Virus record (IMG/VR): IMGVR_UViG_3300023170_000037
Span: 1-54,359 of that record
DNA from: a virus
DNA: 54,359 bases
Strand: one strand, 5' to 3'
The translations under genes and the position numbers were made by a program. Below are positions 1 to 54,359 of the stretch, one piece after another. Every line of letters begins with the position of its first letter. Within the stretch, counting starts at the first letter, position 1. The notes beneath the pieces were generated by a model, which did no database searches, was not told the DNA's origin, and saw nothing but the letters and a program-made list of their open reading frames with translations.

Positions 1-774
1 TTCTACAACTTCATATTTGTTTCCAATCAACTTAGAATATTCTTGTGCCTGAATTTTGTAATTCTTAAATGTGTTTGGATTTGGATCACAACCAATATAA
101 AGTGTTGCATTCGAACAAAAGAATCCTGCAAGTCTATCACCCCAACCCATAGAAGTATCCAAAACTCTCTTTGCGGCAGTCATTTCATATATGCACTTTG
201 CAACTAACGGTTTAAACTGCGTGGCGATGTATGTACCAAGTCTAAACGCCATCATGTATTGTTTGTTAGTTAGTTCCCAACTATCGTTCACACCTCGCCA
301 GATGGGGCCTAACACACCCCAAATGTTATCACCTTCATTCCATCTATCTACTGGTGATTTGTATCCGTAGGAACCACAGGACATTCTTTCTTTATTTTGA
401 AAATAATCACTCACTTCATTAAAAACAGATGGGGCATCGATCAATCCAATACCATATTCTTTGAACGAATATTTGTAATCATCATATTTTTCAATAACCT
501 CTTTTTGTAGATTTTCTACTGGTGAAATATAATCAGAATAATCTGCAGACTTTAATTTTCTAAATTTAGAAACTAGTTCGTCATACGAAAACTCTTTATA
601 TGGGAACAAAGGTTTTTCGTTTGTTATGTAATCTGCAACTGTTGATCTAAAAACATCACGACCATATTTTTCTGTCGCAATAGTAAATAGTGTACTATCC
701 ATAACAGGCAATCTATTTTCATTTGTAATGGTTTTTAAAAAATCATAAAGTTCTTTGTTACTATCTGTCTTCAT
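1..774 (-). CDS. Methyltransferase-like protein, partial (3' end beyond window)
   Basis: An open frame runs from ATG at 774 to the window edge, giving 258 codons without a stop, so the C-terminus is missing. Near residues 211-223 it reads DTSMGWGDRLAGF, a glycine-rich SAM-binding motif I. YIGCDPNP follows shortly after, fitting motif II with an acidic residue for the SAM ribose. The N-terminal 200 residues are charged and match nothing I recognise. Its ATG overlaps the TGA of the next methyltransferase gene by four bases (ATGA), so the two are translationally coupled. I infer a DNA methyltransferase, perhaps protecting phage DNA from restriction or working with its neighbour. The catalytic motif (expected DPPY or SPPY) would lie in the missing part, so the substrate is not settled. 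Confidence 0.6.
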   Translation of the reverse strand, partial: MKTDSNKELYDFLKTITNENRLPVMDSTLFTIATEKYGRDVFRSTVADYITNEKPLFPYKEFSYDELVSKFRKLKSADYSDYISPVENLQKEVIEKYDDYKYSFKEYGIGLIDAPSVFNEVSDYFQNKERMSCGSYGYKSPVDRWNEGDNIWGVLGPIWRGVNDSWELTNKQYMMAFRLGTYIATQFKPLVAKCIYEMTAAKRVLDTSMGWGDRLAGFFCSNATLYIGCDPNPNTFKNYKIQAQEYSKLIGNKYEVVE

Positions 775-1427
775 CAAAAATGTCCAATCACTGTGTTTTG
801 TTCGTCTGCAATTCTTTCAAGAGATAAATCATATGTCTCTCGTAAAAGTTCCGAACCATAATATTGTCTATTAGTTCTAATACATGCAACTGCAGTTGTG
901 CCACTACCCATAAAAGGATCATAAACTATATCATTCTCTTTAGTATAGTTCAAAATACATCTTTTTGCAATAGATATTGGCATTCCATATGAATATTTTT
1001 TATATTTCTCACCGTATCCATCGAACCATACATCTGGTTTAAATTCTTTTGCCATGTATTGTTTCACTTTACCTTTACCAAAAGTCATTACATTACCGTA
1101 TGTCAATCTATACAAATCGACTTTATCACTCTTAACCCATATCTTATGAGTCAATAAGTTATACCCCAAACAACTCATTGAATGTTTCAGAATACTAGAC
1201 TTGGGAACAATAGTTCCGTTGTATTTTCTGTCTGTAAAGGCAACGGTAAACGCATTACTTTTTGGTTTTGCGGCACTAAAAACATCAATCAAAAAGTCTT
1301 GATAGAGTTCTGGTTTGGAAGGGTCTGTACCAATCTCTTCGAAATCTGGTGGACTTGTAAATAGATAATCATATTCTAATTCACCAATCCATTTTTTATA
1401 ATCACCAAAAAATAATTCACTTGTCAT
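774..1427 (-). CDS. DNA methyltransferase (N4/N6, beta-class motif order)
   Basis: This is a 217-aa protein with a catalytic-type motif TSPPDF at residues 24-29 and a SAM-binding motif I, DPFMGSGTT, at residues 170-178. Catalytic motif first and SAM motif last is the beta-class order of amino-methyltransferases that modify adenine N6 or cytosine N4. The usual aromatic residue after PP is Asp here, which is odd for an active enzyme. A closing YYGSEL resembles the motif after motif I in this family. The start overlaps the gp46 stop by one base (TAATG), and the stop overlaps the next methyltransferase start, so it sits at the end of the gp55-47-46 operon. Likely role: phage DNA modification against host nucleases. 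The family call is firm; activity and target are not. Confidence 0.8.
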   Translation of the reverse strand: MTSELFFGDYKKWIGELEYDYLFTSPPDFEEIGTDPSKPELYQDFLIDVFSAAKPKSNAFTVAFTDRKYNGTIVPKSSILKHSMSCLGYNLLTHKIWVKSDKVDLYRLTYGNVMTFGKGKVKQYMAKEFKPDVWFDGYGEKYKKYSYGMPISIAKRCILNYTKENDIVYDPFMGSGTTAVACIRTNRQYYGSELLRETYDLSLERIADEQNTVIGHF

Positions 1428-3145
1428 TATGTATTTTGTCCAATCCTACTAAATCCTTTTACCTTTTCAAATCTAACTACACTGTGGAACTTGTCATATA
1501 GTATATCGCCCTTGTGACTAATAACAAAAACATTATTACCACCCAAAGTATTTAGCAGTTTTAAAAACTCATCTGTTCCAGTTGCATCCAAAGAACTATC
1601 AAAAACTTCATCAAGAATAAGTAAATTGGTATTGACACTATTCTTCATGCGAGCAATTTCTCTCCAAGTAAATAGGAGGGCAAGATCAATACGCATTTTT
1701 TCACCTTCGGAGAAAGAAGGATATGTAAAGTTTTCTCTCGCTCTGGATTTAATATTCTCTGAGAATTTTTCATCCAAGGTAAAATTAATATAAAAATCCA
1801 TCTCTTGCAAATACTTGTTTATCAACTTATTCATGATTGGTAAGTAGTATTTTACAATAGAAGTTTTTACTCCAGTATCCTTTAGGAACTGAGAGGCAAC
1901 ATTATAATAATTTCTAGTATCTACTAATTCTCTTCTCTTGGAATCTAAATCTTTTGCCAGTTTTCTAAGTTCTTTTAGTTCCTCTTCTAAAGAATTCATA
2001 TTGTCATTATTACTTTCTGCATCCTCAATTTCTTTTTCAATTTCATCGATACTATCTTGGATAAAAGAAAAAGTGTTCATATTGGAACTCTTCTTATTAT
2101 TTAGCTCTAATATTTCTTTTTTAATAGTCTCAATTTCTTGTATTCTTTCTTGTGTTGAATCCAACTCTTTTTGAAGATCTAACAAGGCATTTTCTATTTC
2201 TTTTTTCTTGGTATTTTTAGAAGAAATTATTTCGTGTTTGTGTTCATCTTCAATATCTTGTTGACAAGAAGGACAAACATCTTTACTTTCAAACCAATTA
2301 ATATCACCTTCGATTTTGGAAATATTATTGTGCAGTTGAGTGTCTAACTTTTCTAATTTTTTATTCTTTGTTACTGCCTTTACTTCATCACCAATAGATA
2401 GTGCAAGTGTGTTTAGTTGACTATCATACTTCTCGTTTTCAGATAGTATTTTTTTCTGTTGAAGTCTCTTGTCTTTAATTTTTGTTTTGTTTTGTTTGAT
2501 AGAGGCAGACTTATCTTCATTCAACTGTTGAATATTTCTTTCTTGCAAATCAATCTTATAATCTTGTAACTCTCTTTCTTTTTCATTCTCAAACAATTCT
2601 TCTTTCAGTATTGTAGATTTTGTTTTAAGAATTTCATTCATGGCAGAAAATATTTTGATGTCGAGAATGTCTTCAATAATATCTCTTCGATCATTGGAAT
2701 TCAATTGCATGAAAGGAACAAAGGTTGCACTACCTAAAATAACTGTTTGGGTAAAAGATTTAAAATTAAGTTTAAGAATGTTTTCTTCTAGATAGATTTG
2801 ACTGTCTCTAATTTTAGAGTCTTGGTCTAACATCTTACCATCAATATAAACTTCGAATTTATTTGGTTTAATCGCTCGTCTTACCAAATATTCTCGTTTA
2901 CCTATTGAAAATTCAATTTCGATTACACAGTCTTTTTCATTAACAGTGTTAACAAGTTGCGGTTTGTTAATTTTACGGAAGGGTTTGCCGAATAGTCCAA
3001 ATGTTAGGGCATCAAGTATAGTAGACTTACCAGCGCCATTTTCCCCAACAATCAAAGTTGATGAAGTTCTATTTAACTGTATCTCTGTGAAATTATCACC
3101 TGTCGATAAGAAGTTTTTCCATCTAATCTTTTTAAATTCAATCAT
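1427..3145 (-). CDS. gp46: Recombination endonuclease subunit gp46 (Rad50/SbcC-like)
   Basis: This 572-aa SMC-type ATPase is close to T4 gp46 in length (560). Walker A GENGAGKS lies at residues 34-41. A long coiled coil follows, broken by a zinc hook CPSC at 291-294 that dimerises two coils. The ABC signature FSEGEKMRID is at 478-487, Walker B LLILDE at 508-513, the D-loop SSLD at 517-520 and the H-loop SHK at 543-545. All ATPase motifs are intact. With gp47 it forms the Mre11/Rad50-like complex that resects DNA ends for recombination-dependent replication and helps degrade host DNA. Its ATG directly follows the gp47 stop, so the pair is coupled. Confidence 0.96.
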   Translation of the reverse strand: MIEFKKIRWKNFLSTGDNFTEIQLNRTSSTLIVGENGAGKSTILDALTFGLFGKPFRKINKPQLVNTVNEKDCVIEIEFSIGKREYLVRRAIKPNKFEVYIDGKMLDQDSKIRDSQIYLEENILKLNFKSFTQTVILGSATFVPFMQLNSNDRRDIIEDILDIKIFSAMNEILKTKSTILKEELFENEKERELQDYKIDLQERNIQQLNEDKSASIKQNKTKIKDKRLQQKKILSENEKYDSQLNTLALSIGDEVKAVTKNKKLEKLDTQLHNNISKIEGDINWFESKDVCPSCQQDIEDEHKHEIISSKNTKKKEIENALLDLQKELDSTQERIQEIETIKKEILELNNKKSSNMNTFSFIQDSIDEIEKEIEDAESNNDNMNSLEEELKELRKLAKDLDSKRRELVDTRNYYNVASQFLKDTGVKTSIVKYYLPIMNKLINKYLQEMDFYINFTLDEKFSENIKSRARENFTYPSFSEGEKMRIDLALLFTWREIARMKNSVNTNLLILDEVFDSSLDATGTDEFLKLLNTLGGNNVFVISHKGDILYDKFHSVVRFEKVKGFSRIGQNT

Positions 3146-4171
3146 TTACGCACCTCTCAACGCAGAAACATACAAGTCTTGCATGATACTCTTTAACTTG
3201 TTTTTATCTACATCGATTTCATAGTTGTCTATATAATTTGTTAAAAGTGACATTGTATCTTCAGTTGCATCAATATCAGATGCCTCCTCAAAATCCCATT
3301 CAGTTGAATCATCTACAATTGATAAATCAGCAACTTCATTCCTATAAAGTTCATCCACAAAAACATCAAACTTATAAGAGTCCGTTTTATTTTTTACAAT
3401 CAACTTAACATATTTGTCTTTGTATTTGCTTGCAGAAATTTTTTCATCTTCGTCATAATAAACTTTGTGAAACATTTTATATGGGTTTATAATATGTTCT
3501 AGTTCTAATGTTTCAGTGTCAAAAATATGAAAACCTCTTTTATCATTACAATCAACCCATGTAATTTCATATGGATTTCCTAAGTAATGAATGTTTCCAT
3601 TGTGAGATTTATGATGGAAGTGGCCAGACATCACAATATCAAAATTTTTGAATAATTTTTTATCCATACCATCATGACACATCAATCCAGCGCCCATTTC
3701 AAATCCTGCGATTTCAAGATGTCCCATTGCAATCTTTGCTTTGGTTTTCTTTAAATGAGATATTGTGTTATCATAATTTTCTGAGTTAATCCAAGGAATA
3801 AAACATACATCTGTTCCATCAAAATTTAAAGTTGTGGTTTCAGTATAAATTTTTAATTCATCACCAAATAACTGTTCCATTGAATTAATGCGGTTTGTAT
3901 TTTTATAATACACATCATGATTACCAATGATAAAATAGGTATCGTATTTCTTTAGGCGCTCAATAAATCTACTTTTAAATCCATCTAAGATATTATAGTT
4001 AATAAACTTTCGTCTATCGGTTACATCACCTAAATGAATAACCGTGTCAATTCCATTATCTTCAAGATAAGGGAAGAAAACATTATCATAGAATTCCAAA
4101 AAATAATTATGAAATAGAATAGAGTCGCCTCGGGCACCAAAATGAGTGTCCGTAATCAATGCAATTTTCAT
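3146..4171 (-). CDS. gp47: Recombination endonuclease subunit gp47 (Mre11/SbcD-like)
   Basis: This 341-aa calcineurin-like phosphoesterase matches T4 gp47 in length (339). Metal-binding motifs are in order: DTH at residues 8-10, GD in HLGDVTDRR at 48-49, GNHD at 83-86, GH at 150-151 and GHFHH at 183-187. These coordinate two metal ions for exo- and endonuclease activity. The C-terminal half should contact the gp46 coiled-coil base. A Shine-Dalgarno AAGGAAG lies at the end of gp55, six bases of intergenic sequence separate the genes, and the stop abuts the gp46 start. It therefore belongs to the gp55-gp47-gp46 operon. Confidence 0.96.
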   Translation of the reverse strand: MKIALITDTHFGARGDSILFHNYFLEFYDNVFFPYLEDNGIDTVIHLGDVTDRRKFINYNILDGFKSRFIERLKKYDTYFIIGNHDVYYKNTNRINSMEQLFGDELKIYTETTTLNFDGTDVCFIPWINSENYDNTISHLKKTKAKIAMGHLEIAGFEMGAGLMCHDGMDKKLFKNFDIVMSGHFHHKSHNGNIHYLGNPYEITWVDCNDKRGFHIFDTETLELEHIINPYKMFHKVYYDEDEKISASKYKDKYVKLIVKNKTDSYKFDVFVDELYRNEVADLSIVDDSTEWDFEEASDIDATEDTMSLLTNYIDNYEIDVDKNKLKSIMQDLYVSALRGA

Positions 4172-4177
4172 TATAAA

Positions 4178-4732
4178 TTATACTTCCTTATTCTGCATTC
4201 TTTTCTCTTTTGCTTTCTCTTTCTTTTTTCTCTGAGTTTCTTCAAATTCAGCAAGAAATTCATCCATGTTACTGTGTATGAAATCTAGGACACCTCTTTT
4301 TACCTGACTATTATCTGGGCCGGACATTACTTCATCAAGAAGTTCTTGATTTTCTAGAGATTTGTACTTAACATAAGATTGTTTCTTTTCCTTCTGAATT
4401 CTTCGAATAAACGCATAGTAAATGATTTGAGTAAAATATGCAAAAGGGTTCGATGATTTTTCTGGATCAAAATTGTCAATGTACAACAAACAATTTTCTA
4501 TCCCATCAGATATCATTTCATCTTTGTATGTGTAGTTAATAAAGTTTGGTTTATAGGATAAGTGTTGTGCAATTTTCATAATGCACTCACCTATATAGTT
4601 AGGAACTCTTGGACGCTCTGTCCCTTCTTCCTTTGATTGGTTGACTGCTTCCTTATACTTTCGCATCTCTTGAAGAAGGAGTTTGTTGTCAACATAATGA
4701 TTTCTTGTATTTTTATCTTTAGTTCTTGGCAT
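4178..4732 (-). CDS. gp55: Late-transcription sigma factor gp55
   Basis: At 184 aa this is essentially the length of T4 gp55 (185). The central part (about residues 50-125) looks like a reduced sigma-70 region 2, with FDPEKSSNPFAYFTQI then RRIQKEKKQSYVKYKS, the segment that reads the -10 element and opens DNA. There is no region 4, as expected: gp55 lacks -35 recognition and needs the gp33 co-activator and gp45 clamp. It would direct host RNA polymerase to the TATAAATA promoters found across this window. It is the first gene after the sigma-70-type promoter at 4764-4792, which fits a regulator that must be made before late transcription. Confidence 0.93.
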   Translation of the reverse strand: MPRTKDKNTRNHYVDNKLLLQEMRKYKEAVNQSKEEGTERPRVPNYIGECIMKIAQHLSYKPNFINYTYKDEMISDGIENCLLYIDNFDPEKSSNPFAYFTQIIYYAFIRRIQKEKKQSYVKYKSLENQELLDEVMSGPDNSQVKRGVLDFIHSNMDEFLAEFEETQRKKKEKAKEKRMQNKEV

Positions 4733-4763
4733 AATATTCTTTTCCTAATGTAAAGTTATGTAC

Positions 4764-4792
4764 ATACTACCACAAGATGGTTAACGTGTCAA
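4764..4792 (-). promoter_or_regulatory. Sigma-70-type promoter for gp55-gp47-gp46
   Basis: Read on the minus strand: TTGACA (4792-4787), 17 bases, TAGTAT (4769-4764). The -35 is perfect and the -10 is one mismatch from TATAAT. Initiation would fall near 4757, about 25 bases before the gp55 ATG. This is the usual form of an early promoter read by the host polymerase. Confidence 0.85.
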
Positions 4793-4815
4793 TCAATTTT
4801 TTTTTATTTTTTTCT

Positions 4816-4834
4816 CTTGACAAGTCCTTGACAA
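4816..4834. repeat. Direct repeat CTTGACAA, 11-bp period
   Basis: CTTGACAA occurs at 4816-4823 and again at 4827-4834, so equivalent bases are one helical turn apart. The first copy contains the -35 of the plus-strand promoter. The spacing suits side-by-side protein binding, but no regulator is known. Confidence 0.55.
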
Positions 4835-4845
4835 CCGTGTATTAT
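4817..4845 (+). promoter_or_regulatory. Sigma-70-type promoter on the plus strand (antisense direction)
   Basis: TTGACA (4817-4822), 17 bases, TATTAT (4840-4845). It points away from the gp55 promoter and into the 3' end of the oppositely oriented 4870-5289 gene. No plus-strand gene follows. There is only a nine-codon frame with an AAGGA at 4863-4867 and ATG at 4873, so a transcript would be antisense or non-coding. The match is as good as the gp55 promoter, but use in vivo is unproven. Confidence 0.55.
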
Positions 4846-4858
4846 CCACTATGTGGAT
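4844..4858. repeat. Perfect palindrome overlapping the plus-strand -10
   Basis: ATCCAC-TAT-GTGGAT is a perfect 6-bp inverted repeat with a 3-base centre. It starts inside the TATTAT -10 element and covers the likely start site. The left arm with flank reads TTATCCACT, one base from the DnaA box TTATCCACA. It has no T tract on either side, so it is a better operator or origin element than a terminator. Confidence 0.6.
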
Positions 4859-4869
4859 GCTTAAGGATA

Positions 4870-5289
4870 TTAATGTATTATCTTATTAGAATGCTTCACT
4901 AACATCTCTAAGAAGTCATCTTGAGAATATTCTTCCGTTTCGTCCAAACTTACACTGTTCTCCACAGGAGAGGTATCGACTTCTTTCTCGATCTGAGCCT
5001 GAAAATTTTTATTGTTTAGAATCATTTGATAATGGTCAACTAAATCTTTACTTGGTTCATTAACGGTAATTATATCATTAAGTGCGACTTTTGTAAAGTT
5101 GTCTGTTGAAAAATTTAACCAATCAATGAGCGTAGTGCTAAACTCACCGTTCTGAGGGTTCATGAACGATTTAATTTCATATGGATTATGAAAAATTATA
5201 TAACCCTTCCCTTCTATTTCTTCGGGAGCGACTTGAGTGATTATATTTTCTTTTGTTATGAGTTTAATTAGTTTATACTCAATATTCAT
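4870..5289 (-). CDS. Conserved-type hypothetical protein between uvsW and gp55
   Basis: This 139-aa acidic protein has no catalytic motif I can name. The N-terminal half alternates strands: IEYKLIKLITKENI, then a GKGYIIFHNPYEI segment, then a region ending KVALNDIITVNEPS and VDHYQMILNN. That pattern resembles the small proteins with a possible Sm-like beta barrel found near the same recombination genes in marine T4-like phages. The fold resemblance is from memory and weak. The C-terminal 40 residues are acidic and probably disordered. An AAAAAAGGAC ribosome site precedes the ATG; uvsW lies 23 bases upstream, so they are probably co-transcribed. Confidence 0.7.
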   Translation of the reverse strand: MNIEYKLIKLITKENIITQVAPEEIEGKGYIIFHNPYEIKSFMNPQNGEFSTTLIDWLNFSTDNFTKVALNDIITVNEPSKDLVDHYQMILNNKNFQAQIEKEVDTSPVENSVSLDETEEYSQDDFLEMLVKHSNKIIH

Positions 5290-5312
5290 TTCGGAAATAG
5301 TCCTTTTTTATA

Positions 5313-6803
5313 CTACTCTGAAATTTTAACTTCATGAATTTTGAAATCAAATTTCTCTTCGTTGTAAATATTTAGTCTTTCATAAAAATGCCTCAGTGCA
5401 AAATTCATATGTGATTTATACTTCATATCATCAGCAATATCATACAACACTGCACGCTCTTTGTTATTTCCTTTCCTCAATCCTCTTCCAATCGATTGAA
5501 GATTTCGTATCCGACTCTTCGAAGGAGATGTAAAAACTACATTGTGTAGATTACGAATATTGACACCAGTAGAAAATGTACCATAAGAAGCCACGATAAT
5601 TGCGTTTTTCTCTTTTTCTGTAATTCTTCGTATCTCTTCTCTAATTTCTGTGTCAACTCCTCCATGCACAAAAAAGACTCTTCTGTTTTCATCTGCGCCA
5701 TCCTTTAATAAATTATGTAATGGAATTCCATGCTTTTCTACAAAGTTAAATAAAACGAGTGTATTACCCTTTAAATCTAGAACCAAGTTTTTAATGAATT
5801 CGTTTCTTCTATTGTTTGTAACAATCCACTCTACTTCGTCTGCGTATTTGGTTCCTTTCATTTCCTTACAAATTTTCTCAGAGTATTTAAGTACAATACA
5901 CTTAATACTAAAGTCTGCAAGAGTTTTACTGTCAATTAGTTTTCTTGTGGTTGTAACTTGTTTTACATCACCAAACAATCCAGTCAAAACTAATTTGTGA
6001 GTTTTACTTCCATCCAAAGTTCCAGTAGTTCCAAATCTGTATTTACAATCAGTGAGTCTGTCCATAATCTTGTTTAAAGAATTTGCTTTAAATAAGTGAC
6101 ATTCATCACCAATTACAACATTAAACTGACCCCAATAATCTCTAGGCATCTTATAGATAGATTGCCATGTAGATATTACAACTTTCTTATTGGTTTCTTT
6201 ACTCTGTCCTTGGAATATCTTGTGACAGTATTTTTCTACGTCCCATCCATAATCCGCAAAGTCAGAATACATTTGCGACACCAAAGATGTTGTGGGTACA
6301 ATTATTAATATTTTCTTTCCCTTTACATTAGGATGCATATTATAAAATCTGACCAATGTATATATAATCAGAGATTTTCCTGATGCAGTAGGAGAAAGAA
6401 GTAGTGTTCGATTATAGTTGATTGCATGTTTTATAGCATCAAGTTGATAATCTCTATACTCAATTTTCTTTCCTTGACTGTATGGGTCAATATACTTACA
6501 CAACTCTTGTAAGTTGTTATCTGTAAAATTTGTATCCGTTAAGTCATCTTCAAAGGACAGTTCGTATCCGTTTTTATCACAGAAAAATTTTAACTGATTT
6601 AGTAGTCCAACATACAATTTGCAATTAGTCGGATTGAACAGCCTGATTTTACCATCCCAATACTTGTTTTTATATGCAGGCATAAATTCAGCGCCAGGAA
6701 CTTTAAATGTGAAGTAATCCACAAGCTCCTTTAACATGTGCAGTTCATCTGCGTCTACTTGTAAGTAAACCTCATTTAATTTAGCAGCATAAAATTTAGA
6801 CAT
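5313..6803 (-). CDS. uvsW: ATP-dependent helicase UvsW
   Basis: This 496-aa superfamily 2 helicase is the size of T4 UvsW (502). Walker A SPTASGKS is at residues 137-144, Walker B/DEXH as DECH at 233-236, motif III TGTLDG at 260-265, and motif VI QSIGRGLR at 436-443. An N-terminal domain of about 110 residues (YWDGKIRLFN) matches the small DNA-binding domain of UvsW. In T4 it unwinds R-loops and branched DNA, shutting off origin-dependent replication late and promoting fork regression. Its ATG overlaps the uvsY stop by one base, so recombination genes are coupled. Confidence 0.96.
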   Translation of the reverse strand: MSKFYAAKLNEVYLQVDADELHMLKELVDYFTFKVPGAEFMPAYKNKYWDGKIRLFNPTNCKLYVGLLNQLKFFCDKNGYELSFEDDLTDTNFTDNNLQELCKYIDPYSQGKKIEYRDYQLDAIKHAINYNRTLLLSPTASGKSLIIYTLVRFYNMHPNVKGKKILIIVPTTSLVSQMYSDFADYGWDVEKYCHKIFQGQSKETNKKVVISTWQSIYKMPRDYWGQFNVVIGDECHLFKANSLNKIMDRLTDCKYRFGTTGTLDGSKTHKLVLTGLFGDVKQVTTTRKLIDSKTLADFSIKCIVLKYSEKICKEMKGTKYADEVEWIVTNNRRNEFIKNLVLDLKGNTLVLFNFVEKHGIPLHNLLKDGADENRRVFFVHGGVDTEIREEIRRITEKEKNAIIVASYGTFSTGVNIRNLHNVVFTSPSKSRIRNLQSIGRGLRKGNNKERAVLYDIADDMKYKSHMNFALRHFYERLNIYNEEKFDFKIHEVKISE

Positions 6804-7264
6804 TAATTACCTTCTAACCACTTTTTCCAGTCTATGTAATTTTTTATAGTCCATTTCTTTTGGTCTATCAATATGTCTAATGTCTTACTAATTAAATCTA
6901 AAATTTGATTTTGAAGTAAAACATTCTTTTTTAACTTTAAAACATCTGGATCACTATCCATCCAAGAACCTACATCAGATTTAAGAATTCTGGTGCCCTC
7001 TATCTGCCATCCTTTGGATATGATTTCATCTTCAGACATCTTACCTGTATAGTACTTCATTTTATCACCGACTAATTTTTTATAGTCGAGTTCAATAAAC
7101 TGAAGTTTTGTCTGATTTACTTGTTGGTAGGTCATCCACTTACCGATTAGATTTTGATTGTGAACTAGTTCGTCTTCTAGTCTTAGAAAATCAATCTTAA
7201 CATCCTTTTCGGACTCTTTGGTAAGTTCTGCTATTTTTGATAATAAGTTAGAGTATTCACTCAT
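6803..7264 (-). CDS. uvsY: Recombination mediator UvsY
   Basis: This 153-aa protein (T4: 137) has the family pattern of a charged helical N-terminus (DVKIDFLRLEDELVHNQNLI), the KMKYYTGK segment seen as DYYSGR in T4, and a helical C-terminus ending in WKKWLEG. UvsY loads the UvsX recombinase on gp32-coated single-stranded DNA. I chose ATG 7264 because the only longer option in frame is a TTG at 7282 with no ribosome site. A GGA lies nine bases before the chosen ATG, a weak site. The late promoter octamer at 7291-7298 lies just upstream. Confidence 0.9.
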   Translation of the reverse strand: MSEYSNLLSKIAELTKESEKDVKIDFLRLEDELVHNQNLIGKWMTYQQVNQTKLQFIELDYKKLVGDKMKYYTGKMSEDEIISKGWQIEGTRILKSDVGSWMDSDPDVLKLKKNVLLQNQILDLISKTLDILIDQKKWTIKNYIDWKKWLEGN

Positions 7265-7290
7265 GATAAAAAATCCATTCAATTAATAAT

Positions 7291-7298
7291 TATTTATA
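7291..7298 (-). promoter_or_regulatory. T4-type late promoter upstream of uvsY
   Basis: TATAAATA on the minus strand. Bases 3-5 of the octamer (TAA, 7296-7294) are the stop codon of the gp3 gene, so promoter and stop codon are shared. It would drive uvsY and uvsW late. Confidence 0.8.
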
Positions 7299-7806
7299 AT
7301 CGTTCCACCACATAGTTTCTGTACTGAAAATCTGCCTGTGCGACTGGTGGGGCCGCCTCAGTTGCGGATGTCGTTAATGGGATATCTCCAATAGAGATTG
7401 GAAATGCATCTTTAAATGTGACTCTTATAATTGGTTGTTCTTGATTATTATTTACAAGAATTGTGAGGTCATCAAATACAGATTTTAAGTTAATTCTTTT
7501 TGCGTTTTGGAAATTTCCATATTGTTGAAAATTTTCTGGGAAACCAAGTGCAGTAATCCAATCGTAAACTTCCAACCAGTTCTTCATATCTTCATCTACT
7601 GTAAATGAAATGCCCAATGGAGAATATATCAACTTATCCCCTGGCTCTTTTCTTGCAACGAATGGGGTTTCAGCGATCGCCTCTCCTAACTGTATGCCGG
7701 GCAAAGTTAACTCTTGTACATATGGGCCTAATGATGGACACATATTACTATTAAATGTAAAGTTTTGTGTATTTAAAAAATTTACAGAATTTGTTACAAG
7801 ATCCAT
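7294..7806 (-). CDS. gp3: Tail completion and sheath stabiliser protein gp3
   Basis: This 170-aa protein (T4 gp3: 176) has a tail-tube-like fold pattern: an early PGIQLGE segment, then SPLGISFTVDEDMKNWLEV and YDWITALGFP in the middle, and a late strand VTFKDAFPISI. It is distantly related to the tube protein gp19 and caps the tube end near the neck. Its place between gp23 and uvsY is the usual position of gene 3 in marine T4-like phages, which separates it from the true gp19 at 13149-13697. AAAGGAG precedes the ATG. The main alternative is a second tube-like protein. Confidence 0.82.
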   Translation of the reverse strand: MDLVTNSVNFLNTQNFTFNSNMCPSLGPYVQELTLPGIQLGEAIAETPFVARKEPGDKLIYSPLGISFTVDEDMKNWLEVYDWITALGFPENFQQYGNFQNAKRINLKSVFDDLTILVNNNQEQPIIRVTFKDAFPISIGDIPLTTSATEAAPPVAQADFQYRNYVVERL

Positions 7807-7827
7807 TATAATCTCCTTTTCACATAT

Positions 7828-7835
7828 TATTTATG
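7828..7835 (-). promoter_or_regulatory. Probable late promoter for gp3 (variant CATAAATA)
   Basis: CATAAATA on the minus strand, one base from the octamer, placed just after the T tract of the gp23 terminator and 22 bases before the gp3 ATG. The position fits a promoter that restarts transcription after the terminator. Confidence 0.6.
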
Positions 7836-7837
7836 CC

Positions 7838-7865
7838 AAAAAAAAGGGGGAGTAAAACTCCCCCT
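7838..7865 (-). terminator. Intrinsic terminator after gp23
   Basis: On the minus strand a perfect 9-bp stem AGGGGGAGT / ACTCCCCCT with a three-base loop (7865-7845) is followed by an uninterrupted T run to 7838. It is 27 bases after the gp23 stop. It is a textbook rho-independent terminator and would end or stabilise the abundant capsid mRNA. Confidence 0.95.
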
Positions 7866-7892
7866 AAGTACTATCAATCTATTTTGTTGTTA

Positions 7893-9272
7893 TTATACAG
7901 AATTGATATTGTCTACACGGAAGATTCTGTAGTAGGTATTTGCACGAGCTGTAAGAGCACCGTTACCAACTGTTGTACCTTCTGCGTATGGGTTAGCAAC
8001 CAATCCATAACGAGTCTTAAACCCGATTTTTGGTTGGAAACTGTTCTCACCAACTGCACGAACCATCTGTAGTGGAACGTATGGGCAATAGAAGAATCCA
8101 GCGTCATATGGTGATGTACCTCTGAATCCAACCATTACGAAGTCAGTGTTGTTTGCAGACGAGAAGTATGGGTCAATGTATACTTTGAAACGTCCGTTAA
8201 GTGTTCCAGCAAATGTCGAACCAGTGTCATCAACATTCAAACCTGTTGACATTTGTGGGTTGTAGTCAAGAAGACCTGCCATTGCAAGTGCGGAAGCAAC
8301 GTCTGAAGAACAAACGATTACATTACCCTTACCACGGCGAGTTTCTTTAGCAATTGTATTTGCTTCTCTCTCAATGTGGAACATAAGTCCTTTGAACTTC
8401 TCAACTGACCAACGTCCATCTGCATCTGCAGCAAGATCGAAGATACCTGTGTTAGTTACCTGAGACTGAGCACCAAGTTTTGCGATACCGTACATTGTGC
8501 GAAGAACTTCACGGTTGATTTCTGCAGTGATTTCTGTAGAAAGAATTGTTGAAAGTTCTGCTTCTGCATCAAGTCCATGAACCGCTTTCAAGTCTTGTGA
8601 AAGTTCAGTTGTGTACTCAGCTTTCAATGCTCTTGTTTTTGCAGTTACTGATACTCTCTCAATTGAGAATGCCATTTGGTTGAAGTGACCATCTGCAGTC
8701 ATTGTAGAACCGTTACCTAACAATTCACCCTGTGCAGTTGAACCGCCGACACCAGTTGTTACTGTTGAATTTGTCTCATCCAATGCATTTGCTGTGATAA
8801 CAGCACCAGCGAATGGATCTGTACCTGAGTGATTTGGTCCTGCAACATCACCAGAAAACTCTGTGTTAGCTTCATTGAATGATGCTTCTGTACCAGTCTG
8901 ACTAGAATAACGTGAACGCATCGCAAAGATAAGTCCAGTTGGTCCTGTCATTGGCTGTACACCACAAAGGTCATATGCCATTAGGTTTGGTGCAGTTCTA
9001 CGAAGCATAGAAATGATGACTGGATCTGCATACTGGATATTTCCAGAAGCAGCACCTGTTGGTGCAACACTTGTTGGTGCCTCGTTAAGTTGATCCAAAG
9101 AAGAACGTCCTAAGGCGTTTTCTTTGATTGTGGCTTGTTCTGTATTCTCAAGAAGAATAGCAGTTACTGCCTTTCTGTATGGGTCTGTAATCTCGGCATG
9201 TTCACCATGGTCAAGAACAGGTGCCCACTTTTCTTTTAACTGTTGAACAAAGTTCTCGTTATAGTCGTGCAT
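7893..9272 (-). CDS. gp23: Major capsid protein gp23
   Basis: This 459-aa HK97-fold capsid protein of the T4 family is shorter than T4 gp23 (521). It has the N-terminal helical delta region (KEKWAPVLDH, YRKAVTAILLENTE) and a maturation site QLNE-APTS: cleavage after Glu64 fits the gp21 rule (I/L-x-E) and falls where T4 is cut (Glu65). It then runs through conserved MTGPTGLIFAMRSRY and the C-terminal segments GFKTRYGLVANPYAEG. It forms the hexamers of the prolate head. An AAGGAG ribosome site, its own late promoter (9312-9319) and its own terminator fit very high expression. No separate gp24 vertex gene is in the window. Confidence 0.97.
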   Translation of the reverse strand: MHDYNENFVQQLKEKWAPVLDHGEHAEITDPYRKAVTAILLENTEQATIKENALGRSSLDQLNEAPTSVAPTGAASGNIQYADPVIISMLRRTAPNLMAYDLCGVQPMTGPTGLIFAMRSRYSSQTGTEASFNEANTEFSGDVAGPNHSGTDPFAGAVITANALDETNSTVTTGVGGSTAQGELLGNGSTMTADGHFNQMAFSIERVSVTAKTRALKAEYTTELSQDLKAVHGLDAEAELSTILSTEITAEINREVLRTMYGIAKLGAQSQVTNTGIFDLAADADGRWSVEKFKGLMFHIEREANTIAKETRRGKGNVIVCSSDVASALAMAGLLDYNPQMSTGLNVDDTGSTFAGTLNGRFKVYIDPYFSSANNTDFVMVGFRGTSPYDAGFFYCPYVPLQMVRAVGENSFQPKIGFKTRYGLVANPYAEGTTVGNGALTARANTYYRIFRVDNINSV

Positions 9273-9311
9273 TTTTTTCTCCTTAAATAGATAATGTTTG
9301 TTCTATAATAT

Positions 9312-9319
9312 TATTTATA
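9312..9319 (-). promoter_or_regulatory. T4-type late promoter for gp23
   Basis: Exact TATAAATA, 40 bases upstream of the gp23 ATG, in the gap after gp22. The AAGGAG ribosome site follows downstream. Confidence 0.85.
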
Positions 9320-9324
9320 AAATT

Positions 9325-10455
9325 TTAATCTTTAGGTTTATTTAGTGCTCTCGCATAAATATCCATAACCGATTGAAATTTATTTTCCTCTTTAACCACT
9401 GGCGAATCCTCTACAGAAGTTTCTAATGCACTCTCAGCGAGAATACTTTCGCTTTCCACACTTGTTTCAGATGGAAAATAATTATCTCTGATCAATGTAA
9501 TCTTATTTCTCATATCATCGGCGTTCACGAAATCAACACTCTCAGAAAGTGTTCTTACTTTTTCAACCTGCGAAACTGTAAGTCCTTCTGTTACATCCTT
9601 TAGAATGATTTCGGTCTCTAGAGATTCAATTTTCTTTGTCAATTCGATATTCTTCTGAACTGACTCATCCAATTTTGTCTCTTTTTCCTCAAGAGAAGAT
9701 AATGCATCCCCATAAAGGTCAATTTTATCTTCTGGAACATCAACATAGTTTTCCTCAAACAGAGTTTTGAGTCCTGACATGAAGTTTTCCATAACTTCTA
9801 ACTTCAGTTTGTTTTCAACGGCGAGTTTATTTTCTTCAACCCACTCTTTAGCGACATAAGTAAGATACTCATTCACTTTTTCTGAAATATCTTCACGGAT
9901 ATGAGAAACTTCTTCATGAAGTTCTTTTTCATAATCTTCGTACATTTTTTCCAACTGTTCGTTTACTTTAGCAACTACAGCTGCTTCGAAAATGGTTTTA
10001 ACTTGTGACTGGAATTCTTCAGTAAGTTCTTGTCCAGCAAGCATAGCATCAACGTCTTCTTTGACATCGATATCTTCTTTGGCAACCTTATAAGATGCAT
10101 TCATTTTTTTCTTAGGAGACTCTTTGACTTCTTCTTCGTCTTCGTCTTCGTCTTCGTCACCATGCATATCTTCTTTCTTAGATGACTTAGACTCTGCGAC
10201 TTCTTCATCGTCTTCGTCTTCATCATCTGCCATTTCTTTCTTAGAAGTTTTAGACTCTTTCTTTACTGATTCCTCAGCTTCGTCTTCGTCTTCATCATCA
10301 CCATGCATATCTTCTTTTTTAGAAGTTTTTGCCTCAGTGACATTTTCTTGATCTTCTTGAAGGTCATCAATTAGTTCTTCTACCTGAGAATCAATCTCTT
10401 CGGCTTCAGAAGCAACAACTTCTTCAATCATATCTTCGTTTTTTAAATCTTCCAT
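9325..10455 (-). CDS. gp22: Prohead core scaffolding protein gp22
   Basis: This 376-aa, very acidic helical protein is much longer than T4 gp22 (269). The first 120 residues carry three imperfect blocks of SKKE-M-(HG)-acidic run. Then comes the family-like AMLAGQELTEEFQSQVKTI and FEAAVVAKVNEQLEK, followed by about 200 residues of coiled coil. It forms the internal prohead core that shapes the capsid and is degraded by gp21 before packaging. The core motif and the 21-22-23 order make the call firm. The acidic N-terminal blocks are the extra length and could vary by slippage. Confidence 0.93.
   Translation of the reverse strand: MEDLKNEDMIEEVVASEAEEIDSQVEELIDDLQEDQENVTEAKTSKKEDMHGDDEDEDEAEESVKKESKTSKKEMADDEDEDDEEVAESKSSKKEDMHGDEDEDEDEEEVKESPKKKMNASYKVAKEDIDVKEDVDAMLAGQELTEEFQSQVKTIFEAAVVAKVNEQLEKMYEDYEKELHEEVSHIREDISEKVNEYLTYVAKEWVEENKLAVENKLKLEVMENFMSGLKTLFEENYVDVPEDKIDLYGDALSSLEEKETKLDESVQKNIELTKKIESLETEIILKDVTEGLTVSQVEKVRTLSESVDFVNADDMRNKITLIRDNYFPSETSVESESILAESALETSVEDSPVVKEENKFQSVMDIYARALNKPKD
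10110..10330 (-). repeat. Acidic tandem repeat inside gp22
   Basis: Three imperfect blocks encode SKKEDMHGDDEDEDE, SKKEMADDEDEDDEE and SKKEDMHGDEDEDEDEEE. On the plus strand they appear as runs of the ttcgtc or ttcatc type, and the two outer blocks share almost the same DNA. Copy number could change by slippage without breaking frame. Confidence 0.8.
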
Positions 10456-10486
10456 TTTGTTTCTCCTTAGAGTTTTAATTTATATT

Positions 10487-10494
10487 TATTTATA
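10487..10494 (-). promoter_or_regulatory. T4-type late promoter for gp22
   Basis: Exact TATAAATA in the 43-base gap between the gp21 stop and the gp22 ATG, 32 bases before the start. An AAGGAGAAAC ribosome site follows. Confidence 0.85.
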
Positions 10495-10498
10495 ATAT

Positions 10499-11134
10499 TT
10501 AAAGTTTTGACACAAAATCTTTGAAAACTCTCAGTTTTGTTTCTTCTAATTGTTGCCTTTTGGCCTTTTTGAGAGAGTCTTGGTATTCTGCAATTCGAGC
10601 TTCTCTAATAATACCGTTTTCCCAAACCCACTCTCTACCTTCCATAATACCTTCTACAAATGCATTAGGTGCAGAAGGGTCTGCAACGATGTCTGCGGCG
10701 GTTGCAAGATAAAAATCATCTTGAACAACATTTGCACCACCAGACTGTTTTACACTACCCATACCTCTAGAAGAAACACCTAAAGATGCACCTTCTTTAA
10801 TAAGGTTATTAACGATAGCGCCATAAGGAGTATCTGTCATAATTTTTGCTTTACCAATAAAATTATCACCATCTCTCTTAAGCTCTTTAATCATATGGGA
10901 AACTCTTTCCAGATTGATAGTCGGGCCTTCTGGGTGTCCAAGTTCTCCAAATGCTCTATTTTTTTGAATGTAGTTTTCGTTATATCTCTCAACTTCTCTT
11001 TCGAGAACTTCTGTAGGATATACTCTACCATTCCTATTTTTGACATTTGATTGCAAGAAAATACCTTCGATAAAAAGGTCTTTTCCTTTAGATTCTACCA
11101 GAATGTCTTCAACTACTTCTGTAATTAGTTTCAT
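10499..11134 (-). CDS. gp21: Prohead core maturation protease gp21
   Basis: This 211-aa protein (T4: 212) is a serine protease of the phage prohead family. The catalytic His is expected in GELGHPEGP (His67) and the Ser in LGVSSRGMG (Ser121/122). The conserved start SNVKNRNGRVYP is also present. It sits inside the core, activates itself, and cuts gp22, gp67, gp68 and gp23 after I/L-x-E sites. The gene starts within the stop of the gp68-like gene (ATGA overlap), so the two are coupled. Confidence 0.95.
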   Translation of the reverse strand: MKLITEVVEDILVESKGKDLFIEGIFLQSNVKNRNGRVYPTEVLEREVERYNENYIQKNRAFGELGHPEGPTINLERVSHMIKELKRDGDNFIGKAKIMTDTPYGAIVNNLIKEGASLGVSSRGMGSVKQSGGANVVQDDFYLATAADIVADPSAPNAFVEGIMEGREWVWENGIIREARIAEYQDSLKKAKRQQLEETKLRVFKDFVSKL

Positions 11135-11397
11135 AGTCCTGTCCTTCTTTGAAGTGATCTTCTTCTACGGAGATTTGCAACATTAATCTTGCCTTTTCTT
11201 TTTCTTGCGGAACGAGTATTTCTAATACTCATTTTTCGCATATCGCCTGGATTAATCTTGACCTCTCTCTTGTTAATTACTTTATAACCGGCCTTATCAG
11301 ACACATATTTAATTTTTCTCTTACCTTTTCTGATGACTATTTTTCTTTTAACAGCTTCATCTAAGTCATCCTCCAAGAATTCTAAAAAAGAATGCAT
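11131..11397 (-). CDS. gp68: Prohead core protein, gp68-like
   Basis: This 88-aa, strongly basic protein has an acidic N-terminal segment (MHSFLEFLEDDLDEA), then KRKIVIRKGKRKIKYVSDKAGY, and an Arg/Lys-rich tail. Its position between gp67-like and gp21 is that of T4 gene 68 (141 aa), a minor core protein affecting head length. It lacks the longer C-terminus of the T4 protein. The call rests on position, charge and a remembered KxVIRxGKRK-type core, so the name is a probable synteny assignment. AAGGG lies before the ATG and the stop overlaps gp21. Confidence 0.7.
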   Translation of the reverse strand: MHSFLEFLEDDLDEAVKRKIVIRKGKRKIKYVSDKAGYKVINKREVKINPGDMRKMSIRNTRSARKRKGKINVANLRRRRSLQRRTGL

Positions 11398-11416
11398 CTT
11401 TTAAACCCTTTAATAT

Positions 11417-11620
11417 TTATTCTTCGTTTTCAACATCACTATGTACAGGATTATTAAACATTGTTTTTGCAAAATCCTGTTTGTAATTGTCGATTTCTTC
11501 CTGTCTCTTTGCATCAAGTAATGATTTAATATCATCAGTAACAGCGGACGCTTTACCTAAAACAGAATTATCTACAATATCTATTGTTATATTATTTATA
11601 TTATCTTCATTCTCTGTCAT
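11417..11620 (-). CDS. gp67: Prohead core protein, gp67-like
   Basis: This 67-aa acidic helical protein lies between gp20 and the gp68-like gene, the place of T4 gene 67 (80 aa, a major core component cut to internal peptides). Visible pieces are a low-complexity Asn/Ile N-terminus (NEDNINNITIDIVDN), a helix SLLDAKRQEEIDNYKQDFA and an acidic end. No motif identifies it alone. Its ATG directly follows the gp20 stop, so it is coupled to the portal gene in the gp19-20-67-68-21 operon. Confidence 0.65.
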   Translation of the reverse strand: MTENEDNINNITIDIVDNSVLGKASAVTDDIKSLLDAKRQEEIDNYKQDFAKTMFNNPVHSDVENEE

Positions 11621-13120
11621 TTAAAAACCCTCATCTTCTTTTTTACCAAAAAGCGGATCATCCGCCTCTTTCGCAATTTCATCTTTCATATTTTTAATTT
11701 CTTCATCACTGAGTTTTAGAATATTTCTCTGTACCCAAGTGTTGGAGTAGTACTTGCCAATTTGATCTGCCATCTCACCGGCGAGTGTAATCCTATCTCT
11801 AATCATTTCAGAATTTTTAATTTCTGAATAATATGAATCTTGTGTAAAATCAAAAATCAATTCTTGTGAGATTGATTTCCACTCTTCTGATGTAATCACA
11901 CCTTTCAAAATCAATTGTGTCTTAAGTAAATCTAAAAATAAATTACTAAATTGATTTCTAAGTCTAACAATAAATCTATTAAATTTATATTCATCTCTAG
12001 AAATTTCAGTCGCTCTTCCTAATGCAAGAGACTGATCTGGTTCTAATCTAGATGCAGGAACATTTAAAGATTTATATAACTTTTTCTGGAAGTATAATAC
12101 ATCTTCCATTTCTCCCAAATTTGTTCCGCCAGGCAGAGTCTCAATTTCTGTTCCTCTACCACCTTCTCTTCTTGGGAACCAAAAATCTTCCAACATAGAC
12201 ATATGTTTGCGTTCATCTTTAATTTCACCAGTAGATGAATCATATGCAACTTTATTCTTATATCTATTCATAATGTCGGCAATATATTGTTCTGCCTTAA
12301 TTTTAGGAAGATTACCAACATCAATATAGAAAACTCTTCTTTCTGGTGCTCTTGTCCATCTGTATATTACTACAGAGTCTTCTACCATTTTTAATTGATT
12401 TAGTGCTTTAATTGCCTTGTGTAAGTATCCAATTGTATAATTTCTTTTTGCATCTTTTAGTCCAGAACTTACATAAGCAATCGCATCAGGAGAAATGGGA
12501 ATGCCTGTAGTTTTATCTGCACCATTAATAATACCCTTTTCATTATACAAATAAAATTCTTTTACTGATTTAATTAATGTGGGCCCACCAGGCTTTTCGT
12601 CCTTTTCTATTTCTTTGACTTTTTTGATAGTGCGTGGGTCGATTTTTCTGAGTTCTTTGATACCTTCTTTTGGTTTATTTTCATCAATAATGATGTGAAA
12701 ATAAAGTCTTCCATCTATATACCAAGATCGAAAGATATCGTATCCTTGATTTTTAAAATCAAGAATATTTAAAATGTTATTGAATTCTTCTGTGATTTTT
12801 CTTCTTACAGTTTCTGTCTGCTCAAGATTTTTAGTTAATAATTTAACTGGATAATCATCCGTTTCATTAACTATTGCTTCAGAAACAATATCGTCAATAG
12901 CAACCTCGACTTCTGGATAGATTGACATATCTCTATATCTATCGATAAGTTCTTGATCGCTTCTTGCGGTATTTTCTAAATTTAAGAATGTACTGTAAAA
13001 ATTCGAAGAAACTTCTAAGGTGTCTTCATCATTCGCCCCACTTGGTGGGACGAATGATTTAAGATTTTTGTTTTCCTCTCCAGTTTTTAGAAGAGTGAAG
13101 CCAAATAATTTAATTTCCAT
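11621..13120 (-). CDS. gp20: Portal vertex protein gp20
   Basis: This 499-aa protein (T4: 524) is recognised by segments such as YRDMSIYPEVEVAIDDIVSE, the portal core YRWTRAPERRVFYIDVGNLP, KDERKHMSMLEDFWFPRREG with GRGTEIETLPGG, and SRDEYKFNRFIVRLR near the C-terminus. It forms the dodecameric ring at one capsid vertex that starts head assembly, docks the terminase and carries DNA. It lies 28 bases downstream of gp19 with no promoter octamer between, so the gp19 promoter probably serves both. Confidence 0.96.
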   Translation of the reverse strand: MEIKLFGFTLLKTGEENKNLKSFVPPSGANDEDTLEVSSNFYSTFLNLENTARSDQELIDRYRDMSIYPEVEVAIDDIVSEAIVNETDDYPVKLLTKNLEQTETVRRKITEEFNNILNILDFKNQGYDIFRSWYIDGRLYFHIIIDENKPKEGIKELRKIDPRTIKKVKEIEKDEKPGGPTLIKSVKEFYLYNEKGIINGADKTTGIPISPDAIAYVSSGLKDAKRNYTIGYLHKAIKALNQLKMVEDSVVIYRWTRAPERRVFYIDVGNLPKIKAEQYIADIMNRYKNKVAYDSSTGEIKDERKHMSMLEDFWFPRREGGRGTEIETLPGGTNLGEMEDVLYFQKKLYKSLNVPASRLEPDQSLALGRATEISRDEYKFNRFIVRLRNQFSNLFLDLLKTQLILKGVITSEEWKSISQELIFDFTQDSYYSEIKNSEMIRDRITLAGEMADQIGKYYSNTWVQRNILKLSDEEIKNMKDEIAKEADDPLFGKKEDEGF

Positions 13121-13148
13121 ACTATATCCAACTCTTTAATTATTTAAA

Positions 13149-13697
13149 TTAAGAAGTTACAACGTTATCATGCTGCCAATAGTCATATGCGAATGTTGCT
13201 GTAAATTCTTCCAACTGATCGTTTGCGTCCCAAGAAAGTTCTACTGCACCTAGTTCAGTAGGGAATAATCCTCTAAACTCGTAACGAGCGATAACATTTC
13301 CTTGTCCGTCCTTGCCGTAATGTTCTACAAATGCATTTGATTTGTAAGCGGCAAGCGAATTTGATGCAAACTGTTGTGTATTCAAGTTATGTTGATTGAT
13401 TGCGTTCATCCACTGTTCCAGAGAATTTCTTACACCAAACTCTTCAGTATTGATAACAGTAACAGTCCATGGTTCAAATGTTCTATTACCAGCAACCCTT
13501 ACCTGTCTACCAAAGTAAGGAACATCAATCTGAGCGATTGTTGAAGAAGGAATCTGAGCAGCTCTTACAACGAATGCAAGTTCTGTTGGGGCGGCAGCAC
13601 CTACCCCAGCAGGGAAATTCATTCTAACTCTAAATAAGTTAGGACGAGCGCCACCATCTGCAAAGTTTGACTTAAATTGTTCTATGTTGAATGCCAT
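13149..13697 (-). CDS. gp19: Tail tube protein gp19
   Basis: This 182-aa protein (T4: 163) starts MAFNIEQFKSNFADGGARPN then LFRVRMNFP, the typical tube start. It continues with PSSTIAQIDVPYFGRQVRVAG and FEPWTVTVINTEEF and ends in beta strands (LEEFTATFAYDYWQ). It stacks in hexameric rings inside the gp18 sheath to form the DNA channel. It follows gp18 and has its own late octamer at 13724-13731 directly after the gp18 stop, which would let tube and sheath be made in different amounts. Confidence 0.95.
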   Translation of the reverse strand: MAFNIEQFKSNFADGGARPNLFRVRMNFPAGVGAAAPTELAFVVRAAQIPSSTIAQIDVPYFGRQVRVAGNRTFEPWTVTVINTEEFGVRNSLEQWMNAINQHNLNTQQFASNSLAAYKSNAFVEHYGKDGQGNVIARYEFRGLFPTELGAVELSWDANDQLEEFTATFAYDYWQHDNVVTS

Positions 13698-13723
13698 TGT
13701 TTATTTTCTCCTGTTTTCTAATC

Positions 13724-13731
13724 TATTTATA
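13724..13731 (-). promoter_or_regulatory. T4-type late promoter for gp19-gp20-67-68-21
   Basis: Exact TATAAATA immediately after the gp18 stop codon, 27 bases before the gp19 ATG. There is no further intergenic octamer until gp22, so the unit runs through gp21. Confidence 0.85.
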
Positions 13732-16700
13732 TTAAACTGCACCAACAATTTCATCAAAATCAACACCAGTTCTAACTGCAACAAAGTTGAGTTGAATGAA
13801 GTTGATCGATCTTGCAGGTTTAATGTAGATGTCACCCACGAATTGATTCTGATCAATCACTTCGGCAGTGTTGTTTGTTTCATCACAAACTACTCTGAAG
13901 TCGTAAATACCTCTTCTTCCTTGTACTTCACGCAAGAATGGTTCGATAAGAGAAGTAAACTGTGATCTAGTGAACTCATCATTGAACTCAAACAGAGTGA
14001 ACTTGGCAGCGGCAGCAATAGACTTTTCAAGTACAATAAACAATCTTCTAACATTGATTCTACTGAATGCAGAACTCTTGGTAGTGAATGTCTTATCACC
14101 AAATAATACTGTTCCCTGTCCAGAGAAGTTAACGACTGGATTAATTGCATTTTTATACAACGAATCTCTGTCTGCTTTGTCCTGTGTTTGAAGTGTTTTA
14201 ACAACATTTTTGATGTTACCACGGTTAAATCCGGCAGGAGAATACCATGCATCTCTTTCTTGTTCACTTCTAACCATCAAACCAGCAACATCTCCATTGA
14301 AAGGAACCCAACGGAACTTGTCAGCGTACTTATCATACTGATATTTATAGTTTGAATCTACAAATGCATAGTTGTTTGAACCAACACTTCTCCAGAATGC
14401 AATTTGTGCATCCGAACTTCTTGCATTTGCATCAGTAACTACATCCGCATATCTTGGAGACAGACATGCAACTGTATCTTTTCTGTCAGAAGCAACTTGG
14501 ATAAGTTTTGCAGCTGCAGCTCTTGCGGCATCTACACTAGATGCAATTTCAAGTGCTTCACCAGCAAGCAGGAATGCGATATCAACATTCTCAGAATCAG
14601 CAAACAAATCTGTTCCGTTAGAGAAAGCACCAGTTGTAGGTGAGATTCCGTTTCTACCGTTTCCAAACTCTCTTTCAACATATTGTTCTGCACCAGCTGC
14701 GGAACCTGTTGTGTTAAGTCTTGCAAAACTTGTCTTTGTTAATGTAATATCCTGACCCCAATCGGTAGTACCTGTTGGATGATTAAGAACATAAACATAC
14801 TTCGACAAGTTGTTAATACGGTCAACATAGTAGATGTTTGTACCATCTTCAGTCTTACCGTTATTTGCTTTTGACATATTTTCTAAAACTTCTACTACTG
14901 TTTCACCAGCAGGAGACAATTCAGTAACAACAATCGAAATACCTTGTGCATCATTGGTTACTGGGTCAACGGTATTATCAGAAGCAGACGGAACTCCACT
15001 AAGAACCGCAGCGATTGATGGTTCATTGATTACAAAGTTATCATATGAAGACTCATCTACAAGATAGACCTTGTATCTATTACCAACAGAACCGGCGTCT
15101 TTAAATGCAAATTCGTGTCCACTAAATGCGGCATTGCCAAATCCAAGTGCATCAAATGCATCTTTATTTGGAAGATATACTGTTGTATTAAATGTATACG
15201 TTGTTTCTTCTGGTAAGTTTGTTCTTACAACGATGGCATCACCACCAGCAGGAGCGGTTGCAAACAAGATTCTTGTTCTGTCTCCAACTAAACTAAATCC
15301 ATTAGTTGCAGCACCTTCTGTGTATGGAACACCATTAACCGTAACTTCTACTGTTTGTGTTGCGTTAACAGCTTGTCCAAGTGTAAATGAACGTCTTGCA
15401 GGAACAGTAATAGTTACTGTTTCACCTGTAAGTGGTGCATTTGAAAGGAATGTGAAATCCGCACTGTTTGCAGCAATTGTAAAGTCTGTAGATGCATATA
15501 CACCGTCAACATCATTTGTTGCAGCAATAGATTGATTTTCTACTGCATATGTACCTGGCGCATTTGTCAATGTGAAAACAGTCTGTTGTGCGACATTGAC
15601 TACAACTTGGTCGTTTGCATCTGCGAACAATTTAATTGCAGTGTTTGCAGGAGCAGCAGCTGTTGCAGTATTTTCAAACTCATCTGGCATATACCAAACT
15701 TTGTAAATGTTACCACCAGCAACGTTTGGTGAAATTGTATCTACTGAAATGTCAACAGCAGAACCAGCAGTATTTGCTTGGAAGTCAAATGTTGCAGAAA
15801 GTCCAATTGTTGCAGCATTTACAGATGCAACATAATAAACTGTTCCGTCAGTAAGACCTACTGCAGCACCACCATTTTCTACATAGATGACTGCATCACC
15901 AACTTGGAAACCATGGTCTGCGTTATCTAAAGTAACAGTATCGTTTGTGTCAGAAGTCAGCGTAATTCCACCACCATACTTTTGGAAGAAGTAAGCTACA
16001 GCGACTCCATCACCATTATATGTTCCTGCATCAGCGATTTCTGCGTCAGAAACTCTATCATATACTGGATAATAAAAACCAGAACCAAGATTTGTTGTTG
16101 CAGCACTAACTGCGGCACCATCCGATGAATGGATGTAATATGGCCCAGAGTTTGCTGTTTGTCCAACTGGTGTTTCAAATGTGATTGCTTGTCCAGATAG
16201 AGAGTAACGTGCTGTTGGAACAAGTCCTCCAGAAGTTTCATTTACACCTCTTACAGAAACCTGAACATCAGCACCAGAAAGAATACGAACTGGAGTATCG
16301 GTTCCAGTTGCAGCACCAGAACTAGTAACTAATGCATTGCTAGTATCTGTTCTTGGTAACAGATAATTTCCTGCACTATCTGCGGTTGTGTGTAAATCAA
16401 CACTTGCAGTTGGTGCAGTAGTATTAACTGCATAACTAAATGATTGTGCAGATGAACCAAATACTGTATCAGTTGTTGAAGACTGTCCAGTAAAATTGTC
16501 TGTTCTTGCAGTTGCAATAGTTGCAGAAGCAATACCAGATATTGCGTTTTTAATTCTATTTGCGTCATTCGAATCATCATCATTCGCAACTCTAACAACT
16601 TTCAATGAATTTGAATATGAAAGGAAGTTAGCCGCTGTGAACCATGATCTATAGTTGTCTTCGGCTGGGTCGCCAAAATGATGTCTCAATTCTTCAACGC

Positions 16701-16839
16701 TACTTACGGTTACGATTTCGTCAATTGGGCCTTTACTAAATCTACCAACTAAACCACCAGTATTAGTGGCTAATGCTGGAACACTTGTAGAAGCATCAAT
16801 CTCTGAAATGTTAACGCCAGGACTTACTTGGAATGCCAT
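13732..16839 (-). CDS. gp18: Tail sheath protein gp18, enlarged
   Basis: The 1035-aa protein far exceeds T4 gp18 (659). The ends are typical: PGVNISEIDASTSVPALATN near the start with SKGPIDEIVTVSSVEEL after it, and a C-terminal half with ASDRKDTVACLSPRYADVV, WYSPAGFNRG and FRVVCDETNN, the contractile core. Between about residues 110 and 590 lie beta-rich, Thr/Ala-rich segments, one reading DNADHGFQVGDAVIYVENGG and then LTDGTVYYVASVNA, an Ig-like repeat type. These should project outward from the sheath. It surrounds the gp19 tube and contracts on infection. Single promoter at 16881. Confidence 0.95.
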   Translation of the reverse strand: MAFQVSPGVNISEIDASTSVPALATNTGGLVGRFSKGPIDEIVTVSSVEELRHHFGDPAEDNYRSWFTAANFLSYSNSLKVVRVANDDDSNDANRIKNAISGIASATIATARTDNFTGQSSTTDTVFGSSAQSFSYAVNTTAPTASVDLHTTADSAGNYLLPRTDTSNALVTSSGAATGTDTPVRILSGADVQVSVRGVNETSGGLVPTARYSLSGQAITFETPVGQTANSGPYYIHSSDGAAVSAATTNLGSGFYYPVYDRVSDAEIADAGTYNGDGVAVAYFFQKYGGGITLTSDTNDTVTLDNADHGFQVGDAVIYVENGGAAVGLTDGTVYYVASVNAATIGLSATFDFQANTAGSAVDISVDTISPNVAGGNIYKVWYMPDEFENTATAAAPANTAIKLFADANDQVVVNVAQQTVFTLTNAPGTYAVENQSIAATNDVDGVYASTDFTIAANSADFTFLSNAPLTGETVTITVPARRSFTLGQAVNATQTVEVTVNGVPYTEGAATNGFSLVGDRTRILFATAPAGGDAIVVRTNLPEETTYTFNTTVYLPNKDAFDALGFGNAAFSGHEFAFKDAGSVGNRYKVYLVDESSYDNFVINEPSIAAVLSGVPSASDNTVDPVTNDAQGISIVVTELSPAGETVVEVLENMSKANNGKTEDGTNIYYVDRINNLSKYVYVLNHPTGTTDWGQDITLTKTSFARLNTTGSAAGAEQYVEREFGNGRNGISPTTGAFSNGTDLFADSENVDIAFLLAGEALEIASSVDAARAAAAKLIQVASDRKDTVACLSPRYADVVTDANARSSDAQIAFWRSVGSNNYAFVDSNYKYQYDKYADKFRWVPFNGDVAGLMVRSEQERDAWYSPAGFNRGNIKNVVKTLQTQDKADRDSLYKNAINPVVNFSGQGTVLFGDKTFTTKSSAFSRINVRRLFIVLEKSIAAAAKFTLFEFNDEFTRSQFTSLIEPFLREVQGRRGIYDFRVVCDETNNTAEVIDQNQFVGDIYIKPARSINFIQLNFVAVRTGVDFDEIVGAV

Positions 16840-16880
16840 TTTTTATCTCCTTTAAATTATTTTATAGTGTATTTTCTATT

Positions 16881-16888
16881 TATTTATA
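16881..16888 (-). promoter_or_regulatory. T4-type late promoter for gp18
   Basis: Exact TATAAATA, 42 bases before the gp18 ATG, in the 73-base gap after gp17. An AAAGGAG ribosome site follows. Confidence 0.85.
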
Positions 16889-16912
16889 AAAACAACAAAT
16901 TCACCTAATTAC

Positions 16913-18538
16913 CTAATTGGTGTCTTCTGTAGTCCACCTGTCTCCATCAGCATCAACAAAAGATTCGAAATCATAACTGGATGAAATAAATCCAAATGGT
17001 AACATATTTTCCTCAATATTTCTTAATCTCTCTTCATAAATTTCGTTTCTGGTGTCAATATCAGATAGTTCTTTAAAATAGTCATCTGTTGTCATCCAAG
17101 AGAACAAAATTAATGTGTCCACCAAATCGTCATTTTTACCAACATCTGCTTGATATTTATGACCCTTCGAAATAAAACTTGTTAATTCATTGATTGTATC
17201 AAAATCTTGTATGAAAATTTTATCTTCCTCAACTAAACTCTTAAGATTTAAACATCCTATTTTTTTAGTTGCCTTTGTTGTTCTAATTCCTAGTGTAGTT
17301 CCGCCTCTTCCACCAAAACCACCACTAACACTTTGCCCTTTTCTTGTGTCATTATGAATACTTATCATATTTTCATATTCTAACTCATGGTATAATATAT
17401 CCGAAACTTGTTGTCCAACATCATTCACTTCTATCAAAACATAAGAGTCATTATATATCTGACACATCTTTTTAATTACAGTAGGATATACCATGGGAGG
17501 AATTAAATTCGACCTAAAAACTGCAACCTGTTTATACGGAACTTCAGACGCATCAAATATAGAGAATGCAGAATAATCTAATCCTCTACCTCTAGATACA
17601 TCTACTGTAGTAAAATATACTCTTCCTTCTCTAGGCTTCTCATATATTTTTAGACTTCCATTTTCTAATTTCTCAATTGGATTTCTATATGCCAGAGTTT
17701 TTAATTTTGTTGGACTAATTAAAGTGTTTGAACTTCCTAAAAACTCAGTTTCAAATTCTTGTCTGAACTGTTCTTCAGATGTATTTTTAATTGTTGTTTT
17801 TTTCCACTCCTCATCCCTGCCTGGTACTTCACTCCAGTGTACAGAAATAGGATTATATGTATTTCTTCCTTCTTCTGCATCAACCCACAATTTATAGAAA
17901 TGATTCATTCCTTGCGGAGTTGATACAATAAGAACTTTAGTTGATTCACCAGATGAAATTGTAGGATACACAGAATTAAAAAATTCCTCTGCAATTTCAT
18001 TTGGAACGAATGCAAATTCGTCCAAGAAAAGAATATTAAAAGAACCACCACGAATTGCACTTGATGATGTTGCAGCTGCAAGTACCTTTGCACCGTTCTC
18101 TAATTCGATAGAACCTTTATTCCAAACCATCACGCCTTGTTGTAACCATTTTGGAAGATTCTCGTATGCTCTTTGTAGTCTGCTTAATAATTCCCTTGCA
18201 GTAGCAAGTTTGTTTGCAAGTAATGCAACAGAAACATCTTTGTTGAAAAGAATATAGTGAAGAAAGAATGCAATACATGTAATAGACTTACCAGACTGTC
18301 TCCCAATTTTACAAATAGTAAATCTTTCATCATGAAATGATCTAATCATCTTTTCTTGGAATGGATATAGGTCAAAGTTTACCAAACCCTTATCAACATT
18401 GACAATCTTCATATATGTCTTAATAAAATGTATAGGGTCTTCCATACACTTGACATATTCTGCGGCCTGTTCTTCAGTCCATTCAATTTCAACCCCAGCT
18501 GCCTTTAGATTGGGGTTGTTGTGATATACTTCACTCAT
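16913..18538 (-). CDS. gp17: Terminase large subunit gp17
   Basis: This 541-aa packaging motor (T4: 610) has an N-terminal ATPase with Walker A GRQSGKS at residues 79-85, Walker B LFLDEFA at 170-176 and coupling motif STP at 206-208. The C-terminal RNase H-like nuclease carries its first catalytic Asp in TTVDVSRGRGLDYSAF (Asp313), and further acidic residues LIEVND and KNDDLVDTL. It cuts concatemers and pumps DNA into the head through gp20. The gene overlaps the gp16 end by 8 bases. The N-terminus is shorter than in T4, but all motifs are intact. Confidence 0.97.
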   Translation of the reverse strand: MSEVYHNNPNLKAAGVEIEWTEEQAAEYVKCMEDPIHFIKTYMKIVNVDKGLVNFDLYPFQEKMIRSFHDERFTICKIGRQSGKSITCIAFFLHYILFNKDVSVALLANKLATARELLSRLQRAYENLPKWLQQGVMVWNKGSIELENGAKVLAAATSSSAIRGGSFNILFLDEFAFVPNEIAEEFFNSVYPTISSGESTKVLIVSTPQGMNHFYKLWVDAEEGRNTYNPISVHWSEVPGRDEEWKKTTIKNTSEEQFRQEFETEFLGSSNTLISPTKLKTLAYRNPIEKLENGSLKIYEKPREGRVYFTTVDVSRGRGLDYSAFSIFDASEVPYKQVAVFRSNLIPPMVYPTVIKKMCQIYNDSYVLIEVNDVGQQVSDILYHELEYENMISIHNDTRKGQSVSGGFGGRGGTTLGIRTTKATKKIGCLNLKSLVEEDKIFIQDFDTINELTSFISKGHKYQADVGKNDDLVDTLILFSWMTTDDYFKELSDIDTRNEIYEERLRNIEENMLPFGFISSSYDFESFVDADGDRWTTEDTN

Positions 18539-18989
18539 CAGTATCTTCTTCTCTATTTTTACCTCTTAGTCTTTCTAAGAGTTCATTGGTACTTCCAACC
18601 AATATTGCGTTATTCACTACTTTTTGTGGAACTCCACCGTCTTTAGTGTTTTCTATTTTATTCATTGTTAATTGAAGTTCTATTAAATCTTTTGCTAAAT
18701 CACCAGTGGTTTTTAGAAGTCCTGCAGTCACTTCATATGCTCTGGGGTGTTCACTTTCCCTTGCAATCATCATCAAATTTTGTAAAGATTCTTGACCCAT
18801 AGAAACCAAATCTTTTAAAAGTTCTCTGTGATATTGATAGTCTTCTTCAATATCTTCGTTTCTAGATTCTTTGTCTTTATAAATTTCAACATTATTTTTT
18901 TGACGTTCTATTATCTCTTGCGATTTCTTTTCTATTTTGTTATCGATTTCAAGAAACTTACTTAACTGCTCATCATCTAGTTTCTTCAT
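18531..18989 (-). CDS. gp16: Terminase small subunit gp16
   Basis: This 152-aa protein (T4: 164) is almost entirely helical, with long charged coiled coil (KIEKKSQEIIERQKNNVEIY), then the family region LKDLVSMGQESLQNLMMIA and SEHPRAYEVTAGLLKTTGDL. It oligomerises and directs gp17 to start packaging. GGAG six bases before the ATG lies across the gp15 stop, and the stop overlaps gp17, as in the standard 16-17 pair. Confidence 0.92.
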   Translation of the reverse strand: MKKLDDEQLSKFLEIDNKIEKKSQEIIERQKNNVEIYKDKESRNEDIEEDYQYHRELLKDLVSMGQESLQNLMMIARESEHPRAYEVTAGLLKTTGDLAKDLIELQLTMNKIENTKDGGVPQKVVNNAILVGSTNELLERLRGKNREEDTDE

Positions 18990-18991
18990 TG

Positions 18992-19759
18992 TTATTCTCC
19001 AAAGTCTTCATTAAATGTAGTTAAAAATTCATAGTTATCTGTCTGAAGTGCATTACTAGGGTCAGTTGTTACTGTTGCTTGTGCATATGTAACTTCTGAA
19101 CTATCTAAGTCTCCCACTGTTGCAGTACTTGTTCTAATGATGTTTTGTTCTCTTGGAACACCATAGAAAAATCCATTTAATGTAAATTCTAATGTCCATA
19201 GAAGGGCTCTTCTAGATAAAAAGTCTCCTTCATAATCGTCTTCGTATGAAACAGAATTTAATGTCAATCCTGTATCACGAATTATACTTAACTCATTTGC
19301 TTCTTTTATTGGTATATTAAAGGTAGGAGTAAAGTATGGTAATATCTGTTCTACTATTTGAGTTGCGTCATCCGCATTTTTTGCCATGACTGTTAAAGTA
19401 AATCCAATATCATAAGGGACTGGATTATATACATAATTTTTAGTATTTGGGTCTGTAGAATTTTGTCTAGACATTTTTTGTGTTTTAGAAAATTTTCTTT
19501 CTGGTGCATATGTAAATCCAGAAATTTCAAAACTCATTCTAGGCAAAGTGATTGCAACAGAATCTCCAAGATTTCCTGCTGGTTGATTTATTCTTGCCAG
19601 ATATTTTTGTGAAGGGCCGTATGCAAGAGGAACCTTAATCGTTTCCAACACATCTCCATTGGCGTTTCTTCTATCGATAGTAATATCATCGAATATAGAA
19701 CCAAATGCAATAACATAGTTTCTAATTGTACTTCTATAATATGGACTATTACCTAACAT
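18992..19759 (-). CDS. gp15: Tail terminator / sheath stabiliser gp15
   Basis: This 255-aa protein (T4: 272) begins MLGNSPYYRSTIRNYVIAFG with SIFDDITIDR and continues KVPLAYGPSQKYLARI, features of gp15. The middle has FEISGFTYAPERKFSKTQ, and the end has strands around LLWTLEFTLNGFFYGV. It caps tube and sheath with a hexameric ring and joins the tail to the neck. Its start overlaps the gp14 stop by one base, keeping the neck genes coupled. Confidence 0.93.
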   Translation of the reverse strand: MLGNSPYYRSTIRNYVIAFGSIFDDITIDRRNANGDVLETIKVPLAYGPSQKYLARINQPAGNLGDSVAITLPRMSFEISGFTYAPERKFSKTQKMSRQNSTDPNTKNYVYNPVPYDIGFTLTVMAKNADDATQIVEQILPYFTPTFNIPIKEANELSIIRDTGLTLNSVSYEDDYEGDFLSRRALLWTLEFTLNGFFYGVPREQNIIRTSTATVGDLDSSEVTYAQATVTTDPSNALQTDNYEFLTTFNEDFGE

Positions 19760-20640
19760 TAGTAATCCTCACTGAATGGGTTTCCAACAGTAAAGTCGAT
19801 AACCTTTTCTACATTTGAACTTGAACCAGTGAATACTGTGTCTTGTCCAGAAGTTCCATCTGTGGTATCTGTTGTTTTGTTTTCTGTATATACAATCTGT
19901 TGCGTTGCACCCAATAGATAATTTGCACCACTGTCTCTACCAACAGTATTTGTGTTTTGTGCAAAACTCCCCGTAAGGTTTGAAAGTTTCAAAACCTTAG
20001 TTCCAGAATTCCAAGTTTCTACTGTACCTGTTGCTGTTGCTGAATCGAAGTTTGCACCCTGATATACTATTTCGCCTACGATAAAATCACCAGTTCCAGT
20101 ACCCAAAGTTAAATCGACAGTAACAAATGTATGTTGTTGAATATCATCAATTTCATCAATTCCTGTATTAAACTTTTCACTTGAGAATTCAAATGATTCT
20201 GTCGATAGTCTATAGACATATCTTTTACCTAATTGCCAGAAGGAAACTTCGTCTTCTACAAATTTAATTTCATATACTTTATCTTGCAATGGCCAATATA
20301 CTAAGTCGCCTTCTTGTGGGGTTTGGATTGTGGACTCTTCATCCCACCTTTTAATAGATACAATAAGATTTAATTGATCTCTAATTTCTAATCCAAACTT
20401 GGATAAGAAGTCTCCCTCTCCTTGGAAACCATCTGCATCTTCGATATACATTTCTATAGAAAATGCATCGTTAAATTCACTTATAGTTGACTCGTTAAAA
20501 ACAGTATCTTCGTTTACATCGGTTCTTTTCAGATAATACATATCCTGTCCATGAATCTGAATCGATTCAGCGACAAGATTTTCTGTTAAGGATTGCTCTG
20601 GTGCAAATGATATAGTGTTAAAATACTGATTTGTAGCCAT
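19759..20640 (-). CDS. gp14: Neck protein gp14
   Basis: This 293-aa protein (T4: 256) starts with MATNQYFNTISFAPEQSLTE, then IQIHGQDMYYLKRTDVNED, and has GFQGEGDFLSKFGLEIRDQ, all typical of gp14. A C-terminal segment of about 80 residues, VDLTLGTGTGDFIVGEIVYQ and repeats of GTG/TTDTT type, looks like an added beta domain and accounts for the extra length. With gp13 it forms the neck ring that closes the filled head. Four bases separate it from gp13. Confidence 0.93.
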   Translation of the reverse strand: MATNQYFNTISFAPEQSLTENLVAESIQIHGQDMYYLKRTDVNEDTVFNESTISEFNDAFSIEMYIEDADGFQGEGDFLSKFGLEIRDQLNLIVSIKRWDEESTIQTPQEGDLVYWPLQDKVYEIKFVEDEVSFWQLGKRYVYRLSTESFEFSSEKFNTGIDEIDDIQQHTFVTVDLTLGTGTGDFIVGEIVYQGANFDSATATGTVETWNSGTKVLKLSNLTGSFAQNTNTVGRDSGANYLLGATQQIVYTENKTTDTTDGTSGQDTVFTGSSSNVEKVIDFTVGNPFSEDY

Positions 20641-20644
20641 ATGA

Positions 20645-21391
20645 CTATCCCACCATAATGTCTACAGGAAGTTCATAACTTAAAGACATTTCTTGTTCCA
20701 GTTGTTCTATTTCTTGATTTGCTTCATCAAGAATTCTGGAACCATTGAAGGTCACACCTCCAGGCATCGCAATGCCTTCGTACTTCGATAAATTCTCTCC
20801 CCATTGTTTTTTAATCAGTGCGGTTGCGTATCTTTTTAACCATCTGTCATTCCAAACATCTGTATAAACATTGGGGTCAAGAACCCTCATTGCTTCTACA
20901 ATAATAAACTCACCAACAACTAATGCTTCATCCCAATCAATATCAAGATGAAGTTGGTTTTGATGTCTGTTAAATCTGATAGGAACTTGTCCAGTAATCA
21001 TATCATTGACTAATTGAATATGACTTTGAGTCAATTCGTATGATAACATCTCCGTACTTCTTAAATTATAAACATCGTTTAAGAACATTTGATATCTAAC
21101 ATCAAACATGTTTGTACTGTGACTGAATTTTTCGTAAAGAGGAATTACTCTTTTAACTCCAATTACTAAGTCATTAATAGGAATATATCGATTTGTAATA
21201 TCGTCTTCAGTTATTTGGTGCTTAAGAAAAACATCCTCTACCGCATCAAAATGATAGTCACGATAAAACTCTAGTGCATCGTCTACACGATCTTCTACTT
21301 GTTCATCTGCGACATTTATTTGAATAACTGGAGAACCTAGTTTTCTAAGACAATATTCTTTAAATTCAGCTCTAGATGTAACTACGGCCAT
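20645..21391 (-). CDS. gp13: Neck protein gp13
   Basis: This 248-aa protein (T4: 309) starts MAVVTSRAEFKEYCLRKLGS then PVIQINVADEQVEDRVDDAL, features of head-tail connectors in this family. Mid-protein QMFLNDVYNLRSTEM and the later WNDRWLKRYATALIKKQWGE are also typical. It attaches to the portal after packaging and binds gp14. It is first in the gp13-14-15-16-17 operon behind the late octamer at 21416-21423. Confidence 0.93.
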   Translation of the reverse strand: MAVVTSRAEFKEYCLRKLGSPVIQINVADEQVEDRVDDALEFYRDYHFDAVEDVFLKHQITEDDITNRYIPINDLVIGVKRVIPLYEKFSHSTNMFDVRYQMFLNDVYNLRSTEMLSYELTQSHIQLVNDMITGQVPIRFNRHQNQLHLDIDWDEALVVGEFIIVEAMRVLDPNVYTDVWNDRWLKRYATALIKKQWGENLSKYEGIAMPGGVTFNGSRILDEANQEIEQLEQEMSLSYELPVDIMVG

Positions 21392-21415
21392 GTCATACCT
21401 CTCTTTTGATATGAC

Positions 21416-21423
21416 TATTTATA
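21416..21423 (-). promoter_or_regulatory. T4-type late promoter for gp13-gp17
   Basis: Exact TATAAATA, 25 bases before the gp13 ATG, just after the stop of the LamG gene. No further octamer occurs until gp18. Confidence 0.85.
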
Positions 21424-21434
21424 TGTTTTTTAAG

Positions 21435-23951
21435 TTAACCTTTTAATGGTTCTGTGGGCGGTGTAAAGTTTGCGGTGTATCGTGCTAGGCCTTTGGTAAC
21501 ACGAAAATCTGAAATATATCCATTCAATAAATAAGGACTACTGTACCATCCTCCTATAACCAAATCTGTGCCGGTATAAATGTTTGTATCAGCTGTAGAA
21601 ATTAATTCAGTGCCATTTACATATAATTTTGCAGTTCCAGAATTTCTAACGTGAGCTACATGATACCAAGTACTTGCAACAGCAGCTCCAGTATTAGCAA
21701 ATACTACGCTAGTGCCAACATAGATAGCCCAATTCCCACTGTTGGCCATACCCGCAGCTGGCCCTAAAACACTAGAGGTTAGGACACCGTTAGCTAGTTG
21801 ATAAAGCCCCATGCCTACTGTAGGATCTGTATTAAAATAAATCCACGCTTCTATAGTAAAATCATCTGACCCCAAAGCTAACACATTCGAAGCGGCGTAA
21901 TCACCACTGCCATCAAAATACATTGACTTAGTATCCGCAAACTTAACCTGAGTCGTTGAACCAGTAGTATTACCAATCAACTTTAGGTTAGCGTTTTGAG
22001 ACTTATCTATAATCGAAGCGTCTGTTCCAATTACATGAACCGCTGCGGCCGAAGAACTAACTGGTTCAGTTGGTGGTGTAAAGTTTCCTGTATATACAAC
22101 TGTACCATTAAAAACACGCAAATCAGAAATGTACCCATTAAAGTCACTATCACCAGCGCTACTACTACCAATTAAAATTGCTTTATCCCCTGTTCCTGTT
22201 GCACTTCCTGTACTTGTGTATGTTCCAACAGATTCACCATTGATATACATAGTAAATGTACTTCCTGATCTAGTAATGGCTACATGATACCATTGATTAT
22301 CACTTATTGGGCCACTAGCAATTAGCATTGCATTACCCCCAATGCCTTGCATTGCTAAACATATAGAATCATTATCATCATTGTGTTTGTATAATATCGA
22401 CAATTGATTTGATCCCCACGGAGTGTTCTGTGGGCCAATTTGTAATACTCTTGGATAATTACGAGCTTTACTAATACCATATACCCAACAATCTATAGTA
22501 AAATCGTTAGTATCAAGTGTTAGTTCAGAGGATAATGCACTTTGAACATATTGTCCCGATCCACCACTTGTTGCAGTAGAACCACTGGTATCAAAATAAA
22601 TTGAACCACCGTGTGTTGCTGAATCGTATGAAAGATAATCATATGGGCTAAATGGTTGCGTTGAAACGTTACCGGCGACACCCACCGTATGATCATTTGT
22701 TGAACCATCAGTAATGTATGGTAAGTGGCAAGTAAGTAGGCTAGTATTTGTGATTGCTGTAAGGCGTGTTGTTGGCGGTGTAAATGCAGAAGTATAGACA
22801 GCGGTGCCTTTGACGATACGCAGATCACTAACATACCCATTTACACCAACCGTATTCAAATACGAACTTCCAATTCTAGGGTATGTTGAACCGCCAGAAA
22901 AATTTGTTGTATCTGAGTAGTTCGAACCTTCTTGTACACCATTTATGTATAACTTACTTGTGCCGGAGCTTCTTACAAGTGCAACGTGATACCAAGCACC
23001 GGCGACCAATGCAGTAGTCGATGAAATGCGATCTCCGGCAATATAATAATTTAAAATGTTTGATGAGTTTCTATAAATCGCTACTTGAGCATTTCCAAAA
23101 TTATCAAGAATGTTTTGTTGTGTTCCTGAAACATTAGGGTAATACCAAAACTCACAGGTAAAATCGCCAGTCCCAAAATTTGTTGTATTTGTTGAAGATG
23201 ATGGTTCTAAATAATCCCCACTACCATCAAAATAAGTCGAGTATCCACCATGCCTATACGGACTAAATGAACTTGATGTGGGTGCATTTATAGGCGAAAG
23301 TGTTAATGCATTTGTTGAAGAATCTGTAAAACTACTATTATTTGATGTATCTACCGCTGTTGCTAATAAAGTTGTGTAATTACTATTTAAAACCTGAAAT
23401 TGCAAGGATATAGATGTATTTGTACTCACCGCTCCATTCACACCATCAGTCGCATTAAGTGTTAAAGTAAATGTACCAGCGTCTGCTTCTGTAGTGCTAG
23501 GTGTAATAGTAAATACATTATCTGCTTGACTTATTGTAGCGATGCTACCAAGTCCACTTGTAGAATAACTCCATGTCAGAGGGAATCCTTCTGGGTCTGT
23601 AGAAACAGCAGTAATAACTGTAGGTGTTCCATCTATAGCGAGTGAATAAGTTCCATCCACTCCAGTGATCGCACTAGGCGAATCGTTTTGTACTGTAGCA
23701 ATCTTATACCAACCAGTTCCAGAATAGAGATAAAGATTGTTGTTTGCGGTAACAAATGCTTGATCTCCATCAGACATTCCAGTTGCAGCTATTAACGCAG
23801 TCATATCTGCATAGACAGTTATAGATGCACCACCACCAGAAGAAACTTCAGAACTTTCCCAATAACCTTTTGTGGCATTGTAAACATATGTTACATTACC
23901 CTCTGTTACTTCTTGTGCATTTGTCGGATTGCTTGGAAAATTAATTGCCAT
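21435..23951 (-). CDS. Triple LamG-domain tail adhesin (cassette copy A)
   Basis: This 838-aa protein starts with an anchor-like module (MAINFPSNPTNAQEVTEGNV to YNATKGYW). It continues with a VYADMTALIAATG module, a cadherin/Ig-like domain (about 88-185, DPEGFPLTWSYSTSGLGS) and three concanavalin/LamG domains at about 225-395, 440-630 and 670-838. Each LamG has the same landmarks: YFDGSGDYL, DFT-E-W-Y, WYHVALVRSSGT, LYINGV, and a closing FTPPTxP. Such domains usually bind sugars, so surface glycan recognition is likely. It is the last gene of its operon. The closest relative is the 31620-34037 gene, with stretches of identical DNA. Confidence 0.85.
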   Translation of the reverse strand: MAINFPSNPTNAQEVTEGNVTYVYNATKGYWESSEVSSGGGASITVYADMTALIAATGMSDGDQAFVTANNNLYLYSGTGWYKIATVQNDSPSAITGVDGTYSLAIDGTPTVITAVSTDPEGFPLTWSYSTSGLGSIATISQADNVFTITPSTTEADAGTFTLTLNATDGVNGAVSTNTSISLQFQVLNSNYTTLLATAVDTSNNSSFTDSSTNALTLSPINAPTSSSFSPYRHGGYSTYFDGSGDYLEPSSSTNTTNFGTGDFTCEFWYYPNVSGTQQNILDNFGNAQVAIYRNSSNILNYYIAGDRISSTTALVAGAWYHVALVRSSGTSKLYINGVQEGSNYSDTTNFSGGSTYPRIGSSYLNTVGVNGYVSDLRIVKGTAVYTSAFTPPTTRLTAITNTSLLTCHLPYITDGSTNDHTVGVAGNVSTQPFSPYDYLSYDSATHGGSIYFDTSGSTATSGGSGQYVQSALSSELTLDTNDFTIDCWVYGISKARNYPRVLQIGPQNTPWGSNQLSILYKHNDDNDSICLAMQGIGGNAMLIASGPISDNQWYHVAITRSGSTFTMYINGESVGTYTSTGSATGTGDKAILIGSSSAGDSDFNGYISDLRVFNGTVVYTGNFTPPTEPVSSSAAAVHVIGTDASIIDKSQNANLKLIGNTTGSTTQVKFADTKSMYFDGSGDYAASNVLALGSDDFTIEAWIYFNTDPTVGMGLYQLANGVLTSSVLGPAAGMANSGNWAIYVGTSVVFANTGAAVASTWYHVAHVRNSGTAKLYVNGTELISTADTNIYTGTDLVIGGWYSSPYLLNGYISDFRVTKGLARYTANFTPPTEPLKG
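21939..22013. repeat. 75-bp exact direct repeat, copy 1
   Basis: Base for base identical to 32133-32207, in the third LamG domain of the other adhesin. The coding flanks are similar but diverged, so this tract has been copied or conserved much more strongly than its surroundings. Confidence 0.9.
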
Positions 23952-23964
23952 TTTTTACCTTTAT

Positions 23965-25440
23965 TTAACCAAATGTTACACTTCCAGAAGAAGTGAATGA
24001 TAAAACCTTTGAATTTCCAGTAGTGGTTTCAGTAAATCCAGTTCCTGTTGCAGTAATTGTATTAGGTATTTTTATAATGACAATACCCGATCCACCATTA
24101 GAATTGGAACCAGAACCACCGCCACCGCCACCGCCTGTATTTGGGACTCCATCATCTGTAGAGGCGTTGTAAGAAGCAAAATAAGTAAATCCAGCGCCAC
24201 CACCTCCAAGACCTCCAGCTCCTTCCCCAGCGTTATAACTGCCGCCGCCTCCACCACCAGCATAATAAGTAGCGGTTCCAGTGATATCATATTCTAATCC
24301 ATCACCACCAATTTTTGTAGTGTAATCGCCACCGACAGCACCAGCACCACCACCAGCACCGGCTGGGCTGTTTGATACAGCGGAACCATTTCCACCATCA
24401 TAACCTTGTCCAGAAACCCCAGAACCCCCAGGCATTAAGGGGCCACCTCCTGCGTAGTTGCCGCCGCCACCTCCACCAGAACCACCGTCACCACCAATAT
24501 ATCCTGCGTTATAATTAGAACCATTTGTGTAATTGCCGGCGGCACCACCCCCGCCGCCGATTGCAGTATAGGTAGATGTGGTTAATCCATCTCCACTTAT
24601 TGAACTATTTTTACCATGTTCACCACCCCAACCTAAGGGCCCAAAATTATTGATATTGCCGCCATCTCCAACCGTTATTGTATAAGCAACATTTTTTTGA
24701 AACACTGGAGCACTACCATTTGGAGTTTTGGGAGTAGTATTTGTTCCAAAGTAAAGAAGTCCTCCAGCGCCACCACCGCCTCCATTGGCGCCAGAGCCGC
24801 CGCCGGCGACAATAAGAACTTCATCTGAAGTAAAGTCAAACTCTAAACTAAAATCTACTAATCTAGTAGTAGTTTTTGCGCCATCTGATGCACTTAGTCT
24901 CGCTGTAAAATTCCCTCCGTCACTATTAGTTGTGGTTGGAGTAAATGTATAAACTCCACTTGTATTTACTGTGGTGTCTGCAGAAAGTTGTACTGGTCTC
25001 GTATTTCCTGTGGTTTTGTATACAATTCCATAGGTAATATCAAATCCTTCTGGGTCTTCTGCAACCATTGTAAGTGTACTGGCAGTTCCATCGGTATTTA
25101 AAATGTGTGTTGTTGGTGGTTCTGTTAATATAATTGGAGATTCGCCACCTGCATCACTAGAGCCTCCACCAGATGTATTTGGGTTCATTTGAACCCATTG
25201 TGCAGATGTTCCATCATCATACCAGATAAATGTTTTTCCTACAGAACTATCAAACCACATATCTCCGTTACTAGGATTAGATGGTGCAGTATCTGAGGTT
25301 GTTACAGTTGCTGGAGTAAGAGTTGGGCCTACTGCACTGTTGGAATTCCACACTCCAACTGTTGCGTCATATGTATAAATGATTGTTCCGATTTGAACCG
25401 TTTGTCCATCAGTCGGATTGTCTGGTAATGAAATAGGCAT
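23965..25440 (-). CDS. Glycine-rich tail adhesin with anchor module
   Basis: This 491-aa protein starts MPISLPDNPTDGQTVQIGTI then YTYDATVGVW, a variant of the anchor module. It then has one WFDS module (PSNGDMWFDSSVGKTFIWY), a cadherin/Ig-like domain at about 100-205, and a glycine-rich body from about 210 to 460 with many GGGGG runs split by short polar loops. It ends with a beta strand IVIIKIP. Such glycine-rich blocks form polyglycine-II helix bundles in adhesins like those of T-even gp38 type; extending that fold to this protein is an inference. There is no equivalent in cassette B. GC is locally higher because of Gly codons. Confidence 0.75.
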   Translation of the reverse strand: MPISLPDNPTDGQTVQIGTIIYTYDATVGVWNSNSAVGPTLTPATVTTSDTAPSNPSNGDMWFDSSVGKTFIWYDDGTSAQWVQMNPNTSGGGSSDAGGESPIILTEPPTTHILNTDGTASTLTMVAEDPEGFDITYGIVYKTTGNTRPVQLSADTTVNTSGVYTFTPTTTNSDGGNFTARLSASDGAKTTTRLVDFSLEFDFTSDEVLIVAGGGSGANGGGGGAGGLLYFGTNTTPKTPNGSAPVFQKNVAYTITVGDGGNINNFGPLGWGGEHGKNSSISGDGLTTSTYTAIGGGGGAAGNYTNGSNYNAGYIGGDGGSGGGGGGNYAGGGPLMPGGSGVSGQGYDGGNGSAVSNSPAGAGGGAGAVGGDYTTKIGGDGLEYDITGTATYYAGGGGGGSYNAGEGAGGLGGGGAGFTYFASYNASTDDGVPNTGGGGGGGSGSNSNGGSGIVIIKIPNTITATGTGFTETTTGNSKVLSFTSSGSVTFG

Positions 25441-25443
25441 TTA

Positions 25444-27363
25444 TCAAGAACTCCACGATTGAATTGGGCCAGAACCAGTCCCGCCTGTACCACCAGTTCC
25501 ACCAGTATCTCCAGTATCACCAGTATCGGTTACAATTCTTGGATCATTTTCATCAGTTAGTTGTTCAAACGACTCTCTGCCATCTTTGTCAAAATATCCA
25601 ATATCCGCAAAGTTGTATGTGATAAAATTAATTTGTTGAGCACTTGATTCGATAGGACTTGTACCAGATTTATCAGTTTCTGTTTTTATTATTTTTCTTG
25701 GGAATTCATATTCAATCGAATTTTCAGTTTCTTTTATGAGGAACCCTATAGAAGACGGAATATGACTAGATACCGAAAAGTATTCGTCATTTCTATTAGT
25801 CATAATTAATTTTTCAGTTTCTACCGATTCAACAGAAATACTATTGGAGTTACTTAAAATTGCAACTGATTTTGGATTGGAATAACCAGTAGAAGAATAT
25901 AATTTATTCGTGGTTATTCTTAAATTAGATATTGTATCTGTAAGAGCATCCATACTGGTCAATGGGTTAGAAAAAGTATGTTGAGTGCCGTAAAGACTGG
26001 TTAAATTAAAACCAGCGGTTGGAATTTTCTCCACATTAGTAGTAGGGAATGCAACATTTGTGCCCCAAACAATACGAACCGCACCAGTACCGCCTGGGCC
26101 GCCTCCAGCAGAAGTACCAGAGCCGCCACCCCCGCCTCCGTAGTTTCCGCCCACAATATCACCGCTTGATATTGAATTATTTGATATGGGTTCGCCTGGA
26201 TGTCCGTCTTCTCCACCAGACCCACCTTTACCGCCCTCGCCATTTGATGACACCGTACCACCAGATGTTCCTTCTCCGTAAATTCCAACACCGCCACCGC
26301 CAGGCGTTCCCCAAGTCGATGAGTACCATCCGCCTGCGCCGCCACCGCCGCCTTGTCCTGCTTCGCCCGATGATGAATTAACTCCGCCATCACCACCTCT
26401 TCCAGAATAACCACCAGCACCGCCGCCAGCTCTATTCCAAGACCCTTCATATCCACCGTTACCGCCACGACCACCGCCGTCACCAGTGTATCCACCACCG
26501 TATCCGCCGTTTCCAGAACCAGTTGAATCAGTTCCACCACGACCAGCACCGAATCCACAAACTGTGTTGACATCTATAAAGTATGAGTTATTTCCCATTG
26601 CATCCGCATTAGTTGTGTTTGTTGTTAAAACAGCTCCGTGGTCTCCAACTACAACCGTATAAGATTGCCCTGCAGTTACAGGAATATTATTTTTCCAGCC
26701 AAGGCCACCGCCTCCGCCACCGCCAGAAGACCATTGATATCCACCAGTGCCACCAGCGCCAACACAAACAACAGATACTGAAGATACTCCTGATGGACAT
26801 GTCCATGAATATGTGCCGGGTGTAGTAAATTCGGCGTTTCCGCCAGAATTTCCACTAGTTGCATCCTCAACATATTGTTCCAAATAAGACAATGGATAAT
26901 TTACATTTACACTAGGGCCCAAGAAATCAAAAGTACTTTCGTCTTTTATTTCTATGTGATTTAAGTTTGTTGGGATTTCTACTGTTTTAATTTGAGTAGT
27001 ATCATTAACTAAAATACTAAGTTCACTGCTATTAATATCTGGTAGTGCATATACATCATTTTTTTCTGTTTTGATATTAAGTTTAGAAGATAATACCTCA
27101 GTAACATTTAATGTATTATTTGTGATTAATTGTAAACTATCAGATAAAAAATTAGAAGAAGAGTTATAATCTCCATCTTCAATTACTATACCGATTTTTG
27201 AAATCGTGTCTACAAGAGGATTTTGCCTGACTAAAGGTTTAACAAAAAATGAAATCGGAGTTCCAGCGAGAATATTCGCTGGAAATTCCGATGCACTTTT
27301 TTCTGCTACTCTGGTTTCAATTCCTAATGTGACAGAAACCGTATCTACAGAGACAGTCATCAA
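25444..27363 (-). CDS. Glycine-rich virion protein with IQ-x-W tail (cassette A)
   Basis: This 639-aa protein has an N-terminal 170 residues of alternating strands (VSVTLGIETRVAEKS), then a glycine-rich domain about 180-440 beginning TTPGTYSWTCPSGVSSVSVV and closing GAVRIVWG. This is the glycine-rich domain type often seen in marine phage tails. A second beta region of about 170 residues follows, then a GDT/GGT repeat and the end GPIQSWSS. Its place in the cassette matches the 395-aa gene 34127-35314, which lacks the glycine domain and ends EIQTWY. Its ATG follows the upstream gene by nine bases, and the next start lies three bases past its stop. Confidence 0.7.
   Translation of the reverse strand: MMTVSVDTVSVTLGIETRVAEKSASEFPANILAGTPISFFVKPLVRQNPLVDTISKIGIVIEDGDYNSSSNFLSDSLQLITNNTLNVTEVLSSKLNIKTEKNDVYALPDINSSELSILVNDTTQIKTVEIPTNLNHIEIKDESTFDFLGPSVNVNYPLSYLEQYVEDATSGNSGGNAEFTTPGTYSWTCPSGVSSVSVVCVGAGGTGGYQWSSGGGGGGGLGWKNNIPVTAGQSYTVVVGDHGAVLTTNTTNADAMGNNSYFIDVNTVCGFGAGRGGTDSTGSGNGGYGGGYTGDGGGRGGNGGYEGSWNRAGGGAGGYSGRGGDGGVNSSSGEAGQGGGGGAGGWYSSTWGTPGGGGVGIYGEGTSGGTVSSNGEGGKGGSGGEDGHPGEPISNNSISSGDIVGGNYGGGGGGSGTSAGGGPGGTGAVRIVWGTNVAFPTTNVEKIPTAGFNLTSLYGTQHTFSNPLTSMDALTDTISNLRITTNKLYSSTGYSNPKSVAILSNSNSISVESVETEKLIMTNRNDEYFSVSSHIPSSIGFLIKETENSIEYEFPRKIIKTETDKSGTSPIESSAQQINFITYNFADIGYFDKDGRESFEQLTDENDPRIVTDTGDTGDTGGTGGTGGTGSGPIQSWSS
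25462..25530 (-). repeat. Collagen-like GDT/GGT repeat near a C-terminus
   Basis: Nine-base units encode GDT-GDT-GGT-GGT-GGT near the end of the 639-aa protein. This is a Gly-x-Thr triplet repeat, the pattern of short phage collagen-like stalks, and is prone to in-frame length change. Confidence 0.6.
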
Positions 27364-27372
27364 CTATCTCCT

Positions 27373-29196
27373 TTAGATTTCGATACTTGCCGTCACATTT
27401 GTAAATCCAGCACCAGTGATAATTGTATCTACTTGTAGGTCACCAGTTGTAAGTGTTGTTACAGTTTTTGTAGTTGTACCATCACTAAAAGTCATAGAAC
27501 TACCTTCAATAACTAGTTTAACACTTGTTGCAATTCTTGCACCAGAGGCGTTAATTGCACTCACATTTACAAATGTGTTAATGTTAGAACCAGCGTATGA
27601 ATATGATGTATTCTCTGGAGTAATAGAAACAGTAACTGGTAGTGTTGGAGTCAACAAATGAAGTTCTGGGTAATTTTGCCCAACTTCTCCGTCTTCTTGA
27701 CAATACCAAATTCTATCTAAAGAATCTCTACCAACTGCAGTAACTATATTTGAAATAGCTGACGTTTCGCCCCAACCAGTAGAATCGTTCCAAACATAAA
27801 TTTTAAAACTTGTTTTAAACCAAACACCCAGCATAGTTCTAGAATCATTTAACCAGATCATATTTCTTGCAACTTGCCCATAATCTAACTTAGAATGATA
27901 AGTAAGAGCTTTAGGGTTTGCTGCATCAACAGAGTAAACAATTACTGTTTTCTTTGCCGGGTCGGATTCGGATGCAGTGTTAATTCTTCCATCGATTGGA
28001 AAATATGCAACATATCTTTGGTTATTACTAACCCAAGTTTCTGTATGCACTAAATCACATCTTATGTTACTTGAATCAAAGGTCGAAGATTGTAGGGCGA
28101 CATGTGCAGAACTTTTATCCCCAGTGATTGAAATATCAGTTTCAATTGCAAAAGTGTCGTCCGCTAGATTCCAAGTGACAACCATTGGGTGGAAGTCTCC
28201 ATATGAATCCCAATATCCTTTATAGAACGCTTTTTTGCCTGCATCTCTTGGGTCAGTAAAGGTTTTAGAACATGTGTGCCAAAATTGATCGTTATTTAAG
28301 TTATATCCACCTTGGTGTGTTCCTGCAGCAGAAGTTTGAACATTTTCAAGATGCGCCATCTGTGTCCAAGTTGGCTGAGCTGACCCTAAAGTCGCCTTAA
28401 TTATCTTTACACTATTACCGTTTGTACTACCTTGTGAGTATGTTCCCACCATAAGTGGCATTCCATCCACCTGTGAATTACCAAGAATCTGAACACTCCA
28501 ATATGTACCATATCCAGATGGGTCATATGACCAATTACTTCCATAAGAATTTGGCCAGCCCGAACCAGCAGTCAACCATCTATAGCTTGGATAGAAATAC
28601 ATATTACTTTGATCAAATTGTGCCATTGCGTATATAAACCCACCATTCGTCCAAGATGAGTGTGTCATAGGATTTTTTACAGAACTCCAAGTTGGGTCGG
28701 CGTCAGGCGACAGTCTTACTTCATCTAGATTTTGACTATCTAAAAGATTTTGTGTGTATCCATCTAGATACACTGTTTGAGTATGTGGTGCATTCCACAA
28801 TGCCAATCTTTTGTTTCCGTTTCCATCATCATGTTCAGTCCAAGTAGAAAATGAAACTTCCGATTCTTGTGTTTCGTCCATCCATCTCCATGCACTATCA
28901 TTTGGAACATTGTAAGATTGTGCTGCTGTTGATGACCATTCATTAGTATGAGTAGTCATCTTTTTTAAAAGTAATTGCGATTGTGAGGTTTCGGTATTGG
29001 AACCCACAGCATTGCTGCCGTGCCAATTACTCCAACCAGTCGAGACTGTCCAGTTCATTTTTTTGTTGTATTGCGGAGTAAGACTTGTTTTATCGTGTCT
29101 AACCCCAAACATCCACCAACCATCATTACCAGCTCTAGGGTCTTCCATTAGAACTGGTTGGTCAGTTTCTCCAGAAAATTTATATACTTTCGCCAT
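27373..29196 (-). CDS. Beta-rich virion protein with C-terminal Ig-like domain (cassette A)
   Basis: This 607-aa protein is unrecognised by name. The first 500 residues are rich in Trp, Asp and Ser with repeating short strand units (NDSRTMLGVWF, DSLDRIWYC), suggesting a propeller-like fold. The last 90 residues form an Ig-like domain starting SITPENTSYSYAGSNINTFV and ending in a strand ASIEI. The gene 35331-37145 (604 aa) is a clear paralogue, sharing NDSRTM, the Ig domain and the end ASVSI. It follows the 85-aa gene by three bases with a good AAGGAGC site. Role: probably an exposed tail component. Confidence 0.75.
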   Translation of the reverse strand: MAKVYKFSGETDQPVLMEDPRAGNDGWWMFGVRHDKTSLTPQYNKKMNWTVSTGWSNWHGSNAVGSNTETSQSQLLLKKMTTHTNEWSSTAAQSYNVPNDSAWRWMDETQESEVSFSTWTEHDDGNGNKRLALWNAPHTQTVYLDGYTQNLLDSQNLDEVRLSPDADPTWSSVKNPMTHSSWTNGGFIYAMAQFDQSNMYFYPSYRWLTAGSGWPNSYGSNWSYDPSGYGTYWSVQILGNSQVDGMPLMVGTYSQGSTNGNSVKIIKATLGSAQPTWTQMAHLENVQTSAAGTHQGGYNLNNDQFWHTCSKTFTDPRDAGKKAFYKGYWDSYGDFHPMVVTWNLADDTFAIETDISITGDKSSAHVALQSSTFDSSNIRCDLVHTETWVSNNQRYVAYFPIDGRINTASESDPAKKTVIVYSVDAANPKALTYHSKLDYGQVARNMIWLNDSRTMLGVWFKTSFKIYVWNDSTGWGETSAISNIVTAVGRDSLDRIWYCQEDGEVGQNYPELHLLTPTLPVTVSITPENTSYSYAGSNINTFVNVSAINASGARIATSVKLVIEGSSMTFSDGTTTKTVTTLTTGDLQVDTIITGAGFTNVTASIEI

Positions 29197-29199
29197 TTT

Positions 29200-29457
29200 T
29201 TATGCTCCTTGATGCTGATTGTCTGATTTAAACCACGCAACACCTTCATCTAAATCTTTCCATGCACTTCTTGAACCATCGTTCTCATTTTTCCATGGTT
29301 GATTTAATATTAATGTCTCGTTTTCGCCATCAATTATCCATACTTTTAAAGTACCGTCCTCAAGAATGGCTCTATGTGGCGTTGATTCTGTAGATTCTTC
29401 CACTTCGTTTGTTTCTTCGTTCAAAATATGAACTTCTTTGATTATATCAAAATTCAT
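29200..29457 (-). CDS. Small acidic protein, cassette A
   Basis: This 85-aa protein has no named family. The C-terminal half has LNQPWKNENDGSRSAWKDLD and EGVAWFKSD, shared with the 75-aa protein 37158-37385 as QPW-(N/K)-x-DGSR-x-x-W-DE-x-WFK. It follows the fibre gene and precedes the propeller-like gene, and has its own late octamer (29491-29498). A short conserved gene right after a fibre gene could be an assembly helper for the fibre or a clip between fibre parts. That role is inferred only from context. A ribosome site AGGAGATAAAA precedes the ATG. Confidence 0.8.
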   Translation of the reverse strand: MNFDIIKEVHILNEETNEVEESTESTPHRAILEDGTLKVWIIDGENETLILNQPWKNENDGSRSAWKDLDEGVAWFKSDNQHQGA

Positions 29458-29490
29458 TTTTATCTCCTAATTTTTTTAAAATTTTTCTAC

Positions 29491-29498
29491 TATTTATA
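29491..29498 (-). promoter_or_regulatory. T4-type late promoter for cassette A adhesin genes
   Basis: Exact TATAAATA, 34 bases before the 85-aa gene and six bases after the 692-aa fibre stop (29505). It would drive 85 aa, 607 aa, 639 aa, 491 aa and the LamG gene. Confidence 0.85.
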
Positions 29499-29504
29499 AA
29501 TTGT

Positions 29505-31583
29505 TTATGTTTGTCTATATTTGAATTGAACTACTAAATCTTCACCCTTATTCGTTGTTCCAATAGATGTTACATCTACTGTTATGTAATCGCCTTCCAC
29601 CATAGGAAACTCTGGTGCAGAAACAACACTGGAAAATTGTCCCGCTAAAATTGAACTGGATTTAACAGTAGAACCGTTTTTCTTAATTTGAATTGATATA
29701 TTAGAATCTGCAGAAGATGAAACCTTTGTATTGATACCAGTTACTAATAGATCAAAGGGAGCATACCATCGTGCGGTTCCAGTTACTAATTGCAACTCGC
29801 CTTGTTGATTGAGATTTGTAATAAATGTAGTTTGTTCTTTTACTTTTGTAAGGTTTGTAACAGTATTATCATTTACTTTTTCTACAATTTTATCTTCCGC
29901 AAGTTCTCCAATTCTTTCTTGTATTACTGGAGTTTTAGTAATATAATCGCCCATATCTTGTGGAACAAATTCAGATAGAGAAGAGTCGTAAACTAAACAA
30001 GATTGTCCTGCAATTGAAGGCCTCTGTTTAATTTCTACTGGAACAGAATGACCTTCTTGATCGTGTTGGAAATATACAACATAATTGCCTGCCCCATTCG
30101 TTTCTACTTCAAGATTCTTGATGGTTAACATACCTCTCATAGAACTGTGATTTCCACACTGATAATACAAAACATCTGGAGCATCATTTGGAACAACAAA
30201 TTGAACTGTACCAGAATCATTCCTAGAACCTGTCACTCCATTGGTATATTCATCAACATACTGCCCCTGCGCCCAGTTTGTTCCATCATCTTGAGTTAAA
30301 TAAAATGGATGTCCAGAAACACTAGAGTCTAAATTGAATGTATATGTACCACCCCTATAAAGAGGGCCAATATCTGGATTATCTCCCATTGCAATACCAC
30401 TAAATGTATATGCACCAGAGTTTACAAATTCAACATCATATACTAAATTTGGTGCAACTAAAGTTGGTAATGTGATTGTAGATGGAACACTAATGTTTAA
30501 TCTTTGAACTTCTGTTGCATTATCTCCATTAACACCTTCAAATGTAATATTTTGAACATTTAAAGTTGATGTTGCCCACGATACTAAATTGTCTGTGCCT
30601 GCACCTTCAATCCATTTCAGATATATTTTGTGAGTTTGTGTCATCGTACCATGAAGTTCGTGCGCTGCAAAGTTAAATAAAGTATATGTACCAGCTATGT
30701 AAATTGGAACATCTGATTGAACTTGATTTGTAATAGTCGATCTTGCATATGGCAGAGCGCCCGATTTCCATGTCCATAACCATGGAGTACTATGACCAGC
30801 TGCCGGTGCATCTACCGCCATCTCTAGTACTTCTGGATTGGGTTCCAGTCTAACATTCGTCATCTGTCCGATTTCAGTAGGAACAACTGCACCATCAATC
30901 AATGACCCAGAAGGGAGTTGTAAAAGTCCTTCATTATTTACGGAAATTTCTACATCACCAATATAAAGAGTATTACCACTCAAATATAAATCACGAAATC
31001 TGTTTGTTGTAGAACCCAGATCATATGCAGAATCTGAGTTTGGAATTATGTGCCCCGCTAATGTTGTTGCAGCAAGAGTTTTATTTGAAAGAGTCTCTGT
31101 ACCAGTTTGTGTTACATATCCTGCAAGGTCTGACGCTTCTAGTTTATTTGCAAGTGATGCGGTGATATTTGTTGCGAAGTTTGCGTCATCTCCAATCGCC
31201 GCCGCAAGTTCGTTAAGAGTATCTAATGTGCCTGGCGCAGTGTCTACTAAATTAGAAATTGCGGTATTAATATCTGCCTGAGTTGCAAATGAAACTGCAG
31301 AACCACCAGATGGTGTTACTTCAAAAACTCCATTATTATCAGAAATAACAAGATCGCCGATTGTAATAGAATTTCCACTTAGATATAAATCACGAAATCT
31401 TTGTGTATTAGAACCTAAATCATATGTCTCGTTTGCATCTGGTAAAACATGTCCAGTGACAACTGGTGGTACGGATGTATAAGATTTTTGCCAGGCAGTA
31501 GTGGTGGAATTGTAAACATACACAATTCCATTGGAAGTAAAACTATCACCATTAGATGGATTGTCTGGAAAATTTACTGCCAT
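29505..31583 (-). CDS. Tail fibre protein with cupredoxin-like domain (cassette A)
   Basis: This 692-aa protein starts with the anchor module (MAVNFPDNPSNGDSFTSNGI, YNSTTTAW). It then has two copies of a GH-(V/I)-(L/I)-P-x-x-YDLGS-RFRDLYLSGN unit (about 44-71 and 177-204) split by a LDTLNELAAAIGDD segment. A beta domain and a cupredoxin-like domain (about 380-490) follow, with possible copper ligands His425 (GHPF), Cys476, His479 and Met482 (CGNHSSM). The C-terminal 200 residues are helical then beta. It is homologous to the 559-aa gene 37416-39095. It is probably a trimeric fibre or baseplate decoration; metal binding is untested. Confidence 0.82.
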   Translation of the reverse strand: MAVNFPDNPSNGDSFTSNGIVYVYNSTTTAWQKSYTSVPPVVTGHVLPDANETYDLGSNTQRFRDLYLSGNSITIGDLVISDNNGVFEVTPSGGSAVSFATQADINTAISNLVDTAPGTLDTLNELAAAIGDDANFATNITASLANKLEASDLAGYVTQTGTETLSNKTLAATTLAGHIIPNSDSAYDLGSTTNRFRDLYLSGNTLYIGDVEISVNNEGLLQLPSGSLIDGAVVPTEIGQMTNVRLEPNPEVLEMAVDAPAAGHSTPWLWTWKSGALPYARSTITNQVQSDVPIYIAGTYTLFNFAAHELHGTMTQTHKIYLKWIEGAGTDNLVSWATSTLNVQNITFEGVNGDNATEVQRLNISVPSTITLPTLVAPNLVYDVEFVNSGAYTFSGIAMGDNPDIGPLYRGGTYTFNLDSSVSGHPFYLTQDDGTNWAQGQYVDEYTNGVTGSRNDSGTVQFVVPNDAPDVLYYQCGNHSSMRGMLTIKNLEVETNGAGNYVVYFQHDQEGHSVPVEIKQRPSIAGQSCLVYDSSLSEFVPQDMGDYITKTPVIQERIGELAEDKIVEKVNDNTVTNLTKVKEQTTFITNLNQQGELQLVTGTARWYAPFDLLVTGINTKVSSSADSNISIQIKKNGSTVKSSSILAGQFSSVVSAPEFPMVEGDYITVDVTSIGTTNKGEDLVVQFKYRQT

Positions 31584-31603
31584 GTTGTTCCTCTTTTATG
31601 AAC

Positions 31604-31611
31604 TATTTATA
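31604..31611 (-). promoter_or_regulatory. T4-type late promoter for the 692-aa fibre
   Basis: Exact TATAAATA, 21 bases before the fibre ATG, between the cassette B LamG stop and this gene. The cassette B fibre has no matching octamer. Confidence 0.85.
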
Positions 31612-31619
31612 ATCCGTTA

Positions 31620-34037
31620 TTAACCTTTTAGTGGTTCTGTTGGTGGTGTAAAGTTTGAGGTGTATCGTGCTAGGCCTTTGGTAACACGAAAATCTGACAT
31701 ATAACCGTCTAACTTAAAAGTAGCGGATGTATCCACATTATCTCTTAGAGTCGCAATTAACATTGATTCGTCAGTTAAATTAATACTTGATGTTACAGTA
31801 TTGACTGAAGATCCTGCAACATAAACAGTTATTGTTGATCCACTTCTAACAACAGCAACATGAGTCCATGTTGAATTAGTAATACTACCACCCACAGTAA
31901 AAGTTGAATTATTTACAACCATCCTCAACTCATTACCAGATGTTACATACAAAGCAACGCCAGTTGTAGATGTGTTTGTTGTTCTTGTATCCCAAATACC
32001 TTGATTTTTACTTGAATTTAAATATACCCAACATTCAACAGTATAATCACCGCCGCCTAATGCATGAATCTCAGATGATGAAATATTTAAATAATCCCCT
32101 GTCCCATCAAAATACATTGATTTTGTATCAGTAAACTTAACCTGAGTCGTTGAACCAGTAGTATTACCAATCAACTTTAGGTTAGCGTTTTGAGACTTAT
32201 CTATAATTGAAGCGTCTGTGCCTTGGATGTGTAACACCGATCCAGTTGAAGACAGAGGAGCAGTTGGTGGAGTAAATTCGTCAGTATAGTGTTCTGTTGG
32301 TAAAACCCTAATATCAGAAATATATCCTTGATAGTAATTCCCTGGCGATCCACCGTTTGCTGCATCAAATTCTGTGCCTATAGAAAAAGTACAATTTGAT
32401 AATGCGGTGCTTGGTGACCAAGTTTTAGTTTTAGAAAGCTGGCCGTTCATATATATTTTAATAACAGTTCCATTGTAGACTACTGCAAGATGGTTCCATG
32501 CATTGTTCTGTGCCTTTATGCTATAATTTTCGTCAACTCCAACATTCCACGTGCCCGTAGTCGCAATAAAAGTATTACCGCCGGATGCAGCGGTATTAAC
32601 ACCAAAAACAACATCATCAATCGTTCCCCCAGTAGCTGGAGCAGCTCTTGATGGATTAACCCATGCTTCCATTGTCCACGGATCAGTAGTTGAAGTAAAT
32701 CCATCAAGTGCCGTATCTGCCCGTAAATAATCGCCACTCCCATCAAAATAAACAGACCCGCCGTGATTAGCTGTTGAGTATATTTCGGTGTAGTCGAGTG
32801 GTTGATATGAAAAATGATCGTAATTTAATGTAAATGATATAGGACTCGTTGATTGATCGAATAAAGAACCAGCACTTAGACGAAATACAGTATTGGCGTC
32901 AGTTTTACTAATTTCTGTAGGAACTGTAATTGAAGAATTGTCTCCATAAACAACCGTATTACTAACTTTTATATCATACATATATCCGTCAAACCAGTTG
33001 CCTAGGGTTCCGCCATTTGCGCTATCTGCTTCAGCTCCAAACATCCAACTATCGTTTGAAAAATCTTGTGCTGGAAGATTTGTCTCGTAGACAATTCTGG
33101 TGCCGTTTGCCCAGATTTGTAGAGTATTATTAGTTGCATCTCTTTCAACAGCAATATGACTCCATGTATTAACTGTTACTCCGTTATCTGCCCACTCAGT
33201 AGGCAAACTTGTGACCACAGTATTCCATATGAATTCGTTTGTCATTAAATTAAACTGATTTGTCCCATCGGATATTGCGTTTGCAGCAATAAAGGTATCA
33301 TTACTGCTGGTCATACTATGTGGATACACCCACATAGAAATAGAAAAATCTCCAGTTCCTAAGGCATCGCCAATTTCATCGGCTCTTAAATAGTGTGATG
33401 AACCATTAAAATTCAATGCATATCCACCGTGCCGATAGGGGCTAAACGCCCCAGCATAAACATTTCCGTATCCCGTGACGGTGTGGTTGTTGGTCGAAGA
33501 ATCAGTAAAAACATTATTAGTGGTTGTGTCAACTGCTGTTGCTAATAAAGTTGTATATTGACTATTTGTAATAGCAAATATCAAATTGATTGATGTATTC
33601 GCACTAACCGCACCATTAACACCATCAGTTGCATTAATTGTAAGAGTAAATGTTCCCACATTAGCTTCATCAGTACTAGGAGTTATCGTGAATACATTAT
33701 CTGTTTGCGATACTGTAGCAATACTACCAAGTCCACTTGTAGAATAACTCCATGTCAGAGGGAATCCTTCAGGGTCTGTAGAAACCGCTGTGATTACAGT
33801 AGGAGTTCCGTCAGTTTCCAGTGAATAAGATCCAGAAACGCCAGTGATTGAACTTGGAGAATCGTTTTGTACTGTAGCAATTTTATACCAACCAGAACCA
33901 GCATACACATAGATGTTGTTGTTTGATTGTACAAACGCCTGAGCCCCGTCAGTTCCTGTTGCTGCAATCAATGCATTCATATCTGCATAGACAGTTGTAC
34001 CACTACTTGCATATCTTATACTTGAGTAATTCGTCAT
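31620..34037 (-). CDS. Triple LamG-domain tail adhesin, N-terminal module cut off (cassette B)
   Basis: This 805-aa protein is homologous to 21435-23951 but starts at MTNYSSIRYASSGTTVYADM, without the anchor module. The VYADM and cadherin/Ig-like parts are nearly the same (DPEGFPLTWSYSTSGLGS). Three LamG domains follow, with WSHIAVERDA, WNHLAVVYNG and WTHVAVVRSG in the same places, and the end FTPPTEPLKG is identical. In-frame directly before the ATG is a TAA, and before that the missing module as a 25-codon frame (34038-34115). The first two LamG domains have diverged more than the third. Translation may re-start at this ATG, because its own ribosome site is weak. Confidence 0.82.
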   Translation of the reverse strand: MTNYSSIRYASSGTTVYADMNALIAATGTDGAQAFVQSNNNIYVYAGSGWYKIATVQNDSPSSITGVSGSYSLETDGTPTVITAVSTDPEGFPLTWSYSTSGLGSIATVSQTDNVFTITPSTDEANVGTFTLTINATDGVNGAVSANTSINLIFAITNSQYTTLLATAVDTTTNNVFTDSSTNNHTVTGYGNVYAGAFSPYRHGGYALNFNGSSHYLRADEIGDALGTGDFSISMWVYPHSMTSSNDTFIAANAISDGTNQFNLMTNEFIWNTVVTSLPTEWADNGVTVNTWSHIAVERDATNNTLQIWANGTRIVYETNLPAQDFSNDSWMFGAEADSANGGTLGNWFDGYMYDIKVSNTVVYGDNSSITVPTEISKTDANTVFRLSAGSLFDQSTSPISFTLNYDHFSYQPLDYTEIYSTANHGGSVYFDGSGDYLRADTALDGFTSTTDPWTMEAWVNPSRAAPATGGTIDDVVFGVNTAASGGNTFIATTGTWNVGVDENYSIKAQNNAWNHLAVVYNGTVIKIYMNGQLSKTKTWSPSTALSNCTFSIGTEFDAANGGSPGNYYQGYISDIRVLPTEHYTDEFTPPTAPLSSTGSVLHIQGTDASIIDKSQNANLKLIGNTTGSTTQVKFTDTKSMYFDGTGDYLNISSSEIHALGGGDYTVECWVYLNSSKNQGIWDTRTTNTSTTGVALYVTSGNELRMVVNNSTFTVGGSITNSTWTHVAVVRSGSTITVYVAGSSVNTVTSSINLTDESMLIATLRDNVDTSATFKLDGYMSDFRVTKGLARYTSNFTPPTEPLKG
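32133..32207. repeat. 75-bp exact direct repeat, copy 2
   Basis: Identical to 21939-22013, about 10.2 kb away, in the same direction and at the same place in the homologous gene. Homologous recombination between the two would delete the region between them. Confidence 0.9.
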
Positions 34038-34115
34038 TTAACTGTCCGTCCATGTTTTAGAACCTACAACATGAGTATCGCCGTCAGAGGGAGATGTAGG
34101 AAAGTTGATGGCCAT
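34038..34115 (-). pseudogene. Severed anchor module of the LamG adhesin (25 codons)
   Basis: ATG at 34115 has a strong AAGGAG ribosome site. It encodes MAINFPTSPSDGDTHVVGSK then TWTDS and a TAA stop at 34040-34038. The sequence is the anchor module that begins the other fibre and adhesin genes here (MAINFPSNPT, MAVNFPDSPS). The TAA is directly followed, in the same frame, by the ATG of the 805-aa gene, so a single readthrough would rejoin the intact arrangement. It is a recent nonsense event, a remnant of a lost anchor gene such as the glycine-rich one in cassette A, or an error in the assembly. Confidence 0.8.
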
Positions 34116-34126
34116 TTATCATCTCC

Positions 34127-35314
34127 TTAGTACCATGTTTGAATTTCTGTGACTGTTCCACCACCACCGCCACCTTCGCCTGCGGCTCCAGTACTGTCAA
34201 TAATTCTTGCGCTGGTGTGACTTCTAGACCCAGATTGTAACTTGTTCAATTCGTTTAAATCGTAAGGAGTTAAATTACTGAAACTTCCTACTGAAATTCT
34301 TTTTTCTGTATTAAAGAATCCATCATCTGGTAAGTTGGAAATAAGATCTTTTCTTGATGCAATACTTATTTGGTCAAAATAAACTAGGCGGCTTTGTTCG
34401 TCTATAGTTTTTAATGTCAATCTTTCTGTTGGTAAAGTATTTGGTAAAATTTCTTTTGATACAGTTATAACATTAGTAGAGATTATATCTCCAACTTTAA
34501 TGTTTGAATTATGATTGAATGTAGTAGACTCTTCATATTCTTCCACCATCAATCCTGCCGTTGGGACAGTTGTTGTTCTATCTGGATCAAACATATACAT
34601 TGCAGAGTTGTTATCGAAGGTATATGTTCCTGCTGTAAATGTTCTTTCATAAACAGCTTCGTCTGCTGAACTATCTTGAATAATATTTCCAGCATTACCA
34701 ATACTTGTCCAACCAGTTGTATCAACTGCGCCCCAGTTTGTCTGCCTTATCATATAAACAGTTGTTGTAAATGCAAAGGTAATATCAATTGCGTCACTGG
34801 TATTAATTTCTTGAGTTGCGACAAGTCCTTGTAAATCAACTCCAATATTTGATTGAGTATTCTGTAGATTATTATATGTAGTCCACCCATTTACTGGAAT
34901 ATACAACTGCAATCCGTTCACTGCAATTCCAAGTGGTTGAGCCCAACTTGAAGACAATGTAATTCCACAGTTTGCAACACTTAAAGTATCAGTTGACGAA
35001 ACTTGTTGATCTCCACCAGTAGAATTAATTGTGTAATATCCAAGCCCAAAGGTATGTGTGTTTGGTGTTTCAAAGGGTGCGGAATCAGTTTCTACCAATA
35101 AAGGTAATGTTTCAAGAACAACCGAATGATTTGGATTGCTCCTTGAAACATTGATAGTTGTTATCGATTGATTTTCTGGGTCACCTACATATTTGTCTGT
35201 TGGCAAGGAAGACCATGTATCACTAGTATCAGAGACATTTAGGTTGAATTTACCAAAATGTACTCCGATACCTTGTGTGTCTCCACCTTGTGACCTAATA
35301 CTAATTGCACCCAT
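34127..35314 (-). CDS. Virion protein with IQ-x-W tail (cassette B)
   Basis: This 395-aa, beta-rich protein has no named family. It starts MGAISIRSQGGDTQGIGVHF, has a central region with FTAGTYTFDNNSAMYMFDPD, and ends GGGGGGTVTEIQTWY. The ending and the PTAG and ARIID segments resemble the 639-aa protein in the same place of cassette A, which has a glycine-rich domain this one lacks. It lies between the 604-aa protein and the severed anchor module. I infer a linker or adhesin part of the tail. An AAGGTGAAC site precedes the ATG. Confidence 0.7.
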   Translation of the reverse strand: MGAISIRSQGGDTQGIGVHFGKFNLNVSDTSDTWSSLPTDKYVGDPENQSITTINVSRSNPNHSVVLETLPLLVETDSAPFETPNTHTFGLGYYTINSTGGDQQVSSTDTLSVANCGITLSSSWAQPLGIAVNGLQLYIPVNGWTTYNNLQNTQSNIGVDLQGLVATQEINTSDAIDITFAFTTTVYMIRQTNWGAVDTTGWTSIGNAGNIIQDSSADEAVYERTFTAGTYTFDNNSAMYMFDPDRTTTVPTAGLMVEEYEESTTFNHNSNIKVGDIISTNVITVSKEILPNTLPTERLTLKTIDEQSRLVYFDQISIASRKDLISNLPDDGFFNTEKRISVGSFSNLTPYDLNELNKLQSGSRSHTSARIIDSTGAAGEGGGGGGTVTEIQTWY

Positions 35315-35330
35315 TGGTTCACCTTAGTAG

Positions 35331-37145
35331 TTAAATCGAAACACTTGCTACAATATCACTCAATCCTGCACCAGTAATTACTACTGCCTGAGATACATCT
35401 GCAGTTGTAGATGTTGTTACTGTTGTAGATGTTGAACCACCACCAAAGTTCATAGTAGAACCATCAATTGTTAATGCAACATCAACTGCAATTCTATCTC
35501 CAGATGCATTATATGCACTTATTGCAACGGTTGTGTTAATATCACTTCCTGCGTAATTATAGTTGGTTGCAGCGGGGGTAATACTAATTTTAACTGGAAT
35601 AGAAGGAGTAATGATGTGAATTGATGCATAACTGTTGAACGAACCAACTTCAGTTGCCCAAATTCTATCGGTTGTATCTCTACCCAGTGATGTGAATTTA
35701 CCAGCATATGTTGTAGTCAAAACCCATCCATCAACATTATTCCAGTTGAAGATATAAATCGCATTCTCGCCAATCACACCAAACATTGTTCTAGAATCAT
35801 TCAAGAACACCATATTTCTTGGTGTTGCTGGAATTGTTACTGTAGAGTGATGCGTCAATTGTTTTGGATCTGACGCATCCACTTGATATGTTACAACAGT
35901 TCTTGCAGTTGGTGTATTATCGTGACATTGATAGAAACCGTGAATTGGGAAAAGTGATAGATATCTATTTCCAGAAGAAACAAAAGTTTCATTATAGAAA
36001 TACGCACTCATATCACTATTATCACCTTGTCCACCTGTGTGGTTATTAAAGTGAGTAGAACTTACATCACCAGTAATTGTAATATCAGAATTGTTGGTGA
36101 ATGTATCTGTAGATTTATCCCACTGATACCAGAATGGATGATAATTTAAGTTTGCATCAAGATATGGAACATAAAAACACTTGTTTCCAGCGCTTGTTGG
36201 GTCATCAAATGTGTGGGATGCCCATTTTACATGTCTACCAATTGTTGTTGTTGCTCTTGTACCACCATAGTTAGTTCCTGCAGCTGTTGGGGAAGTATTA
36301 AATCTATGCAAATCAGTAGTTGTATTCGCACTCACATTGTGTTTTGTGATATACTGATCGTGATCGTTGTCTTGATTATTATACAAGTAAATTGGTTTAC
36401 CGTCTACAGTAGACATACCTATATATTGAACACTATACGGAGCTCTCATGGTAGTATTCCAAGTATCATTAGTATCACTATAGTCTAGCATATAGTTTCT
36501 TCCCAATCCCATGTGAGGCCTTGCAACATAAGAATCGTGTCTAACCTGTTGGCAGATATTAGAAACCCATTTTGTACCTACTTCTTCTTCAATTGCCATT
36601 GTTGGGACGGTAATTTCACTAGACGAACCCTGCCCGTCATACCCCCAAGAAGTAGATGGTGATGCTTCATATAATTCTCTTGTTGGATTTAACCAAGAAA
36701 TTTGACGATACCAATTATAAAACATCGGACGGTTTTGCCAAATATAGAGGTCTGTACCATCATCTGCAGTAATTCTCTGCATACCAGTTCCTCTTCTAGA
36801 ATCATCCATACTTAAATATTGTAAAAATGGAATATTCGTTACTCTATGGTTTCCTACTGTGTTGTCTTCTTGATTACAATACGCAACTTCTTTACCAAGC
36901 GCCATCGTACTAGCACCATCACCACTTCGTTGTGAGTGGGCATTATCATCGTTTCTATAAATGTTTTGACCCCACAAAGAATCTTTTGCTTGGCCCGTGT
37001 ACATATACATAGAACCATTGAAGATAGGAGCAAGGGTTGATTTATTATGTCCTTCTGATTCTAAATAAATGGTGTTTGTGTTTGGATTAATGTCTTCGAA
37101 CACTGAACACACATTTCTTTTACTTGCCTGTTTAATCTCTGCCAT
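35331..37145 (-). CDS. Beta-rich virion protein with C-terminal Ig-like domain (cassette B)
   Basis: This 604-aa paralogue of the 607-aa gene 27373-29196 differs in its N-terminal 200 residues (DNTVGNHRVTNIPFLQYLSM and around). The later part is aligned: NDSRTMFGVIGENAIYIF, RDTTDRIWA, and the Ig-like end SITPAATNYNYAGSDINTTV to ASVSI. Trp-, Asp- and Thr-rich short strands again suggest a propeller-like repeat. It follows the 75-aa gene by 12 bases. The exposed part seems to have diverged faster than the C-terminus, as expected for a host-contact protein. Confidence 0.75.
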   Translation of the reverse strand: MAEIKQASKRNVCSVFEDINPNTNTIYLESEGHNKSTLAPIFNGSMYMYTGQAKDSLWGQNIYRNDDNAHSQRSGDGASTMALGKEVAYCNQEDNTVGNHRVTNIPFLQYLSMDDSRRGTGMQRITADDGTDLYIWQNRPMFYNWYRQISWLNPTRELYEASPSTSWGYDGQGSSSEITVPTMAIEEEVGTKWVSNICQQVRHDSYVARPHMGLGRNYMLDYSDTNDTWNTTMRAPYSVQYIGMSTVDGKPIYLYNNQDNDHDQYITKHNVSANTTTDLHRFNTSPTAAGTNYGGTRATTTIGRHVKWASHTFDDPTSAGNKCFYVPYLDANLNYHPFWYQWDKSTDTFTNNSDITITGDVSSTHFNNHTGGQGDNSDMSAYFYNETFVSSGNRYLSLFPIHGFYQCHDNTPTARTVVTYQVDASDPKQLTHHSTVTIPATPRNMVFLNDSRTMFGVIGENAIYIFNWNNVDGWVLTTTYAGKFTSLGRDTTDRIWATEVGSFNSYASIHIITPSIPVKISITPAATNYNYAGSDINTTVAISAYNASGDRIAVDVALTIDGSTMNFGGGSTSTTVTTSTTADVSQAVVITGAGLSDIVASVSI

Positions 37146-37157
37146 TTTCTCCGCTCC

Positions 37158-37385
37158 TTAAAAGTTTTCTTTAAACCAAGTCACAACTTCGTCAACTGAC
37201 ACCCAAGATGCTCTTGAACCGTCACCAAGTGGATTCCATGGTTGGTCTGCAATTTTGATGGCCTCACCATCTACTACTTTTGAAACACTTGCATTTTGTC
37301 CATCAAGGTTTGCTGTGTAGTTTTCTGTTACTGTGATTTCGTTACCGTCCTCATCAGTGGTAACTTTATCAATTGTAAAGTCCAT
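37158..37385 (-). CDS. Small acidic protein, cassette B
   Basis: This 75-aa homologue of the 85-aa gene 29200-29457 shares IADQPWNPLGDGSRASWVSV and DEVVTWFKENF at the end. Its N-terminus (VTTDEDGNEITVTENY) has diverged. The same position after a fibre gene and before a propeller-like gene, with its own octamer (37413-37420), shows that the gene is kept in both copies. Function unknown; an assembly or clip role is a guess from context. AGGAGATAACA precedes the ATG. Confidence 0.8.
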   Translation of the reverse strand: MDFTIDKVTTDEDGNEITVTENYTANLDGQNASVSKVVDGEAIKIADQPWNPLGDGSRASWVSVDEVVTWFKENF

Positions 37386-37412
37386 TGTTATCTCCTATTA
37401 TGTTTTTACTTC

Positions 37413-37420
37413 TATTTATA
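37413..37420 (-). promoter_or_regulatory. T4-type late promoter for cassette B adhesin genes
   Basis: Exact TATAAATA whose bases 3-5 (37418-37416) are the TAA stop of the 559-aa fibre gene. It lies 28 bases before the 75-aa gene and would drive 75 aa, 604 aa, 395 aa and the LamG gene. Confidence 0.85.
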
Positions 37421-39095
37421 CTTTTTTATATGTAAACTGCAGATAGAGGTCTTGGCCAACAGAGTTAGTTCCAATACTCGTAATATCAACTGTTAAATAA
37501 TCTCCAGCATTCATTGTAAAAAATGGGGCAACAATATTTGTTGTTGTGGTATTTGGAGAAAATGAAACAGTTTTTGCAGAAACTCCGTTATTCTTTACAT
37601 CTATACCTACAATATTATCTGCAGCGGTTCCAAGATTTGCTGAAATACCTACTATCTGTAAATCAAAAGGAGCATACCATCTCTTTGTGCCAGTGATTAC
37701 TTGTAAATCTCCACCTTGATGCATATTAATATTAAATACAGTTTCATCTTTAATCTTATCTGTTACTTGTGCGGTTGTTGGTTTGTCTGCAGTTTCTGTA
37801 TTTACTAAATTTGCAATCTTTGACTGAAATTGAGAAGTAGAATCTAAGTACTCTCCCATATCTTGTACTTTAAATTTCCCTGCAGTTCCATCATAAACCA
37901 AACAAACATTATCGACATCTGCAAGAGTTCTTTTAGGTCGTATTTCAACTGGAGTTATGTGTCCGTCTTGATCGTGTTGGAAATATAAAACATAATTACC
38001 ATCTACATTTGTTTCTACTGCCAAGTCTTTAATTGTAATCATACCCCTCATAGGATTATGATTACCACACTGATAATATAATGTATCTGGTGCATCATTT
38101 GGAACGGTAAATACCAAAGTTCCACTTTCATTTCTCGAACCTGTTACGCCAGAAGTGTATTCATCGACATAATTTCCTGCAGAATAATTAGTACCATCGT
38201 CTGTGGTTAAATAAAATGGATGTCCAGAAAGTGATGCGTCTAAATTAAAAGTATATGTACCACCACGATAGAATGGGCCAATATCTGGATTATCTCCGTG
38301 TGCAGAACCCATGAATGTATATGCTCCTGTTGATACAAAAGATACATCATATGATACATTTGGTGCATTTAAAGTTGGTGGGGTGATCGTAGATGGAACA
38401 TTTATAACAAGTCTTTGTACCTCTGTTGGACTACCACCATTGATATTTGGATTAGTAACTCCTGTAACACTGTCTGTGTTTACTGCCCACGAAACTAAAT
38501 TATCTATGCCGGCGCCCGCAATCCACTTAAGATAAATTTTATGTGTTTGGGTCATATTACTATGTAATTCATGAGCAGCAAAATTATTTACTGTATAAGT
38601 TCCCTGATTATACAATGGAACATTTGATTGAATTAAATTAATTATCTTAAGTCTACTATATGCAACCGATCCCGCTTCCCAAGTCCACTTCCAATTCATA
38701 CCAGCGCCTGCATCTGGTGCATCTACATTTAATGTAAATATTTCATCTGATATTGTTACATCGATGTCAGACAATTCTTCTACTGCACTTGGAATTGTCG
38801 TGCCGTCAATAACAGTTCCAGCCGGCAACCCTAAAACTCCATTTTCATCCACAGACAAGGCAGTATCGCCCAAATAGATAGTGTTACCACTCAAATAAAT
38901 ATCACGGAATCTTTGTGTTGTACTTCCTAAATCATAAACTTCATTTGCATTTGGTAAAACATGTCCATTAACGACTGGTGGTGCGGTTGTAGATTGTTTT
39001 GCCCACACACCTTTTGTAGAATTGTAAATATACACAATTCCATTTGCGGTAAAGTTGTCACCATTTGAGGGACTATCTGGAAAATTTACAGCCAT
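37416..39095 (-). CDS. Tail fibre protein with cupredoxin-like domain (cassette B)
   Basis: This 559-aa homologue of the 692-aa fibre has the same anchor module (MAVNFPDSPSNGDNFTANGI) but one YDLGS-RFRD-LSGN unit where the other has two. The beta domain is the same (AAHELHSNMTQTHKIYLKWI). The cupredoxin-like domain is at about 248-355, with possible ligands His292 (GHPF), Cys343, His346 and Met349 (CGNHNPM). The C-terminus matches (KRWYAPFDLQ, GQDLYLQFTYK). No octamer lies in the three-base gap before it, so it is probably co-transcribed with the giant fibre gene. Its stop lies inside the next promoter. Confidence 0.82.
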   Translation of the reverse strand: MAVNFPDSPSNGDNFTANGIVYIYNSTKGVWAKQSTTAPPVVNGHVLPNANEVYDLGSTTQRFRDIYLSGNTIYLGDTALSVDENGVLGLPAGTVIDGTTIPSAVEELSDIDVTISDEIFTLNVDAPDAGAGMNWKWTWEAGSVAYSRLKIINLIQSNVPLYNQGTYTVNNFAAHELHSNMTQTHKIYLKWIAGAGIDNLVSWAVNTDSVTGVTNPNINGGSPTEVQRLVINVPSTITPPTLNAPNVSYDVSFVSTGAYTFMGSAHGDNPDIGPFYRGGTYTFNLDASLSGHPFYLTTDDGTNYSAGNYVDEYTSGVTGSRNESGTLVFTVPNDAPDTLYYQCGNHNPMRGMITIKDLAVETNVDGNYVLYFQHDQDGHITPVEIRPKRTLADVDNVCLVYDGTAGKFKVQDMGEYLDSTSQFQSKIANLVNTETADKPTTAQVTDKIKDETVFNINMHQGGDLQVITGTKRWYAPFDLQIVGISANLGTAADNIVGIDVKNNGVSAKTVSFSPNTTTTNIVAPFFTMNAGDYLTVDITSIGTNSVGQDLYLQFTYKKV

Positions 39096-39098
39096 TTA

Positions 39099-42000
39099 TT
39101 ATCTCTCCATTAGTAACCAACCTTGAGTTGCGTTATAATAAACCAACCCAAATGCGGCCCTATCCGTTTCTATTATTAGATTATCTGCAGCACCTTGAAT
39201 ATTGCTTCCATTCCTATTTATGGTTATATTATTTATAGATGCATTACCTGTCGCATCAATTATTCTAACTTCATCTCCCTGTGATGGTGAGGATGGAAGT
39301 GTTACAGTAACCGCACTAGAACTACAGTCAACAAACAGTTTATCACCAGCACTTGCAGTATAATCTGCAGATTGTTCTTGCCATTGTGGTGTAGATGTTG
39401 AATTATTTTCTCCAGAAACACTGACCCACTGAGAATTAGTGCCATCGTTGTAATAAATAAGAAGAGTAGCATACTGACTATCAAACCACATATCACCAGC
39501 ACTTGGTGATGTTGGTGCAGTATCAGATACTGTTACTGAGGCGCCTCCACCACCCCCAGATAAGGAGGCGTCAATAAGATTGACCCACTGTTCTGATGAA
39601 CCATCATCATAGCGGAAATATAATGAACCATCTGATGAATCAAACCAAAGACTGTTTACAACAGGATTTGTAGGTGCAGTGTCAGATGAAATAATTGGTG
39701 AAGTCGCACCTGATGGGTTTGATTGAATCCACTGTGACGATGTTCCATCATTGAAGTACACATACATCTTTGTGTTTGCAGAGTTGAACCAAAGGTCGCC
39801 AACAGAAGGAGAAGAAGGTGCGGTGTCGGATACAGAAACGGAAGCTCCACCTCCACCGCCAGAAGCAACATTACCCGGCTTCCAAACAGAATTTACGCTA
39901 TCCCAAATAAGTGCCTGTCCATCTGTGGGTGATGTTGTTGTTAAATCTACATCCGTTAAATCGTCTAACGCAGACGGTACGGATGGTTTATTTGTTAAAC
40001 TATTATAGTCTCCGTCAAATGCATCTGTAATACCATAACCAGCGATTGTTGTTGGGGTTCCAGTGAGAGATGCCCAAGTTCCATCAAATACTTCTGATAC
40101 ATTTGCAAGTTCAATCCATGAACCACCGTGGGCATAATATGCCTTACCAGTTGCATGGACATGTGCAAACATTCCATGGTAAGATGCAGCTGAAGGTAAA
40201 TCTCCAATAGTTGCATACATATTAGAGAACAGAACTTTATTAGTTCCTAAATCTAAATCTTGTCCTTCAACATGTGAGCGAACCCTTGCGTCTGTATAGT
40301 AAAGATTTGTTCCTTCAGAAAGGTCAGTTGTAGATTTTGTCGTTAACCAAGAATCGGCAGTTGTATTAAAATCAGTAATTGCAAGTTTAGTTCCAATCAA
40401 GTTGGTAATTGTAGTTGCAAAGTTTGGATCATCACCAAGAGCCGCAGCAAGTTCATTAAGAGTATCTAATGTTGTTGGTGCAGAACTCACCAAGTTTGCA
40501 AGTTCAGTATCTACATATGAAACAGTTGCAAATGGTTGTGCAGACCCGCCACCAGTTGTATGTACTTGAAGAGCACCAGAATGTTCAGTGAGAACAATAC
40601 CACCAAGAGTAATACTGTTTCCACTTAGATATAAATCTCTAAATTTATGAGTTGAACTACCCAAGTCATATGTTACATCTGTATCGGGAATAATATGTCC
40701 AGAAACATCACCAAGTTTTGTTTGAACTCTGGAATCTGTGTAGTATAGATTTGTAGAACCTTCAGTTAAATCGTCCGTATCTTTTGTTGCAAAATCTGTA
40801 TTAAAATCTGATGTTGCATAACCAGAAACAGTGCCAGGCACAAAATTTGTGCCGTTGAATACAAGAGTTTGTCCATTTGTAGGTGCAGTTGTGGTTATAT
40901 CTACATCCGTTAAGTCATCAAGAGAAGTTTGTCCTGTAGAATTTACAGAACCAGAAGCTTCAATCCACTGGGAAGAATTCCCATCATTATAGTAAACATA
41001 AAGTCTAAGATTACTACTATTAAACCACAAGTCGCCCTCAGATGGAGAACTTGGAGCTGCATCTGAAAGATGTACATTAGATGCAACATTTCCTGCAGCT
41101 TCTACCCACTGAGAAGAAGTTCCATCGTTATAATAAATGTAAGTTTTTAATTCTGAAGAATCAAACCACAAGTCTCCGTCACTTGGATTTGAAGGCGCAA
41201 TATCGGAAACATCAATAGAAGAACCACTGGCGGATGCACCAGGCACCCACTTACTATTCGTATTATCCCAAACGAGTGCCTGGCCATCCGTTGGTGTTGT
41301 GGTTGAAGTATCTACATCAGAAAGGTCATCAATAGAAGAACCAGAAACAATATTCGCAGCTGCGATTCTTGCATCAACTCTTGCATCAGTGTAATATAGA
41401 TTTGTACCTTCAGTTAAATCAGTTGTAGATTTTGTAGCAAGTCTTGTATCAAATCTAGTATCCGTGTAATATAGATTTGTACCTTCAGTTAAATCTGTAG
41501 TTGTTTTGCCAGCAAATGCAGAATTAAATCTTGTCTGAGTATAATAAAGATTTGTAGAACCTTCCGAAAGATTATCTGTAGTTAGACCAGATAGATCTTG
41601 AAGATATCTTCCATCCAGACTTATAGTTGCAGCGGTGGATGCATCATCTCTAGTAAGAGTTAGTGTTCCATTTGTAAATGTTGCACTATTAATTCTTGAA
41701 AGATTTGTATCATCAAATAGAGGACTAAAATCAATAGTAAATGTTGTTGCATCATCTCTAGTGAATGTTGCAATACCAGTAGTTCCATTTAATGTACCAC
41801 TTACTAATCTTGCAAGATTTGTATCATCCAAGTAGAGAGATAAATCAATATTTGTTGTATTACCATCTTCATCTGTATATGTCAGAACATTTCCTGCAAT
41901 TCCAAGTGAAGTCAGTGTTTCTGCCGCAATTCCTTGTGCGGTTAAATATGATTGAACTCTTGCGTCTGTATAGTAAAGATTTGTACCTTCAGAAAGGTCA

Positions 42001-45000
42001 GTTGTGGATTTCGTTCCAAAGTCCGTATCAAAGTCAGAAGAATCATATGGATTAGATGCAGTAATTCTAGCATCAACTCTTGCATCTGTATAGTAAAGAT
42101 TTGTTCCTTCTACAACATCAGTTGTAGATTTTGTAGCAAGTCTTGCATCAAATCTGGCATCTGTATAATAAAGATTTGTAGAACCTTCTGAAACATCATC
42201 AGTATTAGTTGGTAGTTCAGATACATTTGCAAGTTCTACCCACTGTCCATTATGGGCATAATATGCCTTTCCTGTACCATGTACATGTGCAAACATACCA
42301 TGGTAAGATGAAGCACTTGGCAAATCACCAGTATTTGCATAAACATTAGAAAATAAGATCTTATTCGAACCCATATCAAGGTCGGCGCCTTGGATGTGAG
42401 TTCTAACTCTAGCATCAGTATAGTAAAGATTTGTACCTTCAGAAAGGTCAGTTGTGGATTTCGTTCCAAAGTCCGTATCAAAATCTGTACTTGTATAACC
42501 AGAAATAGTGCCTGGCACAAAAGTTGTACCATTGAATATGAGAGTTTGTCCATTAGTTGGTGCAGTTGTAGTCGTATCTACATCACTAAGATCGTCAAGA
42601 ACTAAAGTACCAATATTTGTTGTCAGTGAATCTATTTGACTTTGTAAATTTAAATCTGCCTGTTCTCTGTCATATACTTCATCATCTAAATCTGAAGAAA
42701 TACTTGCAATTTGTGCTGCAACATATGAAGTTGTAGCATATCCTGTACCAGACAAATAAGAGGCAACTCTTGCATCAGTATAGTAAAGATTGGTAGTACC
42801 TTCCGTTAAATCGTCTGTGTCTTTTGTTGCAAACCGTGTGTCAAAATATGAATTAATTTCATTACCAAGATTAATAAATCCAAAATTACTATTTCCAGCG
42901 TCATATAATAAAACATCTCCACTTGCTGGTGTATCAACTGCATCTACATCCGATAAGTCTTGAATGCTTGCAGTATTAATACGAGCATCGGCATATGTGT
43001 TTACTTCAGTTGCAAAATCGACTGGTAGAAATTCACTACCATCATACAGAAGGAAATCTCCAGTCGCAATTCCAGTTGTATTTACATCATTCAATACTCC
43101 AATATTTGCATTAGCAACTCTCGCATCCGCCCTAGCATCTGTATAGTAAAGATTTGTACCTTCGGTTAAATCGGTTGTAGACTTGCCAGAAAAGTTAGCA
43201 TCAAAATCAGAAGAATCATATGGATTAGATGCAGTAATTCTTGCGTCAACTCTAGCATCTGTATAGTAAAGATTTGTACCTTCAGTTAAATCTGTAGTAG
43301 ACTTTCCAGAAAAGTCTGTATCAAAATCAGAAGAATCATATGGATTGGATGCAGTAATTCTAGCATCTACTCTTGCATCTGTGTAGTAGAGATTTGTAGA
43401 ACCTTCGGAAATGTCATCGGTAGTTCCAGACAATTCTGATAATTGATCTTTTGTTGCAATTGCAGAATCGACATAAGATTTTGTGGCCGCATCAGATGGG
43501 TCAGTTGGCGTTCCAACATTATAAATTCTAAATGCATTTACATTGATTTTACCACCAGCATTCGCTTCTAGTTCTAGGTCAGTCTGTCCATTATTTGCCG
43601 GTAGATATTTTTGTCCATAGAAGAATGGTTGACCACTATTATTTTTAATTGCCATGCCAGCAGAACCAGCAGCAGTTCCAACACCGAAATACGAATTATT
43701 TGTTCTTAACTGTATTCTGTCTGCAGTTGCATTCGATTCTAGATATGTTTCAACTCTGGCATCTGTATAATAAAGGTTTGCAGAACCTTCAGACAAATCA
43801 TCCGTAGTTTTATTTGCAAGTGAAAGATTTGCACCTGTTTGAAGTGCAATTCTTGCATCAACTCTTACATCTGTATAATAAAGGTTTGTTCCCTCAGTTA
43901 AATCGGTGGTTGTCTTACCAGTTAACCAACTATCAGCAGTTGTATTAAAATCTGATGTTGCAAGTTTTGTTCCAATCAAATTAGTAATTGTAGTACTAAA
44001 GTTTGGATCATCTCCCAAGGCAGCTGCAAGTTCGTTTAGTGTATCTAATGTAGTTGGAGAAGAATCTACTAAGTTTGCAACTGCAGTGTCAACATAAGTT
44101 TCTGTTGCAAATGCTTCTGTACTACCACTTGCAGTTACCTCAAGGGCCCCATTATTGTCAGATAATTGTAAAGTTCCAAGATAGATAGAACTTCCACTCA
44201 AATAAATGTCTTTGAACCTATTTGTATTGCTACCCAAATCATAAGTAACATTTGTATCTGGAACGATACTACCAGAAAGATTCGATAGATAATTTTGTAC
44301 AGAGGTATTTAATGATGTAGTAATTGCTTGATTGTTTGAATCACCAATAAAGATGTTACCGTCATTTAGATTAGGTACGGCGTTTGTACGTCCTGCACCC
44401 ATAATAACACCGCCGCCGTTGGATGCATGAACTTTTGTGACACGGCCTAAGTTTTGTAATAGATTACTTTCACCAACTGGAGGGGTATTTGTGTAACCAC
44501 CACCAACTGCAACATAAATTGTGTCTCCTTCGTTGAACGCACTTGTATCAACTCCAGAAATTTTACCCATATGGATAACAAATCCAGTAGCACCTGATAC
44601 TAAATCTTGTTCTAAAACACCAACTGCTGGCATTGTAGCTGAACTACTTGCATCAGCTGGTGCAATTGTCATTGAATTGCCACTTGTTCCTGTTTGATAA
44701 ACAGGTGTGCCTTTAAGAATAGTTGACCCAGTTTGGTTTGTTACTTCAGTATGAATTGTGTCTAAATTTTCAAACGATAACGTACCGCTACCATCTGTCA
44801 TAATAACTTGGCGATTTGTACCATCTGCAACTGGCAGACTATAACCATCTGCACTAATATTAGTAATATTAAATGTATTAGCGTTTAAGTTGCCGCCTAA
44901 TGTGGGAGTTGTATCTTCTACAACTTCATTTATACTAACCGATTGAACTCTTGCATCTGTATAGTAAAGATTTGTAGAACCCTCTGGTAAGTCGTCCGTA

Positions 45001-48000
45001 GAACCTAATGAAGATGACGCAATTCTTGCATCAACTCTTGCATCCGTATAATAAAGGTTTGTAGAACCCTCTACTAAATCGTCCGTGTCTTTTGTTGCGA
45101 ATCTTGTATCAAATCTTGTATCAGTGTAGTAAAGATTGTTATTACCTTCTGGAATTGCGTCAGTATCCTGTGCAATACCCCCTGATGCCTCGACCCACTG
45201 CGCTGAAGAACCATCATTATAATATATGTACAGTTTAAGGTTGTTGTCATTAAACCAAAGGTCGCCGTCTGAGGGACTGCTAGGAGCAGTACTAGAAGAT
45301 TGTACAGATGCCCCACCATCTCCTGCTGCCTCAACCCACTGTGATGATGTTCCATCATTATAATAAATGAATGTTTTTAATTCTGTGGAATCAAACCACA
45401 AATCGCCATCATTTGGATTTGATGGTGCAACATCACCAACAGTAATCGCTGCGACATCTAAGAGTCCAGTTGCATCAGTAAAATCTGATAGGTCTGTAGG
45501 TGTATTTGATAAATCCGCATATGAACCAGAGAAGGCAACATTTGCAAGATTTGCAGTCGCCCAAGTATTTACTCTTGCATCTGTATAGTAAAGATTTGTA
45601 GAACCTTCAGTAAGTCCATCTGTATCTTTTGCGGCAAATGCGGTATCAAATCGTGCTTGAGTATAATATAGATTTGTTATCCCTTCTGCAATATTGTCGG
45701 TTGTTTTTGCTGCAATATTCGCATCTACTCTTGCATCTGTATAATAGAGATTTGTACCCTCAGTTAAATCAGTCGTTGACTTAGCACCAAACGCAGTATC
45801 GAATCTTGATTGAGTATAATAAAGATTAGTTCCTTCCGCAAGGTCGGTAGTAGTGTGATTACTGATATCTGAAACTTGTCCAGTTATATTTGCATTAATA
45901 TCTTTGTTTGATAAAAATTCATCAGTAGTAGAGTTATAAGTAAAGGTCGCAGAACCATCTGCACCCAAATCAATCGTAATCCCACCACCATTGGCAGCAG
46001 CTGCATTTGTTGCCCCACTTCCCAATACAATATTTAAATCGTCAACTTCTACCGTAGTAGAGTTGATGGTTGTTGTAGTGCCATCGACCTGTAGGTCACC
46101 AGCAATTACAACCTTTCCTGTATTGTCTCCTACCCCTGCAGGGTCAATAGTTAATGTGGATGGGCCTGCAATATAACCAGTGGTTGTGATATTTCCATAT
46201 GTTCTATTACCACTTATATAAGTCGCAACTCTTGCATCAGTATAATATAAATTGGTAGTGCCTTCTGTAATATCATCAGTTGTTTTTGATGCAATATTTG
46301 CATCAACTCTAGCATCAGTATAGTAAAGATTTGTACCTTCGGTTAAATCGGTTGTAGATTTTGTAGCAAGTCTTGCATCAAATCTTGCATCTGTATAGTA
46401 TAAATTTGTACCTTCAGATATATGATCTGTTGACGATGGTATTGAGAAAACACCAGTAGAAGATACATATCCAGCGACACCTGTTGTTGCACTGATTGCA
46501 CTTCTTACTCTAGTATCTGTATAATACAGATTTGTAGAACCTTCTGGAAGGTCATCTGTACTTGTTGGAAGATCAGTATTATTTGCAAGTTCTATCCAGT
46601 TTCCAGCATGAGCATAATATGCCTTTCCAGTACCATGGACATGAGCAAACATACCATGATAAGAAGAAGCAGAAGGTAAGTCGCCGATATTTGCATAGAC
46701 ATTAGAAAATAAAATTTTATTTGAACCAAGGTCTAAATCTTGTCCTTCGACATGAGAACGAACCCTTGCGTCTGTATAGTAAAGATTTGTACCTTCAGTT
46801 AAATCTGTTGTTGTTTTCGCTGCAAATGCAGAGTCAAAATCTGTCTGACTAAACGGAGCTTGTGGAACCCAAGATGTTCCATTCCATACAAGTGCATCAC
46901 CAGAAGTGGGAGAACTTGCATTCACATCTGTCAAGTCATTAAGTACTAAATTGTCGATCTGACTTTGTAGATTTAAATCCGCCTGTTCTCTATCGTAAAT
47001 CTCATCATCTAAATCGGATGAAACGGATGCGATCTGTGCTGCAACAGCAGATGTGGTAGTGTAACCATTATTATTAAGATATGTTGCAACTCTAGTATCC
47101 GTATAGTAAAGATTTGTACCTTCGGTTAAATCGGTTGTTGTTTTCGCTGCAAAGTTTGAATCGACTCTAGCATCCGTGTAGTAAAGGTTTGTTCCTTCAG
47201 AAAGGTCTGTAGTGGATTTTGTTGCAAGTCTAGTATCAAATGCAATATTTACTCTTGAATCTGTATAGTAAAGATTTGTAGAACCTTCAGAAAGATCATC
47301 TGTGGTGTTGTTTGATAGATTAATTCCATCGATACTAGATGCTAGTGCAATCGTTAGAGTATTTGCAACATCATCATATACAACAGAAATATCTTCTCCT
47401 GCTTGAATTAATGCGGCAACTCTATCATCTACTCTTTCTTCTGTGAAATATAAGTTTGTACCTTCCGCAAGATCAGTTGTAGATTTTGTTGCCAGTCTTG
47501 CATCAAATCTTGCTTCTGTGTAATAAAGATTTGTTGAACCCTCTGGAATATTGTCAGTGGTTCTAGAGGCCAAGAAAGTATTTACAGCACCTTCAATGAT
47601 ATCATCAGAATCAAATTCAGTAAAATCTATCGCAATGTTTAGAAGATTCCCAGCATCATCATAACTTTTTGTAATTCCCTGCCCATCTAAAATTAAATTT
47701 GCAACTCTGTCATCGACTCTCTCATCTGTATAGTAGAGATTTGTGGCACCTTCTACGATTGTATCAGTATCGCCTTGGGTATAACTTATTACACCTGTAG
47801 CTGGATCGTAATTAATACTTCCAGTTGCACTAATGGAATTTCTTGATCTAGTTTCTGTAAAATAAAGATTTGTTGAACCTTCTGGAATATTATCAGTTGT
47901 TCTATTTGCAAGGAATGTATTGACTGCGCCTTCGACAATATCATCAGAGTCGAATTCACTAAAATCAATTTCTACATTTAAAAGATTACCAGCATCATCA

Positions 48001-48725
48001 TAATTTTTAGTTAATCCTTTACCATCAACAAAAAGATTTGCAACTCGATCATCTACTCTTTCATCTGTATAGTAAAGATTTACAGTTCCTTCGTTTATAT
48101 CGTCTGTTGTTCTATTTGATAGGAAAGTATTAACAGTACCTTCGACAATATCATCAGTATCGAATTCTGAAAAGTCAATCGCAATGTTTAGAAGATTTCC
48201 GGCATCATCATATGACTTTTGAATTCCTTTTCCATCAACAAAAAGATTTGCAACTCTATCGTCTACTCTTTCGTCTGTAAAATAAAGATTTGTTCCTTCT
48301 GGAATATCAGAAGTTGATCTATTTGCAAGGAATGTGTTAACTGAACCTTCAATGATATCATCAGTATCAAATTCACTGAAGTTTATTTCGATGTTTAGAA
48401 GATTTCCGGCATCATCATAATTTTTCTGGATGCCAACGCCATCGACAATAAGAGCTGCAACCCTATCATCTACTCTTTCATCAGTGAAATATAGATTGGT
48501 TGTGCCCTCTGGAATATCGTCAGTATTTGGTTTGTTTAATAGATCTGTCCAACTACCAGATGCTGCAATTGCTGAAAGACCAAGGTTGGTTCTAGCGTCT
48601 GCAGCGTTAGTTGCACCAGTTCCACCGTGATCCAGACCTACCGTTTCATTTGTTCGAAATTCACTTAAACCTGTTGTATCACCAGAACCATCTACGACTA
48701 CTCTTATTGGGATAGCGTTAGTCAT
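39099..48725 (-). CDS. Giant modular tail fibre protein (3208 aa)
   Basis: This 3208-aa protein is made of repeats. Its start MTNAIPIRVVVDGSGDTTGL, then DHGGTGATNAADARTN, resembles the 310-aa gene 52748-53680. From about residue 60 to 2780 it carries about 37 copies of NLY(Y/F)T-(D/E)-x-R, each usually after TTD-L-TEGT. Longer modules are mixed in: WFDS modules (GDLWFDSSELKTYIYYNDGT, about nine), HIIPDTDVTYDLGSSTHKFR units (two), LDTLNELAAALGDD units (two) and MFAHVHGTGKAYYAH units (three). One unique central region (about 1310-1460) reads NQTGSTILKGTPVYQTGTSG. The C-terminus ends FGLVYYNATQGWLLMER. It is probably a long trimeric fibre. No enzyme motif is seen. Confidence 0.88.
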   Translation of the reverse strand: MTNAIPIRVVVDGSGDTTGLSEFRTNETVGLDHGGTGATNAADARTNLGLSAIAASGSWTDLLNKPNTDDIPEGTTNLYFTDERVDDRVAALIVDGVGIQKNYDDAGNLLNIEINFSEFDTDDIIEGSVNTFLANRSTSDIPEGTNLYFTDERVDDRVANLFVDGKGIQKSYDDAGNLLNIAIDFSEFDTDDIVEGTVNTFLSNRTTDDINEGTVNLYYTDERVDDRVANLFVDGKGLTKNYDDAGNLLNVEIDFSEFDSDDIVEGAVNTFLANRTTDNIPEGSTNLYFTETRSRNSISATGSINYDPATGVISYTQGDTDTIVEGATNLYYTDERVDDRVANLILDGQGITKSYDDAGNLLNIAIDFTEFDSDDIIEGAVNTFLASRTTDNIPEGSTNLYYTEARFDARLATKSTTDLAEGTNLYFTEERVDDRVAALIQAGEDISVVYDDVANTLTIALASSIDGINLSNNTTDDLSEGSTNLYYTDSRVNIAFDTRLATKSTTDLSEGTNLYYTDARVDSNFAAKTTTDLTEGTNLYYTDTRVATYLNNNGYTTTSAVAAQIASVSSDLDDEIYDREQADLNLQSQIDNLVLNDLTDVNASSPTSGDALVWNGTSWVPQAPFSQTDFDSAFAAKTTTDLTEGTNLYYTDARVRSHVEGQDLDLGSNKILFSNVYANIGDLPSASSYHGMFAHVHGTGKAYYAHAGNWIELANNTDLPTSTDDLPEGSTNLYYTDTRVRSAISATTGVAGYVSSTGVFSIPSSTDHISEGTNLYYTDARFDARLATKSTTDLTEGTNLYYTDARVDANIASKTTDDITEGTTNLYYTDARVATYISGNRTYGNITTTGYIAGPSTLTIDPAGVGDNTGKVVIAGDLQVDGTTTTINSTTVEVDDLNIVLGSGATNAAAANGGGITIDLGADGSATFTYNSTTDEFLSNKDINANITGQVSDISNHTTTDLAEGTNLYYTQSRFDTAFGAKSTTDLTEGTNLYYTDARVDANIAAKTTDNIAEGITNLYYTQARFDTAFAAKDTDGLTEGSTNLYYTDARVNTWATANLANVAFSGSYADLSNTPTDLSDFTDATGLLDVAAITVGDVAPSNPNDGDLWFDSTELKTFIYYNDGTSSQWVEAAGDGGASVQSSSTAPSSPSDGDLWFNDNNLKLYIYYNDGSSAQWVEASGGIAQDTDAIPEGNNNLYYTDTRFDTRFATKDTDDLVEGSTNLYYTDARVDARIASSSLGSTDDLPEGSTNLYYTDARVQSVSINEVVEDTTPTLGGNLNANTFNITNISADGYSLPVADGTNRQVIMTDGSGTLSFENLDTIHTEVTNQTGSTILKGTPVYQTGTSGNSMTIAPADASSSATMPAVGVLEQDLVSGATGFVIHMGKISGVDTSAFNEGDTIYVAVGGGYTNTPPVGESNLLQNLGRVTKVHASNGGGVIMGAGRTNAVPNLNDGNIFIGDSNNQAITTSLNTSVQNYLSNLSGSIVPDTNVTYDLGSNTNRFKDIYLSGSSIYLGTLQLSDNNGALEVTASGSTEAFATETYVDTAVANLVDSSPTTLDTLNELAAALGDDPNFSTTITNLIGTKLATSDFNTTADSWLTGKTTTDLTEGTNLYYTDVRVDARIALQTGANLSLANKTTDDLSEGSANLYYTDARVETYLESNATADRIQLRTNNSYFGVGTAAGSAGMAIKNNSGQPFFYGQKYLPANNGQTDLELEANAGGKINVNAFRIYNVGTPTDPSDAATKSYVDSAIATKDQLSELSGTTDDISEGSTNLYYTDARVDARITASNPYDSSDFDTDFSGKSTTDLTEGTNLYYTDARVDARITASNPYDSSDFDANFSGKSTTDLTEGTNLYYTDARADARVANANIGVLNDVNTTGIATGDFLLYDGSEFLPVDFATEVNTYADARINTASIQDLSDVDAVDTPASGDVLLYDAGNSNFGFINLGNEINSYFDTRFATKDTDDLTEGTTNLYYTDARVASYLSGTGYATTSYVAAQIASISSDLDDEVYDREQADLNLQSQIDSLTTNIGTLVLDDLSDVDTTTTAPTNGQTLIFNGTTFVPGTISGYTSTDFDTDFGTKSTTDLSEGTNLYYTDARVRTHIQGADLDMGSNKILFSNVYANTGDLPSASSYHGMFAHVHGTGKAYYAHNGQWVELANVSELPTNTDDVSEGSTNLYYTDARFDARLATKSTTDVVEGTNLYYTDARVDARITASNPYDSSDFDTDFGTKSTTDLSEGTNLYYTDARVQSYLTAQGIAAETLTSLGIAGNVLTYTDEDGNTTNIDLSLYLDDTNLARLVSGTLNGTTGIATFTRDDATTFTIDFSPLFDDTNLSRINSATFTNGTLTLTRDDASTAATISLDGRYLQDLSGLTTDNLSEGSTNLYYTQTRFNSAFAGKTTTDLTEGTNLYYTDTRFDTRLATKSTTDLTEGTNLYYTDARVDARIAAANIVSGSSIDDLSDVDTSTTTPTDGQALVWDNTNSKWVPGASASGSSIDVSDIAPSNPSDGDLWFDSSELKTYIYYNDGTSSQWVEAAGNVASNVHLSDAAPSSPSEGDLWFNSSNLRLYVYYNDGNSSQWIEASGSVNSTGQTSLDDLTDVDITTTAPTNGQTLVFNGTNFVPGTVSGYATSDFNTDFATKDTDDLTEGSTNLYYTDSRVQTKLGDVSGHIIPDTDVTYDLGSSTHKFRDLYLSGNSITLGGIVLTEHSGALQVHTTGGGSAQPFATVSYVDTELANLVSSAPTTLDTLNELAAALGDDPNFATTITNLIGTKLAITDFNTTADSWLTTKSTTDLSEGTNLYYTDARVRSHVEGQDLDLGTNKVLFSNMYATIGDLPSAASYHGMFAHVHATGKAYYAHGGSWIELANVSEVFDGTWASLTGTPTTIAGYGITDAFDGDYNSLTNKPSVPSALDDLTDVDLTTTSPTDGQALIWDSVNSVWKPGNVASGGGGGASVSVSDTAPSSPSVGDLWFNSANTKMYVYFNDGTSSQWIQSNPSGATSPIISSDTAPTNPVVNSLWFDSSDGSLYFRYDDGSSEQWVNLIDASLSGGGGGASVTVSDTAPTSPSAGDMWFDSQYATLLIYYNDGTNSQWVSVSGENNSTSTPQWQEQSADYTASAGDKLFVDCSSSAVTVTLPSSPSQGDEVRIIDATGNASINNITINRNGSNIQGAADNLIIETDRAAFGLVYYNATQGWLLMER
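40270..48520 (-). repeat. Array of about 37 NLYYTDxRV-coding repeats
   Basis: The repeat is visible on the plus strand as gtatagtaaagatttgtacc followed by ttc-(a/g)-gttaaatc, or near variants. Spacing is irregular, because other modules interrupt. The cleanest tandem pair is 43141-43260 and 43261-43380, a 120-bp unit with about 90 % identity by hand count. Confidence 0.9.
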
Positions 48726-48744
48726 TAAATTCCTCTTTTCTTAC

Positions 48745-48752
48745 TATTTAGG
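48745..48752 (-). promoter_or_regulatory. Possible late promoter for the giant fibre (variant CCTAAATA)
   Basis: CCTAAATA on the minus strand, two bases from the octamer, 20 bases before the giant fibre ATG and placed like the other octamers. No better match lies in this gap. It overlaps the end of the hairpin at 48751-48780. Confidence 0.4.
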
Positions 48753-48780
48753 TTCGGCCATACTCAGTATGACCGAAACC
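48751..48780 (-). terminator. RNA hairpin after the 1297-aa gene, terminator uncertain
   Basis: The minus-strand RNA folds GGUU-(U)-CGGUCAUACU / AGUAUGGCCG-AACC, a long stem with one bulge and a G-U pair; the other strand would have a C-A mismatch there. It lies 12 bases after the 1297-aa stop but lacks a following U tract, so it may protect or process RNA instead of ending transcription. Confidence 0.5.
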
Positions 48781-48792
48781 TTAAACTTTCAA

Positions 48793-51700
48793 TTAAGAGG
48801 TAAGTAGAGTTGTATCTGCATCGGTATTTTCGATACCATTTCCAGCAACTAGCATTAATAATCTCATACCATTACCATAAGCTTCGGATGACATTAATCC
48901 TCTATACAGTCTCCTCTTATCTGTTGTTCCAGTGGTACTAAATCTATCACTGGTGATAAGAGTGTCTTGTCCCACCGCACCAGCAGCACAGAAAGAAATC
49001 AAGTCGAGTTCTTTTCCTGTGTATAAGAAACGTTGTGACCCAAGTCTGTTAGGGAATTGAATGACTAACTGTCCTTTATCATTAAGAGACAATTGTTCTA
49101 ATGGATTAAGGACGGCATGAGAATCTGTTTCATTAATACCAGCAAAAACATGTCTATCCCATGGTTTCAAAACATCCTTTTCACGAACAACAAAGCGTCT
49201 AAATCTTGCTTGGGTGTCCATATCCAGTGCAAGCAACTCTTGGTTTTGCATTTCATCAATTGTGAAATTATACAAGTAATTTCCAGCAACATCATATATA
49301 CCAGTATATGCAATAGACTCTTCTCTCTGTGTTGTTTTAGAAGTAAAGTAAGGAACTAAATCAGAGAACAATGTTGGTGGTTCGGAAGTTGCATAAACAC
49401 AATGGATCGGTTGATGTTCTGATGAATAGTCAGCCTCACCAGTAATAGAATCAACGTGTCTTTGAACAACAAACCATGCGTGATCGTCTGATTGATCTGC
49501 AGATGCTTGGTCTCTAACCATCATTGCAATACCATGGTCTGCAAATGTCGCAGTAAATGACATTGGATACGATACAGCAACATCTGGATGCGATTTTCCA
49601 GTTCTTCTAAACCATCCTTTTTGAAGTCTCAGAGAACCAGAATTATATGGAGTATCATATGTCAGTTCTGTAGAGGAACCCACCAAGAACCTTTCTTCAT
49701 ATCTATATTCATTGTCATTTAATATTCCTTCTACTACAACATTTCCGTTATTTTTTGTGATAGTATATCCAGCAGGGTCTGCAAAGGGTTGATATAAAGA
49801 TCCGATTAAAGCACCTGTAATATCATAATGTTTTCTACCAACTAAACCAGCAATTGGATTAAAATCAGTTATAACAGAATTTCTTAATTGTTCTCTATTA
49901 ACAAAAGGATTAATTAAGTGTGATGCACTTTCTAGATATCCAGTAAACTGAGGACGCATTGCACCCAAGAAGCCAGGTTCTCTCATCTTAGCTTCTTTAA
50001 TACCATCTCTTCCTTCAATTTGTGAAACATCACCATCTGATTTCAATTGGAATTCGGTTGCAACGTGACACTTAAAATACTCAAAACTATTAGAGGCATC
50101 GGTATCTCCTCTTACTTGAAGAACTGCATCGTTAACATATGGAGAAGTTTCTCTAACTTCATATCCTCTAGAAATATCAAAACGAATTCTCCATGGTTGG
50201 TCTCCATTATTTCCAGATAAAGAATTTGCACCTTTTGTCTGTAAAACAATCGGGCCCATTGAGTGATCTGTGATGTACTCAAAACTATCAATTTCTATTT
50301 CATGAGTATATGTGTCAAAGTCTCTATAAGATGTTTTAGCTAACGCAAGGCCAGGATGTGTACTATTTGGGTGTCTAGTTCTTTGATCTAAATCAAAGGA
50401 AACTTGTGGCCCGACTGGTCTAGCACCATCTGTATGCAAAATGTTTTGTTGATATGAAACAAAATATGCAGTTTCATCACCCGCAGCGCCGATTTGAACT
50501 TTCCAGTTTCCATTTACTGGATTTGCAAAAGTACCAAAGTCTCTTGCAAGTGGAAATTGCATTCTAACTTTTGATACATCAGATATTTGTGGAGATTGTG
50601 TTTGTGAAAGTTCAAACTCCATTGGATCACCATCAACATCCGCATCACCACTAGAAGTTCTACCAGTATCTGTTGCGGTAAAAAGTGTTGCAAGAGTATA
50701 TGTACCAGAAACTGTAAACGCAGATGGAGTAGCGGCGACATCTGCAACGGTGACACCATTAACAGGATAGTCAGTAACCGTGACTTCTCCTATTGTTTTT
50801 CCTGCAAAATGAGTAGAGTCTGCTAAAGATAACCCAGAAGATCTACCTTTTCCGCCAAATGCAAAATATGCAGATGAATTTTTATTATATTCTAATATAA
50901 TTGAAGAACCAGAAGATTTAACTGTCATATAGGTGTTGATATAACCGATTTGACGCAATCTGCTTACAATCTGGGATGTCATTTGTGCGGAGTTTAAATT
51001 TTCCAACGCCTTAAATTCAAGAACAATATCATCTAAAGTTGCATTTGCGGTTTCGTATACTCCTGCGGCAACTTGCGTTTCATCAACCAATCCAGAAATT
51101 GTAATTACGGTGGTGTCCCCAATATTACAACCATCAAATCCTCTTAGTTGTACTTGATGGTAATATCCATTCGGGAAAACAGGTTCCGCTGCAAGTGTGG
51201 TTGTTCCATCTGTAATAGTAGATGTTGCAGTGGTAATAGGAACAGTAAATTGAGTTAAAGAGTTTACTAGGGTTGCCTGAGGGCGTTCTGTTCTCTCTAC
51301 ACTTACAGCAAGAGAGAAACCAACTTCTCTAGATTCAAATTCAATTACACCTTCTCTATCGTCTTGATTAATTGACGCAAGGAAAGGCCCACCCTTTGGG
51401 TCGCACAATGCAGTTTTTACCAATATATCATAAACATCTTGCGTAAATCCAACAATACTGTTATCTAAACCAACAGGAACATCAATTTCGTATTCAATAG
51501 TTGAATTTGGTGCAAGGTTTGTAACCGCAAAAGTAAACTTATAAGTATCGCCTCTTTGTAGATTATTACCATTAAATGTGTGAAGGTATCCTACAATCAA
51601 TTCCCCACGATATCTTCTTGGTTCTAGTGTTCCTGCAGGAAAGAAAAATTCATCTCTATAGTTAGAAATCCAAAAATGGTGAAAAATATCACCCTGTGCT

Positions 51701-52686
51701 GTTACCTCTTCTCTATATTGACGAAGTTTTGCCTGTGTATTAATTCCAGATTCAATGTCTGGTAAAAATTTAACATCTCTCGCTGTATTTGTCAGACATC
51801 TTTTAACTTTATTGTATTCGTTTTGATAAACTGCCCTAGAAATATTTGGAAGTCCGATATATCCAGTTTGATTTTGCTTTGCAATTTTTACAGGAGAAGG
51901 CGACTCTTTGTAAAAATGTCCATTCAACAGAGTTGCAGGTCTTGGATCACCAGTACCAAATACCAAATTCTGTCCACTCACACTAATAATCGGGTCTGAA
52001 AGAGTAACAATATTGATATTAATATCAGTAACTGTTGGATATGGCGCCGAAAGTGCAACACCATTATTTGATCTCAATTCCATACCAACAGACAATTGAG
52101 CTGCATTATAGGTGGTTACGGTAGTTGCACCAGCTGGATCACTATCGGCATCAATAGTAACTGTAGTTGCCCAAGAACTATTTACGCCACCACCTCTTCT
52201 ATTTGGATGTGGGTTTAAATATGCAAATAATTCCGCATTTGGGCCCAATATTTTATCTGCAGTGAGACCTGCTGTGCCGGCCGCCTGCGATGATGGAAAT
52301 GTTTCTGATAATAGATCATGCCAATCTTTATCATCATAAAGGTCATCGATTTCTTTTCTTCTTGCGATTGAGCTCTCGCCGTCTAGATAAAATGGGGTGA
52401 ATGTTTGCCCGCCAGTAGGACTGATAGGATTATCAATTCCATATGCACCTTCTGTTGACGATGTTACGCCAGAATCATAATTCCACACGATAAATTCATC
52501 AATATATTTTGTTAATTCTGAATCTCTGACCGAAATCTTTGTGATTTGTGGCCCGACATCATCAAATCCATTTTCTAAGAACTGTTCTGTTACTTGTTGT
52601 ATAAGCGGAATAAAATCATCACGCTTTGGATCTCTGTAGTATCCGTCCATGTGAATGATTTCATTTTTTTGGATAGACTTAGACAT
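48793..52686 (-). CDS. Large virion structural protein (1297 aa), baseplate or tail
   Basis: This 1297-aa protein begins MSKSIQKNEIIHMDGYYRDP then FIPLIQQVTEQFLENGFDDV, with a DSELTKYIDEFIVWNYD segment. The body is mostly beta strands, with several carbohydrate- or Ig-like stretches (ATPSAFTVSGTYTLATLF). No motif gives a function. Its place between the fibre genes and the PAAR gene, and its size, suggest a baseplate or proximal tail part such as a diverged wedge or fibre-attachment protein. I do not recognise it as gp7, gp8 or gp10 of T4. It has its own octamer at 52731-52738 and an RNA hairpin after its stop. Confidence 0.7.
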   Translation of the reverse strand: MSKSIQKNEIIHMDGYYRDPKRDDFIPLIQQVTEQFLENGFDDVGPQITKISVRDSELTKYIDEFIVWNYDSGVTSSTEGAYGIDNPISPTGGQTFTPFYLDGESSIARRKEIDDLYDDKDWHDLLSETFPSSQAAGTAGLTADKILGPNAELFAYLNPHPNRRGGGVNSSWATTVTIDADSDPAGATTVTTYNAAQLSVGMELRSNNGVALSAPYPTVTDININIVTLSDPIISVSGQNLVFGTGDPRPATLLNGHFYKESPSPVKIAKQNQTGYIGLPNISRAVYQNEYNKVKRCLTNTARDVKFLPDIESGINTQAKLRQYREEVTAQGDIFHHFWISNYRDEFFFPAGTLEPRRYRGELIVGYLHTFNGNNLQRGDTYKFTFAVTNLAPNSTIEYEIDVPVGLDNSIVGFTQDVYDILVKTALCDPKGGPFLASINQDDREGVIEFESREVGFSLAVSVERTERPQATLVNSLTQFTVPITTATSTITDGTTTLAAEPVFPNGYYHQVQLRGFDGCNIGDTTVITISGLVDETQVAAGVYETANATLDDIVLEFKALENLNSAQMTSQIVSRLRQIGYINTYMTVKSSGSSIILEYNKNSSAYFAFGGKGRSSGLSLADSTHFAGKTIGEVTVTDYPVNGVTVADVAATPSAFTVSGTYTLATLFTATDTGRTSSGDADVDGDPMEFELSQTQSPQISDVSKVRMQFPLARDFGTFANPVNGNWKVQIGAAGDETAYFVSYQQNILHTDGARPVGPQVSFDLDQRTRHPNSTHPGLALAKTSYRDFDTYTHEIEIDSFEYITDHSMGPIVLQTKGANSLSGNNGDQPWRIRFDISRGYEVRETSPYVNDAVLQVRGDTDASNSFEYFKCHVATEFQLKSDGDVSQIEGRDGIKEAKMREPGFLGAMRPQFTGYLESASHLINPFVNREQLRNSVITDFNPIAGLVGRKHYDITGALIGSLYQPFADPAGYTITKNNGNVVVEGILNDNEYRYEERFLVGSSTELTYDTPYNSGSLRLQKGWFRRTGKSHPDVAVSYPMSFTATFADHGIAMMVRDQASADQSDDHAWFVVQRHVDSITGEADYSSEHQPIHCVYATSEPPTLFSDLVPYFTSKTTQREESIAYTGIYDVAGNYLYNFTIDEMQNQELLALDMDTQARFRRFVVREKDVLKPWDRHVFAGINETDSHAVLNPLEQLSLNDKGQLVIQFPNRLGSQRFLYTGKELDLISFCAAGAVGQDTLITSDRFSTTGTTDKRRLYRGLMSSEAYGNGMRLLMLVAGNGIENTDADTTLLTS

Positions 52687-52730
52687 TAATAAACTCCTAT
52701 TATTTTAAATTGCAATTATTTATTTCTTAT

Positions 52731-52738
52731 TATTTATA
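52731..52738 (-). promoter_or_regulatory. T4-type late promoter for the 1297-aa gene
   Basis: Exact TATAAATA, 45 bases before the ATG, between this gene and the 310-aa gene. Confidence 0.85.
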
Positions 52739-52747
52739 AAAAAGAAT

Positions 52748-53680
52748 TTATACACCGTTTACGACCAAATCTATATCGTCTTGAGTACCATTTGCCGTAA
52801 AAAATTCAACTACACCACTTAATATTTGATTGCCGTGGAAAGTAGTAGTCAATGGAATATCATCCCTACTACCATCTTCCATGGTGAACTTTATAAAACC
52901 ACCAACTCCAAAATCACTAGTTGGTTCGTATTTTCCACTGGTGGTATCATAAACAATACCAACCTTTCCAGCACCAGATACCTGTGCTGCAGTGTGTCCT
53001 TCATATGCAAAATTTGCAAGGTCGTTAGTAACCCCTGTTATTTGTGATATAATAGAAGATTCTACACCAGTTGCCCTATTAATTTCGTTTTGCAGAGCAG
53101 TGTCCAACAATACATCAGCATTATTTAGACTAGTTGCACCAGAAATAAAATTGGTGTTTGCATTTGGAGTATAAGTACCATCCGCATTTAGTCCAGAGCC
53201 ACCTATAATTGCGTTTATTTGGTTTCTAAGTGGTGTAAAATCTACCGTTACTGATGTAGTACTCGTGTCTGGGTTGTATATAACAATAATATCTCCGCCA
53301 AACTCAAGTCCACCAGTGATATTATCTTGAACTAAAAGTGCCTGTCCTACTTCAAACCAAGCTTCTCCTGTACCATAAAACAATCTTCCAGAAGTACTAT
53401 CCATTGCTATTCTACCAGCATCTGGAACTTCTTGTTGAATTGCGATTATAGAAGAATATGTTTCATATCGTGCGAGTTCAAAATTATCTCGCATTTGTTG
53501 TCTGATTGCATCAAGTAATTCTTCATCTGTTGCTGTTGCAGGAAGACTATTACTTTCTCTACTTCCCCCTGCGCCAGTACCACCATCTAGAATACCAATA
53601 TAGTCGGATTCTAAAAATTCTCCAAGAACAACATCACCAGACTGTTGTACGAGTGCCTTAATAGGATATGCAATTGCCAA
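52748..53680 (-). CDS. Fibre-like virion protein (310 aa)
   Basis: This 310-aa protein starts MAIAYPIKALVQQSGDVVLG then EFLESDYIGILDGGTGA, close to the giant fibre start (GDTTGLSEF, LDHGGTGA). A shared DGGTGA-type module probably attaches both to the same baseplate site. It goes on with a helical segment (DEELLDAIRQQMRDNFELA), a beta module (LFYGTGEAWFEVGQALLV) and a C-terminus with SRDDIPLTTTFHG repeated as TQDDIDLVVNGV. It may be a short fibre or a linker. A late octamer lies at 53710-53717. Confidence 0.7.
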   Translation of the reverse strand: MAIAYPIKALVQQSGDVVLGEFLESDYIGILDGGTGAGGSRESNSLPATATDEELLDAIRQQMRDNFELARYETYSSIIAIQQEVPDAGRIAMDSTSGRLFYGTGEAWFEVGQALLVQDNITGGLEFGGDIIVIYNPDTSTTSVTVDFTPLRNQINAIIGGSGLNADGTYTPNANTNFISGATSLNNADVLLDTALQNEINRATGVESSIISQITGVTNDLANFAYEGHTAAQVSGAGKVGIVYDTTSGKYEPTSDFGVGGFIKFTMEDGSRDDIPLTTTFHGNQILSGVVEFFTANGTQDDIDLVVNGV

Positions 53681-53709
53681 TGAAAAACTCCGTCTTATCT
53701 TTTATACAT

Positions 53710-53717
53710 TATTTATA
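53710..53717 (-). promoter_or_regulatory. T4-type late promoter for the 310-aa gene
   Basis: Exact TATAAATA directly after the TGA stop of the PAAR gene (53720-53718), 30 bases before the 310-aa ATG. Confidence 0.85.
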
Positions 53718-54008
53718 TCATCCACCAGCAAAAACATTTCCACTACCAACGGCAACGGAAGAACCACATGCGACTGGATCTCCTATTCTACCGACCTGTA
53801 ATCCATTCGCAAAAACTGTACTAGAACCAGATGAAAGAACAGAACCATGACATGTGGGCGGCGGGCAACAATGAGTCGCCCATCCATCACTTTGTCGATG
53901 AACTGGAATACTATTTACAAACACATTTCCACTTCCTTGGACACTCGCTCTTGGTGGAAAACAACCGTGTCCTGTACAGGTGTCGCCCTTTCTAGTTACA
54001 GCTGGCAT
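53718..54008 (-). CDS. PAAR-domain spike-tip protein (gp5.4-like)
   Basis: This 96-aa protein, the length of T4 gp5.4 (97), is a single PAAR repeat domain. It starts MPAVTRKGDTCTGHGCFPPR and has VNSIPVHRQSDGW, GSSTVFANGLQVGRIGDPV and the end GSGNVFAGG. The Cys and His residues (HGC, HCCPPPTCH) are those that bind the metal at the cone tip. It sharpens the gp5 spike that pierces the host envelope. The start ATG lies 17 bases inside the upstream gene, with GAGGA eleven bases before it. The spike gene itself should lie beyond the window. Confidence 0.92.
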   Translation of the reverse strand: MPAVTRKGDTCTGHGCFPPRASVQGSGNVFVNSIPVHRQSDGWATHCCPPPTCHGSVLSSGSSTVFANGLQVGRIGDPVACGSSVAVGSGNVFAGG

Positions 54009-54359
54009 ATACTGGATATCCTCTAATTACTTTTGCATCCTGATCAAAGTCATAGAATATTTCTTCTGAAACCTCAAATTCACAATTAAGTACAAATGGT
54101 TCAATATTTTCCAAATATGTAAATTGATTATTTTCAGACTCTACATATGGATAATTTGTATTAAAATATTCGATAGAAACTTGTGATAGTTTGGCCTGAT
54201 TTACATTATACTTATCCGTTGTTCCAAATTCGAGTTTAACAAAACTGTCAATATATTCTATATATTCTTCTCTCTTCTCTTCTGACATAAAACTTCTAGA
54301 ATTAATTATGAAATTTTTCTTCCATACATAATCATCATAAGTGATAATACAATTATTAT
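53992..54359 (-). CDS. Unidentified protein, probably 5'-truncated by the window
   Basis: This frame stays open to the window edge. An ATG at 54288 would give 98 aa (MSEEKREEYIEYIDSFVKLE), but it has only a weak AGAAG site. The 23 in-frame codons before it contain no stop and look coding (YDDYVWKKNFIINSRS). I therefore extend the gene to the edge. The end has acidic aromatic stretches (FVLNCEFEVSEEIFYDFDQD) and a TAG stop overlapping the PAAR gene by 17 bases. Position next to the spike tip suggests a baseplate protein. No family is recognised; if the ATG is real the gene is complete. Confidence 0.55.
   Translation of the reverse strand, partial: NNCIITYDDYVWKKNFIINSRSFMSEEKREEYIEYIDSFVKLEFGTTDKYNVNQAKLSQVSIEYFNTNYPYVESENNQFTYLENIEPFVLNCEFEVSEEIFYDFDQDAKVIRGYPVYASCN

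Follow-up and report, generated by a model that had tools for sequence, protein, structure and literature searches.

A 25-codon frame ahead of a phage tail adhesin gene as the probable scar of a 3,272-bp deletion

A frame of 25 codons that stands directly before an 805-aa tail adhesin gene in this virus is very probably a deletion scar, a product of routine genome wear rather than an anchor that is broken or read through. The window, by which we mean the whole stretch of DNA analysed, is a virus record of 54,359 bases, and we compared it with three related viral contigs: L003 (IMGVR 3300021379_000005), L004 (3300025771_000012, a single contig on which loci L004, L008, L091 and L095 all lie) and L088/L090 (3300023172_000022). 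A first-pass annotation had described an AAGGAG, an ATG at 34115, 25 codons, a TAA and then the ATG of the 805-aa gene, and this layout was confirmed with its coordinates. The first two bases of the AAGGAG (34128-34123) are part of the TAA stop of the 395-aa gene before it, and the adhesin ATG (34037-34035, minus strand) follows directly 3' of the frame's own TAA, giving TAAATG. The features, as we read them, are:

34127..35314, minus strand: 395-aa gene, the left anchor of the comparison; protein 99% identical to L003 and 94% to L004
34123..34128, minus strand: Shine-Dalgarno AAGGAG, 7 bases 5' of the ATG of the 25-codon frame
34038..34115, minus strand: the 25-codon frame and putative scar, MAINFPTSPSDGDTHVVGSKTWTDS-TAA; ATG 34115-34113, TAA 34040-34038
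34055..34115, minus strand: piece from the 5' end of the presumed lost 577-aa gp9-like tail gene, equivalent to L003 5200-5260
34048..34054, minus strand: CATGGAC, sole remaining copy of a 7-base direct repeat and likely deletion breakpoint (L003 5261 and 8533)
34038..34047, minus strand: final codons and apparent native TAA of the presumed lost 68-aa gene (L003 8343-8549, ...PTDPQSWTDS-TAA)
31620..34037, minus strand: 805-aa tail adhesin with LamG domains, intact and headed by its own MTNYSSIRY; its ATG abuts the TAA
29505..31583, minus strand: 692-aa gene, second intact paralogue of the 577-aa gene (context)
37416..39095, minus strand: intact 559-aa gp9-like paralogue of the 577-aa gene (context)
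21435..23951, minus strand: 838-aa sister LamG adhesin with a MAINFP head (context)

The join and the gene order in relatives

L003 is 98% identical to the window upstream of the feature, and its counterparts of the 395-aa and adhesin genes enclose four intact genes: the 577-aa gp9-like tail gene, genes of about 86 and about 376 aa, and a 68-aa gene. The 577-aa gene starts MAINFPTSPSDGDTHVVGSKTWTYNSTKG, continues into a longer head (MAINFPTSPSDGDTHVVGSKTWTYNSTKGAW) and uses the same Shine-Dalgarno as the stump in the window. The 25-residue frame matches the head of this protein at 23 of 23 residues. The frame had been taken for the module that starts the 838-aa sister adhesin, and that likeness is only loose, with 9 of 25 residues identical to MAINFPSNPTNAQEVTEGNVTYVYN in an ungapped comparison. 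At the far end, the 68-aa gene of L003 closes with GGGGSSGPTDPQSWTDS, and its TAA adjoins the ATG of the adhesin homologue MTNYSSIRYASSG.

The DNA of the window follows L003 up to position 5267 and again from 8530, with nothing between, and the overlap is CATGGAC. Set side by side, the left parent (TCTAAAACATGGACATATAAT), the right parent (CCACAATCATGGACGGATAGTTAAATG) and the window (TCTAAAACATGGACGGACAGTTAAATG) meet in this heptamer. The distance from repeat to repeat in L003 (5261 and 8533) is 3,272 bp, which is the stretch missing from the window, and at this base composition a random join would show at least seven matching bases with a chance of about 6e-4. The suggestion that the frame is the remnant of a deleted anchor gene was right in that it is the stump of a deleted gene; the gene is the 577-aa gp9-like one, and its stump is joined to the last codons of another. 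A lost base or frameshift within a MAINFP head, which normally continues TYNST.GxW, was dropped as an explanation; comparison with L003 traces the bases 3' of CATGGAC to the 68-aa gene.

By this comparison the ancestral phage very probably had the 395-aa gene followed by the 577-aa, ~86-aa, ~376-aa and 68-aa genes, the TAA of the last standing directly before the ATG of the LamG adhesin. Of the two heptamers, one lay in the 577-aa gene, at its codons 21-23, and the other near the end of the 68-aa gene, a few codons short of the stop. Through recombination between them, or slippage during replication, 3,272 bp and one repeat copy were removed, and the beginning of the first gene came to run into the end of the last, in phase with the latter's stop. 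Because a join falls in phase by chance about one time in three, its phase is no strong evidence of selection.

The third contig, L088/L090, holds all four genes complete behind another gene, with the 577-aa and 68-aa proteins 87% and 82% identical. Its TAAATG stands in the same place but leads into a different gene, MPISLPDSPTDGQ (MPISLPDSP...), so the stop and the TAAATG junction belong to the 68-aa gene. We read the TAA as the native stop of that gene and the ATG as the native start of the adhesin. The same contig gives the event its polarity as a deletion, since the lost genes stand complete elsewhere; on this comparison the four genes form the established set, and the window and L004 carry a derived, deleted form. 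The sample comprises two contigs with the join (the window and L004) and two with the intact genes (L003 and L088/L090). The locus has the marks of a deletion between short repeats: an ancestral form in a close relative, a repeat at both ends with one copy left at the join, and the lost genes complete in L088/L090.

The opposite direction would make the 25-codon frame the ancestral state and the extra 3.27 kb of L003 an inserted cassette, with CATGGAC duplicated in the process; it too would account for a direct repeat at both ends, as a target duplication. The insertion, however, would need to have supplied exactly the missing parts of two separate proteins; the 577-aa gene shows homology to the 559-aa and 692-aa genes throughout its length, and another contig, with other neighbours, has all four genes complete. 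Insertion is very unlikely. In line with a deletion, no copy of the 376-aa gene was found elsewhere in the window or anywhere in the L004 contig, and no relative of the 68-aa gene in the window; these viral records are fragments, and a lost gene could sit in an unsequenced part. Two paralogues of the 577-aa gene persist in both the window and L004 records.

A second copy of the join and the mosaic around it

L004 has the same join, with the frame MAINFPTSPSDGDIHVVGSKTWTDR. It differs from the window by five substitutions in the 78 bases of the join, two of which change residues, and the codon before the stop is altered. Because L004 carries the join with substitutions of its own, we take it as a real, inherited allele. 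A base-calling or assembly error at 34038-34040, or a chimeric join, had been raised earlier and has nothing in its favour beyond the oddity of the feature; with an independent contig showing the same join and the TAA also ending the 68-aa gene in two further contigs, it has next to no probability. A scan for the exact DNA of the join (ACATGGACGGACAGTTAAATGACGAATTAC) found no match, L004 differing by two bases, and a degenerate pattern recovered L004 only. That the 25-residue frame might be a separate conserved gene, such as a stand-alone small anchor gene, did not hold up: among all fetched loci, short MAINFP-type frames occurred only in the window and the L004 contig.

In the 1.3 kb immediately upstream of the join, the window is nearer to L003 than to L004, and the three-way site pattern shows a long tract private to L004. 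With the window nearer to L003, a single shared deletion requires some recombination in L004, or the deletion occurred twice at the same repeat. The L004-private tract is best read as recombination in L004; the alternative, two separate deletions at one repeat, is also compatible with the three-way site pattern. From 35.4 to 34.07 kb of the window, along the 395-aa gene, L004 differs from both the window and L003, and elsewhere the window is often nearer to L004. We interpret the relationship among the window, L003 and L004 as a recombination mosaic. The adhesin itself shows a further discontinuity. Its middle (33.5-31.7 kb of the window) can hardly be aligned with the L003 and L004 homologues, at about 45-60% identity, and its start, its far end and the flanks are mostly more than 90% identical to them. 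The receptor-facing part of the adhesin appears to have been swapped as a block.

The adhesin head and its translation

The 805-aa and 838-aa proteins each contain three LamG-type (PF13385) stretches and match PHROG tail and virion families. The MTNYSSIRY head, with the same start, is present in L003 and L004, and other heads in the family, MTNYATIRY (L024/L025/L090) and MANYIDIK (L059/L082), all stand behind different upstream sequence. Throughout the fetched loci the common adhesin domain follows a wide variety of heads; MAINFP is just the commonest kind. Because MTNY and MANY heads recur behind unrelated upstream sequence, the 805-aa protein lost nothing and is missing no anchor. Start and head are shown by these comparisons to be native to the 805-aa adhesin; each head presumably attaches its protein to the virion. 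The same homologues overturn the earlier view that the stop parts an anchor from the adhesin and leaves this copy unanchored or dependent on read-through. In a phage collection, relatives of the 805-aa and lost 577-aa proteins were mostly those of T4-like Synechococcus and Prochlorococcus phages, at low identity.

Read-through of the TAA at some rate, which would give a fraction of adhesin a MAINFP head as tail anchor, draws on two facts: the reading frame continues past the TAA, and this kind of head starts other adhesins. But the same TAA closes a complete 68-aa protein in L003 and L088, with two different genes behind it, and the proteins before and after it differ among relatives, which is not the pattern of programmed read-through. 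The product would moreover include just 22-23 residues of the head, without its conserved TYNSTKGAW end; MTNY-headed homologues occur without any MAINFP stump, and the codon before the stop is changed in L004. We consider read-through extremely improbable. The in-frame relation of TAA and ATG, once thought meaningful, is uninformative: the TAAATG adjacency forces this phase on any frame that ends there, and the 68-aa gene in L003 and the different downstream gene in L088 show it too.

The two ribosome-binding sites differ in predicted strength. The anti-Shine-Dalgarno duplex of the stump's AAGGAG has an energy of -9.1 kcal/mol; L004 has an identical site, and so does L003, as the ribosome-binding site of the 577-aa gene. 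The adhesin's own site is weak, at -5.5 kcal/mol, and the same in L003. The stop and the next start lie within a few bases of each other (TAAATG), as in coupled gene pairs. Termination-reinitiation acts over very short distances only, and roughly the final 15 nt of the upstream gene are enough for it (PMC10666635). The 68-aa gene would have handed ribosomes on to the weak adhesin start before the deletion; after it, the stump, equipped with the strong ribosome-binding site of the 577-aa gene, would pass terminating ribosomes to that start instead. We infer, with moderate confidence, that the stump still feeds the adhesin start by termination-reinitiation.

A further reading is that the 25-codon frame has been retained because it works as a leader peptide adjusting the translation of the adhesin, and is not just a tolerated scar. 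The strong Shine-Dalgarno, the open frame in both copies and the stop abutting the next gene's start are compatible with such a role. The coupling role, however, predates the deletion, having been held by the 68-aa gene; of the five substitutions that separate the copies, two alter residues, a number too small to demonstrate selection, and no further copies were found in the fetched loci. A functional leader peptide is unlikely, and quite unlikely in the fuller form in which the scar was recruited to set the level of adhesin translation and a new element of translational control arose from a deletion that happened by chance.

The lost genes and known systems

The 577-aa protein of L003 matches the PHROG 677 profile over residues 258-338 (E 3.9e-20), and tblastn with it retrieved gp9 of Prochlorococcus and Synechococcus phages. 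The set of ~86-aa, 376-aa and small proteins recurs as a unit (L003 6934-8549, L088 3101-4707 and L078/L079 about 2228-3832), with relatives of the 376-aa protein at 56-78% identity and one, in L062, at 36%. The 376-aa and 68-aa proteins had no Pfam or PHROGs match at the limit used. Several otherwise different proteins of the tail cluster have a glycine-rich stretch and, right at the stop, a short [QE][ST]W tag: EIQTWY, GPIQSWSS, DPQSWTDS, TETESWF, DPQSWSDA and EAQSWSDG. The tags occur at window 34127 (395-aa gene) and 25444 (639-aa gene), L003 8549, L006 4903, L062 2254 and L074 415. The ending may serve these proteins in common as a C-terminal tag for assembly or docking.

The locus illustrates how tail-gene clusters of these phages shrink: short repeats within tail genes can drop whole gene sets and still leave the next gene's translation connected. 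It is a caution, too: a stop that precedes an adhesin in a phage genome may mark a past deletion, not a switch. Apart from these two points the finding is ordinary.

The literature offered background on coupling and on T4-type mosaicism, with nothing on this locus. The tail-fibre regions of T4-related phages are mosaic, with gains and losses (PMC2993671). The lost 577-aa gene resembles, by its profile match, the baseplate wedge tail fiber connector (gp9) of T4-like cyanophages, PHROG 677; the match covers an inner stretch outside the MAINFP head, whereas the window keeps only the first 22-23 codons, without the matched part. In coupled gene pairs, the upstream stop and downstream start lie within a few bases on one strand (PMC6728339, PMC10666635). 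Unlike termination-reinitiation pairs with an overlap of 1 or 4 nt, stop and start here are adjacent (TAAATG), and the upstream frame is probably a deletion product. As in other deletions between short direct repeats, which come about by illegitimate recombination or replication slippage, an internal stretch was apparently lost and one repeat copy left; there is no difference in kind, and what sets this case apart is that the join yields a short frame that has a good ribosome-binding site and ends beside the next start.
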